Assembly (NCBI GenBank): GCA_014898425.1 | Contig: RCSZ01000005.1 | Location: 2,072,501-2,136,500 of the forward strand | Length of the DNA: 64,000 bases | From: Botryotinia globosa | Lineage: Eukaryota; Ascomycota; Leotiomycetes; Helotiales; Sclerotiniaceae | Reading direction: 5' to 3' | Part shown: one piece after another, positions 1 through 64,000 of the stretch | Position numbering within the stretch: the first letter of the stretch is position 1 | How the letters are laid out: the number at the start of each line of letters is the position of its first letter | Position numbers and translations under genes: made by a program | The notes under the pieces: generated by a model | Database searches by the model: none | Told to the model about the DNA's origin: nothing | Seen by the model: the letters and a program-made list of their open reading frames with translations, nothing else

Positions 1-568
1 TGAAAAGTGGCTGTGAGAAGTAAACAAGGCTGATTGGTTTTCATGAAGCTCATCCATGAAATTGTTAATAAGGATCATCTGAACGAGGAAAATTATGGGG
101 AAAAATATCTATTTAATTTGTTCGTGATCCAGCCCCCAATAAAGATTTTCATGACCTTTCTTGGGCCCAGTACCGAACGACATCCTCATAATTGAGCATC
201 ATGAGTATCGAAGTAAACCCGTCCGAATAGTATCGCTATTGGGTATAATTGAAAATGCGGCGCTGGTAAAGGGGAAATTCTGAGCAATCGAAGGACGTGA
301 AGCTCATCTGCAAAACATTTGTTAGTCGAGGTTTCTTGAGGTATTTCAATTCAATTTGCTTCTTCCAGGACCAGTCTCGATCGTCATGATCTGATTCCTG
401 CACGGTAGGTACTGTTCGAGGGGGAGTCAACGGTAGTCTGAGCCCCGATGTACTCCTTTATGTCTCACTCGTGCATCGTTCGGGGCGTGCTTTAACGAAA
501 ATTGTCATATCTGAAGGTGATATCGATACATCGCGTTGGAGGAATATTCAGGATTATCTACACTTACA
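1..568. other. Intergenic DNA at the left edge
   Basis: No convincing gene is seen. Short ORFs occur on both strands (for example 64 codons on the minus strand at 236-430) but lack recognisable motifs and could equally be 3' flank of the gene beginning at 961. Confidence 0.5.
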
Positions 569-961
569 TTATAGTGAGATGGAGGTGGTAGTTCCATGCC
601 TCGTATCTGCGATCCTACTCCAAGCAGAACTTGTGTTGCCAATGATCGCTCTGCTCACATCCCCCATCGTAACTCTAAGTTGATCGTTGGAAATAGCATA
701 TGATAGGAGGATCCTCCGAATGCTTTGATGAATGAAAGTGGTTAAACAAGAGAGTAGAGTATACCCCATTAGACTCATAAATAGAAGAATAATCGAATTC
801 ATAACCAGTTTTTCTCCCGGAGTCAATACATATGCCGAGAATGTAACCTCATATCGGTAATTCATGAGTCGGATTTGGTATGTTAAGTTGTCTATGAAAG
901 ACCCTTGCCTGCAACGCTTTGGTGAACTAAGAAAGGAGTATGAGTATGAAGAATGGGACAT
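569..961 (-). CDS. Serine palmitoyltransferase small-subunit-like protein
   Basis: Single-exon reading frame of 130 residues. Residues about 26-75 match the layout of the small activating subunits of serine palmitoyltransferase (Tsc3/ssSPT-like): a basic amphipathic stretch, then YRYEVTFSAYVLTPGEK, then one hydrophobic segment (VMNSIILLFMSLMGYTLL). In known family members this membrane segment sits in the ER and stimulates the Lcb1/Lcb2 heterodimer in the first step of sphingolipid synthesis. The tail (TTFIHQSIRRIL onward) is polar and lacks another membrane segment. The chosen start is the first ATG of the frame; some relatives begin close to the conserved block, so the first 20 or so residues are uncertain. 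The gene is a lone minus-strand unit divergent from the POL3 gene. Family call is by motif only. Confidence 0.66.
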   Translation of the reverse strand: MSHSSYSYSFLSSPKRCRQGSFIDNLTYQIRLMNYRYEVTFSAYVLTPGEKLVMNSIILLFMSLMGYTLLSCLTTFIHQSIRRILLSYAISNDQLRVTMGDVSRAIIGNTSSAWSRIADTRHGTTTSISL

Positions 962-2284
962 ATTGAGGGTGAAGGACTCGAATGTGTGAAGTTTTATTGG
1001 ATAATCAAGGAATCTGTGATGGGTATGATTGGGTGGTATAACTTGATGTCTGGAACAGGATTATTCTGTGCGTATTGAGCAATGAGATATTGGTAAAATG
1101 CGTTTCCAACGGCCTATTGAAATGCTGAAAACAGGATTTCAGATCGCAATGGCACTCAGTCTGTAATATGTTCCCAATATGTATAGAAATATCTAGACAA
1201 TGAATGAGATGCAAAGAGATGTCTATCAATATATACATATATATAAACAAAGACTTTCTTGGAAAGTTGTTGGTCAGGCGACATGGCTCCTCAGATTCTC
1301 TCTCTGTGATGTAAACGTGGTAGGACAACACACGCATATACTCTGTATAGCTTCAAAAGTTTTGGGATGCTTCCATGTACATATTCCCGTCATCAAGTTT
1401 GACGCATGAATTTCGCTGAATAATAACACTTGCTATTGGTCAAAGACCTTTCTCCTGAGCGGAAATGGGAAAAGAACGACGGCATGGAGCGGTTTCATCG
1501 GATAGAGTATATCTTCTAAGCAAAGAAAGATCTGAAAGTGGTTCCCGATTCATGAAGCCAGGAAATTCGCATTATGTAACAGTTTTTGTGCTCGGGGTTT
1601 CGATGCTGATACCTGAGCTGTATAATTCGTATGTTGAGGGCAGAGAGATACATCATATACGTGTGAAGATACATTCTTCCTCTTCATATTGAATTTAGTC
1701 CATTGCCCATCTCAAAGATATAGTCGCAACGGTGTGTGGTGATATATAACAGAATATCGAGGGAAGCAAATACTCAATCTAGGAGACTTCGTGTATCAAG
1801 AGTGTCCGGGCAACCTGTTCAGGAATGATGTAATGTCAAGTTGTGGAAACGCTGAATACCGAACCCAATCATTTGTATATCGGGGATTGAAATAAGTTCT
1901 CTGAAAGAAGATCTCAATATACCTTGCATGCAGGTGGTGTTGTACAGATCATTCGTTAGTCCAAGTTGTATTTACAGGAATGGGTTATCCTAGTTGATGA
2001 CTACTTTCATCTCATCAAGATAAGATAGGTACTGTGATGCTTCTCTGCTTACTTAACCACAGTGCCACTTTTCAGCCACACCCGCCACTAGGTACTACAG
2101 AATAGATCTGCCCGCCCCCTTGTCCACTATAATTTCGACGCGTCCACACCGCGCGAAAAGTAATTGATTGACGCGAACTTTATATTGAAATGCGGCCTCT
2201 AAAATCCGAAAACCAAATTCCTATCAACAACCTTTCCAACTACGTCTTTCCTTTTAACAGCATAGAAGCTGTAAAATATCCGCA
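962..2284. other. Intergenic region between divergent genes
   Basis: About 1.3 kb between the SPT-small-subunit-like gene (-) and POL3 (+). Small ORFs at 1005-1337 (-) and 1465-1692 (+) have no recognisable features. The last 150 bases hold ACGCGT and CGCGAAAA-type elements, listed separately. Confidence 0.6.
2138..2177 (+). promoter_or_regulatory. MCB/SCB-like cell-cycle sites upstream of POL3
   Basis: ACGCGT, a perfect MluI cell-cycle box, lies at 2138-2143. GCGCGAAAA follows at 2151-2159; it fits the CRCGAAA Swi4/6-type box and, reversed, an E2F-like TTTTCGCGC. ACGCGAA lies at 2171-2177. All are within 150 bases of the POL3 start. In yeasts such boxes bind MBF/SBF and drive replication genes at G1/S. 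Function here is inferred from sequence and gene identity. Confidence 0.6.
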
Positions 2285-5200
2285 ATGGCTCCATCAAGAG
2301 TTCCTCAAAAGCGAATCTTAGGTGAAGCAAAGAATATTCAACAAAGCAATATCCCCTCATCTCCTCCAACTGGGGCAAAGAAACGAAAGTTAGAACCAGT
2401 TGCATCATCACCAGCAGCAGTGCGATTCAAGAGTTCACAAAATGGTCCAAGGGGAAAGCTGGCTTCTAGCCAGCCTAGTCATTTTGAATCGGAAGTGCTG
2501 GAAAAAATGACACAGGATATGGAAAGTTTGAAGAAGAATAATTCAGAAAAAGATCAAGAATGGGCAAGGCCGAGCCTGTCAGACTTCAACCCTGAGGTTG
2601 ATAATTTAATCTTTCAGCAGATCGAATGTGAAGAAGGTACTTATGACGGAGGAAAAGCGACTGTGAAATTGTTTGGTGTTACTGAGGTAAAGTTCATTCC
2701 AATTGCTGTCAAGCCCATAACTAATATCACATACAGACTGGTCACTCGGTTATGCTACATGTAAAAGACTTCCTTCACTACCTATACGTTGCCGCTCCAG
2801 TTAGTTTTACGCATAAAGATTGCGAACCGTACAAGATGTTCTTGGATTCACAAGTTGGAATGCACACGCCTGCCATCAATTCAGTATCGGTTGTACTACG
2901 AGAGAATTTATACGGATTTACGGGAAACAAACAGCATGCATATATTAAGATTACAGTTACGGACCCCAAATACATCAACAAAGTTAGGACAACTATCGAG
3001 GAGGGCAAAGCAAACTGGAAAGGAATGTGGAGGAATGATGGAAATGGTATTTTGACTTTTGATAGCATTCAATATGTGTTACGATTTATGGTCGATGTCA
3101 AGGTGTGTTCCTTTGCTCTTTTCATTTCCCACCTCGTTTTCCCCTCTCATATGGCATCTCCTACCTCACTTTTGCTTTTAACACATCTAATCAACATCAG
3201 ATTTATGGCATGTCATGGGTTGAAGTTGAAGCAAAGAAATACGAAATAGTTCCAGAACACAATAGACAATCGAATTGTCAAATCGAAGCCGTAATGACAT
3301 ATCGAGACTTAATTGCGCATAAGCCCGAAGGGGAATGGGCGAAAATGGCACCTCTACGTATTCTATCTTTTGACATTGAATGTGCTGGTCGCAAGGGTGT
3401 CTTTCCGGAAGCAAATCAGGATCCTGTTATCCAAATTGCCAATATTGTTACTCGATACGGAGAGAAGAAACCATTCGTACGAAATGTCTTTTGTCTTGAC
3501 ACTACTAGTCTGATCGTCAATACACAAATTCACGAATTCAAAAAGGAGGAGACGATGTTATCGAAATGGAGAGACTTTCTTGAAGAGGTAGATCCAGATA
3601 TCATCATTGGTTATAACATTGCCAATTTCGATTTTCCATATCTCCTCGATCGAGCCGATCACTTGAAGATCAAGAACTTCAGTCAGTGGACTCGATTGAA
3701 GTCTATCCACTCTCAAGCTAAAACTTCCAACTTCTCCAGTAAGCAAATGGGTAACAGGGATACGAAAGCTACCAATACTAATGGACGACTTCAATTGGAC
3801 TTATTACAACTTGTCCAGAGAGATCATCAACTTCGAAGTTATACGCTCAATTCCGTTTGTGCACAATTTCTGGGTGAGCAAAAGGAAGATGTTCATCACA
3901 CTATGATCACGGAATTATTCAATGGAACCCCTGAGTCTAGACGAAGATTGGCTGTATATTGTTTAAAGGATGCTTTTCTACCTCAACGTCTAATGGATAA
4001 ACTTTCATGTTTAGAAAATTATACGGAAATGGCTAGAGTCACAGGTGTTCCTTTCAATTTTCTTCTATCTCGTGGCCAACAAGTCAAATTCATTAGTCAA
4101 CTGTTTCGAAAAGCTTTAGAACAGAAATTGGTCATTCCTAATCTATCATCCAACTCATCTGAGGAACAGTACGAAGGTGCCACTGTCATTGAACCTACTA
4201 GAGGATACTACAGTGTCCCAATTGCAACCCTGGATTTTGCTTCTCTATACCCAAGTATTATTCAAGCGCATAATCTTTGCTATACTACATTACTCAAGAA
4301 AGATGTTGTGGAAGCTCTCAAACTTGAGAAGGATGAAGATTATATCGTTACGCCAAATGGAGATATGTTCGTCACAACCAAGCAACGAAAGGGTCTTCTG
4401 ACGCAAATTTTGGAAGAATTGTTAACAGCAAGAAAACAAGCTAAAAGAGAACTTGCTGTTGAAACCGATCCTTTCAAGAAGGCTGTGCTCAACGGTCGAC
4501 AACTTGCCCTGAAAATTAGTGCAAACAGTGTGTACGGTTTGACTGGTGCCACTGTCGGCAAGGTACCTTGTTTACCAATTGCTAGTAGTACCACAAGTTA
4601 TGGTCGTCAAATGATTGAAAAGACCAAAGCAGAAGTTGAGGCAAAATACACCATCGCTAACGGTTATTCTCATGATGCTCAAGTCATTTATGGTGATACC
4701 GATTCAGTCATGGTTAAATTTGGTGTAAAAGAATTGGCAGAGGCAATGAAATTGGGAGAAGAAGCTGCACAATATGTTTCTTCGAAATTCATCAAGCCGA
4801 TTAAGTTGGAATTCGAAAAAGTGTATTACCCATACCTTCTCATCAATAAGAAGAGATATGCCGGTCTTTACTGGACAAATCCTGATAAGTATGATAAGAT
4901 GGATACAAAGGGTATTGAAACAGTTCGTCGTGATAATTGTCGGTTGGTTCAGAATGTCATCGAAACAGTACTGAGAATGATCTTGATCGATCAAGATGTT
5001 CAAGGAGCACAAGAGTAAGCTTTTATCACTTCCTAATTTTTCGAAGTTATAACTAACATACTCGTTTAGCTATGTGAAAGATACCATCTCCGATCTTCTT
5101 CAGAACAAAATCGATATGTCAAAACTTGTCATCACCAAAGCCCTCGCAAAAGCCGATTATACCGCCAAACAAGCTCACGTAGAACTAGCTGAGCGTATGA

Positions 5201-5808
5201 AGAAACGAGATGCAGGATCAGCACCTACACTAGGTGACCGTGTTGCATATGTCATCATCAAAGGATCTGCTGGAGCCAAGAATTTCGAAAGATCCGAGGA
5301 TCCCATTTTCGTATTAGAAAACAACGTCCCCATCGACACAAAATATTACCTCGATAACCAACTTGCCAAACCTTTAGGCAGAATCTTCGAACCTATCCTC
5401 GGAGAGACAAAAGCCAATTCCCTCTTAGCAGGTGCACATACCCGTGCTATATCTGTCGCAGCTCCTACCATTGGTGGTCTCATGAAATTCGCAAAGAAAA
5501 CATCAACATGCATGTCCTGCAAAAAACCTCTCGTGAAAGCCCACGAGAAAGATGGTGCAGTATGTACAGACTGCGCTCCTAGAATTGGAGAAATGTACCA
5601 AAAACAACTCAACAAAGTATCAGATCTAGAAGTCAGATTTGGAAGATTATGGACACAATGTCAAAGATGTCAGGGAAGTATGCATTGTGAAGTTATTTGT
5701 AGTAGTAAGGATTGTCCAATTTTCTACATGAGAATGAAGGCAAAGAAGGATGTCGAGGATGCTGGGAAGGAGTTGGAGAGGTTTGATTTTGATCAGTCGG
5801 CTTGGTGA
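2285..5808 (+). CDS. POL3: DNA polymerase delta catalytic subunit
   Basis: Family-B replicative polymerase, which with PCNA copies mainly the lagging strand. Exons fitted by eye are 2285-2686, 2737-3102, 3201-5014 and 5070-5808; they join in frame to 1106 residues, close to the roughly 1,100 usual for fungal Pol3. Introns have GT/AG ends and CTAA-type branch sites. The N-terminus carries a short basic segment (AKKRK). The 3'-5' exonuclease motif FDIE is at about residues 313-316. Polymerase motif A (LDFASLYPS) is at 600-608 and motif C (YGDTDS) at 753-758, so the catalytic aspartates are intact. The C-terminus, from about residue 1008, has the two cysteine clusters CMSC...CTDC and CQRC...C...C; in known Pol3 these bind zinc and a 4Fe-4S cluster and contact the B subunit. 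No sign of damage. Upstream DNA has G1/S-type boxes. Confidence 0.97.
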
Positions 5809-8333
5809 TTTGAAGAGCGGGTTCAGATGACGGATGGGCGGAGAACTGAAATATCAAGGTATTGCAAGGTGTTTTTGGGCGTTTAAGCTAGCCATGTATG
5901 AGAAAATGGATTTTGGACGGAGCTTGATGGGTAATCTATGTATTAATGACTGCCCTTTATTACGTATATCAAGTCACAAGAAAGGAGATAGCCGAAACGG
6001 ATAGGAATGAAATGTATACGGCACCATGTATTTGCATAATCGAATGTGCTTTTTTACTCGAGTGAGCTTTGAACTGGATAATCCGTGAGGTAAAAAATGC
6101 TACCTCGTTCGTCTTGCAAACTCTCAAATGGGATAAACGCAATCTATTCATTAAGCAAGAGCTGGATTGACGTTTGGGAGAATAAAAAGTCGTATTGACT
6201 GCAGTGGCCAAAAGGTACGGGGAGGAGAAGTGAATCGACCTGTTTGTTGGTATGTCAAACAATAGACCTTATATTCACCGCAGCGATGATGAGTACTCGT
6301 ATCTTTCCTTTCATTTCTATCAATAGCAAGCCGAGACAAATACAACTATTTCCGTTGCTATTGTGTCCTCGCCACTATCGTCAAAACGTCTATCAGCAGG
6401 TTTCAATTAATGTCCCGAGCGAATGTATGCGGGCGTTCGCATGCGTGAACGGAAGTATTCGTGCCATGGGGAGGAGAAATTTGAGGTCATCGATCTCCAA
6501 GCCATTTATCTTATTTTGAGTCTCTTTGCTTGGCTAGATGTTGAGGCCTTCGCTGGACGAATGAGGGATGAGGGATGCATAGGTGCACAGGGCTTTGATG
6601 GATAAGGCTTTAAATCTTTTTGCTGATGGCAGATGATTATGAGTGGATTTGCTGATGTCAGTGGGAGGGTTGCGATGTGGAGTTCGAATTTTGTGGAGTG
6701 GGCGGAGGGTGGATTTGAGGTATTCTTACATGTATACATGTGCATACAGATACATTATTCTCACATTTGGAACAATGAGGTCTTTTCTAAGAGAGGTGAG
6801 TGGGGATAGGAGCGAGTGTATAAGATCGTCAGCAGATCTGCTTGGGAGGGGGAATAAAGATGTGGCAGGTGTGTTGCGTATATTCTGGCATAGGGTTGTT
6901 ACGGGAGAACGGGAGAACGGGAGAATGAGAGAATGGGATCGCAAGGACAGGGTGAGGAGGTTGGAGAGGAGGTGTTTTGAAAGTTATCGGAAATGGACGG
7001 GATGGGAGGGAGTTGTGGATAGTTAGCTAATAAATATACTTGTTGTCGAGAACCTTTCTACTGCTACTTTTCATTCGGCATTTGAATATACATATCCACA
7101 TCCATCTCCAACCCTTCCACCCCCCATCCATCCTTAAAAAACAAATCTATCGCTTAACTCTAACCTCAAAAAACAGAACAGGAGAAACGAAGGAGAGAAT
7201 ACAAGTATCATATCATGTTTTCTCATATTTATCGTTCCTCATCACATATACATACAGTGGCTATACACATAGCACCACAAATTCTCGATCAAACCTGATG
7301 TTAATCGCATAGATCCCAACTCATTCTTTCCTCCTTTCATTCATTCCTTCGTTCATTCATTCATAGAGAGAAGAATATATATATATAGCAGTATGTATCA
7401 AGACCTCGCATTCCATTTCAATCCCTTCTAATTCGCATCTTCAGCATCACCATTTACACATCTACCTAACCAACCTAACCAACCTAACCTACCTACATCT
7501 ATATACCTATAAACACCAATAACTAACAATCATCTCCTCGCATCCCATGCATTCTTCACATAACCCCCAATCCCAATCCCAATCGCAATCCCTTCACTCA
7601 GCTACTCACCACTCACCTCAATCCCAAACCTCCCATACCAGATCGCCACCCAATTAACCAAACCACCCCCAGCATACAATACATACTTACATACTAACTT
7701 TCCTCATCTCGCCCACAATCCCAATCCCAATCCCACGCTACCACACCGTTGAATTTAATTGAATTCTAGGGCTGAAAACGCTATTTCGCAAACTCCATGT
7801 TAGCTTACCGACCTTACCCAGCTAGCGACCTTCTTAAAGTTTAGATCCCAAAGGTCCGTTGAATTTGTGCGTGCGTATGTGCACTGTACTTTTAGTTAAG
7901 TTTGCTCTAGTGGATATCGGAACTTACGAAAAAATGTCTATTTTAATTATTTTAATTACCCATCACGAAAGATACATGGATGAAATGCATAATTTATACA
8001 CTTCAACGAGGGGAAGAATTAAAATCATGTGATATGATATGATATGATATAATCTGACAAAGTGAAGTAAAGTAAATTAATTAACAAAGTAAATAATCGT
8101 AAATTTTTGGGGCTTCAGAATAGATACAAAAACGAAGGGTATTCATGCTCTCTGCCAAACTCCAAAAATCAGTCCTGGTATTTAGTGTGAATAATATGCG
8201 AATCCATCCCATCCCACGCCATCCCATCTTTATTTGGTCCCCGTCTATAAGGTTCCTCTCTGCCTATTACAGCCTCCACCTCGATTTGCTTTTTTCATCA
8301 ACATCCCCCGCGCTTGACTACAAGTCCTATCCC
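5809..8333. other. Gene-poor interval, 2.5 kb
   Basis: No convincing gene. Bases 7070-7750 are strongly C/T/A-rich on the plus strand (repeats such as CCTAACCAA and CCCAATCC) and look like the pyrimidine-rich leader or promoter DNA of fungal genes, although no good downstream reading frame follows. A 36-codon Ser/Gln/His-rich mini-ORF lies at 7547-7657 inside it. The GATAT tandem at about 8033-8050 is trivial. Confidence 0.5.
7547..7657 (+). other. Possible leader mini-ORF, 36 codons
   Basis: ATG to TAA encoding 36 residues of low complexity (MHSSHNPQSQSQSQSLHS at the start). It sits in C/T-rich leader-like DNA. It could be a uORF or first exon of an unrecognised transcript; the CAATCC repeats alone could also generate it. 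No function is proposed. Confidence 0.15.
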
Positions 8334-9912
8334 TTAATTTTTAACCCTATCCACCTGTCCCTTGACCCAACTCAGCTTATCCTTCCACTTTCCCTCACCC
8401 CTCTCCTCTCTCTCCAGCTCCCCCATCTCCTCATATCCCCTCGTTCCCCTCTTTTCCTTTGCCGAGAAAGGATTAGACCATCTTGCTGAACCTAGATGCC
8501 CAAGCGCTCCTCCAAAACTAGCTCTTGCCATCGCTTTTTGACTTTCCAAAGTATCCGTTTCGCTCAAGAAACTCGTGGGTCTTAACGAATTCAATGTATT
8601 CTTCCTCGCATTGTCTCTCGTCAAATCTCCAGGCGATTGCGGATTAATTTTTGAAAGTCTATTCGTATTGTCGCCCCATGTATCGAATTCGAAATTCGGT
8701 AATTGGATCGATGAAAAGGAGGTATCCATATTCAGATTCGGTTCCGGATCCGCAAAAGGATTGCGATGATATTTCATATTGGCATAATAACTCAATATTC
8801 CCTGACTCCCATCCCCACTCTCGATATCGTTCTCCTCTGAATCCTGAATGAGAGACATTCTTCTTTGCGGCCTGACTCCCAATCCCTGAGGTTGTTCACT
8901 ATCAGTGGTTTCCAATGAATGAATCGATACTCCATCCCCCCAATCCAAGCTCATAGTCGAAGGCGCTCTTATAGTCAATACTCCTTCTCCTGTTTCCTTT
9001 TCGTGTCTTTCCATGTCCCTCGCCGTTCCTGCTGTTGAAACCGAAGAATTTCTAATCAATGCGGGACGAGGTGCCTGAGGAAAAATTGAGTTACGAATCC
9101 CATTTCCCCTGATGCTAGGAAATACTGAGTTTCGTCGAATTCCACTCCCCTTGGCCCTAGGTATCACACCAGCCCAAGCTTCCATTCCCGCATTTGATTT
9201 CTCTCCCAAATCTTTCAACAAATCACCTCTCTTCCTTTGTCTTAAAATTCTTCTCCTAACCAAGAATGCCATAACAGCTAGTACCAATAAACTGACAATA
9301 ACTGTAACACTAACTGTTACTGCAAGAGCCGAGGATGTATGTTGATGTTCTTTCGTCGTGTCTTGATCATTTGAAAGTGGGGATATCGTAGGGTTGTGTG
9401 CAGTCAAAGCGGTTGCGTTCAACATGCTTGTTGTTGTGCTTGTTATTGTTGTCTCAGGACTTGGCCTTGATGATGAAGCTGGAGAGGATGCGGGTACATA
9501 TATAGAAGTGATAGATGTACTACTGGGTTCAGAGGATGAAGCTGGCGTTGAAATGGAAAGAGTTGATGAAGAGCTAACAGATGCGGCGGTTTGTAATATT
9601 AGTGTAGCAGTAGGTGTTGTGCTCACTGTTGCAATGCTCGTTGATGTTTCTGTTGTCATTGTCGCTGTCTATGATATCTCATGAGTCAATGACACTACAA
9701 AGGGTGATTCTAAAACTTACAGTACTTGTGGATTGCAGTGCTGGCTTTGGATCCTTTGGAGGACTTGGAGGACTTGGAGGAGTTTGAATAGAAGGTTCGT
9801 TGTCATGTCCATCTTCACCTCTCTTATTTGCCCAAACCAACTCAAAACCCTCTTCATATACACCCGCATCAACCAAATCCTCCACTAACCCTCTCGAATT
9901 ATGATTGATCAT
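8334..9912 (-). CDS. Ser/Thr-rich single-pass membrane protein, function unknown
   Basis: Two exons on the minus strand, 9912-9721 and 9668-8334, joined by an intron with GTAAGT donor and TAG acceptor, give 508 residues. Order of features: a mixed N-terminus with a proline run (TPPSPPSPPKDPKP), a Ser/Thr-rich stretch (about residues 60-155) likely to be O-glycosylated, one membrane segment (VTVSVTVIVSLLVLAVMAFLV), a basic stop-transfer patch (RRRILRQRKR), then a long polar tail of about 300 residues. This architecture resembles Mid2/Wsc-type wall sensors, which have a rigid Ser/Thr stalk outside and a signalling tail inside. However, no clear N-terminal signal peptide and no WSC cysteine domain are visible. 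I do not recognise the family, so sensor function is only a possibility. The start is the first ATG of exon 1. Confidence 0.75.
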
Positions 9913-11220
9913 TTTGCAGAAAGATTATAACCTCAACTTGGTTAGATTCGATTAGAAGGTGGAAGAAAACTTAGATCAAGGAAAGACGGTCTTTGAGTTC
10001 GTTAAGGTATAATAGCCAAGAATGAGTGTGTGAATAGAGGTACTGAAAGACCGATGTAGGGAAGGATGTCAGCGTGCTGGTAAAGACGACAGCTCAAATC
10101 TAGCAAGTATAGGTAACTTTGACAAGTAGACACACAGTTCAAGCCAAGGCTACCAATGCCTATGTACTTATATCTCGTAGCAAGAAGGTGGAACCACGAA
10201 ACTCCCCTCAAAAACACTCGGTCAATGGTTCACCACGAGAAATACCCGTGCCTCACAAATGAAAGACAGATGAAATTATTTTGAGATAAGTAGTGAAAAG
10301 ATCAGCAGAATTATCAAATACCCATTGTCAATTATTCCTTCTGGTCACTGAACCTGACTTGTTGTAGGAAACTCCTTGCAATACTCATTGCAAGAACTAC
10401 TTAGATCCGAATAGCTATATTATACATACTAAAACATTCTCAATCAATATTTGGAGATGAAGAGATTGGTAGAAACAGAGAACTGGAACTTGGGGATATG
10501 ATGGTCATAGCCCAATAAAGTGAAACGGAAGTAAGGTTTCTTGGTTCCACTCCATTGTCCGTGCGAATTGTGGATTTTGGAGAACTTTCCTCTTATAATT
10601 AATGAATGCCTTGTCAGGTTATTGATTGGTTTAGAGTTTTAGTAGAAGAAGGTCTGTGGGTGACGAGAGTTTCCTCAATGTCGCAGATAACATTTGTGGT
10701 GAAAAACAAGTGCCCGTATTGAGTTATGAACCTGGGATGATCGTCGAAATCTCGCCTTATGGGTGAACTAAAAATCCCTAAGGATCCCTTCATGCAACAA
10801 TGACATTGCATGTCGACGGGCTGAGTTCATCATCAAGGGATCCGATGAACGTGGCGTGGAGGTGAATAGATGGATAGAGTTCATGCGCGACAGCCTGTTG
10901 TAAATTCCATTTTCCGGATATCTCAAGTCTGCTCACCAGGTGGTAACGACGTATAACTGTATTGTGTAGCAAAACGAGGAGGAGTAGCGCCGAAATAAAT
11001 GACGCGATTCTTAGAGACCATTTCATATTACTCCCACCACATATTGAGTGGACGCAGTTTAATCTTCCGATGTATCCTCCGCAGATGAATCCAAACCTCC
11101 GAGATCTGATAGATCTACACCAATGCAGCATCATACCTGTTGCACCTTGAACGCCTTGCCCAGTCCCGCGTAGATTCACACAATACCCGTTCCGCCTAGA
11201 AAGTATAATCACACTACCCT
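9913..11220. other. Intergenic region, 1.3 kb
   Basis: Upstream DNA of the Ser/Thr-rich membrane protein gene and downstream DNA of the next minus-strand gene. ORFs at 10002-10217 and 10790-11224 (-) show no motif and are probably chance. No repeats of note. Confidence 0.5.
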
Positions 11221-12032
11221 TCATTTCTTCTTCTCGTCTACCACTTCCTCGTCAATCTTCTTGACCTCTTCCATCTTCTTCTCTCCTCTATTCCATACTT
11301 CCCATATTTGTTCCATAATCAGATCGCCATACCCTTTGCCTGCTTCCAGAGCTTCCTTCTCCTTTTGGTCTCTTTTTTCTTTCCAGTCTTTCCCTTCGCC
11401 ACCCAGCCAAATCTTTTCCAAAACACCTTCTTTCTCCTCTGCCTGAACATTTCCAGAAGTTGGTTGACCAGCGCTTCTCTTTTCTAATGCTTCAAGTACA
11501 CTCTCGCCCTTTGTACCTTTGTCCTGCGATTTAAAAGTCTGTTCTAGAAACTTTCTACTCTCCTCCATTCTTTTCTTTTCTTGCGCTTCTCGTATTCTTC
11601 TCTGAGTTTCTTTTGCCTTTTCAGGTAATTCCGTAGGTGACATAGATGATACACGATTTTGTATGCGGGTCATCATTGAGACACCGGTATATTCGTAGGC
11701 TAAGTGATTACCACCAATAAATGTGGTGGTCATAAGAGCGAAAGTATAGACATCCATTTTGCGGGGTGGGATAACTGTATGGGGCAAAAAGGTTAGCTGA
11801 ACACTGAGACTTTGGAATTAATTAGTCGCATTAGATAGGGAATTGTGAAATGCACAATGTCAGACATCATAATTTAGAATTCCAATTCCAATCCATTGAG
11901 ATCGAGAAGAGACTTACGCATGACGATTGGACAAACGATGAGGGCTGCGAGAGATGCATTATGGAGGAGAGGGGTAGTTCTTGGATTGGTGGGATCGGGT
12001 TGAGTAAATTGAGATGGTTGAGTTGTAGACAT
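11221..12032 (-). CDS. Small membrane protein of the fungal rhomboid-labelled family
   Basis: Two exons, 12032-11918 and 11774-11221, with a GTAAGT donor and CAG acceptor, encode 222 residues. The N-terminus (MSTTQPSQFTQPDPTNPRT) is polar. Two hydrophobic segments follow, LHNASLAALIVCPIVMLI and TFALMTTTFIGGNHLAY, the second ending in the YEYTG block. The remaining half is charged, Lys/Glu-rich and probably coiled coil (residues about 95-222). Databases label similar fungal proteins 'rhomboid family membrane protein', but I see no catalytic GxSG or membrane His, so proteolysis should not be assumed. The two-membrane-segment plus coiled-coil shape would suit a mitochondrial or ER scaffold (inference). 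Start chosen because exon 1 joins in frame and the short hydrophobic stretch is restored. Confidence 0.72.
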
Positions 12033-12522
12033 CTTGATATTTGAGATATTAATTGATTTTGATTGTGATTTGCTGGTAGGTTGAGTGTCGCGTTGTATTA
12101 ATGAGATGTCAATAAGATGTCGATTCTAATAATACAAAATGAAAGAATATGATGAACACAAGAATAATGACTGAAGCTCCAGTTCTAGATAATTTTTTGA
12201 GGAGCCGGAATTAGTGTTATTCCGACAATAATAAGCTACAATAGGTAGGTACTCGAGTAAACAATCAATGGTTTCCAGGTTGTCACAAGTTTGCCGTCGC
12301 AGGTTTCCTTTGATCTTGATCTTAATTATCAGATTTAAACGTTCCCTTCCTTTGCAATTAAGGTCAATTCTTTGAAGTGTAGCAAGAATGTATGATTGGA
12401 CAGTAGAAACATTGATTATCCATGGATACTCCAGTGGACAAGGAATTTCCAGTCATCAAGACTTCGCTAACTTTGGCTATATATTTTGAGTTTGTGCATC
12501 AATTGTCATCTAAATACGACAA
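12033..12522. other. Intergenic region upstream of tRNA-Ser
   Basis: About 490 bases holding the promoter of the preceding minus-strand gene and the 5' flank of the tRNA. Nothing else recognised. Confidence 0.5.
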
Positions 12523-12631
12523 GGCACTTTGCCAGAGTGGTTAATGGGTAGCACTCGAATTTCTGTAGCCTCTACAGAATATAAGATATGCTATGTCTTC
12601 GGACGCGCAGGTTCAAATCCTGCAGGTGTCG
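12523..12631 (+). tRNA. tRNA-Ser(CGA) with intron
   Basis: Folds as a class II tRNA. Acceptor GGCACTT pairs with AGGTGTC (with G-U pairs) and the discriminator base is G, typical of serine. The D stem is CCA/TGG around GAGTGGTTAA. The anticodon stem is TAGCA/TGCTA with anticodon CGA at 12556-12558. The long variable arm is GTC-TTCG-GAC. The T arm is GCAGG-TTCAAAT-CCTGC. An intron of about 28 bases (12560-12587) follows position 37, the canonical place. A TTTT run at 12632 gives the Pol III terminator. It decodes UCG. Confidence 0.93.
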
Positions 12632-13094
12632 TTTTATTTTTTCTTAATTCTTATTATCAATTCAATTTTTGTTCATTCTTCCATACCTTTCATTCTTTCA
12701 TTCTTCCTTCTTCCTCTTTATTTTTTCTCTTTCTTCTCTTCTCCTCTTCTCCTCTTCTCCTCTTCTCCTCTTCCCTCATTTGCTGTGTTTTAAAATCGTG
12801 AAGAGAAAAGAACATGGTAAGATCTTGACTGTCCAGTAAATGGCTCGTTCGTTGATTTAGATCTCAGCTCAGCTCCACATTACTTTTTATTTCAACGCTT
12901 GGGAAGTACTGGATTGACTCTAAAGTCTTCGTTCGAGACATTGGAGTAAATACTAAACAATCATTCTCTATCTTTCCGTTATCCAACAACATACATATCT
13001 TCAGATCCGAGCGTCAAATACTTTCCTGGCCCTATATAAATGGAGCGGGGATAGATATGAGCTTCATGGATCTGTCAGGGCTTTTGGCGTCAAA

Positions 13095-13268
13095 ATGAAG
13101 CGAGAAGAAGTGAATTCAACTATGGCGCAGGTTGATGGCGGCGACATCATTGTTCAACAAGTTACCTTACCTATGGATGTTTCTAGTACAGTAGCAGCAG
13201 AGGGTCAACTTTGTGGGATGCAAATGCAATATTTTGTTAAAGATTTCTCAACAAAAGCCAAATCATAG
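13095..13268 (+). CDS. Possible small ORF, 57 residues
   Basis: An ATG-initiated frame of 57 residues starting MKREEVNSTMAQVDGG and ending in TKAKS. TATATAAA lies at 13033-13040, about 55 bases before the ATG, a plausible core promoter. No signal peptide, membrane segment or known motif is visible. Composition is balanced and protein-like, but the length is within chance expectation. It could instead be a first exon or gene remnant. Confidence 0.25.
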   Translation: MKREEVNSTMAQVDGGDIIVQQVTLPMDVSSTVAAEGQLCGMQMQYFVKDFSTKAKS

Positions 13269-13270
13269 CT

Positions 13271-13453
13271 CTAAGTTTTCGTTTTAAGTTTTTTCTTCTC
13301 ATTTGCAATTTTCGTTATTCCAGGTTGTATTCTTCTTTCATCCATCCCTACTTGCGCTGCAGCTGCAATCTTGTTCGCCCATTTCTCATAAAGCTTCTTA
13401 ATATTGTTTGGCAATCTAGCTGTTGTTTTCGAGATTACAGTCTCCATGTTCAC
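13271..13453 (-). pseudogene. Possible gene fragment, unknown
   Basis: A 60-residue minus-strand frame beginning MNMETVISKTTARLPNNI, lysine-rich and helix-prone (KKLYEKWANKIAAAAQ). An overlapping frame at 13450-13767 holds another protein-like piece (MAQRSTRALLRSKQLIGAP) that ends just where this one begins, as if one reading frame had been shifted. I do not recognise a family. Remnant versus chance cannot be settled by eye. Confidence 0.2.
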
Positions 13454-14464
13454 CGTCTTATCGGAGCTCCAATTAACTGCTTAGAGCGTAGTAATGCTCG
13501 TGTACTTCTTTGGGCCATGGTCATAATCCTTATACAGACAAACCAGCTAGAAATGTTCCGCTCTACATACTGTTCGTGTCCCGTCGCCCCACCAGCTGTA
13601 AAGCTCAGGGCAGTTAATGTTATCTGCGTCAAATCAGTGGATTTAAATGGGGCGATTGAACGTGGAGGACTCGAATACTCGAATACTCGAATACTTGCAA
13701 GTTGGAGGTCCTCCATGCTCTCGGGGACGTCTCTCTTTCTTTCTGTTGGGAAGAGGAAGGAGTACAAGTAGGTCCGATGTATGTATGTATATGTGAGTTC
13801 TTTCTCTTATACATGTCACTGTTATTATGTATTCACGTGTAAAGGAATCCTTCGCAGACCTTCCTATTCGTCGCCTAATGTCTTAGACAAGATATCATGT
13901 GCTTTGCGATCTAGCCTCTAATTTGGCTCCAAGCTTTCTTAAGTTTCTCGTTGTCTACTCGGTAGTTTTATTTTCATTAATTTGTGTTATCTCTCCTAAA
14001 TATGTCATCACATTTGTATTATTTCGACAGTAACCGTCTTTTGTCTAATTATGGAGTACATGTTTATGCCCAAAGCTTGCTGTTGCAATTTAAGTCCATG
14101 ATGTCACTCAAGCAATCCCAATTCTTCCATGTCAAATGTTAAGAAGGTTTTTGGTGGATAATTCAATATTCGTTTATGCTTTATCCTTATTTAACATTTC
14201 AGGCCTGGTATACCTCCACTCCAGTAAAAGAAAAGTCGGAAAGTTACTGTAACATAAATTTCAATGGCACGCAACTATAAATCCTTTTCATCGTAGGAAT
14301 TTAACATTCACATATACCACTTGACAATTGAGTTTCGGTATCATTTAAAGTATTACAACTTTATTTGCATGAATTTGACTTCTTTGTTTTTACCGTTATG
14401 ATTGCTCATATCAGAAGCAAATTGATCATTTATACTGGCTGGTGCTTTTTAACTTTACAACAAC

Positions 14465-14721
14465 TTAACTTTCGAGAATCGATAGAATTGCTTTCAAAGC
14501 ATCTTCAACTTGCGCTGTCATCACACACTCTCCATCTATTGTCTCAATTGGCCCTATGCCTCTGATGCCTTGTCTTGTTCTGATAATTGAGATGATCTTG
14601 TGCATTCCCATATTCAATACCACTTGGTTTACATCTTTGCTGAACCTGTCTATGAGTGCATAGGTACACAAACTCTTCAATGTTACCATACGATCCCGCT
14701 CTCCAGTAATATCCAGTAGCC
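14465..14721 (-). pseudogene. Protein-like exon or gene remnant, unknown
   Basis: From a possible CAG acceptor at 14722-14723 the minus strand is open for 85 codons to a stop at 14465, starting LLDITGERDRMVTL and ending EDALKAILSILES. Hydrophobic and charged residues alternate as in helical repeats (KDVNQVVLNMGMHKIISII). No partner exon was found upstream. It may be the last exon of a decayed gene; HEAT/ARM-like repeat identity is only an impression. Confidence 0.25.
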
Positions 14722-17700
14722 CTGGTGAGCCGTAAAGTTTAGAACCTCAGTTGATCCTTATTATTAATTTCTGTCAAGTACTCAGCATGCATAAAGAAGC
14801 AGCATGTAGATAGTTCCATACGTCAAGCTTGACTTTTATATCTTGTATATACTTTCTCATCGAACGTCTCTCTACGCTACCTAGGTGTACAAAATCTTTG
14901 TAAAGTGGATAGGAACAAGAGGGAAAATGCACAGATCCTGATATGTATGTTTGGCAGGCAGAATAGTATGAATCCTGCGCATGACTATACCGGCTGCCAC
15001 ATCAGACAGTACCCTTCGAGGAGCTTCAGAGATTAGAGGGAAGTTAACTTTTGACAAGGAACCCTTCGAATTGGTCTGAAAGTATGCATCCGCAAGTCTA
15101 GTTTCAAGTGCCTATTGTACTGCAGGACCAAAGACTTTAGTTATATAACGACATATCCTGATTTTAATATCAGATCAAGCCTCTTTACATCCTTGCGACA
15201 ATCCTGTATTCCAAACAAAAAATCAGTCCGTTATAACTTGGGGTTCTCGAGACGTTACAATCGACCACAATGAAAAGATCAGAGAAGTATCATTTCCTGC
15301 AGGACGATACGCGCATCAATAACTCCGAGATCACAGTTTATTACATCACGAATCTCGTCAATCCTTGGTGTACTTCCTATTTCATGATTTTCCTGAGTCT
15401 GGAAAATCGCATATCCTTGGATTCGATGACTTCAGACTTGCGAACCATTAGTTACTAATACTTCCAAAAACCATCAACATCCAACAACTTACAACCAGCC
15501 AATGCATTCGAACCTATAGGGAATCATTTATTTCATTCCCAGGATTACACATCAAAGGTAAGGTAATTTGGACTGACATATCGTTTACGAATTCTTTCCT
15601 AGATTTCCATACCGCCAATAGCCAGCCATTGAACTGTTTTTCTTTCATCGCTTTCTCATGCCATGTGGAGAGAAACAATGTCGAGAAAAAACCGGGGTGA
15701 GTTCGAGGAGAAAGTAGTACTTGGCATCAAATAGATGATTACTCATCGTCGCTGCTACTTTCTCTCTCTTCTTTGTGCCATGTATGCATGTATTTTTATG
15801 ATGTTCTTCACTAATGATATTGAAATTGTACAGCACAGCACAGATATGATGGTCAATTCATACCTAGCGAAACTGGCTTTTCGTATGTAACTATTTTACA
15901 TCCATTCATGCTAGTAATTAATCTTCTACCTTTCATTTCAATATCCATCCATCCATTCATCCATCTATCGTCTCATCTCCAAACTTCTCCCCCCTCCTCT
16001 CCCCCTTTTGCTTTTTCCTCATGATTCCCTCGCTCATCACTCATATATCCCCATCTCCATCTTTAAATCCAACACTATCATATATCAACCACATCATCCA
16101 CACCTCGACTCCCTTTCCATGACCTCTCCTTCACACCCCAAATTTTCTCACTTCATACCACTCCGCTCTAATATCAACCAAATCAGTATCCTGCGCTCAA
16201 AATTCTCAGGGTGTACGAGGGATGATTTCATTAGTATAGCTTCTTTATTAGTTCACATTACTGGACTGGACTTGTTTAAGTAAATAGGTAAGAAAGTAGG
16301 TAAGCTTCTTTCCCTCCAACACTCCCAAACTTCCCAAGTCAGCATTCCCCCCTTCATCGCGCTGCATCGCAAAATCATAAATTTTCTCATTTTATTTATT
16401 TTCATATTTTCTTTCCCCCTCGCATACTCCTCACTCCACACTCCATACTACATCCTCTTTCATTCTCCTCGATCTCGCAATTGCATACAGCCCCACGGCG
16501 CGGTTATACATCCCGTTCATTACGTATGAAATAAAGTTTCCCAATGGAAACGCATTGATAATTTGATATTGCTGCTTTGTAGTATTTACTGTTTGTTAGT
16601 TACTACTTGCGAAGCGGGGTTGCTGAGTGGGGTCTGGATGTTTATATTTGGATGTTTGGATATTGATACCTATATTGATTGTGCTAGTTGTGTTTGTTTC
16701 AGTACCGGTGCGGAGGAGTTAAGGTTGCGAGTTGGGAATTTGAGGAGAGTGAAGGTATGACTGGATTAATGAGATGATTATCTTTTTGAGTTTGATAAGA
16801 AGGGGAGTATGGGGATGCTGATAGAGGGGCTGAGATGTATAGTGTTTTTTCTTCTTTTTGCGAATATTCTGTTGAGGGATGGGATAGGATGGGGATTGGA
16901 GTAATGTTTTTGTATTGGTCATTTGATGATACAGTTAACGGTTTGTTTGATTATAATATATCTAATAGTTTAGGCGTTGTTGAGAAATCGCATATAATAA
17001 GAGTAACGGGGAAAGTAAAGGAAGACAGAACAGGGGAAGAGCTAAGATGAGAAAACGGATCGAAGTCGTGGAACAAATCCGTAGTTATAAGGATTTGTGG
17101 ATTTTGAGGGGAAAGGGAGTGGAGATGGGTTGAAGAATATTGATATCAGGAGCAATACATGTATAAGACAAAGTGATGAATGAGGAGACATTGATAAATC
17201 CGCATGAATATTAAAAGGGAAATTTGTAGAAAAGAGGGAGAGGTTGGAAGATAGATACGGATAATGAACTAACTAACCTCAAACCCCCCTACCCATTACA
17301 AACCTCCAACTACAAATTTGAATACATCATCCAAAACTACAAATTCTTCAATCTTCATCATGATAAGATTGAAACACTTCCAATCCGTATTGTCTACATC
17401 TTTTTAGTTTAGCAGTTAGATTTCCAATTTTCAATAATCCGGATTGATAGATGGATTTATTCTTCGAGTTCATATTTGATATTTAATAGAAGAACTTTCA
17501 ATTTCGATGAAGGAGAGAATTCAAAAATCCTTTGAATGAGTATAACGAAATCCAATCAGTATGAAATAAGTAGCAGAAGAAACATCATCACAATTCACAT
17601 TCAATCTGCAAGGGAAGACTAGAGTTTTTTTTTTGACCAGCAAGAGCATCAACATTAGGCTTATAAAGGAGTGGCTATACTAGATACAATATGAAAATGT

Positions 17701-17888
17701 AAGAGTAGTATATCTCTTTCTTTTTTTCCAACAACCAAGGACAACCCCAATATGTAACAAATGAAAATTCTCCACCGCTCCATCTCATCCCCACAAGATC
17801 CTTTCCCCGATTTCCAATCCTGACCTTCAACTCCTGGTATGAATCCCGATCCCGACTACCGTAATCTTAAATGATTCTTGCGAAAGAT

Positions 17889-18732
17889 CTAAGCACGGAA
17901 CTTGGCACCGATGGATCTCTTGGTGGTAGCTTCGGTAGCATTACCGGCAGCACCAGCGGCTGAAGCACCAGCGGTTGAAGCACCAGCCATCTGGAAAGCG
18001 GCGACACCACCGAAAGGACCAGCGCCCGATGGGTTAGCAAGCTTGACCAAGCAGACATTCTCTTGACCACCGACGGATCCAGTGCAGGACATGCCTGCTG
18101 GCATGGAGACGGCGATGGGGTAGTCCTCGTTGACGTTCTTGGCACGCTTGACGATACCCATGTTGACGAGAGATCTCATAACGAGGGAACGTTGCTTGGG
18201 TGCGGCGATATTACCCTTGCTACCTGGTACTTGAGTGGTAACCTTGGCTTGGGTACCTTGAGAGAAGGCACCGGTACCAGTTGGGTCGACGATGGCAGAG
18301 TATGGTCCAGCTCCATCAGTGGTGACGATGTGGATAGTTCCACTGAGCTGACCCCCATCGGAAACTTGAGGAAGGGTGGAACCGGAAGCGGCCATGACAG
18401 CAGTCATGTCAGCCATGGTGTTGGCACCAGCCTTTGTCTTTCCGAGACCGTCGGTAGCGGCGTTCTTGCTGTTGAAGACAGTGGTGTCGACCTCAGTTTG
18501 CTTGTTGGTTCCGGCACCAGGGATGGTGGCACCTTGGATACCGAGACCAGTGGTGTTTCCTCCCATGTCACCAGTCTGAAATAATGAGTTAGTATGAATA
18601 ATTGGAAGTGGAGATGATGAAAGAAGAATCATCAGATGAGAAGAGATGAGATAGAGTACTAACCATGACTGCGATCTTGCCATGGGCGGCAACGAGAGGG
18701 ATGATAGCGGCGACGGCGATAGTATAACGCAT
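17889..18732 (-). CDS. Secreted Gas1/Egh16-like (appressorium-type) protein
   Basis: Exons 18732-18664 and 18575-17889 join in phase 0 to 251 residues. Residues 1-16 (MRYTIAVAAIIPLVAA) form a clean signal peptide, and cleavage would leave His-Gly-Lys at the mature N-terminus. The body is Gly/Ala/Thr-rich (MGGNTTGLGIQG, PGAGTNKQTEVDTTVF, TDGAGPYSAIVDPTGTG) with the CTGSVGGQENVC pair near residue 200, matching the Egh16H/Gas1/Gas2/Mas family. In rice blast, Gas1 and Gas2 are expressed in appressoria and promote penetration; Egh16 is from barley mildew. The Ala-rich C-tail (AGASTAGASAAGAAG) could be a linker. The intron lies just after the signal peptide codons. Role in host penetration is by family analogy. 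Family identification is by motif and composition. Confidence 0.85.
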
Positions 18733-21072
18733 ATTTGCTGATTTGGGTTGGTTGGTTGGTTTTTAAAAGGTTTACTGGAGATTAAAGATTTAAGATGTAT
18801 AAAGCGGGATACTAGTCAATAGTATGCGGCTGGAAATGAAAGATAATTGGAAGATTGAAAGAAACTGAAAAACTGTTGATGCTGAGGAGAGAATTGTAAA
18901 TGGAGGGATATTCAGTTCCTTTAATAGTTTCTTGATCACAGGCAAATCGACTCCAGAGTACTATGATCAGACCAATTTCCATACTACGGGAGATAGTATC
19001 TATGAGAAACTTGCCAAGAGCAGTCCAAAGTTCCATACTGGACTCAATGCGAAGGGAAGGAGGACAATGGGAAGCGATGCGAAGTCTGTGCTCAACCTCC
19101 GTTCGTGATGCACAGAGCTTATCCGACATATTGTGGATACAAACAATCAAAGGTTTAACTATCTTGTCAACATAGTAGCAGAATAGTGGAGTAATTGCCA
19201 CGACCGGATGATGATAGATAATTTACACTAATAAAAAGGTCTAAATTCTTTGCCATAGTAGCATTGTAGTCCTAACATCCAGGTAAAATGGACCGCCAGT
19301 GGATCTACGTACGAGACAGACTGCGGAGAAGGCATCCAGGGAGAACGATAATTTTTGACTGATGATTTGAATCTTGAGGAGTATCGAAACAGGAAACGTT
19401 TTCGCCTCGACAGGTCGCATCGGAGTTTGTATGCTTCTTGGCAGATGTAGTCAAACAGGGTCAGGTTTCTTCATATGATCTTGTCTGTGCACGTTTCCAA
19501 AGCCACACTCAACTGAAGGGGTGAAAACTCATATGGCTATGGCTGATTTCACTTGAGACGTTCAAAACATTATGTTGGTTTGGAATATTGTCACTAGACT
19601 AATTCCAATAGAAGCAAAGACTGGAGAAAGAACTGCAAGTTTTGAAGTCATGCCTTTGCAAGTTTACACGCTTACTGATCAAAACTTGTCAGGAATCATC
19701 AGGAATCTTATTCCACCCGGCATTCCACAACTCTTGAGAGTCATATTACCCAAAATGCAGTCAGTATTTGAATTTTGTTAGACGAGAAGTTACTTTGAAC
19801 TGGACTTGGAATACCGGAGGCGGCCCGTCGTATTGCCCCCTTTCCAGCACAGTAGTTTCCAAAATAGTGTTGATGTCGAATTAAGCTTGCTGAATGGTCC
19901 CCATCGACCAATCAGTAATTGCTATGGCGATCAACGTGGAGTTTCAATGGAGCACGGAGAAAGGCCTGGAATTAATCCATGACTCTGTGAGTTTGTGTGA
20001 AAAATGTGACAATGCTTTGCCGGTCGGTATCTGATACTTGGGACCCTTGAAGCAATCATGTAATTGAATATTGTAGATCTTTTCGATATTCAAACAACAG
20101 ACTAGAGCTCTAACAACTGGTTGAAGCTTTCAAAACCTGAATCTCATCAAGTTGCAAACGCCCAAAGAAGTTAATTTCTGTTTAAAATTGTGTCAAGATC
20201 CAAGGACTGCGCCGCATTGGTAGGTCGGGAGATCTTATTTGATACTGCATTACTGACCTTTGTAAAGATTCTTTGCGGCTCATCCTTCTTGTCTAGCAAT
20301 TGTTTTGTGTTTTGTTTGCTCTGAAATCAATGCAAATAAATTATCGGCAAACCCGAAAGTCTCGACGGTAATGGTCACGTGCCGATATGGCTTAGTCGAA
20401 GAACCATGCTTGATTTGGTCACAGTCGATGTCCTAGAAGTTCGACTGGTGTTTCAGAACATGAGCTTTCGGATGGAAATGGATCGATGCTCGGATAGCAT
20501 TGCCTTCCTTAAATCATCCAGCCGGGTGCAGTGACCAAAACGTTTTATATTGCTTTATTTCTTGCGATGAAAGACTGGCTGTACCCAGGCACCGAAACTT
20601 TTGTCTCATGACAAGCTTCACAGATGTGCTATGCTTAAGGAAATATATGGAGAACTGTAAGGGCTGGCAAGGAAAGCTTTGAGGCTCGGGTAGATTTGCA
20701 TTAACACCCCCCCTATCATGGTATCAACTTTGTATTGTGTATCTAGATGGCTGGTTATTATCATGACCAAAAATGATATCTCTTCAAAGTTCAAACGAAG
20801 TTCATAGCAAACCCACTATGTATCTCCTAAGTTCCAACTTCCAAAAAGTTTCAGAAGAAGCACACACAGAACTGATTCAATGGTGCTTATTTGGAGGCAG
20901 GGCTCGAGTTTGTGCGACAAGAACTTCCTCGCATTTTCTCACCATGTCACACATCGGGCAAACCCTTTCAAGGTTTCCACCTGTATAAAGACTTTCGGTA
21001 CATATGGGCGTGATATATCAGTCAGTACTCCCGGTTGCATTAAAATCCTAATCCAATTCAAGTCCACCGTAT
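18733..21072. other. Intergenic region, 2.3 kb
   Basis: Upstream DNA of the Gas-like gene plus 3' flank of the UreD gene. Several ORFs of 60-130 codons occur but none shows a motif, signal peptide or splice partner. No repeats seen. Confidence 0.5.
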
Positions 21073-22062
21073 TCATTCGCGGACACACATCAATGAATCT
21101 TCTCCAAAGATCTCAGATATACTACATTCTTCTTTGATCATACCACCAATCCATACCCGGCCACTTTCAACAGTTGGAGCCCCAAACTTTACCACTGTAC
21201 ATCCTCTCACTTTGGCAGCGGACCAAAGAATACCTTCATTCCTCTCTTGTTGAAGTCGTCGAAGTCTCCATGATTCTTCTCTCGATAGAACAATCTCGCT
21301 GTCTTTCTCTTTCCTATCATCAGAACGAAAATCTCTAGCACCAATTCTGGGAAGTGCAGCAAACTCAGACAAGAAGAATGCAGATAACTTCTCGACCAAA
21401 GGACCTTTCAGGATCAGTGTACCAAATATACCATTCCCGCGCATTTTAAGGCGTAGTAATTTCTCTCGGGCTGTTGCTTCATCCCCTTCTAACAAGACAT
21501 TATCTCTTAGCAGAAGCCTCTTCTTCATATTCTTTCCTATCGACCAGATTTCGTTTCGCCCACTCCATGCTCGTAAATCCCAATTTTCCCCTCTTGCAGT
21601 TCTCCCAGCTGAAACCCAATCTAATAAACAAAGGGACCCCCCTTCTTTGAGATTGAAAGTTTGTGATTGTTCATATACACTTTCTGCGAAAGGTTGAACT
21701 GGATCGGGTAATAAACAAACAGACGCACCATCCTCAACGGTAACTTGTAAACTTTGACGTGTAATAACATCACGTGTTGGTGATTTGAATATCTTGGTAT
21801 GACCTTGTGTAACGATACTCAACTTTGCATTTGGGTTGACATCTATCTTGAGATGAACTTGATCCCCACCGACAAGACCTCCGCCATATGTCAAAAGAAA
21901 GACCAGGACGCTCTTTTGTTCAGCTGAAGGGGAAGGAGATATCAATTTTAGTGGGTATTGAAAAGTCATTCTTGATAGAGCGGAGATTGAATGAGGTAGT
22001 AAGTGAACAACCAAATGCCCCTCGCCTGGAGCAGACGATGAAGGGGGGAAAGGAGATAGCAT
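21073..22062 (-). CDS. ureD: Urease accessory protein UreD
   Basis: Intronless frame of 329 residues. UreD works with UreF and UreG to load nickel into apo-urease, permitting urea breakdown to ammonia and carbamate. Family hallmarks seen in order: LTYGGGLVGGDQVHLKIDV (about 52-70), TQGHTKIFKS (about 85-94), LLPDPVQPFAESVYEQ (about 117-132), then the LLDWVSAGRTARGENWDL block (about 147-164). Length is in the usual range for fungal UreD. The first ATG is used; no upstream in-frame ATG was seen. Its 5' end faces the SCC3 gene across a 0.75-kb divergent spacer with a 12-bp microsatellite. No other urease gene lies in the window. Confidence 0.93.
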   Translation of the reverse strand: MLSPFPPSSSAPGEGHLVVHLLPHSISALSRMTFQYPLKLISPSPSAEQKSVLVFLLTYGGGLVGGDQVHLKIDVNPNAKLSIVTQGHTKIFKSPTRDVITRQSLQVTVEDGASVCLLPDPVQPFAESVYEQSQTFNLKEGGSLCLLDWVSAGRTARGENWDLRAWSGRNEIWSIGKNMKKRLLLRDNVLLEGDEATAREKLLRLKMRGNGIFGTLILKGPLVEKLSAFFLSEFAALPRIGARDFRSDDRKEKDSEIVLSREESWRLRRLQQERNEGILWSAAKVRGCTVVKFGAPTVESGRVWIGGMIKEECSISEIFGEDSLMCVRE

Positions 22063-22383
22063 ATTGCGAGGTCAAGTAAAGCTCTGGTGAAGGATGAAAA
22101 GTATGGTGGAAGGAATATGTTGTTATCGTATCATTTTAGAACTGGTAGAATTGGTAGAGCTGGTGAATGGATAACTTTGGACAATTTTGACTTGATACTC
22201 GTAGAAAGCAAAGCATCCTTCAAACTGTACACAGAGAGATGGAGAGAGTAAACTTATCAATTTATTGTGATCTTTTCGATAAAGAATTTCTCATAATATT
22301 TACCCCATTGAGGTGGAGAGAAGATAAGACAAGACAAGACAAGATGAGACAAGGCAAGGTAAGGTAAAGAAAGCGGGAGCTAG

Positions 22384-22590
22384 ATACATACATAGGTATA
22401 TATATAGATATATATATAGATATATACATAGATATATACATAGATAGATGTATATATAGATAGATGTATACATAGATGCATATATAGATGTATACATAGA
22501 TATATACATAGATATATACATAGATATATACATAGATATATACATAGATATATACATAGATATATATACATATATACATACATACATACA
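22384..22590. repeat. Microsatellite (GATATATACATA)n with variants
   Basis: About 200 bases of tandem GATATATACATA and GATATATATATA/GATAGATGTATA variants, followed by CATA repeats. It is open in several frames and yields MYISMYIS-type spurious ORFs. It lies between two divergent promoters. Confidence 0.9.
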
Positions 22591-22697
22591 TGGACATAGG
22601 CTGTAATTGTACCCGACATGCTGAAGAGGCTTGAAAATAAGCGTTGGAAGCCTTAAAAAAAAGCTGAGTGGCGCTAAATCCAATCAGAAACGTTCAA

Positions 22698-22761
22698 ACG
22701 CGATATTCATTCAATTCTAGCGATACGTCAACATTAAATCACAACTTATAACAAAACGCGC
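22698..22761 (+). promoter_or_regulatory. ACGCG-core sites upstream of SCC3
   Basis: AACGCGA at about 22697-22703 and AACGCGCC at 22755-22762, 120 and 60 bases before the SCC3 ATG. The ACGCG core is the MBF recognition sequence in yeasts. Cohesin genes are commonly expressed at G1/S, so control by MBF is a reasonable inference. Confidence 0.45.
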
Positions 22762-22816
22762 CATATCACCCCAAATTATTCTTCAAATTTCAATCAAATG
22801 CGCAATTGATGCGCTG

Positions 22817-25800
22817 ATGAATACTCAACAATTGCCACTCATGGAGATCGAAAATGATGTGTCAAGCACACCAGTCACATCTGGTAGAAGGAAATCAGGA
22901 CGCGCCGTAAAAGCACCCGAGAAATTCGTTCCAGATTTACCATCATCCGCAATTCGTTCCACAAATGCCAAAAGGAAGAGATCCGATGAAGAAGGGGAAG
23001 ATGACGCGTCAGAGGAAGAAGAAGTAGAAGTAGAAGTAGAAGAAGAGGACGAGGACGATGAATTAGAGGAAGAGAGTGCGGGGGAAGAAGAATTAAAAGA
23101 AGCTCGAAGGAAAGCCAGAACTTCCAAGAAACCTGCAGCAAAGAAACCAAAAATAAATGGCACAGCTTCACATGCCAGAGCGCCTGCTGTAAGATTGCCA
23201 AATCGACCCAAGAAAGCAAAGACAGTCGTCATAGCAGATGAGGATGCTGAAGGACTTTATGGTATGCGCCATGAGCAATTCTGATCCTATTATTAAGTCA
23301 TACTGACTTCTTTTATAGCTGATGTTTATACGAGTGGGCGACCATCCGATGAGATTGTTTCTAGCTTCCTGGATAAATATGCACAAAATGGTCCTGGAGC
23401 TGTGGCAGAATTGATAAATTTCGTATTGAAGAGTGCTGGTTGTGACCTTGTTGTCAACGAGGATGATGTTAACGATGCAGATAATGTTAATGGGAAGATT
23501 GCAGACCTTCAAGAAGAACACCAAGCAGTAAGTCTTGTCACATTTCTTGGATTTAACTATGCTGATTTATGTGGTAGCAAAATATATCCGATTATCCATT
23601 AATCTCACGAGCGAAGAATAGCCACGCCTTTCGTACCTCTTTCCTCGATTTCTTCGACTCTTTGAACAAAACAATGAATGCCTCTGGAGCACTTTATGAT
23701 GAGGACGAACCATTAATGGAAAGCATATTTCATTGGATGGCTTCCATGTCGTCTTCGAACCTGCGACCTTTCAGACATACTGCGACTGACGTTGCTTTAA
23801 CTATTGCCACTTCTACCTGTCAAGTCGCGAAGGAACAGATCGAAATCGCTGCAAGAACTTTACGTCAACTCGAAGGAGAAAAGAAAAACAAACGGCCCAA
23901 CAAAGGTAGACTGGCAGACTTTGAGAGGAAGGTTCGAGAAGGAGAAGGCAAGAAGGAGATCTTAGAAGAACGATTGAAGGATATTTTCGATACAATTTGG
24001 GTTCACAGATATCGAGATGTTGACCCGAAAATCCGGACAGAATGTATTGAAGCACTAGGCCTTTGGATTCACACCCTACCTGGTTATTGGTTCGATGGGC
24101 AATATTTACGATATCTGGGATGGATGCTTACAGATTCGGCTTCAGCTATGCGACTCGAAGTGGTTAAACAACTACAAAGAATTTTGAAGAATTCTGGCAA
24201 TGTTTCAAGAATGGGTACATTCATCGAACGATTTAGACCTCGGATTATTGAAATCGCCACAAGAGATTCGGATTCTGCTGTTCGGTCAAATGCAGTTGAT
24301 TTGGTTGACATACTTCGAAAGGGAGGAATGCTAGAACCAGATGATATTGATGTCATTGGGAAACTCATTTTCGACTCTGAACCCAAAGTACGCAAAGCCG
24401 TTGTTGCATTTTTTGTTGAGAATGTTAAAGATGTTTTCGATGAAAAAATTGAGCAACTGGGTGGAGAAGATGCCTTGGAGGAGATTTTGACAGTTGACGA
24501 TGATGATTACGATTCGCCTCGTGCTAGTTGGATTAAACTCAAGTGTCTCGCAGAAGTTCTACAAAATTATGATATTTCTGACGAGGATGAGATGCCCAAT
24601 CAAATAGATCAAGCGACTATCGAACATTACCTAGACCTTTCCGGTGGGGAATCAAGATTTACCCTTGCGGCTCAAGCATTATATGAGAAGATGCCTGAGC
24701 TCAAAGAATGGGAAGTACTGGCCGGTTACCTACTTCACGATCATTCTTCTAATCCCAAAGGCAAGGGCACCAATCGAGCATTGAGGGAATGTTTCAAACC
24801 AGAAGAGACCGAGGAGATTATTCTGCTAGAGACACTGAATGCAGTGGTCAAGCTCAATCTAAACCAACTCAGCGAGCCAGAAAAATCACGAGATAAAAAT
24901 AGGAAGAGAAATGCTAGAGCCGAATCAGCAGAGATAAAAGAGACAACAGCTCGTCATTTGGCAGATATCATTCCAAGATTACTCAAAAAATTCGGAGCTC
25001 ACCCAAAAACTGCAACTGCCGTCTTGCGTCTGGAACATTCTTTGAACCTTGGTGTCTTTCAAGAACTACGACAAGGTTCAACGGGATATGCCAAATTACT
25101 TGATGAGATCACTGCTCAATTCAGTGGCCACGCTGATAAGAATGTTCTTACTGAAGCGAGTGCAGCCATATTACATGCACGAAGTTATGAAGAGTTTGAA
25201 GATGTCACAGAAAGCAAACTCCAAACACTATGGGAGGATACCACAAACATACTTCAAAATATCAACAAAGCTGGTGAGATGTCTGTCAGAGGAGATTTTA
25301 CAGACTCAATTCTTGTAGAGCTTTCAACCAATCTTTCAAAGGTGGAAAAGCTTGCAAGTATTTCAAATTGTGTTGAAATTCTCGAAGCCGAAGTTGATAG
25401 TCAAACCCCATCTCCTATCAGTATCATTTTGGACGTCGTTGCAAGAGGTCAACTTGAGGAATCAAATCCAGATATTGATGCTCAAGAGGATGAGATAGTT
25501 ATATCGGCTATCCGTTCGGCCATGTTTTATTTCATGTGGAAAGTACATTCGTTGACAAGATCAATCTCATCAGGTGAAGAGATACCAGACGCTGATATCG
25601 ATTCTCTCAAAGATTGTCAAGAAACCTTCATTCAAAATCTTGTCGCCGCGTTATCTTCCCGAGGTACCCTTGATCCAGTTCGTTTACTTGCAACTGGTAC
25701 TCTTCTCGATCTTCACATTTTATTCGCCACTCTACGACCTCAAGCTACTGTCGTTGGACAGAAAGATCCCCAAAATCAATCCGAGAACCTCCAATCCCTT

Positions 25801-26475
25801 TTCAAACAAATCTCTCCAGAAGCTCAAACGGAATTAACCTCCATCTTTGACCATGCCGAGAAACACTATGCGAAAAAAGCCAAGAAACGTTTAGAAGAAC
25901 CAGATGATGACGAAGCTCCGGAAGATGAACCCGAAGACTCAGATGACGAAGATGAGGAAGTCACAGAACATGAACGACAAAGTGAAACTCTCAAGGCTGA
26001 ACAACAACTTTGTGAATTGACTGGAAAACTCATCTTGGCTATCCTCGCAAAAGTTATTGATGCCTCGGGACCTATGAAGGGAAAATTACGTAAACGCATT
26101 GAGAGGAATAGAAACAGATTGGGTCATAATTTCAAGGAGGTAGTTGCATATCTTGATGAACCTAAGGAAAAGGTCAAGAAAAGTCATAAGAGTAAGGCTC
26201 AACAAGCAGCAGCAGAGGCAGCTGCACTGGCAAAGAAAGAAGCTCTTAGGTTGGAATGGGAAGATGAAGATGAAGAAGAGGGAGAAGAAGATGATCCTTT
26301 TGCGGATGCTGAACCGGAAGAGGGATCAAGGGAAGACTTGAAGAGGAGAGAATTGATCGAGGATGTCAGTGGTGACGAAGAAGAAGTTGAGGGAGAAGTA
26401 GAAGGAGATGCCGACAAAAATGGTGATGTAGCTGATGAGGATGAGGATGAGGATGAAGATATGCTGGGTGATTGA
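22817..26475 (+). CDS. SCC3: Cohesin subunit Scc3/STAG (Psc3-type)
   Basis: Exons 22817-23261, 23319-23527 and 23578-26475 join in frame to 1183 residues. Scc3 binds the kleisin subunit and DNA and is needed for cohesin loading and sister-chromatid cohesion. The N-terminus has a basic nuclear patch (SGRRKSGRAVKAPEK), a long acidic run and KKPAAKKPK. The stromalin conservative domain lies at about residues 355-440 (VHRYRDVDPKIRTECIEALG and YLRYLGWMLTDS), followed by HEAT-like helices. The C-terminus is acidic with runs of Glu/Asp (DEDEDEDEDMLGD). Splice sites are GTATGC/TAG and GTAAGT/TAG; the second intron is only 50 bases. Length and order fit fungal STAG proteins. The gene is divergent from ureD with ACGCG sites upstream. 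Confidence 0.94.
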
Positions 26476-27853
26476 GAGATCGATTGGGATATTTGATTGA
26501 TTTATGACTTTTTTTCTTCTTAATTCTCCTTCTTCACCTCGCCTTTCATCTCATGTTTCCTCCTTTCTTCCGCTTGCTCTCATTGGCACTTGCGTTGCAG
26601 CGGCAAAAATTACCTAGTATTTCTATCTGTCTGTCTATCTGTCCATCTATTTCTTGTATGTATGATAGTCATCTCGCAAAAAGAAGTCATTTTGTGCTAT
26701 TTGATCTGCATCATGACAGATTCAATTCAATTTCGATTCGATTCGATTCGATATGTGCTCTGGATAGAGGAGAGCGCTGGTGATGTCGATTTTCTTGTTT
26801 ATGTGTTGAAGCTTGGTTTTCCTGGAGGGGGGTGGGGTGGAAGTTGGAACGTTGAATACCTATGTATGGATGTGATGGGAAGAGGTGATTAGATGAGATG
26901 AGATGAGATGAAGTTTACTGTACTGTGCATAGGTGCATAGATACTTGCAGTTGCAGTTGCAGTTGCATATGTGTATGTGTTTAATGAATAGGAATTTTTA
27001 TCTTTCACATTTTATGGATGGGATTTACGTGATGCATAGATGGATGCATGGATGGATGAATGAGTGCAATGGTGATGGTGATGGTGCTGGAGTGATGTTT
27101 TTTATATTTGTATTTTTTTCACGCTGATTTATTCGTGTAAGTGATACATATATGTATATATGTATGTATATATATGCACTGTGTACTTCGCATACTAGGT
27201 AGGTTTGTAGTAAATAAGAATCTAATACTATGTACCTAGGTCGTTAATTTGATTCAGTAGATCAATAGCAATATATCTTTTTGAAAAAGATCACACTCCA
27301 GAATATGAGTATTATTCTTACCCTTATTATTATCATTCGTATCCACATGAGAGGTACACATATGAACCCAATAAATTCTTCACTACAAAACCATAGGTAA
27401 ATAAAGTACATCGAATTAATAAAACCCCAATGATTCAATTCGACTCTATGAATTAAAATTACCTAGAGAGAGCAATAAAGCCATATGTATGAAGTGGTCT
27501 AGTAGAGATACTATTCCCTTGCAGTATGATTGATTGATTACCGAGTTCTGCAAATGCCATTCCATCCATTTCATTTCCCATACTTGATAAAGCGCTCTCC
27601 AACCCACCCGTCATGTGTTAATTCCATGAGAAAGACAAAACGCCTCCGAGGTATCATATTCTCATGCCATCCATTCCCACCCACCGTACCCACTGTACCC
27701 ATGAAATGTATCTGACTCGTTCTCCATTTCCTCTTCCATCGATACTCCATTTCTTATGGGCTTTCTTGACACAAAACAAGTATCTGCCTAGCCTAGCCCA
27801 GCCCAACCGAATCTGGTTTCTCCAAATTCATAACCACAATTCCAGATTTCCAC
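26476..27853. other. Intergenic region between convergent genes
   Basis: 3' flanks of SCC3 (+) and the Zn2Cys6 regulator (-). It holds short simple repeats (GATTC at 26736-26752, TGCAGT at 26946-26964, GATGGATG near 27040, TATATATG near 27155) and no convincing gene. Confidence 0.6.
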
Positions 27854-30402
27854 TTATTTTTTCAACCTCTCGAATCCCAACTTTCCCAAATTACCTCCAG
27901 CGTATTGCATTAATGGTCTTCCCTGCATAGGGAAAGGCCAAAAGAGAGGATTATCTTCTTCCCCCGCCAAACCAATACCGCGCATCATATCCGCCTCATC
28001 AACCTGTGTACAAAATTGGTTGAGAGAATTGGGAGAAGGACGAGCTTGGGCATCGAAGACATCAGGCTCTGTTGGTTCTTGGTTATCATCAGGGACTTCA
28101 ATATTCCACTTTTTAGCCAGATTACGAAGGATATTGCAGGCGCGAGCAGCAAATCCATGACAGCTAGCCATCTCTCTGAGATCTGCAATTCCTTGAGTGA
28201 CTTTCTCCACGCCGGTCTTTGCATTGCCAAGTGTTACGAGATGGGTAATACTTGAGGCGAGGATAAAGTGTGGTACAAAAGAGGGAGTACGCCTCAGCGT
28301 GTAAAGTTGAGCGTAGGAGCTGGTGAGGGCAGAAATTGCATCTGCAGCTTGATTGCAAACATCACGAGGCGAAACTCCCGATCCGATCAGAGCAAGTTTG
28401 ATAAAGGGGCGGAACAAAAGTAAGATGGCATAGTGATAGTACATACTAGGAATACCTCGTTAACACGTGACTTTTTATTACACACGGCCTACCGTGAGAC
28501 TTACTGTGAGAATAATACAGATGGTGTAAAGTTATGTCCTAAACGTAGCGCGGCAGGAATCGAGTCATACCATCGGAGAAAGTTGGTATATAATTTGAGC
28601 AAAGAATTGCTGTTGACATTGGAGCCAGGGGCATAGAAAAGATACAAAGATTGGTGAACTAGTTCAGAAAGCTCACAAAAAGTTGCGTATACACTTCTAA
28701 TATTCGATGGTTGAGTACAATTACGTTCAAGCGGTGCTCCTAGGTGTGTCAGCAAGAGTATCCCAAAGTAAATATGATCGTAAAGAATTTACCATCATCT
28801 GTATATGGAATCCAAGCAGATGCTTCAATTGAACTGACTATTGCTGGTTTTACATTCAACTTGGTGATATGTGAGAACAGAGGTACTCGCCCAATAGTCA
28901 ATGACCAGGCTCTATATTCTGTCAGCATTTACTCATCAGAACACCCATAGATAAATCCATGCCTAAACTCGATCGAAAATAGAATCCAAACTTACTGGTC
29001 TAAGGAGAAGGCTCCCCAAAATGTGGCTAACCGCACGGCTTGTGATCCCTCCACTGGTTCACTAGGTAACTGCCCCTCTGCTTCAAGATGAAGACCCATC
29101 TCAATTGCCAATCGAAGTGATTGCCCTGAAAGATAAATGCTTGCACTGGAGCGACCTCCACTAGCCTCTCTAATTGCCATCAGACCCAATGCTTGAATTG
29201 TTGTTAAGGAATGTTGATCTTTTTCCAATTTAAGCAAACGAGTAGCTTCGGCAAAAAAATGTCCACCAGCAGTACCACTATCGTGAGGATCAGTTCTTGC
29301 ATTTACATTAGCAGAGAATCGACATCCTAAAGCCAATATCGCATTCACCAGTAGCTCACTACAATGCTCCGTTTTTCCGGTCTTATAATCATGAAGAAAA
29401 TGCTCCTTGCTCAAAGAGGCAAATGTGGGATATTCCCAACAAAAGTATAGTGCCATAAGATGGTCTACGAATTCAGAATCCGATGTGACTTTAGTCCATG
29501 ACGCGGGTGGAACGGTGGGACTATCTTCCCGTAACGAACCAATTCCTTGACCGAGAATCGTTTCTTGACCTTGACCTCTAGCATACAGTACTGTACTATT
29601 CGGAGTTGAATGATTGGATGCTTCCTCCGGCCAGGTACCCCCAATTGCCGGATGATCATAATTCTCAGGCAGATTAACAGGTTCTGTTTGCCAATTCATC
29701 AGGTCATCACCAGCTGCAATACCGGATGATATGTTGTGAGTATCAGGCCATTGATTCCACATTCCTTGCATTTCCCCATGTTGAAAGTCGACAGTTGGTC
29801 CTTGTAAACCACTTCTTCCCCATGATGTGAATGGAGCCGTTATGATTCCTCTAACCGGCCTGAGCGCATTCCCGATTGCTTGATGATCTGTAAAACTTGT
29901 ATATGTCGTGATGTTTCCTCCTTCAGCCGATGAAACCTGCGATGGAGTTTGCAAATTGTCCGCAATGCTTTTCAATCCTTCCCCTTGTCGAAGTCGATCG
30001 ATTACTTGCGCGGTTTGATCTTGTGAAGCGATAGCAGCAAGCACACGTTCACTTTGTTGTTGATAAGCCTTTAAGTGTTCGATTTCCGATCTCATATTCT
30101 CTTTTGATTGACGTACGGGAACTTCGTATACACATTCGACGTTCTTTTGAGATGCACATCTTGCGCAAGGAGTTTCGCCATCACACTATAAAATCAAAAA
30201 TGTTAGCATTGACAAAAGACACTATTTGAGAACTTGAGTGAAGGCAATAAAGCTTGAATTGATAGAAATAGATACTGTAAATAGATACCTTTGCACGCTT
30301 CTTTCTACATTCTGTGCAAGCATTTGGAGTCACAATACCAAGACCCCGCCGCCTCTTTGGATTGACTGTGTCCCTGTCCTTGTCCTTGTCTCTGTCGTCC
30401 AT
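27854..30402 (-). CDS. Zn2Cys6 transcription factor with fungal-specific TF domain
   Basis: Five exons (30402-30289, 30185-28996, 28911-28793, 28739-28505, 28445-27854) join in frame to 749 residues. The binuclear zinc cluster has Cys29, 32, 39, 45, 48 and 56 (CTECRKKRAK, then CDGETPCARC after the first intron), preceded by a basic KRRRG patch. A coiled-coil linker follows (KENMRSEIEHLKAYQQQ). The middle homology region appears at about 240-435, with LFCW-like YFCWEYPTF, LVNAILALGCRFS and the signature FSLDQAWSLTIGRVPLFSH split by an intron. The pattern resembles the NIT-4-type subgroup of C6 factors, but the target pathway cannot be read from sequence. The acceptor of exon 3 was moved to TATAG because the nearer CAG would create a stop. 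Confidence 0.9.
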
Positions 30403-31002
30403 TCTGAATTTCTGTGCGAAGGCAGTGATGTGATGTGATATTATTCGTAATTGTTGTTGATCTTGATGTTGACCAGAACGATCAATCGCATGTTCTGTTG
30501 TGAAGGTTGTTGAATTCTCGATGAAGAGTTATGAACATTAACATGACCGTGAAGAGAGTTGAAGTTCCGGAACCCTTGAAAGATGATGAATGCAGGGTTT
30601 CGTTGGAAGATCAAGTCGTTACCTAGGCTGGGCTGGTATATTTATGCTTTTCCCCTGTAATGTCCTGTTTTCGAGTCAAAAAAAGTTACTAGTAAGTATT
30701 GGCGCCAGTATTGTTTATCTTATTTTGAAGAGAGACTAGGTGGGGAGGAAGGTAATTGTTAGCAAGCTATGGCGGGGAGTAAACGCCCAATGACGTCATA
30801 TGAGATTACAAAAGGTAGAGTGAAGAAAAAAAGTCTGAGCACATCTGGCTGGGCTACTCCATGTAATAAATAAAGTATATGATAGGATCTTTACAATTGT
30901 AGGAAAAGATTCAAGAATTGACAAGACTCGATCTCATGCTCATGCAATGAATAAAGGGAAGTCCAAGGAAATACCGTGGAAACTACTAGGTATTACTTGA
31001 AT

Positions 31003-31126
31003 TATCTATTATCTATTATCTAGTATCTAGTATCTAGTATCTAGTATCTAGTATCTAGTATCTAATATCTAATATCTAATATTTAACATCTAGTATTCAA
31101 TATCTAGTATCTAGTATTTATAGTAT
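31003..31126. repeat. Heptamer minisatellite, left arm (TATCTAG/TATCTAA)
   Basis: About 17 tandem copies of a 7-base unit: TATCTAT, then TATCTAG, then TATCTAA, ending in ATTTAACATCTAG and further TATCTAG. It abuts the MITE-like element on its left side. Confidence 0.9.
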
Positions 31127-31129
31127 TTA

Positions 31130-31554
31130 GGGCTTGTTCGGATCGACCTGTTTTTAATATTAGAACTAATATATTAATCATATTAGATTTAATATTACTT
31201 TTATCAAGTACAATATTAAACCTAATATATATTAATTTAAATAAATATATTTATTAAATATAAGATTAGATTTAATAAAATATTAAATTTAATAATCTTA
31301 AAATAACAAATACATCAATTTTCCTCAATTTTTTATACAATAATTAACAATAATTTTTAAAATATTATAAAACAAATATATTTTAAAAAAACACAATACC
31401 TCCTTCATTTTCATATATTCTAATATTATTTCAAATATATTAGCCTTAATCAAATATATTTAATATATATTAACTTCAATATTTCAATTACCCTTATTAT
31501 TTTATTATTATTAAAGATTTCATTAAATAAAACAAAATCGATTCGAACGGGCCC
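31130..31554. mobile_element. Tourist-like (PIF/Harbinger) MITE, AT-rich
   Basis: A 425-base non-coding element. Its left end begins GGGCTTGTTCGGATCGA; the reverse complement of its right end begins GGGCCCGTTCGAATCGA. The two termini match at about 21 of 27 positions and every mismatch I see is a C/T or G/A change. TTA flanks both sides (31127-31129 and 31555-31557), the 3-base target duplication typical of PIF/Harbinger elements, whose termini also commonly start GGGC...GTT. The interior is extremely AT-rich with no reading frame. It sits inside a heptamer minisatellite. Confidence 0.8.
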
Positions 31555-31797
31555 TTAGTATTTAGTATTTAGTATTTAGTATTTAGTATTTAGTATTTAG
31601 TATTTAGTATTTAGTATTTAGTATTTAGTATTTAGTATTTAGTATTTAGTATTTAGTATTTAGTATTTAGTATTTAGTATTTAGTATTTAGTATTTAGTA
31701 TTTAGTATTTAGTATTTAGTATTTAGTATTTAGTATTTAGTATCTAATATCTAATATCTAATATCTAATATCTAATATCTAATATCTAATATTTAAC
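31555..31797. repeat. Heptamer minisatellite, right arm (TTTAGTA/TCTAATA)
   Basis: About 26 near-perfect tandem copies of TTTAGTA (31555-31740) followed by about seven TCTAATA units and then ATTTAACAT. The same terminal block, TCTAATA units plus ATTTAACAT, also occurs left of the MITE at about 31061-31089, so the two arms are related by duplication. Confidence 0.92.
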
Positions 31798-32168
31798 ATG
31801 AATAATAAGCACAATGCATAATACAGTGCATTAGAAGTTGATAATAAAGAGTGATAAAACCCAGCCTCGAGCCAGCCCAGTAATAAAAACGCCAGCAAAA
31901 GCTACCATGAACATCACGTGAGATTCGATTATGATTGCGATGTCAGCATTTCGAGGTTGCCGTTGACAGCATGTTGATTGATATGAACAGTTCTCCGTAA
32001 GATAAGATTACCCGAGGCACGTGTTGAGGTTATTTAGTCTTGAGCTACCTAATATTTCTCATGCTCTCCTTCCCATGCTTCATCCGCTCCCAGGAGTTCA
32101 ACACCACCCAAAAAGTCTTCAAGTGTATTACCATTCCCAAAGTCAATCATTTCATACCACGGTGAAAA

Positions 32169-33611
32169 ATGAATACCACGGAAAAAGAGTTGGTTTCACA
32201 ACCTCGTCATCTGGGTGATCGATTGACTATTCAAAAACCGCTATCGAGAAGAGGTAGAGGTCCAGGATTATTAATCCTAACACCAGAAAGTTACACATCA
32301 CGAACGGATCGAAAGACACTTGATCCAGAGCCCATTCAAAAATGGGCAGAAGAAAGTTTTGTTGTCGTGAATGTTACAATTCCCAAGGATACATTGAAAG
32401 CTGGTGATGTTGATTTGCAAGCTTACCTGGAGTCGGGTATAAAAGCTCTAAAGTCTTCACCAGAATGTACTGATTCTGATAAAGTGGGACTCATTAGTAT
32501 GTTTCCATGTTGATTTGTGCCCAGTACAATGTACAGATCACGTACGTTGCGTAGCTGACAATATGTTTTCTCATTTAGTCTATGCTGAAAACTTGGATGA
32601 AAACATCCACACTGATTCTGTCTTGAACTTGTTACTCGATGAAGTATTCTCGGTCGCAATTTTCTTCACTAATGATACCAAACAACTGACTGCAAAACTT
32701 ACTCATAAATCTGTACCTCCATTGATGGTTCACAGCTCCTCTGCCTTACAAGGTCCACAATTGAGAAGCGAAGACATCTCTCATGTATATGCCACAACAA
32801 AGACGACAAACTTTATCCTCCCCAGTCATAATCACTATGATCCAGGGAACGCGGGTGTGGCGCATACAAGAAGTCTTAGTTTCATCAAAAAACACCTAGG
32901 TGGACCTATCTTTGATATTGAAGCTATTTGGGATGAGCATACACTTTATGAATTTGGTGAACGGAATGTTGGGAAAACAATGGGTACTATGGTTGATCAA
33001 CCATATGTAAATCATATTCCAACAGTATGTGATCCAGTGACTGCTTGATCTTTATACTAATACTTTTTACCCTAGATGACTGGTGGGATTGGAAGAGGAC
33101 CTCTAACAGATTTTTATACTAATCACTTCGTCTTTAATAATCCGGAAGATACGAAGCTCGAACTTGTTAGCAGGACTGTTGGTGTTGACCGAGTTATTGA
33201 TGAATTTGTTTTCAGTTTTACGCATGATAGAGTGATAGATTGGATGTGAGTCACATTCAAAATGTGAAATGAACTTTGAATTGACATTCTGACAGCCTCC
33301 CTGGAGTCCCGCCAACTCACAAATATGCACGAATTCCATTCACCTCTGTTGTGAATGTTCGTGGTGATCGTTTATACCATGAACATATTGCCTGGGATCA
33401 AGCCACTGCCCTCCGTCAGCTCGGTCTCTTACCCGAGTATCTTCCATTCCCATATCCTCTGCCAGATGGCCGATTGCCTGCCAAGGGAAAGCGATTCGAA
33501 TATCGAGTTCCAACTGCCGGTGTAGAAACTGCTCAGAAGTTGATCGATGAGAGTAGTGTAGCGAGTAACGGATTATTTGGGTTTGACATTCGAGAAGTGG
33601 ATGATGTATGA
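32169..33611 (+). CDS. Dienelactone-hydrolase-like protein with SnoaL-like C-domain
   Basis: Exons 32169-32496, 32579-33024, 33076-33245 and 33296-33611 join to 419 residues. The first about 250 residues follow the alpha/beta-hydrolase layout of the carboxymethylenebutenolidase/dienelactone hydrolase family (GPGLLILTPES, VPPLMVHSS, LPSHNHYDPGNAG). The rest is an NTF2/SnoaL-like half (PLTDFYTNHFVFNNPEDT, IPFTSVVNVRGDRLYHEHIA, WDQATALRQLGLLPEYLPFP). The usual GxCxGG nucleophile elbow is not present: the corresponding strand reads KVGLI and continues IYAENLDEN across the first intron. Canonical dienelactone hydrolysis is therefore doubtful. Start: the ATG at 32169 is in frame with exon 1; an upstream frame at 32021 is in another phase. 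Fungal homologues carry the carboxymethylenebutenolidase label. Confidence 0.88.
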
Positions 33612-34041
33612 AGAACATCATGTTCTAATTGGACCTTGAAAATCGACTTTGGAGGCTGATTGGCTTCCGATATAGCTGAGAGTTGCACAGCAAGGGATGT
33701 ATACCGCAAGGACTGCGTCTAATAAAGTACGATTTAGTTTGAACATCGATGCATGAATGGAAGTTGATTCACCGAAGTTCAAATATAAAAGGGATTGTTA
33801 TTTGGCTTTCCATTTCTTGGACCGATTTTGCCTCTACATTCACCCTCTCATTCGAATAACACTCGCCTATAAACTGATGATTTACCGGATCGGGTTCTGG
33901 AACTTCGTATGAACCCGTGTTGTTAGTCTTTCTTGTGAGAAGTGTTAGCGTCGTACTTTTGTTCTATGTCAGACTACGATTTGCAAATGATTTTTCACTT
34001 AGCGCCAGATCATCAGTTGCACTAGTAGAGTATGATAGTAT

Positions 34042-34327
34042 CTAGAGTTTCTGTTGGTAGAACGCTATATTCATTCTTTTCTTTGTCGCTATTCTAAGCA
34101 TTGATCCTTCAATTTTGTTTTCTTCCACCAATTCTAGCTTGACTTTACAGCGCGCAGTTGACTGCTCTGATACCTTATCTTGCGCGAATCCCATTACTTG
34201 TTGATTTCTTCTCGATATTGGAGATACTATACCGCCGTAAAAATTACGGAGAAGATCATTACACCCCTCTTGCAAATCCAGACGCAGACCTTGAATGTCT
34301 ACGTTTTGAATGCATGGCCGCTCGATT
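34042..34327 (-). pseudogene. Protein-like exon or gene remnant, unknown
   Basis: From a possible TAG acceptor at 34328-34329 the minus strand is open for about 95 codons to a stop at 34042, containing LRLDLQEGCNDLLRNFYGG and RRNQQVMGFAQDKVSE. Helix-forming and charged residues are arranged like coiled coil. No ATG precedes it in frame and no upstream exon was found. It may be the last exon of a decayed gene of the fungal N-terminal helical-domain type; that family hint is weak. Confidence 0.3.
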
Positions 34328-35038
34328 CTAGATCACTGCTTACACTCTCCAAATAAAATCTGGCACGGCGTCACATCTACCGTGGTTGATAATTTAACTT
34401 GTGTCTGTGTCTTCTCTAGACCCTTGTTGAAGAGTGTAATCACAACCTCTTTGAGTTTGAATCACTCTTATTAAAAAATGATATCAGGTAAGAGTTATTG
34501 ATACCAAGCATCATTTACTCTAACTGTACCACAGAATTGAATGGTGATTCACGAGAAAGCATGCTGATTCTCTCCCATTCAAGCGCTCGTGAAGAGAAAT
34601 TATAAAACTGGGAATCAGCAAATGATTCCGGTATTCGAGTATTTGACATCATAAAGTTAGGCCTGGTGATCGAGCTTGGCATTTATGATTCAAGAACTGC
34701 CTATTTCCATTCAGTTCTCACATCGTTTTCTAGCCATTCTATGCACAGTGCTATGGTTATAGATATGCCTCTCTTTTCCATTATGTTGATCTTCCTCTAT
34801 CTTCTATCAAACTACAAACTGGAAGCCCAAATCTTAAGACAACGAGCTACAAATCGCCGCACGATATCCATTATTAAACTACCCCAACCCACAACCCACG
34901 ATACCAAATAACAAATCTATCATACATAAAATATAACTAACTCATCCAATATACCTACATCAAAACTCTTCTACTCTCGGGCCTCTACTTCAAACACCAC
35001 ACTCATATCGTCGTCACATTACATCACATCATATCATC

Positions 35039-35269
35039 ATGCACACTCATTCCCTCTTATTCTTCTTCACCACCATCATCTTCCTACTCGTTTCCGTCCA
35101 TAAGGTAAATGCACTTTCAACAGGCGGTTTCCAAGTAGTAGATAGCTGTCAGAAACATAATTCGTGTGAAGAAGAACAGGGAAATCCGAGGCGCTTAAGT
35201 GTGAGATTTCGGCGTCGGGGAAGTTTGGAGTTTGGGGGGGGGGGAGGGGGAGGAGGATGGTGTGGATGA
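35039..35269 (+). CDS. Possible small secreted protein with glycine run
   Basis: Frame of 76 residues with a strong signal peptide (MHTHSLLFFFTTIIFLLVSV, cleavage probably after VNA). The mature part starts LSTGGFQVVDSCQKHNSC, then a basic RRLSVRFRRRGS stretch, then a glycine run ending WCG. Only three cysteines are present. A C/A-rich leader of about 120 bases without ATG precedes it, typical of fungal 5' UTRs. The glycines are encoded by an 11-G run, so the C-terminal frame is vulnerable to slippage. It could also be the first exon of a longer gene. No family is recognised; effector function is only a possibility. Confidence 0.4.
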   Translation: MHTHSLLFFFTTIIFLLVSVHKVNALSTGGFQVVDSCQKHNSCEEEQGNPRRLSVRFRRRGSLEFGGGGGGGGWCG

Positions 35270-36469
35270 GTGAGGAGTGAATGGAGGGGGTTTAGGAGAG
35301 GATGGAAGGGGATTGGGGATAGTGGAGAGAAAGTATCTGTTGGGGGTGAGAGGGGATTAGGAATCCGGACTGGGGATAGGAGAGAGAGTTATTAGTGGAC
35401 TGTTTAATTCAAACAGTCTCTTTGGGATATGATATGCTATATGGTGGAGGAACATCCATGTGAATCTGGAGAGGAAGAAAGTTCAATTTACATAGATTTA
35501 TATGATATCAGGAATATCTACCAAGCACATGAATTGACCTGACGTGATTCAAATTGGGAATCGTGGGATTTGCCATTCATCTCTTACCTACAAATTGTCA
35601 AATTCTGAGTGTTTCAGAGTAGAATATTTATCCGGTCTTTCCTATATGATTTTTTTCATGTAGGTATATCTCTTAACCCAAAAGAACATATGTCCTTCCT
35701 GTTATCTTCTGGAATAATTCTGATCATATCTCTGTGTCCATTCCCGCACAAGCAGGAGCTAGGCATGCCGAATCTCTCGATGATAACGAGAGGGAAATGG
35801 AGCATGTGTGATATATGCTAGATAAATCATTAATGGGAAACATGAACTAAAGCTCCAAATCACATATTCCTAATGTAGAATACCAACAGTGTCTAGTCTA
35901 TCGAGAGTCACACCGGCTATCCTCCCGCTTTACAGATGCACCTCTTACCCGAACCCAGTACGCAAGGAATCTGTCTGTCTGTTTTCTTCTTGCTTGTTAC
36001 TCGATATGTTCAAACCAAATCAGAATCTATTCATATGCATATGGGTACTCATCTCGGTATTCCACATGAAAATGAGAATGAAAATGAGAATGAAAACCCC
36101 AAGATCTGAGAATCCTATCTAGCTACTTCATACATACTATACCTAGGTACTTACTAGGCATTTATATTTATAAGCTTCCATCGGGGATATCGATAGATAC
36201 TAATAGAGGGGCAATGAAATGGTCTGTGCGTCGCGGGGCAAAAACAATTCATCACTCACAGAACAAACCCAGCAGAAAAAAAAGATTATCAAAGCATTTT
36301 CGAAGTCGGAAGAAAATACATTCGAAGGATTTATTATTACAATTCGAATCGTAGAAGTTTAAGGGTATTGGGGTTTATTTTCTGAATTCAACTTTTACCT
36401 CGCATTCTTCTTCTTTTTCTTCAGCTATACTCTACAAAATCGAATACACAAATAAACCAACCCACCACC

Positions 36470-37936
36470 ATGTCCTCCTCCCACCACCCCCAAGACGATG
36501 AGCGCATCAACGAAGACGAAAACGAAATGTTCGACCCCGCCGACGCGGCCGAAGAAATCATCGACATAGACGGCGACGCGGCCATGGACTCGGGCGACGA
36601 AGATCACGACGGCGACGACGCCGCAGATCAAGAAATGCAAGAGCAGGAAATCCAACTGCAAAACGATTCGGTCGCTCACATGGACGCCCACGGCGACTCC
36701 ATCTTCTGCATCGCGCAACACCCTCTGCGTCCCGAGCTCGTCGCTACAGGTGGCTCGGACGGCGACGCCGATAATGCGCCGGGCGTGGGTTATATCTTCG
36801 ATGCGACGCCCGCGCCGACTCCAGTGTTGCCGGCGAGTTATCAGAGCAATCCCTCGGAGCGGGTGGAGCGGGGTAGTCAGGAGCCGATCTTTAAGTTGGA
36901 GGGCCACACGGATTCGATCAACGCGCTGGCGTTTTCGCAGCCGGATGGGAAGTTTTTGCTTTCGGGCGGTCTCGATGGGAAGGTCCAGGTGTACGTGACG
37001 AATGGGAGTAAGTGGAAGAAATATACCGAGGCGAGGGAAGTCGAGGAGGTGAACTGGTTGCTGGCGTGTCCGTATGCGAAAGCGCCGAACACGTTTGCGT
37101 TTGGTGCGAATGATGGCTCCGTGTGGGTGTATACTGTGGATCCGAGTCAGAAGAAGGCGCCGCTGCAGTTGATGCAGAGTTATTTTGCGCACACGGAGAG
37201 TTGTACGGCGGGCGCGTGGTCGGCGGATGGAAAGCTGTTGGCGACGGTTAGTGAGGATGGGTCGTTGTATGTGTGGGATGTGTTTGGAGAGGCTGCGGCC
37301 GCGGGATTAACAGGAGAAGGTGGACAAACGGTCGTGGGACTCACGGCCTTGGATCAACGATTTGCGGTTGAGGGGGGTCTTTTCAGTGTGGGGATCGCGC
37401 CCTCGGGGTCATTTGTGGCGGCGGGAGGCGCAGGTGGTTCGATCAAAATCGTGGGATTGCCGCGTTTACCTGATGCTGCGGGTGCGAGCGCGAGTCCAGG
37501 TCAATCCGGACAGATTCTTGCGGATTTGCAAGCCCAGGGTGATGGAATCGAATCGATAGCTTTTGCGCAACCCCCCTTGACACTCATGGCCGCCGCAAGC
37601 GTAGACGGAAGCATTGCGCTCTTCGACTCAGCGCATCGATTCGCAGTACGTAGACATATCAAAGAAGCGCACGAGGAGCACGCCGTCGTGAAAGTAGAAT
37701 TTGTAAAAAACACACAATCCGGCGGCTGGCTATTGACCAGTTGCGGAATGGATGGAGTCGTCCGTCGATGGGACGCGAGAGGTGGAACGGGAATTGCCAA
37801 TTCCGGATTGGTGGGCGAGTGGAAGGGTCATCGGGGGGATGGCGTGGGCGTCATGGGTTTCGTGCAGGGCGATGGAAATAGAATTGTTACGGCCGGTGAT
37901 GATGGGATTAGTTTGGTTTTTGAATCGCCCATTTAG
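36470..37936 (+). CDS. SQT1: WD40 ribosome-assembly protein Sqt1 (AAMP-like)
   Basis: Intronless frame of 488 residues. Sqt1 is the chaperone that binds nascent Rpl10/uL16 and delivers it to the 60S subunit. The N-terminal 65 residues are acidic (DDERINEDENEMFDPADAAE), as in Sqt1/AAMP. A beta-propeller of about seven WD repeats follows: HGDSIFCIAQHP (about 74), GHTDSINALAFSQPDGKFLL (about 145), AHTESCTAGAWSADGKLLAT (about 240), GDGIESIAFAQPPLTLMAAA (about 353), then SCGMDGVVRRWDARGG and GDDGISLVF at the end. The last repeat ends at the stop. GC content and use of CGG/GCG codons are visibly higher than in neighbouring genes, but the frame is intact. Confidence 0.88.
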   Translation: MSSSHHPQDDERINEDENEMFDPADAAEEIIDIDGDAAMDSGDEDHDGDDAADQEMQEQEIQLQNDSVAHMDAHGDSIFCIAQHPLRPELVATGGSDGDADNAPGVGYIFDATPAPTPVLPASYQSNPSERVERGSQEPIFKLEGHTDSINALAFSQPDGKFLLSGGLDGKVQVYVTNGSKWKKYTEAREVEEVNWLLACPYAKAPNTFAFGANDGSVWVYTVDPSQKKAPLQLMQSYFAHTESCTAGAWSADGKLLATVSEDGSLYVWDVFGEAAAAGLTGEGGQTVVGLTALDQRFAVEGGLFSVGIAPSGSFVAAGGAGGSIKIVGLPRLPDAAGASASPGQSGQILADLQAQGDGIESIAFAQPPLTLMAAASVDGSIALFDSAHRFAVRRHIKEAHEEHAVVKVEFVKNTQSGGWLLTSCGMDGVVRRWDARGGTGIANSGLVGEWKGHRGDGVGVMGFVQGDGNRIVTAGDDGISLVFESPI

Positions 37937-38328
37937 GGGAGGGAAGGGGAATGTGTGGGTGTGTGGTTATGGAGGGGGCGGATTCATGGATGACGGAGGA
38001 GTTTTCTCATTACATGAAGTATAGAATTCGTGGACAATAGATATTCTCATTTACAAACAAGCAAGCAAGGAAGCAAGTAAGCAAGCGACTATTTCTAAAT
38101 CTCAATAAAAATTTACATCAAGAACAAGCAGAAAAACATCCACGTCGCGATATTTACAGACTAGACTGTATTACCCATCAAATCCAATCAATTCATCTTA
38201 AAAATACACGCAAGATTAACTTTCAATATAAAATCAATCTCGAACGAACATCTTACTATCTGCAATAACCCTCCTCCTTTCCTCCCAAGATCCTAACCTC
38301 ACAACCACAACTAAAACCACAACTAAAA
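37937..38328. other. Intergenic spacer between convergent genes
   Basis: About 390 bases of 3' flanks of SQT1 (+) and the acyl-CoA ligase gene (-), including an AAGCAAG tandem near 38058. No gene. Confidence 0.6.
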
Positions 38329-40577
38329 CTACAACTTCGCGCCCTTCGCCCTCCTCGCCTCCTTCTCCTTATCCCTCAACAACCTCCTCAAAATCTTCCC
38401 ACTCGGACTCTTCGGAATCACATCAATAAACTCCACACCTCCTTTCAACCACTTATGTCGCGCCTTGTGCGTTTCCACCCACTTGCAAATATCTCTTTTG
38501 ATGAGGGCGTCGTTTTCTTCGATGCCGACGGATGTGGATTTCACCACGTAGGCTTTGGGGATCTCGCCGGCGGCGGGGTCCGGGATGGGGATGACGGCGC
38601 AGTCGGCGATGGAGGGGTGCGAGAGGAGGTGCGATTCGAGCTCGGCGGGGGCGACTTGGAGGCCCTGGAAGGAGGGGTTAGGTGTGGGGTTTTATGAGGA
38701 AGGGGAGAGAGGGAGATGATGGGATGTTTGAAAGGGAGGGAAGATCTTGCTTACCTTTACCTTGATAAGTTCCTTGATCCTATCCACGATAAAAACATGT
38801 TCATGTCCCGCCGGACTGACACGGATCTCCGCTTCATCACCCGTGCGCATCCATCTACCATTTCCATCTGTATCGGGGAGAAACGTTTCGAGATTCGCCT
38901 TTTCATTATTGAGATAGCCGAGCACGACGGATTTGGACTGGACGACCAATTCACCCGGTTGGTTCAGACCCGTGACTTCGACACCTTCTGGATTGACCAA
39001 TTTTGCGCGCACACCGGGGATGAGGGATCCGCAGGAGCCGAGCCAGAGATCTTTGGTGGATGACATGCAGATCACGGTGGAGGTTTCGGTTAAGCCTGGG
39101 AGGGGAGATTGTTAGATTTGGTGTGTTTTGATGGGGAGGGTAGAGGGGTAGGAGTGTGTACCGTAGCCTTGTTGAATGACCCATTTAGGATAGATTTTTT
39201 GAAGCTCTTCTGCGGTTTCTGTACCGAGAGGTGCGGCTCCGGTGAAGAGACCTCGCACGGAACTGATGTCATATTTTGAGCAGATGGATTGATTGTTTAC
39301 GAGTTGGATAATAATTGGAGGGACCTAATGATCATCAGAATTTGATTTGCAGTATATTTCACATGGAGAATACTCACGAGGAAGAGACCTCGAATTTTAT
39401 AGGTTTGGATACTGTTGAGGAATAGTTTGAGCTCGAATTTGGGAAGCACAACTATTTCATCACCGCGATAAGTTGTTCCTTGGGCCACGACGACTAGACC
39501 ATAAATATGGCTTAGAGGAAGAAGACCCAAGCCGACTTCTGTATCTGTCTCCCATTGATCTCTATAATCTTTCTCGTAGGCTTTGAGTTGTAGGACATTT
39601 GACATAACATTTTGGTGGCTGATCATGACTCCTTTCTGATATTTTGTTAGCCACATTTGGGGGGATTCGCATTTTCCGGGATTACTTTGAGAATTGTCTC
39701 AATTGATGCAGGGGAAACACTTACGGGTAACCCTGAAGTTCCACTTGAGTAACACAAGTATGCCGTTTGTCGAGCTGCTTGCCCCTTTTCCATTCTCAAT
39801 GGCTCTAATTTTGGGAGCTTTTCTCCTGCTGAAATCAAATCATCTGCAGTCTTGAATGGCACCTTCTTTCCTCCAGTCAACATCTCTGGCATATCTAAAA
39901 TATAGATTTTATCATTTTTAATTCCGGCTCCTTTGGCAGCTTGTAAAGCGGTCTCGAGTAAAGGTATACACTGTTTTCGAATTAGACCCGTATTTCGAAT
40001 TCTTGCGACGCCTGCATTCTTACCGTGAAAAGTGCTTTAGCCCCTGAAGACTTCAATTGATGTTCCAATTCTGGGGCAGAATATTGAGCATTTGCAGGTG
40101 AAGCCACTCCACCCAATTCGTGAACTGCATATGTCAATGTCATGAAATCAATCTGAGATTATTATCAGTGCCCTGAATTCATTTTTATGTTTGAACGGAT
40201 CTTCCTACAGTATTGAGAGAAAAGATGCCCATCACTTTGTCCCATTCTGTTCCCGTATTTGGTTGCCATCCTAATTCTTTTGACAAAGCTCTTGCTAAAT
40301 GTTCTACCCGTTGAACTTGTTCCGTAGCTGTATATGTTTTTCCTGTGATGCCGCATGTGAAAGGATTGCGAGATGATTTGAGAGGTTTTCTGCCGTGTTT
40401 CTCATCGAGCATGAATTGACTGATTGGTATATCATCTGGTATGTCTGTTTTGAGAATTGTTGTTAGCTATACAATTCTGAGGTGAAGATAGGTGAGGAAG
40501 CTTCAAAATGGACGGAATTGAAGTTTACACATACTCAATGGATCATTGGAAACCCAGGCTGGAGGTGTAAAAACCAT
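38329..40577 (-). CDS. 4-coumarate-CoA-ligase-like enzyme, peroxisomal (PTS1)
   Basis: Eight exons (40577-40535, 40444-40209, 40152-40024, 39970-39725, 39635-39378, 39324-39162, 39095-38755, 38664-38329) join in frame to 583 residues. ANL-superfamily ligases adenylate a carboxylic acid with ATP and then form the CoA thioester. Signatures in order: AMP-binding YSSGTSGLP/KGVM (about 252-264, split by an intron), QQGYGLTETS (about 400), RTGDE (about 461), VDRIKELIKVKG (A8) and PKSPSGKILRR (A10, with the adenylation lysine). The C-terminus is AKL, a peroxisomal PTS1 signal. Fungal relatives are phenylacetyl/4-coumaryl-type or medium-chain acid activators; the substrate cannot be told from sequence. 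First exon is only 43 bases, supported by frame and the MVFTPPAWVSNDPL start. Confidence 0.92.
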
Positions 40578-42727
40578 GATGATGAATTTATTATTTGGTA
40601 GGCAGAAGAAATCAGGAAATCTTTGCAGATGAACGAATCAACGAATTGTATACTCGTATATGAATGGAAGATATAGAAGATGAAACATTAACTGGGTATA
40701 AATGTTGACTAGGTATTGAACTTATCATAAATGAATACTAGGGATGTGTACCTAGTAGATACTTGAAGCTGATGATTCGTTGAAAGCTTGGAACGGTATA
40801 AGTTTAACACTGCCACAGTGCCACTATTGCTAAGAAATGCGGGGTTTGGGGAATACAATACTTTAATACAAGTAGAAATATGGGTAACTGACCGGAAACC
40901 GAGGCCCCCTGAGTGTTACTAGTAAGTGAGTGAGTGTTTGTATCTTCACACCCAAGTTCACCAGGTTCCACAAAGTAACTTCTAACTTCTCTCTCTCTCC
41001 TCCGCCCACATCGGAAATGTGAAGAGCAAAATACGAACCGCTGCTTAACACCGAAAACTGCTCAACGCCGAGTTCACTCACGAGTCACGAATGAAATGGA
41101 GACCCCAGCTCAAGCCCAGGTATCATGGTCGGTGCAATGATCCATAAGGATCCATCCAACCGCATACATTATGATACATATGAGATTAGCGTCGGCAACT
41201 GTTCGATATTAAATCGGTTCGAGTTTGAACTTTGGGAAGAACCTAAATTGTATCGTATCGTATAGTAGCGGAGATTCGAATGGGAACTTGGATTTGTCGG
41301 GTAAAACGGTCATTGTATCGGATTCCTCGGATATATCGGTTATGTCAGAGGAGATAGGGGTTTGGTGGTTTGAAGGGTGATGACTAATTAGTACAGGAGA
41401 ACTTGATTATACTTACTGGACTGAAAAATTCAGCTAATCAAATTCAGTATAAACAAGATTCTAGTATAAATAATGATAATCCAAGTGTTTTGACAAATTT
41501 GGTTCTAAATTCCGAATTTATCTTGGAAAAAATTATATCATCGTAATGAATTAGATTTATTAATTAAAATACGGAGGTTGACTTTGTAAAAAGCCTATTT
41601 AGTTAAATTCATTATCAAAATGTATATTGGATTTATAAAAAAAGTATTCGGTATTTCGGTATATTCAAACATCCGGTATTCTCATATAAATTTCATAGCA
41701 TAAGTATACGAGGTACCCGACGTTCAAGGTTTTTATTCTTCCTGTCCGTATGCTCAAACACCACCTCCACGAAAACAATAAATGAGATTTTATTCAGCAA
41801 GCCGGGAAACAATCGATGCAGGTAGAGATACCTAGTAGTGTAATAGTCCTGACCAAATGTGGAGGATATCGGAGTCTACGTCTGGGCCATTGAGTGCTCA
41901 TGAATTGTGTTTGATGTAGTAGTTTGGTAAATATTGAGAGGAGCACCTGGTGGAGCTTGGTAGGTATACTGTTCATAGATTGTTCAAACAAATTGCGATG
42001 GATAGTACTTTTTATTTGTAGTTTGGAGAATGCATAGCAATATTCCGAAGGCTAAGCAAACTTCTTAGATTATCCTTTTACTCTGCTTGTTTATCAATGA
42101 TTGAAGAAACAGTCAAGCTCAAGCACAAGCCAGATGTTGGGTATATCTAATCTCCCATTCCCGAAAAAATTCAAGGAGTTGGATATCTTCCTTGGGTTTC
42201 ATCTTTCATACGTTATACTTGGCTGGAAACAAGGTATCGGGTGCACAATAGTCCATCTGTGGTCCATCTGTAGTATGCGAAAGGAGTTTCTTGAATCATG
42301 TAAATATCAGATGAAGCACTTCAGTCTGATAGAGGCAGAAGTTGGGTTATTCAGTCTTCCAATTTGTTTCGACCATGGAGTTATTCAGACTATAGATGGC
42401 CTCTAAAGAGGGAGTCTTTTTGCAGGGTCGATTGAAGAATCAAGGAATTACCTCACGACCTCATATTTCCAACAAAACAGCCATTATTCTCAATTTCGTC
42501 TTTGAACCCTAGTGGCAGTCAATTGAGGCTTGCGATAGAGTATGAGTATGTTCAAGCTTGTTAATGATTGTTGGCATTTTCCTTGCAGCTAAAGGGAGGA
42601 AGGCGTCTTTTCTCCATCCTGAAAGGAGACCTGTCTGTCTGCCAAATCCGACTGACCATAAAATCAAGGGGATCATCTTGTAACTATCTTCTACGTTATT
42701 CCTCAACACCAAATAGCAATCAGAAGT

Positions 42728-42790
42728 CTTTGAAGAGCACGTGTAAGTCTTTGAAGAGCACGTGTAAGTCTTTGAAGAGCACGTGTTTGT
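42728..42790 (+). repeat. 21-base triple repeat containing CACGTG
   Basis: Three head-to-tail copies of TCTTTGAAGAGCACGTGTAAG; the third ends TTTG in place of TAAG. Each copy contains the palindrome CACGTG, spaced exactly 21 bases apart, about two helical turns. The unit is also open in one frame, coding SLKSTCK three times within a 139-codon ORF of doubtful reality. Confidence 0.9.
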
Positions 42791-42852
42791 CTTCACAAGT
42801 TGGAGGTTGTATTCCTGCATCATGTCCCAAATCAGTGAATCTGGGGAATGAT

Positions 42853-42994
42853 GTGTATCATTTTGATGAAAACTTCACTCTGAGAACCAGCAAGGTACTG
42901 TGCGAGTGGAATTGTGACAGCAAGGTGTATCGTTTTGATGAGACCTTCACTTTGAACCAGGGAGGTACTATTCATGTGGAATTGTGATGGCAAG
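42853..42994 (+). repeat. Tandem duplication of a 70-72 base unit
   Basis: Copy 1 (42853-42924) begins GTGTATCATTTTGATGA and ends GGAATTGTGACAGCAAG. Copy 2 (42925-42994) begins GTGTATCGTTTTGATGA and ends GGAATTGTGATGGCAAG. They abut exactly and differ mostly by transitions and one 2-base gap. In one frame the copies read VYHFDENFTL and VYRFDETFTL. Confidence 0.85.
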
Positions 42995-44085
42995 AGTTGA
43001 TATCCAGAGTTGATAGCCAGGATCTCAGCACCAAGAGTAACTCTCTACTCCTTTGTTAGTATATATATATATATATATATATATATCTATCTACTTTGTA
43101 TACTTCATAACGATACTCTTGAGATGGGCTATTGTTGGAGTCCAAAAGTGGTACGAATGAACTGTCAAGAGGGTTATCAAAATACCCACAAGTCGTAGTA
43201 GAATTCACTTCCTCCTTCACCTTTATTTCCAGCACCCAAATGCACTTCAATTCTCGGACTCACTTCGGATAAGCGATTTGTTCGGAGCAGTCCGCCAAAT
43301 CCCTTCATAGGGGTAAGGTCGGATAGATTCAATTCATCAACCCTCCTTCATGTGAACAATTCCACACTTTCAACTCTACCAGTTATCTACTCCATGAGCT
43401 GATGTGGGCTTCAACTTTCAACTTTCAACTGTCAACTTTCAATTGTTAACTCTATCAATTCACTTATATCATTCAGAGATACCCCTCATCCTGCCAAAAG
43501 TTCTTTCAATCGAGGAGAGAAATTGGATAAAACCTTTCGATGAATATGGGAACATGGGAACATGAGGCTTGCAGGATAGAAATCTATCATTCACCACCAT
43601 CTACTCGCCTTTCTTCCCATGTACAAACGGCAAATAACTTTAGATGAAGAGTAAATCATGCCATTATTTCCTATTTGGGCAAACCAACCCCTCTATCTGA
43701 CCCCATGTACTTGATTGACGTTCCATCATCTTTCGACTTGATGAGGAGTGAGGTGAATTCTTCAACAAACCACGCTAGTCTTAGCTCCATTTGAGTTCTC
43801 GAAGGACCTTCCTAGAACTTACTTAAGTCTTCGACCTCTCCCTTGATTGACTTGATCCTTCTTTCCTTCTTTCCTTCTACACCTTTGTACTATTCTTCGA
43901 TTTTTACAATTTGTTTCTTCCTTCCTTCCTTCCTTCCTTCCCTCATCCTTTTCTTTTTCTACTTTGAGGTATCACTCAGATACCCTTTACTTCCTTTGTT
44001 ATTATTATTACAACTACTACCCATCACCCTCTATCTACCTACCTACCTACCTACCTACCAATAGACTTCTCTTGATACGTTCAAG

Positions 44086-47000
44086 ATGATTTCTTTGAAA
44101 GTTCGTCAGCAAAGACACAAAGCCAGTCTGTCTGATAACTTAAAATTATCATCATCAACATCGGATATTCTACGTCCTTCCAGTTCGGGATCAGAAACAT
44201 CAACGTCTTCTATCTCCGACAACAAAGAAGAGGTAAGATCGAGAAACAATCCTTCCACAAATTCCTTCGAGTATCACACATCCAAGCACACTTCTCATTA
44301 AGCTTCCTTCTCCTTCCATTTTAAACAACTTTCTTTTTGGGTGTCTATCTCGAAAGTCAGTGTTGAATTATTTGTAAACATTCTACATACCATTCACTCA
44401 TCACTTCTTCCCCTTTTGTGCATGGCTCTTTCCTTTCAAAGTGAAACAACAAGTGTTGGGCTGGAATGTTCTCCCTTATTTCATCATCAACTTTTTTCCT
44501 TTCCAAAGATGCACGTCATACTAACTTTTGAGTTTTGAAGAATCTTGGCTTCTTTATGAACCAAGATCACTCTCCACAGAATGAAGATGGCAGTTGGTCA
44601 GAATCAAATCTACCAGCCAACCTTTTTAATACGCCCTCACCTCCTTCTACCACCCACGAAGTATCTTCACCACCACCACCACGAAGAAGTGCTCGAGCCA
44701 CCAAAAATGTACAGCCAAAGTTGGACCAGTTCTTTGAGAGAACTGAAAAGTCATCGGTCCCCAACAAGCGCAAGGCTGTGGTGAGCAGTGTTGAGGGCCT
44801 TCTCACAGATACCGCCGAAGAGTCTTTGGAGCCACCTCGCAAAAAGGTAATGACTATACCTCCTCGTCAGCCTTCTCGAGCAACCCCTCCAAAATCACGC
44901 AAAGCTGCCGCCAAGGTCAAGGAGCTACCTTCCTTGGAAAACGCAACTCTGAACAAGCCGGAAGCTTGGGGCGAGCCACCAGTCTGGGCTGAAAAGAGAC
45001 AACAACTTTGTTCCTCACTTCCCTACCATAAGGGATATGAATCTGCTGCATATCGCACTAATGGTATGATCGCTGGTTTCCTCGCCAATCAAGGAGTTGG
45101 TCCTCGCGATGTCTTCACAGAAGATATCTACATCACGTCGGTGTAAGTTAATCCAATTTCAATGAAAGTTGATTCTTGCTGATTTTTCCATTACAGTGGT
45201 GGTGGCAAGTCCAAGGGTGAAGATGGTGAAACGAAGCGAGTCAAGGATCAAGACTTCAGCTCAATTGCCATCTCTTTCCAACGCACCATGGAAGCCAAAC
45301 TGCCAATTGCAATGATTGCTGGTCAGTATTGCTATTGCCGTGTATAAATTTGAATTCCACACTAACATTTCTATAGGCCAGCGCAATACCATCTGCCCTG
45401 TCAAGCTCAATCACCACTTCAACGTCCTTGACTTCTTTCACATTACCGATATCTGGTGTGAACTTGAGAGTGGCCTCAAGATGTGGAAGGTCAGAATGGA
45501 GAAGATTGATCTCACAAAGCGGTCTTGGTGGTCTCCAATCGACTCTGTCGCCCATCTCTCTCAAGGATATGATGGTGTGAAGACGGTTGTTCAAACCTGT
45601 GGTGCTTGTAATACTTCATGCAAGACCATTTACACACAAGGTTGGACTTGTAGAAGCCCTCAGTGTGAAGCTTTCTACGTTTTTGATCATCAAGTTGATG
45701 TCGACGATCTCCAGTACTGTGCGGAGTTCCTCCAAGAGCGTACTCCTTATACTGGCGCTGCACCTTCCCCATTACGACCCGAGCCTGTCACTGATGCAGA
45801 CTTGGTCGGTGAAGATATCTTTGGTGTTGAAGAACGATGCAAACAAGGCATTGTTTGCCCAAAGTGCCATGGATGTATCCGTCGTTTGGAATGGCGACAA
45901 TGGACTTGTGAAACACCAGGCTGTGATTTTGTTCACACTGTGACTCAAGTTCCAGTTCCCATCGCCAAAGCCATCGAGGGTAACAACATCATTCTTGATC
46001 AGAGCCCGATAGTCTTTGCTCACGAATCTGTTCGTGTCAACCACAAGCCCATTGGTCATTATGATGTCTATGAGCTCCAACTTCCTGGCGAGACAACAGA
46101 AGCTGGATGGATCCAGATTTTCCGCTCCAATGGTCTTATCAATAGCCAACCGGGTGGACCAAACGACTTGTTCCAGGGAATGCAGAAGGATGATTACAAG
46201 CTCCGCAGAGGTCCCGCTAGACATCCTGGTCGTGAGTTGCCGCAATCTTCCTCTGCATTGTCATGTTTCTAACCTTTACCAGTTCCAATGGAGATTGTTA
46301 CTGCTCATTTTGCCTCTAATTTTGTAAGTTCTACTTTGTCTTCAGACCTTTTTCCATGCTAATTTCTCAATCTAGGGCGCACCATACAAATTCTTGGTTG
46401 CACATGAAGCCAATTCCTTTGGCGATGCTCCAGTACCCATTCTCCAGGCAATGCAAAGAATGACTTGGGCTGGAAAGCAAGCATTTTCTGGAAAGAAAGA
46501 CGCCGAATTCACCCCCTTCAATGAAGTTTTGGCCCTTGGTTACTTCGAGAATATGCACATCGGTGTATGTAATTCATTCTCCTTTTATTCACAATGGCTT
46601 ACTAACTTACAATAGTATCACGACGATGGAGAAGATACTCTTGGTGAAACCGTGGCAACCTTATCTTTGGGGGCTTCCTCGACCATGTGCTTCCGACCAA
46701 AGAACAAGAGCACAATCGGTGGTGTTCTCAAGCCCGGTAAGGGCAATCTTGGTTCTAAAGCAGCCAAGAAAGACTACGTCAAGGTCACTCTGAACCATGG
46801 CGACATCATTGTTATGCACGGATCCGGCATTCATAAATACTATGAAGTAAGTATCCTTTTCAAATAAACGCACAAATCATTATACTAAGCAATTTAAATA
46901 GCATGCCGTTACACCTCATGGTCTTTTGCGATTCGCTCTTACTTGTCGCTATGTCAAGCCTGAGTTGCTCAGTCCCGAGGACCGCATCATTTGTGCGGAA

Positions 47001-47201
47001 AAGAGTGCTCTTCCTGCCAACTTTGCCGACTACGCTTATGACGGTGACATTGGCGTAAGTGAAAATCCAAGTCGACCAACCAACGATGGAGACGACGATG
47101 ATCTCACCAAGTTGAAGAAGTTCATCGTCGCCAAGAAGTTGTCTGGTGAACTCACCAAAGCCGACTGCATGGAGTTGCGAGACATCATTCTCGACCTTTA
47201 A
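44086..47201 (+). CDS. AlkB-like 2OG-Fe(II) dioxygenase with zinc-binding-type Cys clusters and PIP-box-like motif
   Basis: Eight exons (44086-44232, 44541-45142, 45197-45321, 45377-46231, 46283-46323, 46376-46564, 46616-46846, 46902-47201) join to 829 residues. Low-complexity basic N-terminus with QPKLDQFF at residues 107-114, matching the PCNA-binding QxxLxxFF pattern, and NLS-like PNKRK and PPRKKV. The middle carries two Cys sets, CGACNTSC...CRSPQC and CPKCHGC...CETPGC. The C-terminal double-stranded beta-helix has the iron triad: HDD at about 655-657 (HxD) and distal H731. RFALTCR (740-746) is the RX5R signature of AlkB enzymes, which oxidatively remove alkyl or methyl groups from nucleic acids. 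Family action is known; substrate here is not. Exon 1 is the least certain; a Met early in exon 2 is the alternative start. Confidence 0.88.
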
Positions 47202-47856
47202 ACACGTCAAAAACTTTGCTTCATCTTGCTTTTCTTTTGTTTACAACTTATCTATCTACACACATCATTGCGATGTTTGCTCAATGGGTTCTGATTTCAT
47301 GAAATGATGACATTATGATACCATAAAGGAGGATACTATTACTGGATGGGATATTTACATATCAACATATTTATTTGCAGAGCTTTTATGAACTCATTTT
47401 ATTTGAGATCTTTTTTACGAGCTCTGGCTGCGCAACCATGGGAGAATCAATGGGGTATTCGGGTACACTATCAATATATTAGGAGGATGAGCATGTAATT
47501 AGCTTTAATCAAACATAAAAAGAACAATATTTCATCAAAGAATGATATTTTTGCCTTTGTGATTTGAATTGTGATGTGAATGGTTACTTTGATGGTGACT
47601 TTGTTGAAACGGAGAAGGACTTGGGGTTCATTTGTTTGTTTGAGGAGTCTTTGATAAGTCATTTGTTACTTGTAATGTTGCGTATACTCTTGTTTTCTTA
47701 TTGTAATTGCGTCTTGTACTGTAATATTGCCGGTGAGTAGATTGATACAGATATAAGGGGGACGGAGAGGACATTCACATTCTTGAAGAACAACTTCTCT
47801 TCTGATGTGAAAATACGAGAAATGAGGGGGGAGCACGGATGTAGATATTAATTGAT

Positions 47857-47889
47857 GGGGGAAGAGGGGGAAGAAGGGGGAGAAGGGGG
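47857..47889 (+). other. Candidate G-quadruplex tract
   Basis: Four runs of exactly five G (47857-47861, 47866-47870, 47876-47880, 47885-47889) separated by 4, 5 and 4 purine bases, followed by T13 at 47896-47908. The spacing meets the usual intramolecular G-quadruplex pattern. It lies about 650 bases past the AlkB-like stop codon. Confidence 0.6.
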
Positions 47890-48411
47890 AGAAGGTTTTT
47901 TTTTTTTTGGTTAGACATTTGATTAGATAGAGAGAGCATAGATATTTGATTAGATAGAGAGAGTATAAATACTTGATTAGATAGAGAGAGTATTGGTTGA
48001 GGAATTGGAGGGTTAAGTTTAGAGTTTAGAGTTTAGAGTGATTTGGGTGTTGTTGTGAGAGTTGGTGGAGGAGGAGGGAGAGGAGGGAGAGGAGGGAGAG
48101 GCTAGCTAGCTTGTCATTGGTGGAAAAGTCTATATGAGTGAGTGATCTTTTTATGAGGATGGATCTGTGGATGGGTTAAAGGAAGAAGGGGAAGGGGGAG
48201 GAAGGTTTGGGATTTTATAGCTTTGCGGAACGGGATTTGATACTCGGTTAGTGCTTGTAGGGGATGTCGTTACTTAGTTTTATGATGATTGGTTTATTGG
48301 AGTGGATGGATGTGGATAGCTTTGATTATTTAGTTGATTAATTGATTGAGTTGTTCAGAATAAACTCTCTGATATTGATCACTGATATCAGGGATCAATT
48401 AGGAAGATGCG

Positions 48412-49085
48412 ACTTCAATAGATCAATACATGATCTAAATCTCCAATATCAATAATCCTACACCCCTTCCATACTTGGAAAAGCAATCCCTATATAGGAA
48501 GCTAAGCAGGGATAGGTTTTATGGAAGAGGTCCTGGTTTTAATTCACACAATATAAAGTTTAGGGAACTTGAGTGTCATCTCGTTGACGACTTTCAAACT
48601 ATCTGTGTACGTTCTTTGAATTTGATATCCTTCTTCTTAGCTCTCGGATCTGTTTCTATCTAATCGGTGCTGCTCGGCGAATAAGCTCGTTTTTTTGTGA
48701 TCTATAATGCGTGTGATTCAATAGTTTTATGGTTTTAAGCCCTTGTGTAGGCAGGGGTTGAAGTACTCAAGGAGGTGGGTTTTAAGTTCTCTGAATAAGG
48801 CATGGTAAGCCCTTACATTGAGGTGATGGCTTTGGGTATAATCGAAGTTTGGTTTCAATAAGATGATGAGGTTTGAGATTACATGGGTTTATAAGAGTTT
48901 AGATTTAGGGGGGAATATACTAACATAAGGGATACTTTGTTTGGTTGAGCTCCTATACGAATGTGTATATTAGAATAGAGGTAAATATGGAAGATGCAAT
49001 TTTCATGTATCGATGTATAGTCTAGATTCATAGTGTTAATAATTGTACGCCTCTTCCACACCAACCTACAAGAACAATCCTTTTA
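48412..49085 (+). repeat. Two diverged copies of a short dispersed repeat
   Basis: Copy 1 (about 48412-48490) runs from GATCAATACATGATCTAAAT to CCCCTTCCATACTT and AAGCAATCCCTATA. Copy 2 (about 49010-49085) runs from TATCGATGTATAGTCTAGAT to CCTCTTCCACACCA and AAGAACAATCCTTTTA. They align over about 75 bases in the same orientation, with differences mainly transitions. After the shared part, copy 1 continues GGAAGCTAAGCAGGG, which resembles the internal promoter region of 5S rRNA genes of many eukaryotes. Confidence 0.5.
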
Positions 49086-49899
49086 CCGAGGGGTGTTCAC
49101 TCTTGATATCCGGATTGATATTCATACCTAGCGCACTCTGATGTAGGATGATCACGAGACTCATCAATCATGTGTGAATGAGTGGACTCGCGACTAACGC
49201 AGAGCGTATCCCGATACGGAGTGAGACTGTAAGAGTTCGAAACAAGGACATGGTAATCAAAAGGGAGAAAAAGCCGGTATGTTGTCAGGCCTCGAAGTTG
49301 TCTCTGTTAGCTTCCCACTTGTCGATCAAGTGAGGTAATGAACAATGTTCTGGCGCTCAGGTTTCGCTTTCATTTCTATCGCAATATCGTGCTGTAAGGT
49401 TAGGGCTTCTTTGGAATTCTGTAGAAGAATGAAGACAGATAGCCCAAATGACCAGATCATCTCATCTTGAAAGAGATCTGTCATTTTGACAAATAGAGGG
49501 AAAGTATTGGATGAACCCTTTTTCGGTTTCTCGTCTAGCCAGAAAAATTGGAATTATGGATTTGACTATTGACGACTTTACTCCCGAACAGTCCAAATTC
49601 ATAACTATATAAGTCACGAGGACCATATCAAGTAAAATTTAAGTAAAAAAACGTTAGGAAAATAAAGCTTCAACGAGCCTAAGACCCCTAGCTCGAGACT
49701 AGACATATGTAGCTCTCGCAAACCCCCTCGCATAAGCGAACACATTCAGGACACGTAACTCCACCTCTCCAAATATCAATCTTAACTACCAAGTAGACTA
49801 ATTGCGTAATTTCACTCACTAGAGAAGATACTCCACACTCAATGGGTATAAAAAGGTCTGACTCCCCCCGCAGAATGTTCACTGCAAGGACAGGACATG

Positions 49900-50069
49900 T
49901 GTTGGTATCAACTTGGTTGATATAAGTGTAAGTACTTAATTCTATATGATTATATTTGTTTTTGATTATTATTAATTATAGGAAGCTAGATATTAAATAT
50001 ATAGGGAAATACTAGTATAATATTAATTAATATAATACCCTTTTTGATTATATAATTGATATTCTGATA
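49900..50069 (-). repeat. Retroelement LTR, left (3' LTR in element orientation), 170 bp
   Basis: Starts TGTTGGTATCAACTTGG and ends at GATATTCTGATA. It aligns with the right LTR over all 170 bases. The outer (left) end keeps the original G and C residues while the inner end is heavily converted to A/T. Confidence 0.93.
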
Positions 50070-52357
50070 TTAATAATTTTTTAAAAATGAATACAATTAT
50101 ATATTTTAATTCATAATTCATTTTAGATATAGTATTCTTTTAGCTCTATTTAGCTTTTATATTATTATTCTTTTTCTATTTAATATATTATTTTAATAAT
50201 TATTTTATTAATATTAATTAAATCTTTTAATATTTAATATATATTGTTTTTGATTATGATATCTGTAGGGTTTAACTTTTTATTAATTTATTTAATCTCT
50301 ATAATCTCTTTATTCTTATAGTATTGTTTTAAAGCTATAATATCGATTAAAAGCTATTTCTTTATATTTGTATTAAGTTTAGTCAATAGGTTATATAATG
50401 ACTTTGAATTTATATATAATATAAATAATATTGGCTTTTTAGATTTGAGAATAGTATTGATAATGCTTTTAATAGTAGTTTTAATATCAAAGCTTAGAAT
50501 CAATGTATATAATTCAAAAGCTAATATACTTCTAATAATTCTTTTGTATTTAACTAATGTTTAATATATAATATTAATATTATTATACTTATTTATTAAA
50601 TAGATTATATAGTTAATTTGTAATAATAAATCAGTATTATTAACGAATAATATATTGATAAAAATAATTAATTTAATGAAATTTATATCTAGAGATATAA
50701 ATGTAAATCCTTTTTTCGGATTGTTTATTTGCTATTTGATAATTTTATTGAGTTTGTTTATATTTTCTTTTTTTGAATCTATTATTTAAGCAATAATAGA
50801 AAAATAGTAAAATACTTTTGATTGATATATAATTGTAATATATACTTTTCTTATATATTGAATAATATATTGATTCTTTGAAATAATATTTCTTTGAACT
50901 TTTCTTTTTGTTTTATATATATCAATATTTCTGGTTGTAATTATTCTGATATTATTATATTATTTCTTTTGATTAAAATAGATCTTATTATTTTTAAAAA
51001 TGATTAAATAGTTATTAAATCTAAGTGAATAGTTTTTTGTGAATTACTTTCTATTTTTGATTATAAAATTAGCTTTACCTAATTATTTTTATTTTAAATA
51101 TATAAATCTCTTATTTACAATTATAAAAGTATTATTGATTTAAAGTTTTATAATATCAATACTATCGATTGAATAGAATAAGTAAGAGTTATATATAGAT
51201 TACATTATATTCAGCTTATCTTTATAATAATTGTAATAAATTCTAAATTAATGATTTCCTATTTCAGGGATATTATATAAAGGTTTTATAATATATAGAA
51301 TATATCTATCCTCAAATCCAATCTCTTTTAATATTTCTATATAAATGGGTTTATTCAAAGTTGTAATTGATTGAGTATATGTTTGTATAATATCCTGCAA
51401 ATAGATTTGAATATATTTATTTGATATTTATAGAATAATAGCAAATATAAGAATAATATACTGGCTGATATATTGAATAATAGGTGATTGTATTAAAACA
51501 ATGATTTTATTTTTATTTTGATATATCTGAATTATTAATTATAATTTTGTATATATTCTATTAATACTCTTTTCTTTCATTTTATTAATAAAATGTAATT
51601 TAAAGAATCTTATTTTGAATAGAATATTATCTTTTGAAACAATCTTAAAGATTTTACTTTTTATTAATTTATCAATTTCTTTATATTACAATTCTATATA
51701 TTTTATAAATATATTATTTTATAAGAATATAATTAATTATAATGATTTTGTAATATATTCTTTATCAATATTTATTATATTGATTATTTTAGTTAAATTG
51801 CTTTTTATATAATAATATAATTATATATTTAATTATATTATTAATAATAATATTTAGAATTATAATATCTTTATATATAATATATCAATAATTATAATAT
51901 CATTATTATTATTATTTATATAATTATTCTTCGATTTTATTTCTTTAGATTTTATATAGAAGAATTATATAAATATAAATTGAAATTTAATTAATCTATT
52001 GAAAAATTTCATTTTATATATCTTCCTATTTATTTCAATTAAAGTATACAATCCAATCTATTTGTTTAATATATTATTATTTTTTCTCTTTTTTTATATT
52101 AAAACTTCTGAATTTAATAATAGAATAAGAATAGATATTATAAATAATCTATTCCTTAATTTTAATATCTTTATAATTTATCTTTTAATTCGAATATAAT
52201 ATACTTCTATTATAACTTTCTTTATAATTTTTATATATTAAATAATTATTACAATTAATAGATTAATATTATTTAATCTGGAATATATCCTATAAACCAG
52301 TAATATAGAAATAAATCTATTTGATCTTGTTATATTATTTATAGTTTTCATTATTAT

Positions 52358-52576
52358 TTAAAAAATTATTATTTTAATTAGATTATTATTTTCAAATTCT
52401 TTTATTAAAATCTTATATATATAATGTAATAAATAATAATATCTTTCGATAATATCTATAAAGTTATATATTTCGATAAATATATTTTTAATAATAATCG
52501 ATATAGATTTTATATTTTGAATAAACTTTTTATTTACAAAATTCTTTTCAATATTATAAATAATATAATCTAACAA
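52358..52576 (-). pseudogene. Remnant of copia integrase region
   Basis: A 72-codon open stretch in the minus strand with DIIERYYYLLHYIYKILIKE, corresponding to the ERYHxxLRRxYxI-type helix of copia integrases. Downstream of the Pol remnant at 53.1 kb in element orientation, as expected. Inactive. Confidence 0.6.
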
Positions 52577-53056
52577 TTCAATATATATATTAATTTAATA
52601 TTTCCTAAAACTATTGAATATATATTTAGTAAAAACATTTTCAAAAAATCAAACTATTTAATAATATATTGCTTTATCAATAATATATAAAATCAAATTG
52701 CTTATAATATATATAATATTAATGTAAATAATATAATTAAATTCAATATCTTTTAATAAAATAAATCTGAAATATTTTGATAACTTGCTATACATTTGAT
52801 AATATTTGTAGTATTTGATAAAATATTTAATAATATTATTACTTTTATTATAATTTGTTTATTATAATATATTATAAAAACATTGTATCAATAAGTAACT
52901 GAATTATCAATGTAGATGTTATAGCTCTATAATTATTAAATAATAATTATTCTAATAAATCGATTCTTAAATGAATTGATTTATATTCACTTTCTATATT
53001 AAAAATATATACTTATATTTTCTAATAATAGAATATTTATTTTTTAATATAATAAA

Positions 53057-53239
53057 CTAATTAATAATATTATTATAAAATACTTTAAGATAATCTATAT
53101 CTTCAAGATTTAATAAAAATGGAATATTAGTATTTATAATATGAAAATCGATATCTTTAAACAATATAATAACTCGAAATGATTTTATTAATATTATAAT
53201 CCCCTTTTCAAAATATATATTCGCAATCTCTATTATCAA
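53057..53239 (-). pseudogene. Remnant of copia Pol (protease/GAG-pre-integrase region)
   Basis: A 60-codon open stretch in the minus strand. VIILFKDIDFHIINTNIPF and LLNLEDIDYLKVFYNN follow the characteristic FHxxNTxxPFLLxLxDxDxLxVxxNN pattern of fungal copia Pol proteins, with replacements expected from C-to-T/G-to-A change. Inactive fragment. Confidence 0.75.
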
Positions 53240-55473
53240 TAAATTGTATTTAATTGAGCAAATCCACTTCCATATATAATATTATCCAATTCCAATTATT
53301 AACTTTTCTATATATATTATATCAATATATATACCAAAGAATTCTTTATTTATATAATTTATATAAAAAACATTTATTATATTTTCTACAAATAAAATTA
53401 TTTCAATAAGATTTCTAGTTATTATATATAATATTATATTAAACAACAGTTAATTAAATATTTCCTAATTATTAATAAACTCAGAATTTACAAAAAATAT
53501 TTTATCCATATTATCTTCAATATTGAGATCCACAAAAAACAGATTTATTTCAATCTCTAAATCAAACTTTATATTGATAATCTTTCTTTTATATTCGATT
53601 ATCTATTAATTGTAATATTTATTAAATACATTATTACTATTATCTTTGATTTTCTCTTTATACTTATATCTATTCTTATTTTGTTTCTTTTTAGAATATT
53701 TTATTAATCAATACTCTTTTTTTATATATATCTAATAATGATTATATTAATTAAAAGAATTTGAATATTATTGTTTATTATATAAATTATTTCTAAAATT
53801 ATTATTATTTTTAGAATTTCTGAAATTATTTCGATTATTGCTATAATTATTATTGCTATGGAATTTTCTATTAATAAATAATATTATATTTTCTTTATTC
53901 TTATATAATCTCTTCTATATATTAATAGATTATTATAATTGATTAATTAAATCAAATATCTCTTTCTTAAAATTAAAATAAACTAGATTATATATTTCTA
54001 TATTTTTATAAATAAATATAAGCTTATTATAAAGATAGAATATTTATTATATAATAAAATTAAATTGATATTATAATATATATAATTATTTAATTATGAT
54101 TATAAAATATTCATTAAACAGCTTGTTTTTATACTCTTTTTTAATCGATTTTAAAATAATATTATTCCATTTTGATAATATATTTCATTAATATTTATTT
54201 CCTTCAAAATTATTTCATATATAAATATAAAACTTTTTAAATATTAATAATAATAAGTTATAATTAATATAAAAAAATTGAAATATATTCTTTTTGAATA
54301 TAATCAAAAATACTTTATAATATATATCCATAGGTACCTTTATATATTATAAGATTTTATAAAATATTGAAAGTTTGAAATCGAAATTATTATTATTTCT
54401 ATTATATTTCTTATTATTAATATAGAATTTTGATAAATTAATAAAAGATTATATATTGAAATATAATATTAATATTTTATTCTTTTGAGATTTATAATCT
54501 TTATTGTTTTTATTACTATTGTTTTTCTTATTATTAGGGTTTTCTATATTGTTATTTTTATTATATTTATTTTTATTATTTTTATTTATATATTTGAAAT
54601 CGTTTTTAATAAATTTATAAATAATTCTGGATTTGAATTTAGATTTCTTGATATTAATATCTTTTAAAGTTTTTTGAATTTATACTTTTGTTTATTTATT
54701 AATAATAATTTTATATAATTATTCGAATAAAATTATAAATACTTTAATATTTATTTTTGATAAATATACTTCTTAAATACATAATATTATATATAGCTTC
54801 TATATATAAATCTAATAGATTTTCGGAAATTGTATAACTATAAATATTCTGAAATTATAATAAAAGATTTCTATCAGATTATTATTATTGATATTCTTAT
54901 AATTATACTATTTATATTTGAATTTGATATATTTGATAAACTTTTTATTATTAATAACAATAGCTCTTATATTATCTAATATTGTTTTTAATAAATTGAA
55001 CTATTTCTTATACTTTTTCTCTTCCTCCTTTATATATATATTCTTATTAATAATATCCTTAATAATTAGAGTAATATCACTTTCCAATATATTTGTATAT
55101 ATAGATAAAAATATTTCGAAAATTATTATAGATATATATATATTTGTATATATAAAAAAATCTTTTATAAATATAAAGAGTAATAAAGGTTTTTGTTTTA
55201 TTTAATATAATATATAATATAAAGATGAATATATAATAGATATAAAGTCGATTTATTACATTTAACAAAATCGAACTTTTTGAATATATCTTTTCAATAC
55301 AATTATCCGAAATATATTTTTTAGTATTATAAAAAAAAATAGTATATTATACCTAATACAATAATATTTTCTCTATAATCTCTTTAGAATTTCTATTAAT
55401 TTTAAATATTATATAAAAACACCTAATACTTTTAATAGAATCTAAGGCCTTAATTTGTAATATCACTAATTAA

Positions 55474-55643
55474 TATTAATATCAACTTGATTGATATAAA
55501 TATAAATATTTAGTCCTATATGATTGTATTCATTCTTGATTATTATTAATTATAGAAAACTAGATATTAAATATATAGGGAAACGCTAGTGTAACGCTAG
55601 TTAATACAATGCCCTTTTTGATCACATGATCGATGTCCCGACA
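55474..55643 (-). repeat. Retroelement LTR, right (5' LTR in element orientation), 170 bp
   Basis: Starts TATTAATATCAACTTGATTG, the mutated form of the left LTR start, and ends GATCGATGTCCCGACA with unmutated G/C at the outer edge. In element orientation it contains CCCTATATATTTAATATC, a TATA-like segment, as expected of a 5' LTR promoter. Confidence 0.93.
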
Positions 55644-55723
55644 ACATGGTCTTGATTTCAAAAATTATTTGGTTTTGTGGGTGGTGCTGGTGGTGGTGCT
55701 GAGTCAAGTTTTGTTCATCAATA

Positions 55724-55913
55724 CCTCATATACAATTTATGGGGACCAGAAATGGTCTTGATTCTAGAAAAAAGAGACTCTTCGGAGAATCTCTTGTATT
55801 CAATTTTTTGTTCACAACTACCTCATACACACAATTTGTGAGGGCAAGATATAGTCTTTGGCTGTTTGAGAGATACTATGTCTCCAAAAATACCTCACAT
55901 ACAACCTGTGAGG
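55724..55913 (+). repeat. Three spaced palindromes CCTCA(N)TGAGG
   Basis: CCTCATATACAATTTATGGGG (55724-55744, imperfect), CCTCATACACACAATTTGTGAGG (55821-55843) and CCTCACATACAACCTGTGAGG (55893-55913, a perfect 7-base stem around a 7-base loop). All share an A/C-rich loop. Start-to-start spacing is 97 and 72 bases. Confidence 0.8.
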
Positions 55914-58900
55914 AAGAAATGGTTAGTCTTTCTTGTCTTCCTAATAGAATTGAAATTTTGATCAGCTAACTCTCAAATTCTCAATCGACACGAGTATCGG
56001 AGTAGGTATCTATCGAGGCAATTAGGATGGCGGACGGTGCCAACATATTTCGAGGCCTATTTTGTGAAAATTCATTTATTGGAGTTTGGTGAATCGGATA
56101 GTTGTCAAGAGGATCGTTCCGAGTAAACCCTTAGAAAGCTTTCGAGGAGAAAATGATTAGTTAGATAGTAATAAAGAAGGATTTTTACCCCCAAGTTCAG
56201 TTTGAAGTTCCAAAAGTGCCTGAAAGATGTTTAGAAAAATTGAATGCAAATGGATAATGCTGTATTATCACTCAATACATCTTTAAGCCTCAGTGTGAGT
56301 AGAGTCACGGGAAACTTAGTATTGTGTATTATAGGGAGTCCCATGATTAAATTTCATAAGTGATCATCAGAATTCTGTAGAGCTTAGGAGAAATTGATGG
56401 TGCCAAGGCTTTTGTGCTTTTGTATATCTTAAGGAAATCATGTGTTTTTCCTCGAACAGAGAGAAAGCTTTTCATTAGTATCATATGATTGTATGGCTAG
56501 TCTGGAGAAAATGGGCCTACAAGCCTCTCCATTGTATTCTAAGGTCTATTCAAAGAAGCTTCGAATGAGTGTGCACAGCATAAGTCTCGACTGAAACCCC
56601 AGGAGAGACCAATAATTCATGGGTGTTGTTACTACCAAGCAGATAATCAGATGTCAACGTAAATCAGTCCAGCAGCACCGCTTCCATCATCATTATCAAT
56701 CCCTTCACAGAAATTCCGAAATCTTCCTTCAACAAGACCTTTGTCGCGATTCTCTTCAAGAGAGCATCGTAAGCTAATTTCGAATACAGGAAGAAATCTA
56801 GGATGGTATATAGTATATATGACCTTCCCAAAAACACATAACATCATCGAATCATCACAACAATATTACCCGCAGATTTGCAACAATGATCACAGAGAAG
56901 GAAAAGATTTCTTCTTCGAGTGCCAGCATAAAGCGAGCATCTCAATGAAAAAAAGTTTCCCACGTCACCTGAAGGCAGTGTAATACCAAGAACATGGTTT
57001 TGATAACAAAAATTATATGATTTTGTGGGGGAAGAAGAAAAGAAAAAGAAGAGGAAAACGAAGGCGAGAAGTCCGATCTTTATAGAAAAACACTATGATC
57101 TGTGCTAGGTCAATCAAGGGCTCTAGTGTGGAAAAAGTGAGCAAACAGTGCAAACAGTGTCGTTCTTGTTGTTTAGGGAAGGAACGACGAGGGGGTTGGG
57201 GTGGAACATTGTCGATAAGCATTGCGACCTTGAACTGGGAAGATCGGACAGCAAAATTGGGAGAGGAGTCATGTCCAGATAGTGGAAATTGGGGAAGGGA
57301 ATACTTAGGATTTGTTAATGAAGAAGGAAATAGCAATGATGATAGCTCAAGATACACACTTCAGTATCATCGACGATTGATGTGAGGAATATCAATCTTC
57401 AAGGCTAAATGTGAAAGAATAGAGACACTACTGAGGAGATATTTTGATATTTAACCTCTCATTATACGAATCAAAAAGTGCAGAAATCATCTAAACACAT
57501 CCCAGGCTTTTCGTCTATATGTCCTTTTACAAGCAACGATGAATCCGAAACCAATCTGAGCACTTCGATCATTCTATTGAGAAGTATCATCAATACCCAA
57601 CTACTCACATCAACTAAGGTCTTTCCGGATCAAACTTATAGCCCGAGGGGATGAACTCTCGAAGGTTTGACTTGCTATTTTAGGAATATTCAACAACAGC
57701 CTGCCTAGGCAGGTAAACATCTCAAATATTTACTTAGATCAACACCGATTACAACACAACGATAACACATCAAATCTCCTGAATGATATCTCAAGAGTAG
57801 TCTACTTCTTCAGCTATAATTCTTGTAGCAATTATCCGGAATCTTTAGTCCTAGATCTTCCACGAGGAAAGTGTACCTCAATACCATCCAACTGATCAAG
57901 AATCCCCTTGGAAGGGAAGAGATGATTGGAAAAATAATACACAAATACTTCCAAGTCCAGATAATGCAAGAGTAAACGTGGAGATAACGTGACATTAACA
58001 GTAAACAGCAGAGAAAGGAAGGAACGTCCTCATCATGGAAACAGGAACGCCGATTAGCCGAGCTCAGTGAAAGTCTACCACCCAGCAGGCAGGAAGTAAC
58101 TTTAATGAATATACTGAACCATTGATGATGAACTGAGAGGGTTTCATCTTACTTTACTTACAAATATCTAGGTAGGTTCTACCCAAGACAGCTTTGAAGC
58201 TTCGAAGAAATGAAATGCCTTCCTAAATTATTACTTCGACCTCTAATATTCCGCTATATGTAGCAGAAGTCCAGCTCTCTGGGATAGGACACAAACCATT
58301 TCTTCCCATAGAAACCACGTTGTGAACAGGCTACAGTCATACCACCGGTATCTATCTAGCTAGCCACAATGTGTTTCTTTGATTGGAGAGACAAAAAATG
58401 CTCTAGATGTTCTCTGAAGTATTCTCTATCTCTAGACTGACTATTACGGGAAGAAGCGGGCTGAGCAAAAGTAAATTCAAACAATAATTTCCTTGATAAT
58501 TCTTCGAGATGAAATCTTTCGAGCAAGTGCAGCTAGACTCTAAGAAAGTCGAACTATGACTTCTTTCTGTTGAGGAAATCACTCAAACACATGCCAAGCA
58601 CGAGGAGGGTTTGGAAATTCCTCCCTTCATATTTTTCTAGTATGAAAGGTTCCAAGATACAAGTCAGAAAGAATCGGAGAGTCCGGCCTTTGGTTACAGA
58701 GAGAATAGGCAGAAGGGCCAGAATCCTTTTGATGTGAAAAGTAGGTTTCAGTTTTCCCGACCCAGTGTAAGGCTTTGACTTTGAGTTACAAGGTGAAGTT
58801 AACTCTTCGGGTAATATGTAAAAGAACAAAGCATTCATTGAGTAAAGTTTTCAGAAATGGAAATGTTGAGGTTATTCCTGAAGTTTCCGACATGGGAATC

Positions 58901-59647
58901 CCGCCGAACCAAATCATTACATTACCTCACACGCCAGACATGATATTTCGTGCATAGTACTTGAAGAAAAACTTCTAGACCCTTCCATCAATTGCTTCTA
59001 GAACATTTCCTCTTCAATCCTTTGACCGGAGGTCCCAAATGAACAATGTTAAGGAGACAATACTAAGGGGCTCGCTTAACATTCTTTGGGTTTCATATTT
59101 CTTTGATACTTTTCGCGAGAAATTTAGGCTTGAATAGCTTCATGAATTTTCTCACGATCTTGGGATATGGTAATGACTTTGAAAAGTCTTTTGATGAAGT
59201 GGAATTTTGTAGGGCGTCGCCGATAAGTTTTTGATTTCTAGTTTGATGGATTTTTGATGGGAGAAATGATTTCTGGTGCTGAGATTGGTCGATTGATGTT
59301 CATTTCCTTGTTGGTTTCCTGGGGTTGAAGAACAATGTTCAGATTCGAGGACAATATCAAGGGTGAGTAGCTTCAATTTGACGTACGATCTTCTTTCAAT
59401 CTATAGCAAGGCCTGTTTTCCACTTGGAATCGGATCCTCCGAATCTCCTTGTTGAATGAGTGATTTGAAATGAAAATGGGGATAACAATTTCCTTCGAAA
59501 AGTCTTCTAGAAGCCAGAATCGATGCCTATTCTCTGGGCTGTTCTCTCTCCTTTACAGACTCCCTTTCCTTACTATTTTAGTGGTCCAGCACTCAGTATT
59601 CTTTGTTTCTCCTTGAACAATTCCACAAATCATCCTCAAGAATTCCC

Positions 59648-59655
59648 TATAAATA
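59648..59655 (+). promoter_or_regulatory. TATA box of the GPGRGC-repeat gene
   Basis: TATAAATA about 110 bases before the ATG, followed by a pyrimidine-rich tract (59656-59697, CTTCTTCC-type) that is the usual fungal transcription start zone, then an A-rich leader ending ATCAATCAAAATG, a good initiation context. The arrangement suggests strong or regulated expression. Confidence 0.65.
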
Positions 59656-59763
59656 CCCCTCCTCCAACCCTTCTTCCTAGACTTTTCTTCTTCACCAAAT
59701 TACATTCACTCATATACAATCTTTTTACCAAAAAACAAAACCCACCCCAATAAATCAATCAAA

Positions 59764-59934
59764 ATGCAAGGACCAGGACGCGGATGCACTCTCCAAAAGG
59801 CCGGACCCGGCCGTGGATGCAATGTTCAAAAGGGACCAGGACGTGGATGTAACGTCCAGAAGACCGCCGGACCAGGCCGTGGATGCAACATCCAACGTGG
59901 CCCAGGCCGTGGTTGCAACGTTCAGAAGGCATAA
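59764..59934 (+). CDS. Small basic protein of five GPGRGC repeats, unrecognised
   Basis: ATG to TAA encodes 56 residues, nearly all of them five copies of GPGRGC(N/T)(V/I/L)Q(K/R), two extended by A or TA. Cys8, 19, 29, 41 and 51 are spaced 10-12 residues apart. There is no Asp, Glu, His or aromatic residue, so the protein is strongly basic. No signal peptide, membrane segment or dibasic KR cleavage site is visible, so a secreted or RiPP-type precursor is not indicated. The repeats differ largely at synonymous positions (Gly GGA/GGC/GGT, Pro CCA/CCC, Arg CGC/CGT, Cys TGC/TGT), the pattern expected if the protein sequence is selected. A TATA box and A-rich leader precede it and a perfect hairpin overlaps the stop codon. 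Metal or nucleic-acid binding are open possibilities; I do not recognise the family. Confidence 0.75.
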   Translation: MQGPGRGCTLQKAGPGRGCNVQKGPGRGCNVQKTAGPGRGCNIQRGPGRGCNVQKA

Positions 59935-59955
59935 ATCATCTCTTCTGAGATGATT
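59934..59955 (+). promoter_or_regulatory. Perfect hairpin at the stop codon
   Basis: AATCATCTC-TTCT-GAGATGATT: a 9-base perfect stem with a 4-base loop. Its first base is the last base of the TAA stop of the GPGRGC gene. A bacterial-type terminator makes no sense here, so an mRNA-stability, readthrough or processing role is possible. Confidence 0.6.
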
Positions 59956-61374
59956 TTGGAGGAGCGATAGAGCACACTGGATATACGACTTTCATTATTT
60001 TCTTTTCGAGACACGCATCGCTAGATACGCTTGCGAATAACAAACACGTTTAACGACGACGAACCGGAAAGAAATAGATGAGAGATATTCGAGACAAACT
60101 TTACACATCTCTATCATTTTGCACCAATTTTAGCAATCTCCTCAATGCTGCGCACACGAACGTTCACTTAGATGGGTTTTCTAGAAAAATAGACACTTTA
60201 TAAATAGAAAAAGATTTTATCGGCAGTATTGGACTTCCCATGGTCCTCAATACACACCACCACATTCATTACGGTCATAACACATTTTGGCCTCAACTAT
60301 CACCCTTCGATTATCGGTATTTCATACCAACCCCCTTTTTACACTTCAACACACATAATCGACAATCGACGATGTGATTGATCACTCATATCGTTTTTTC
60401 GCACACATTGCGGTTATAGGGGCGAGGATTCTTTTTCGGACAAGCTTGATGACTTCTTTCGTTTCGCAATGGAAGAGGGAATTTCGGGAAATTTTCTGCC
60501 GCTCGATATTTCTTGGTGGGACGTTGCTGTTCTTTTGGCATGGTGACGCGCCCTTTTATACTGGAGGGAATCAAACTCTTATTTTGCTTTCCCTATATTA
60601 TGACTTCTTTTTTGATGGTGAAAATGTGATGTGATGTGATATGATGATGTATGTTCTGTGAATATGAATTGAATCTTGATAAAGAGAGCTTCATATATCG
60701 GCTAAATCAAGGAGGTATCACAATTATGACTTGGACTTGTAACGCCCAATGTTACTCCAACATTTCGGCTAATAACAGCCGTCACTATATGCCCCGACGG
60801 TTTATTCCTACGAACTTCTGGAAAAAGTTTCTGGGTCAAAAGTTCATGAAAAGGGAACATTATCAACGTTGTACATGGCAGAAAAGATAGCATTCTATGT
60901 TTTGCTGTCTTGATGATATTCAGGACACTTCGTATCTCAACTGGAAGTACGTAGCAATGCAGCGAAGAGAAATGGAACTGTTCAAGGAATTAATGTGGTA
61001 TAAGATGGTCTGAAATTGGATATTAAGGGAACTCTCCCGTGAATTTCCTTAGTCGACACCGATATGGCATCATATAATCTCAAGGTACAGATTGAATTTT
61101 TTTTGCGATAATAGGAAGTGAAAGATAAGTGAAATGAGAGACTCATAGCATGCGTGGAAGTTACCTTTGGTGAGTGCTTAGATCAAACCTGTGGTGTCAG
61201 GCTTGACAACTAAAAAAGTATCGTGTAAAACATTCATTGATTCATTAATTTCTTCATATTTTTCATAATTCATCGTAGAACCCAGGTACCAATTTGGCAG
61301 CCCCTTCAACCTGTTATTTTTCCCTCAGAAAGCCTCCCGTTGAAATCCCTTCTCTCCTGCCATCACAAGGCAAT
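59935..61374. other. Intergenic region, 1.4 kb
   Basis: 3' UTR and flank of the GPGRGC gene and 3' flank of the cyanase gene. ORFs at 60374-60634 (+) and 60651-60890 (+) have no motifs. No repeats. Confidence 0.5.
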
Positions 61375-61981
61375 TTAAAATCTAGAGAATGGCAACCACT
61401 TTCCTCTCAAAGTAATAACGGCCCAGTTGTTCCCCTGCTCGTCGGTCTCCTTCTCGACCTTGGTACTGAAAGAAATGGCACTCATAATTCCATCTCCAAA
61501 CTTTTCGTTCATAACGGCCTTGTAAGCATATCCATAGTTTTGGACAATTTCATACAATCGGTAGATGAGAGGTTCAACTGGGGGCATAGGACCAGCACGT
61601 CCACGATCTGGGAAACCTCCAAGCTCCGCCTCGAGTTTCGATTGTGGTACGTCGAGGATTTGGGAAAGCTTCTCAATGTCGGCGGCAGAGGCTTGCGATT
61701 GGCCGTAAAAGAGTGCAGCAACAGCAACTTCGGAGCGGCCAAGTTGGTTGGCGATGGATTCGAAGGTTAAAGCTTTGGTGGCTTTAGCCTCAAAGAGGGT
61801 TTTGGAGGAGGTAGGAAGACGGTCGACAAGTGTGCTCTGCGTTGAATGTGTTAGTGGCGAAGAAGTCTTGCCAACTCTTGCCAACTCTTCTCATATGGTG
61901 GTGGTTGGACTCAGAAGCGGGGTATTTTCGAGTGAAAGGTATACTTACATCGAGCGTTGCAATCTTGGTTTGATCAGCCAT
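61375..61981 (-). CDS. cynS: Cyanate hydratase (cyanase)
   Basis: Exons 61981-61949 and 61836-61375 join in phase 0 to 164 residues. Cyanase converts cyanate plus bicarbonate into two CO2 and ammonia, detoxifying cyanate and supplying nitrogen. The N-terminal helical domain ([20 protein letters not shown], about 36-55) is followed by the C-terminal catalytic fold. The three catalytic residues line up with bacterial Arg96, Glu99 and Ser122 at a constant offset of 8: Arg104 and Glu107 in YRLYE, and Ser130 in GIMSAISF. The C-terminus is GKWLPFSRF, typical of the family. The intron (112 bases) contains a short direct repeat. Start ATG begins [11 protein letters not shown]. The full catalytic set is intact. 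Confidence 0.95.
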
Positions 61982-63306
61982 TTTTGTAGATTTTGGTGAG
62001 GATTGTATAACTTGTTTGCATTTGATTGAAATAATTGAACAAAAAAAAAACAATCTGAGATTGAAGTGATGTTTATATCTTAAGCTTCTTAGCTGTTCTA
62101 ACAATGGTATCCATGAAGCTTGGCCTCGGATAAATTGTCATCACAATTCCGGGACAACTCCGAATCCCGCCCAGCAACAATAATCGGTCGTCGTCCTTGG
62201 TTTTTGGCCATGATATCACCAACAAAGATCCCGAGGTTGCTCCCGACCTATGTCTTGAGCGGAGAAGTGTTGGAATGGAAACCAAGATCTTCATCTCCAA
62301 AGTGTCACATGAGTGTCTCTTTGTTTGCTGACCACGTGATCACCCCTTTTATCATCTAGTCAAACATGCACCATAAAGTGCAATTGTCATGATTACAAGA
62401 GCAGATTGAAGATTACTACCTACTACAACATGGTTATGAGGTCGAAAGTTTGACTGAGAATAATTCTGCAACCTCCTGTATGTGGCTTTACTGTCATTAG
62501 GTATCCGTTAGTAGCGGCCGTCAACATACCATATTTACATGACGGAAGCGGCATTGTCAAACTCGTCGATAATCATGGACGAGACCATCGAAATTGGATT
62601 CCGTTTGTGTTTTTCTGATAAGAGAGAGTATATTGGTTGTGTAGAGTGCGAAAAGTTCCCTCCATGAAGCAAAGAGTCCAGGATTAAACCATGGGTATCG
62701 TTCATTGATTGTAACCTTCCTGTCTCTCATGACGAACGTTGAGAGCTTATAAGCTCACACCAATCAAATTATGCCTTATTTCTGTTGAGGTTTCATTGGG
62801 ATAATGTTTGCCATATCACATGAAAAGCAAACCGATTTTTTCGATTAGCTGATGCCTTTCCAAGGGGGACTGTAACTCTGTTGCCATGCTACGTGCATCA
62901 TGCAAACACGCGTGCGAAATCCAATTCCAACCATTTCGAATTAATCAATAATTTCAAGCAATTGAAATATATTAATCTGCATTATGTGCACCGAAATCCT
63001 TATCTGGCATACCAAAGGGTCTAAAAAAGCCAGGGAGAACCTTGATTTTTAAGACTGTGCGCTGTGCAAGATTTTCTTTTAAGACGAAAAGTCACACGCT
63101 TCTGTACACAGAGATGATTCTTCTCATGCTAGCTTCAATCTACCATCAGCAAGTTTTTTCTTATACAAATTGAGCTTTGTAGCCAAAGGCAATATAATCT
63201 TCAATTGATTTAGAACCCTCCTGACCTCTTCAATTTCAGTGTCCTCCCATCAACTTTCTCAGCCGGAAGATAGAAAATAACAAAGCGAAGAGAAAAACGA
63301 CACAGG
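61982..63306. other. Intergenic region between divergent genes
   Basis: 1.3 kb holding the promoters of the cyanase gene (-) and the SET-domain gene (+). Small ORFs at 62073-62300 (-) and 62120-62359 (+) show nothing. No repeats. Confidence 0.55.
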
Positions 63307-64000
63307 ATGCCGAAAAATCCGAGATACGCATTGAAAGATGTACTGGGAAAGGGGAAAGGTCTTGTTGCAACCCAGGACATTCCTAAGGGTACTCGAATCA
63401 TCGAAGAGAAGCCAATTATGACGAGGCCTAAAAGAGCACCCCCAGGATTTTCCCTCCGAGGTCAATTCAATGCCCTCAATGATGAACAACGGCAAGCATT
63501 CCTATCTCTGCAAAATGTACACCCTTACAAGAATGCAGATGAGCAATACTTCGGGATCTTCAAGACAAATGGTCTTCCCATGGAAAGTGACGATGAGGGC
63601 GGTCTATTCATTGAAACTTGTCGGATCAACCACGCCTGTGATAACAACGCCTCTAGCAACTGGAACACGCGTATCAAGAAGCACACTATCCACGCGCTGA
63701 GAGACATCCACGAAGGCGAAGAGATCACAATAAGCTATCTTGGATCTCGCGCATGGCCTCGCGAAATTCGACGTCAGGTCCTCCAAGAGAAATTCAAATT
63801 TTTGTGCTCATGCAATCTTTGTGGTTTACCTGCCAGGGAATCCATGCAAATTGACAAGGAGTTGATGAATATCGCTCGGATCATGACTCTGATTCCAGGC
63901 ACCTTTATGAGAAATCCGTTGCAGGGCGTCCGTTACATGGATCAAGCCGTTCAGCTACTCTCTGGCAAAGAAGTGGGTGTCAGCTTGTTGGGTGGTCTTT
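63307..64000 (+). CDS. SET-domain protein, 5' part (cut by window edge)
   Basis: Open from ATG 63307 to the last base, 231 residues so far. An in-frame stop (63271-63273) upstream fixes the start. The SET fold is clear: GKGKGLVATQDIPKGTRIIEEKP (strand pair, about 14-36), the pseudoknot CRINHACDNNASSNWN (about 105-120, a variant of NHxCxPN), GEEITISYL (about 137-145), and a post-SET CSCNLC cluster (about 168-173). Such fungal proteins, related to SMYD/Set5-like enzymes, transfer methyl groups from S-adenosylmethionine to lysine, though many have no known target. The Pro of the NHxCxPN motif is replaced by Asn. No intron is seen in the visible part. The C-terminal half is outside the window. 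Confidence 0.88.
   Translation, partial: MPKNPRYALKDVLGKGKGLVATQDIPKGTRIIEEKPIMTRPKRAPPGFSLRGQFNALNDEQRQAFLSLQNVHPYKNADEQYFGIFKTNGLPMESDDEGGLFIETCRINHACDNNASSNWNTRIKKHTIHALRDIHEGEEITISYLGSRAWPREIRRQVLQEKFKFLCSCNLCGLPARESMQIDKELMNIARIMTLIPGTFMRNPLQGVRYMDQAVQLLSGKEVGVSLLGGL

What the first reader, a model, noticed from the sequence alone, without database searches (positions are those of the whole stretch)
59764..59934. Undescribed-looking 56-residue protein of five GPGRGC repeats
The sequence shows an intact ATG-to-stop frame that is almost entirely GPGRGC(N/T)xQ(K/R) repeats with five regularly spaced cysteines and no acidic or aromatic residue. Repeat copies differ mainly at silent codon positions, which implies the peptide, not just the DNA repeat, is under selection. 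It has a TATA box and a good start context, so it is probably well expressed. I know no family with this unit.
Basis: partly seen in the sequence, partly recalled or inferred. Interest (0 to 1): 0.75.

Follow-up and report, generated by a model that had tools for sequence, protein, structure and literature searches.

The report
Orphan fungal five-repeat cysteine microprotein
A fungus related to grey mould carries a tiny gene for a positively charged protein built from five near-identical ten-residue units, each with one cysteine; the units have kept their amino acids while their silent DNA letters changed, so the protein itself seems to matter, and no relative or description of it was found.

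Summary
Window 59764-59934 (+) is an intact 56-codon frame of five GPGRGC(N/T)xQ(K/R) units. All 10 third-codon columns vary between units, against 4 of the other 20; pN/pS is 0.15. Its synonymous codons match EF1A/EF2/H3-type genes (rank 2 of 199 ATG frames; 0 of 5000 background draws reach it). It has a TATA box and a 104-nt leader with one G and no ATG. It is single-copy in its 45.7-Mb genome, probably of Sclerotiniaceae near Botrytis. No credible homologue in Pfam, PDB sequences, 5.8 billion proteins or the paper library. New lead, post hoc: two of the window's three triple heat-shock-type elements lie upstream. It meets no tested definition of metallothionein, RGG box or KEX2-processed repeat protein. 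The best mechanism, a stress-induced soluble multi-thiol peptide buffering metal or oxidants, is inferred, not shown. No fungal DNA collection could be searched, so orthologue dN/dS and transcripts remain untested.

The parts
59764..59934 (+). 56-aa reading frame (ATG to TAA), apparently single exon
   Evidence: translation; no ATG in 59640-59763 before the start, no GTRNGT donor in 59640-60100, in-frame stop at 59650
59770..59799 (+). unit 1 GPGRGCTLQK
59803..59832 (+). unit 2 GPGRGCNVQK
59833..59862 (+). unit 3 GPGRGCNVQK
59869..59898 (+). unit 4 GPGRGCNIQR
59899..59928 (+). unit 5 GPGRGCNVQK
59648..59655 (+). TATA box TATAAATA
   Evidence: 17 plus-strand copies in the window, most in the AT-rich block at 50-55.5 kb; downstream of 55.6 kb only this one and 60199
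59660..59763 (+). putative 5' leader, 1 G in 104 nt, no ATG, ends ATCAAA before the ATG
   Evidence: the transcription start itself is inferred; 12 other plus-strand stretches with at most 1 G per 100 exist in the window
58875..58887 (.). triple heat-shock-type element TTCCTGAAGTTTC
59139..59151 (.). triple heat-shock-type element TTCATGAATTTTC
58996..59003 (.). two-unit heat-shock-type element TTCTAGAA
59505..59512 (.). two-unit heat-shock-type element TTCTAGAA, about 135 bp before the TATA box

Best explanation
It is a real, compact, single-exon nuclear gene for a 5.6-kDa soluble cationic repeat protein, not a non-coding minisatellite (about 0.9). It is probably strongly expressed, at least under some condition (about 0.75), perhaps under heat-shock-factor-type control (about 0.4). 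It most likely works as a multivalent thiol reagent inside the cell. Each unit is a flexible GPGRG turn that presents one cysteine, followed by a short strand-prone NVQK stretch. Five such thiols on one small chain would bind soft metal ions or be oxidised or cross-linked under stress, while the ten Arg/Lys keep the chain soluble or on polyanions (about 0.35). Shown: the frame, the unit conservation, the codon bias, the leader and the heat-shock-like motifs. Inferred: transcription, translation, induction, thiol chemistry.
For: All 10 third-codon columns vary but Gly-Pro-Gly-Arg-Gly-Cys and Gln are invariant in all five units, pN/pS 0.15. JC-corrected dS between units is about 1.3 against dN 0.10, and the units are roughly equidistant (5-9 differences), so constraint has been long-lasting. 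Codon log-odds +0.24, within the range of 7 conventional high-expression genes (0.13 to 0.48) and above all 8 genes of the ordinary set taken from the window (-0.80 to -0.08); 0 of 5000 background draws reach it; rank 2 of 199 ATG frames of at least 45 aa. TATA box, G-poor leader and clean start. Upstream 900 bp: 4 TTCNNGAA (0.55 expected) and 2 triple elements (0.04 expected); reached by 0.7% and 0.2% of 3000 dinucleotide shuffles. Triples occur in 3 of 10 HSP70-family loci and 1 of 34 other loci. No hydrophobic stretch and no KR/RR/KK site, so a soluble cytosolic or nuclear product is expected.
Against: No RNA, ribosome or mass-spectrometry data. No homologue in a database that does hold Leotiomycete proteins, although dS over 1 between units predicts that relatives should share it. 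The five units are related copies, so the codon test overstates independence; single-unit P values are 0.02, 0.10, 0.03, 0.0008, 0.003. The heat-shock lead is post hoc: 17 recalled patterns were scanned, four of them heat-shock variants; the nearest triple lies about 600 bp before the ATG; by 4- and 5-unit scores the region is not outstanding in the window (10 of 12, tied with others; 11 of 15 against a best of 12), although by 6 units it holds the best site (14 of 18); the HSP70-family locus L045 has a longer element (17 of 18); both HSP20 loci lack triples and two other places in the window have as many two-unit elements. No CC, CxC or CxxC pair, the usual metal-binding spacing. No Ace1/Mac1-like or Zap1-like site is present upstream.
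Confidence: 0.42

Rival explanations
1. A small RG-type nucleic-acid-binding peptide: the five GRG motifs and the polycationic, acid-free chain bind RNA or another polyanion, and the cysteines tune assembly by redox.
For: Five GRG motifs, no acidic or aromatic residues, charge about +9. FMRP and ICP27 bind RNA with RGG boxes of two RGG triplets nine residues apart (PMC2735946, passages read), a spacing close to this one.
Against: No RGG triplet, RG motifs are 10-12 residues apart and the residue after RG is always Cys, so the defining triplet is absent. Invariant Cys and Gln are not explained.
Confidence: 0.25
2. A structural or self-assembling peptide: the C-N-V-Q stretches stack as a short beta meander and the cysteines cross-link chains, for example in conidia or sclerotia.
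For: The single-sequence AlphaFold2 model puts a strand on each unit (E8-11, 20-23, 29-33, 42-44, 51-55); five cysteines per chain.
Against: Model confidence is low (pLDDT 56, pTM 0.31) and cannot be relied on. No secretion-signal-like stretch; nothing in codon usage or promoter points to a structural role.
Confidence: 0.15
3. A coding repeat without present function, or a very recent species-specific gene on the way in or out.
For: No homologue found; single copy; orphan genes are common in fungi (recalled).
Against: pN/pS 0.15 with unit dS above 1 needs long constraint; codon usage is that of highly expressed genes.
Confidence: 0.1
4. A non-coding minisatellite or regulatory RNA whose frame is accidental.
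For: Other frames are also open through the repeat; no transcript evidence.
Against: Codon-phase variation in this frame, the only one with pS above pN and no stop; start just before unit 1 and stop just after unit 5; codon bias. Rfam gives only one chance-level hit in 57000-62500, E 0.95, outside the frame.
Confidence: 0.05

Closest known systems
Fungal metallothioneins (e.g. yeast Cup1, Crs5)
   Same: Very small, several cysteines, few or no aromatic residues, no secretion signal; yeast CUP1 is also under heat-shock-factor control (all recalled).
   Different: Cysteines are 10-12 residues apart with no CC, CxC or CxxC; strongly basic; no profile match.
RGG/RG-box RNA-binding segments (e.g. 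Shadoo, FMRP)
   Same: Gly/Arg-rich, acid-free; some RGG boxes have two triplets nine residues apart (PMC2735946 passages).
   Different: No RGG triplet; RG is always followed by Cys; strict 10-residue unit.
KEX2-processed repeat proteins and dikaritin-type RiPP precursors
   Same: Tandem near-identical short peptide units in a fungal protein.
   Different: No signal-peptide-like stretch and no KR, RR or KK between units.
GPGXX elastic repeats (flagelliform silk; recalled)
   Same: GPG turn repeated at regular spacing.
   Different: Unit carries Arg, Cys and a polar stretch; 56 residues only; no match found.

Membership tests
Metallothionein | Clustered cysteines (CC, CxC, CxxC; recalled definition) | tested here: not met
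   Cys at 8, 19, 29, 41, 51; none of these patterns
Metallothionein | Match to a metallothionein profile | tested here: not met
   Pfam: the only line is Neuroparsin at E 4.9, below its cut-off
Metallothionein | Metal binding or metal induction | not testable with these tools
   needs protein or RNA
RGG-box RNA-binding protein | Closely spaced RGG triplets | tested here: not met
   0 RGG; definition read in PMC2735946 passages
RGG-box RNA-binding protein | Binds RNA | not testable with these tools
   needs assay
KEX2-processed repeat protein | Signal peptide | tested here: not met
   highest Kyte-Doolittle mean over 9 residues is -0.22; no signal-peptide program was run; criterion from PMC6339444 passages
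KEX2-processed repeat protein | KR/RR (or KK) sites between repeats | tested here: not met
   none present
KEX2-processed repeat protein | Internal near-identical repeats | tested here: met
   five units
Heat-shock-factor target gene | At least one element of three alternating nGAAn units upstream (recalled definition) | tested here: met
   58875 and 59139
Heat-shock-factor target gene | Induced by heat | not testable with these tools
   no RNA data
Protein-coding gene under purifying selection | Excess of synonymous change between copies | tested here: met
   pN/pS 0.15 between units
Protein-coding gene under purifying selection | dN/dS below 1 between orthologues | not testable with these tools
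   no fungal DNA collection could be searched; the genome has no relatives here

The most novel reading that the evidence does not exclude
The founding member of an undescribed family of heat-shock-factor-controlled cationic thiol-ladder microproteins in grey-mould fungi: a 10-residue GPGRGCNVQK unit repeated to give evenly spaced thiols on a polycation that buffers metal or oxidants on RNA or other polyanions during stress, overlooked because annotation skips frames this short.
Probability: 0.13. Interest if true: 0.75.

Novelty: new variant of a known kind. Interest (0 to 1): 0.5.

Why it matters
Very short frames are often skipped in genome annotation (recalled). Here one shows selection at the peptide level, the codon bias of highly expressed genes and a possibly stress-type promoter, yet no annotated relative was found. 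If confirmed it adds a simple, fully repetitive cysteine unit that can be tested as a synthetic peptide, and shows that within-gene repeat comparison plus codon bias can find such genes without any homologue.

Tried and rejected
Paralogues: none by protein, exact unit pattern or DNA search of the own genome. The only other GPGRGC codon match, C4:285744, lies antisense to a 275-aa open frame and is taken as chance (the reversed-pattern control also gave 1).

Homologues of another length: a query three times as long gave one protein at E up to 10, P0122 (E 1.1), an unnamed metagenome frame that holds one EPGRGCTL stretch but no tandem array; rejected as chance (only the 7984 candidates sharing most words were scored). 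Lines to eIF3 subunit A in the PDB search (best E 0.0026, above the usual 0.001) were judged compositional without looking at the alignments. IMG/VR: 12 pattern stretches, none confirmed. Prokaryote genomes: 226 stretches, none confirmed.

Structure: single-sequence AlphaFold2, pLDDT 56; no fold search was run on it. RNA families: one chance-level line. Papers: GPGRGC in 3 papers, judged irrelevant from the listing only; GPGRG with fungal in 2 papers, of which PMC2735946 was read in passages and the other seen in the listing; GPGKGC in none. Seven further searches on neighbouring topics, not on the unit itself, were seen as listings with starts of abstracts, and from these PMC6981102 and PMC6339444 were read in passages. 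The species could not be named. Of the 17 promoter patterns the heat-shock variants and one StuA-like palindrome (counted on both strands: 2 seen, 0.23 expected) clearly exceeded expectation; CCCCT (2 against 1.36) and a CreA-like pattern (2 against 1.86) did so only slightly. The StuA-like site was not followed.

Full report
What is there. The frame at 59764-59934 on the plus strand is intact and encodes MQ followed by five units GPGRGC-[NT]-x-Q-[KR] with spacers A, none, TA and none, and a final A before the stop. The start codon begins six bases before unit 1 and the stop codon begins three bases after unit 5. Upstream there is TATAAATA at 59648, then a 104-nt stretch (59660-59763) with 38 A, 34 C, 31 T and one G, without an ATG, ending in ATCAAA before the ATG. 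No GTRNGT-type splice donor occurs from 59640 to 60100. The protein is 5.6 kDa, pI about 10.9, with no acidic or aromatic residue.

Is it coding? An open frame is weak evidence because three other listed frames also run through the array. Three better lines agree. First, codon phase: 10 of 10 third positions of the unit vary against 2 of 10 first and 2 of 10 second positions; pS 0.61, pN 0.093 over the ten unit pairs. In four of the other five frames pN exceeds pS; in the fifth (minus strand, offset 1) pS exceeds pN, but that frame has stops in two of five units. The units are roughly equidistant (5 to 9 differences), with JC-corrected dS near 1.3 and dN near 0.10, so there was no recent homogenisation and constraint was long. 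Second, codon choice: with pieces of EF1A, EF2, H3, GAPDH, polyubiquitin, ubiquitin-S27a and actin (identified by me from their sequences) as the high set and eight window genes as the ordinary set, the frame scores +0.24, inside the high range (0.13 to 0.48, each gene left out in turn) and above all eight ordinary genes (-0.80 to -0.08); 0 of 5000 draws from ordinary usage reach it and 8.7% of 5000 draws from high usage are as low or lower. It ranks 2 of 199 ATG frames of 45 aa or more in the window, behind the Egh16-like gene; the ordinary set comes from this same window, which pulls other window genes down. The units are copies of each other, so the overall P is too small; taken singly they give 0.02, 0.10, 0.03, 0.0008 and 0.003. 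Third, the leader and promoter anatomy above. I conclude that it is a real protein-coding gene, probability about 0.9.

Where it is. The genome has 45.7 Mb in 27 contigs. The nearest clear neighbour is a cyanase gene (Pfam PF02560) on the minus strand at 61375-61884, perhaps with a first exon up to 61981 (inference). No Pfam match was found in the three upstream frames tested, 57013-57357, 58554-58838 and 59523-59753. The gene sits about 4 kb downstream of an AT-rich block (GC 13% at 50.5-55.5 kb) but in normal-GC sequence.

Relatives. None found: own genome single copy; no candidate among proteins of 31-98 aa; none credible among proteins of about 92-294 aa, where only the 7984 candidates sharing most words were scored; Pfam, PDB sequence, IMG/VR and prokaryote contigs gave nothing credible. 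The protein database does hold Leotiomycete proteins, so either the frame is unannotated in relatives or it is absent from them. I ran no control with a known short fungal protein, so how well that database covers such frames is unknown. Unit dS above 1 predicts that the array predates the species, which makes non-annotation more likely than absence, but this was not testable: no fungal DNA collection could be searched and the genome has no relatives here.

Regulation lead. In the 900 bp before the TATA box there are four TTCNNGAA (0.55 expected from the window rate) and two of the window's three triple elements. Of 3000 dinucleotide shuffles 0.7% reach the first count and 0.2% the second. In 44 loci from the same genome (several overlap), triples occur in 3 of 10 HSP70-family loci (two of these overlap and share a site) and in 1 of 34 others; neither HSP20 locus has one. 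By longer scores the picture is mixed: at 4 units the region ties with others at 10 of 12, at 5 units it has 11 of 15 against a window best of 12, at 6 units it holds the window's best site, 14 of 18 at 58860; the HSP70-family locus L045 reaches 17 of 18, the HSP70-family locus L048 only 13. Four two-unit elements within 900 bp occur in 21 of 1262 sliding windows, in three clusters: one here, one with window starts 2701-3201, and one with window starts 59951-60151, just downstream of this gene. Since 17 recalled patterns, four of them heat-shock variants, were scanned, I treat this as suggestive, about 0.4.

How it may work. Gly-Pro-Gly-Arg-Gly-Cys and Gln are invariant; K/R, V/I/L and N/T vary conservatively. 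The chain has no hydrophobic stretch and no dibasic site, so a soluble intracellular peptide is expected. Nearly evenly spaced single thiols on a polycation fit a thiol or metal buffer or a redox cross-linker; the RG content fits a polyanion binder. The spacing lacks CC, CxC and CxxC, so it is not a metallothionein by definition, and it lacks RGG, so it is not an RGG box. It may still act like either. The low-confidence model (pLDDT 56) shows a strand per unit, which I use only to name a rival.

Papers. PMC6981102 (passages) on fungal copper handling says that metallothioneins act in S. cerevisiae and C. [quoted passage not shown] this speaks somewhat against a copper-metallothionein role. PMC2735946 (passages) gives the RGG definition and the nine-residue spacing. 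PMC6339444 (passages) gives the KEX2-repeat criteria. The open-library searches for the unit letters found nothing relevant in their listings; most subscription papers are not covered.

Verdict. The novelty is a new orphan repeat microprotein; function is open. Interest 0.5.

Noticed in passing
17889-18683 (-): Egh16-like gene (PF11327) with the strongest highly-expressed-type codon bias of the 199 ATG frames scored in the window.
   Followed up: partly
50500-55500: AT-rich block, GC 13%, with many AT-rich tandem repeats, next to normal-GC sequence; looks like a decayed repeat region.
   Followed up: partly
31003-31117 and 31555-31795: Long heptamer arrays (TATCTAG about 16 copies, TTAGTAT about 34 copies) in a 21% GC stretch.
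   Followed up: no
L038 (own genome C21:13007-14305): Actin-family match of 305 bits with five in-frame stops; from its sequence probably an Arp2-type gene with introns (recalled resemblance).
   Followed up: no
60199-60206: A second TATAAATA about 265 bp downstream of the stop codon, beside a cluster of two-unit heat-shock-type elements (window starts 59951-60151); no gene recognised there.
   Followed up: no
59111-59120: StuA-like palindrome in the upstream region, counted on both strands (2 seen, 0.23 expected).
   Followed up: no
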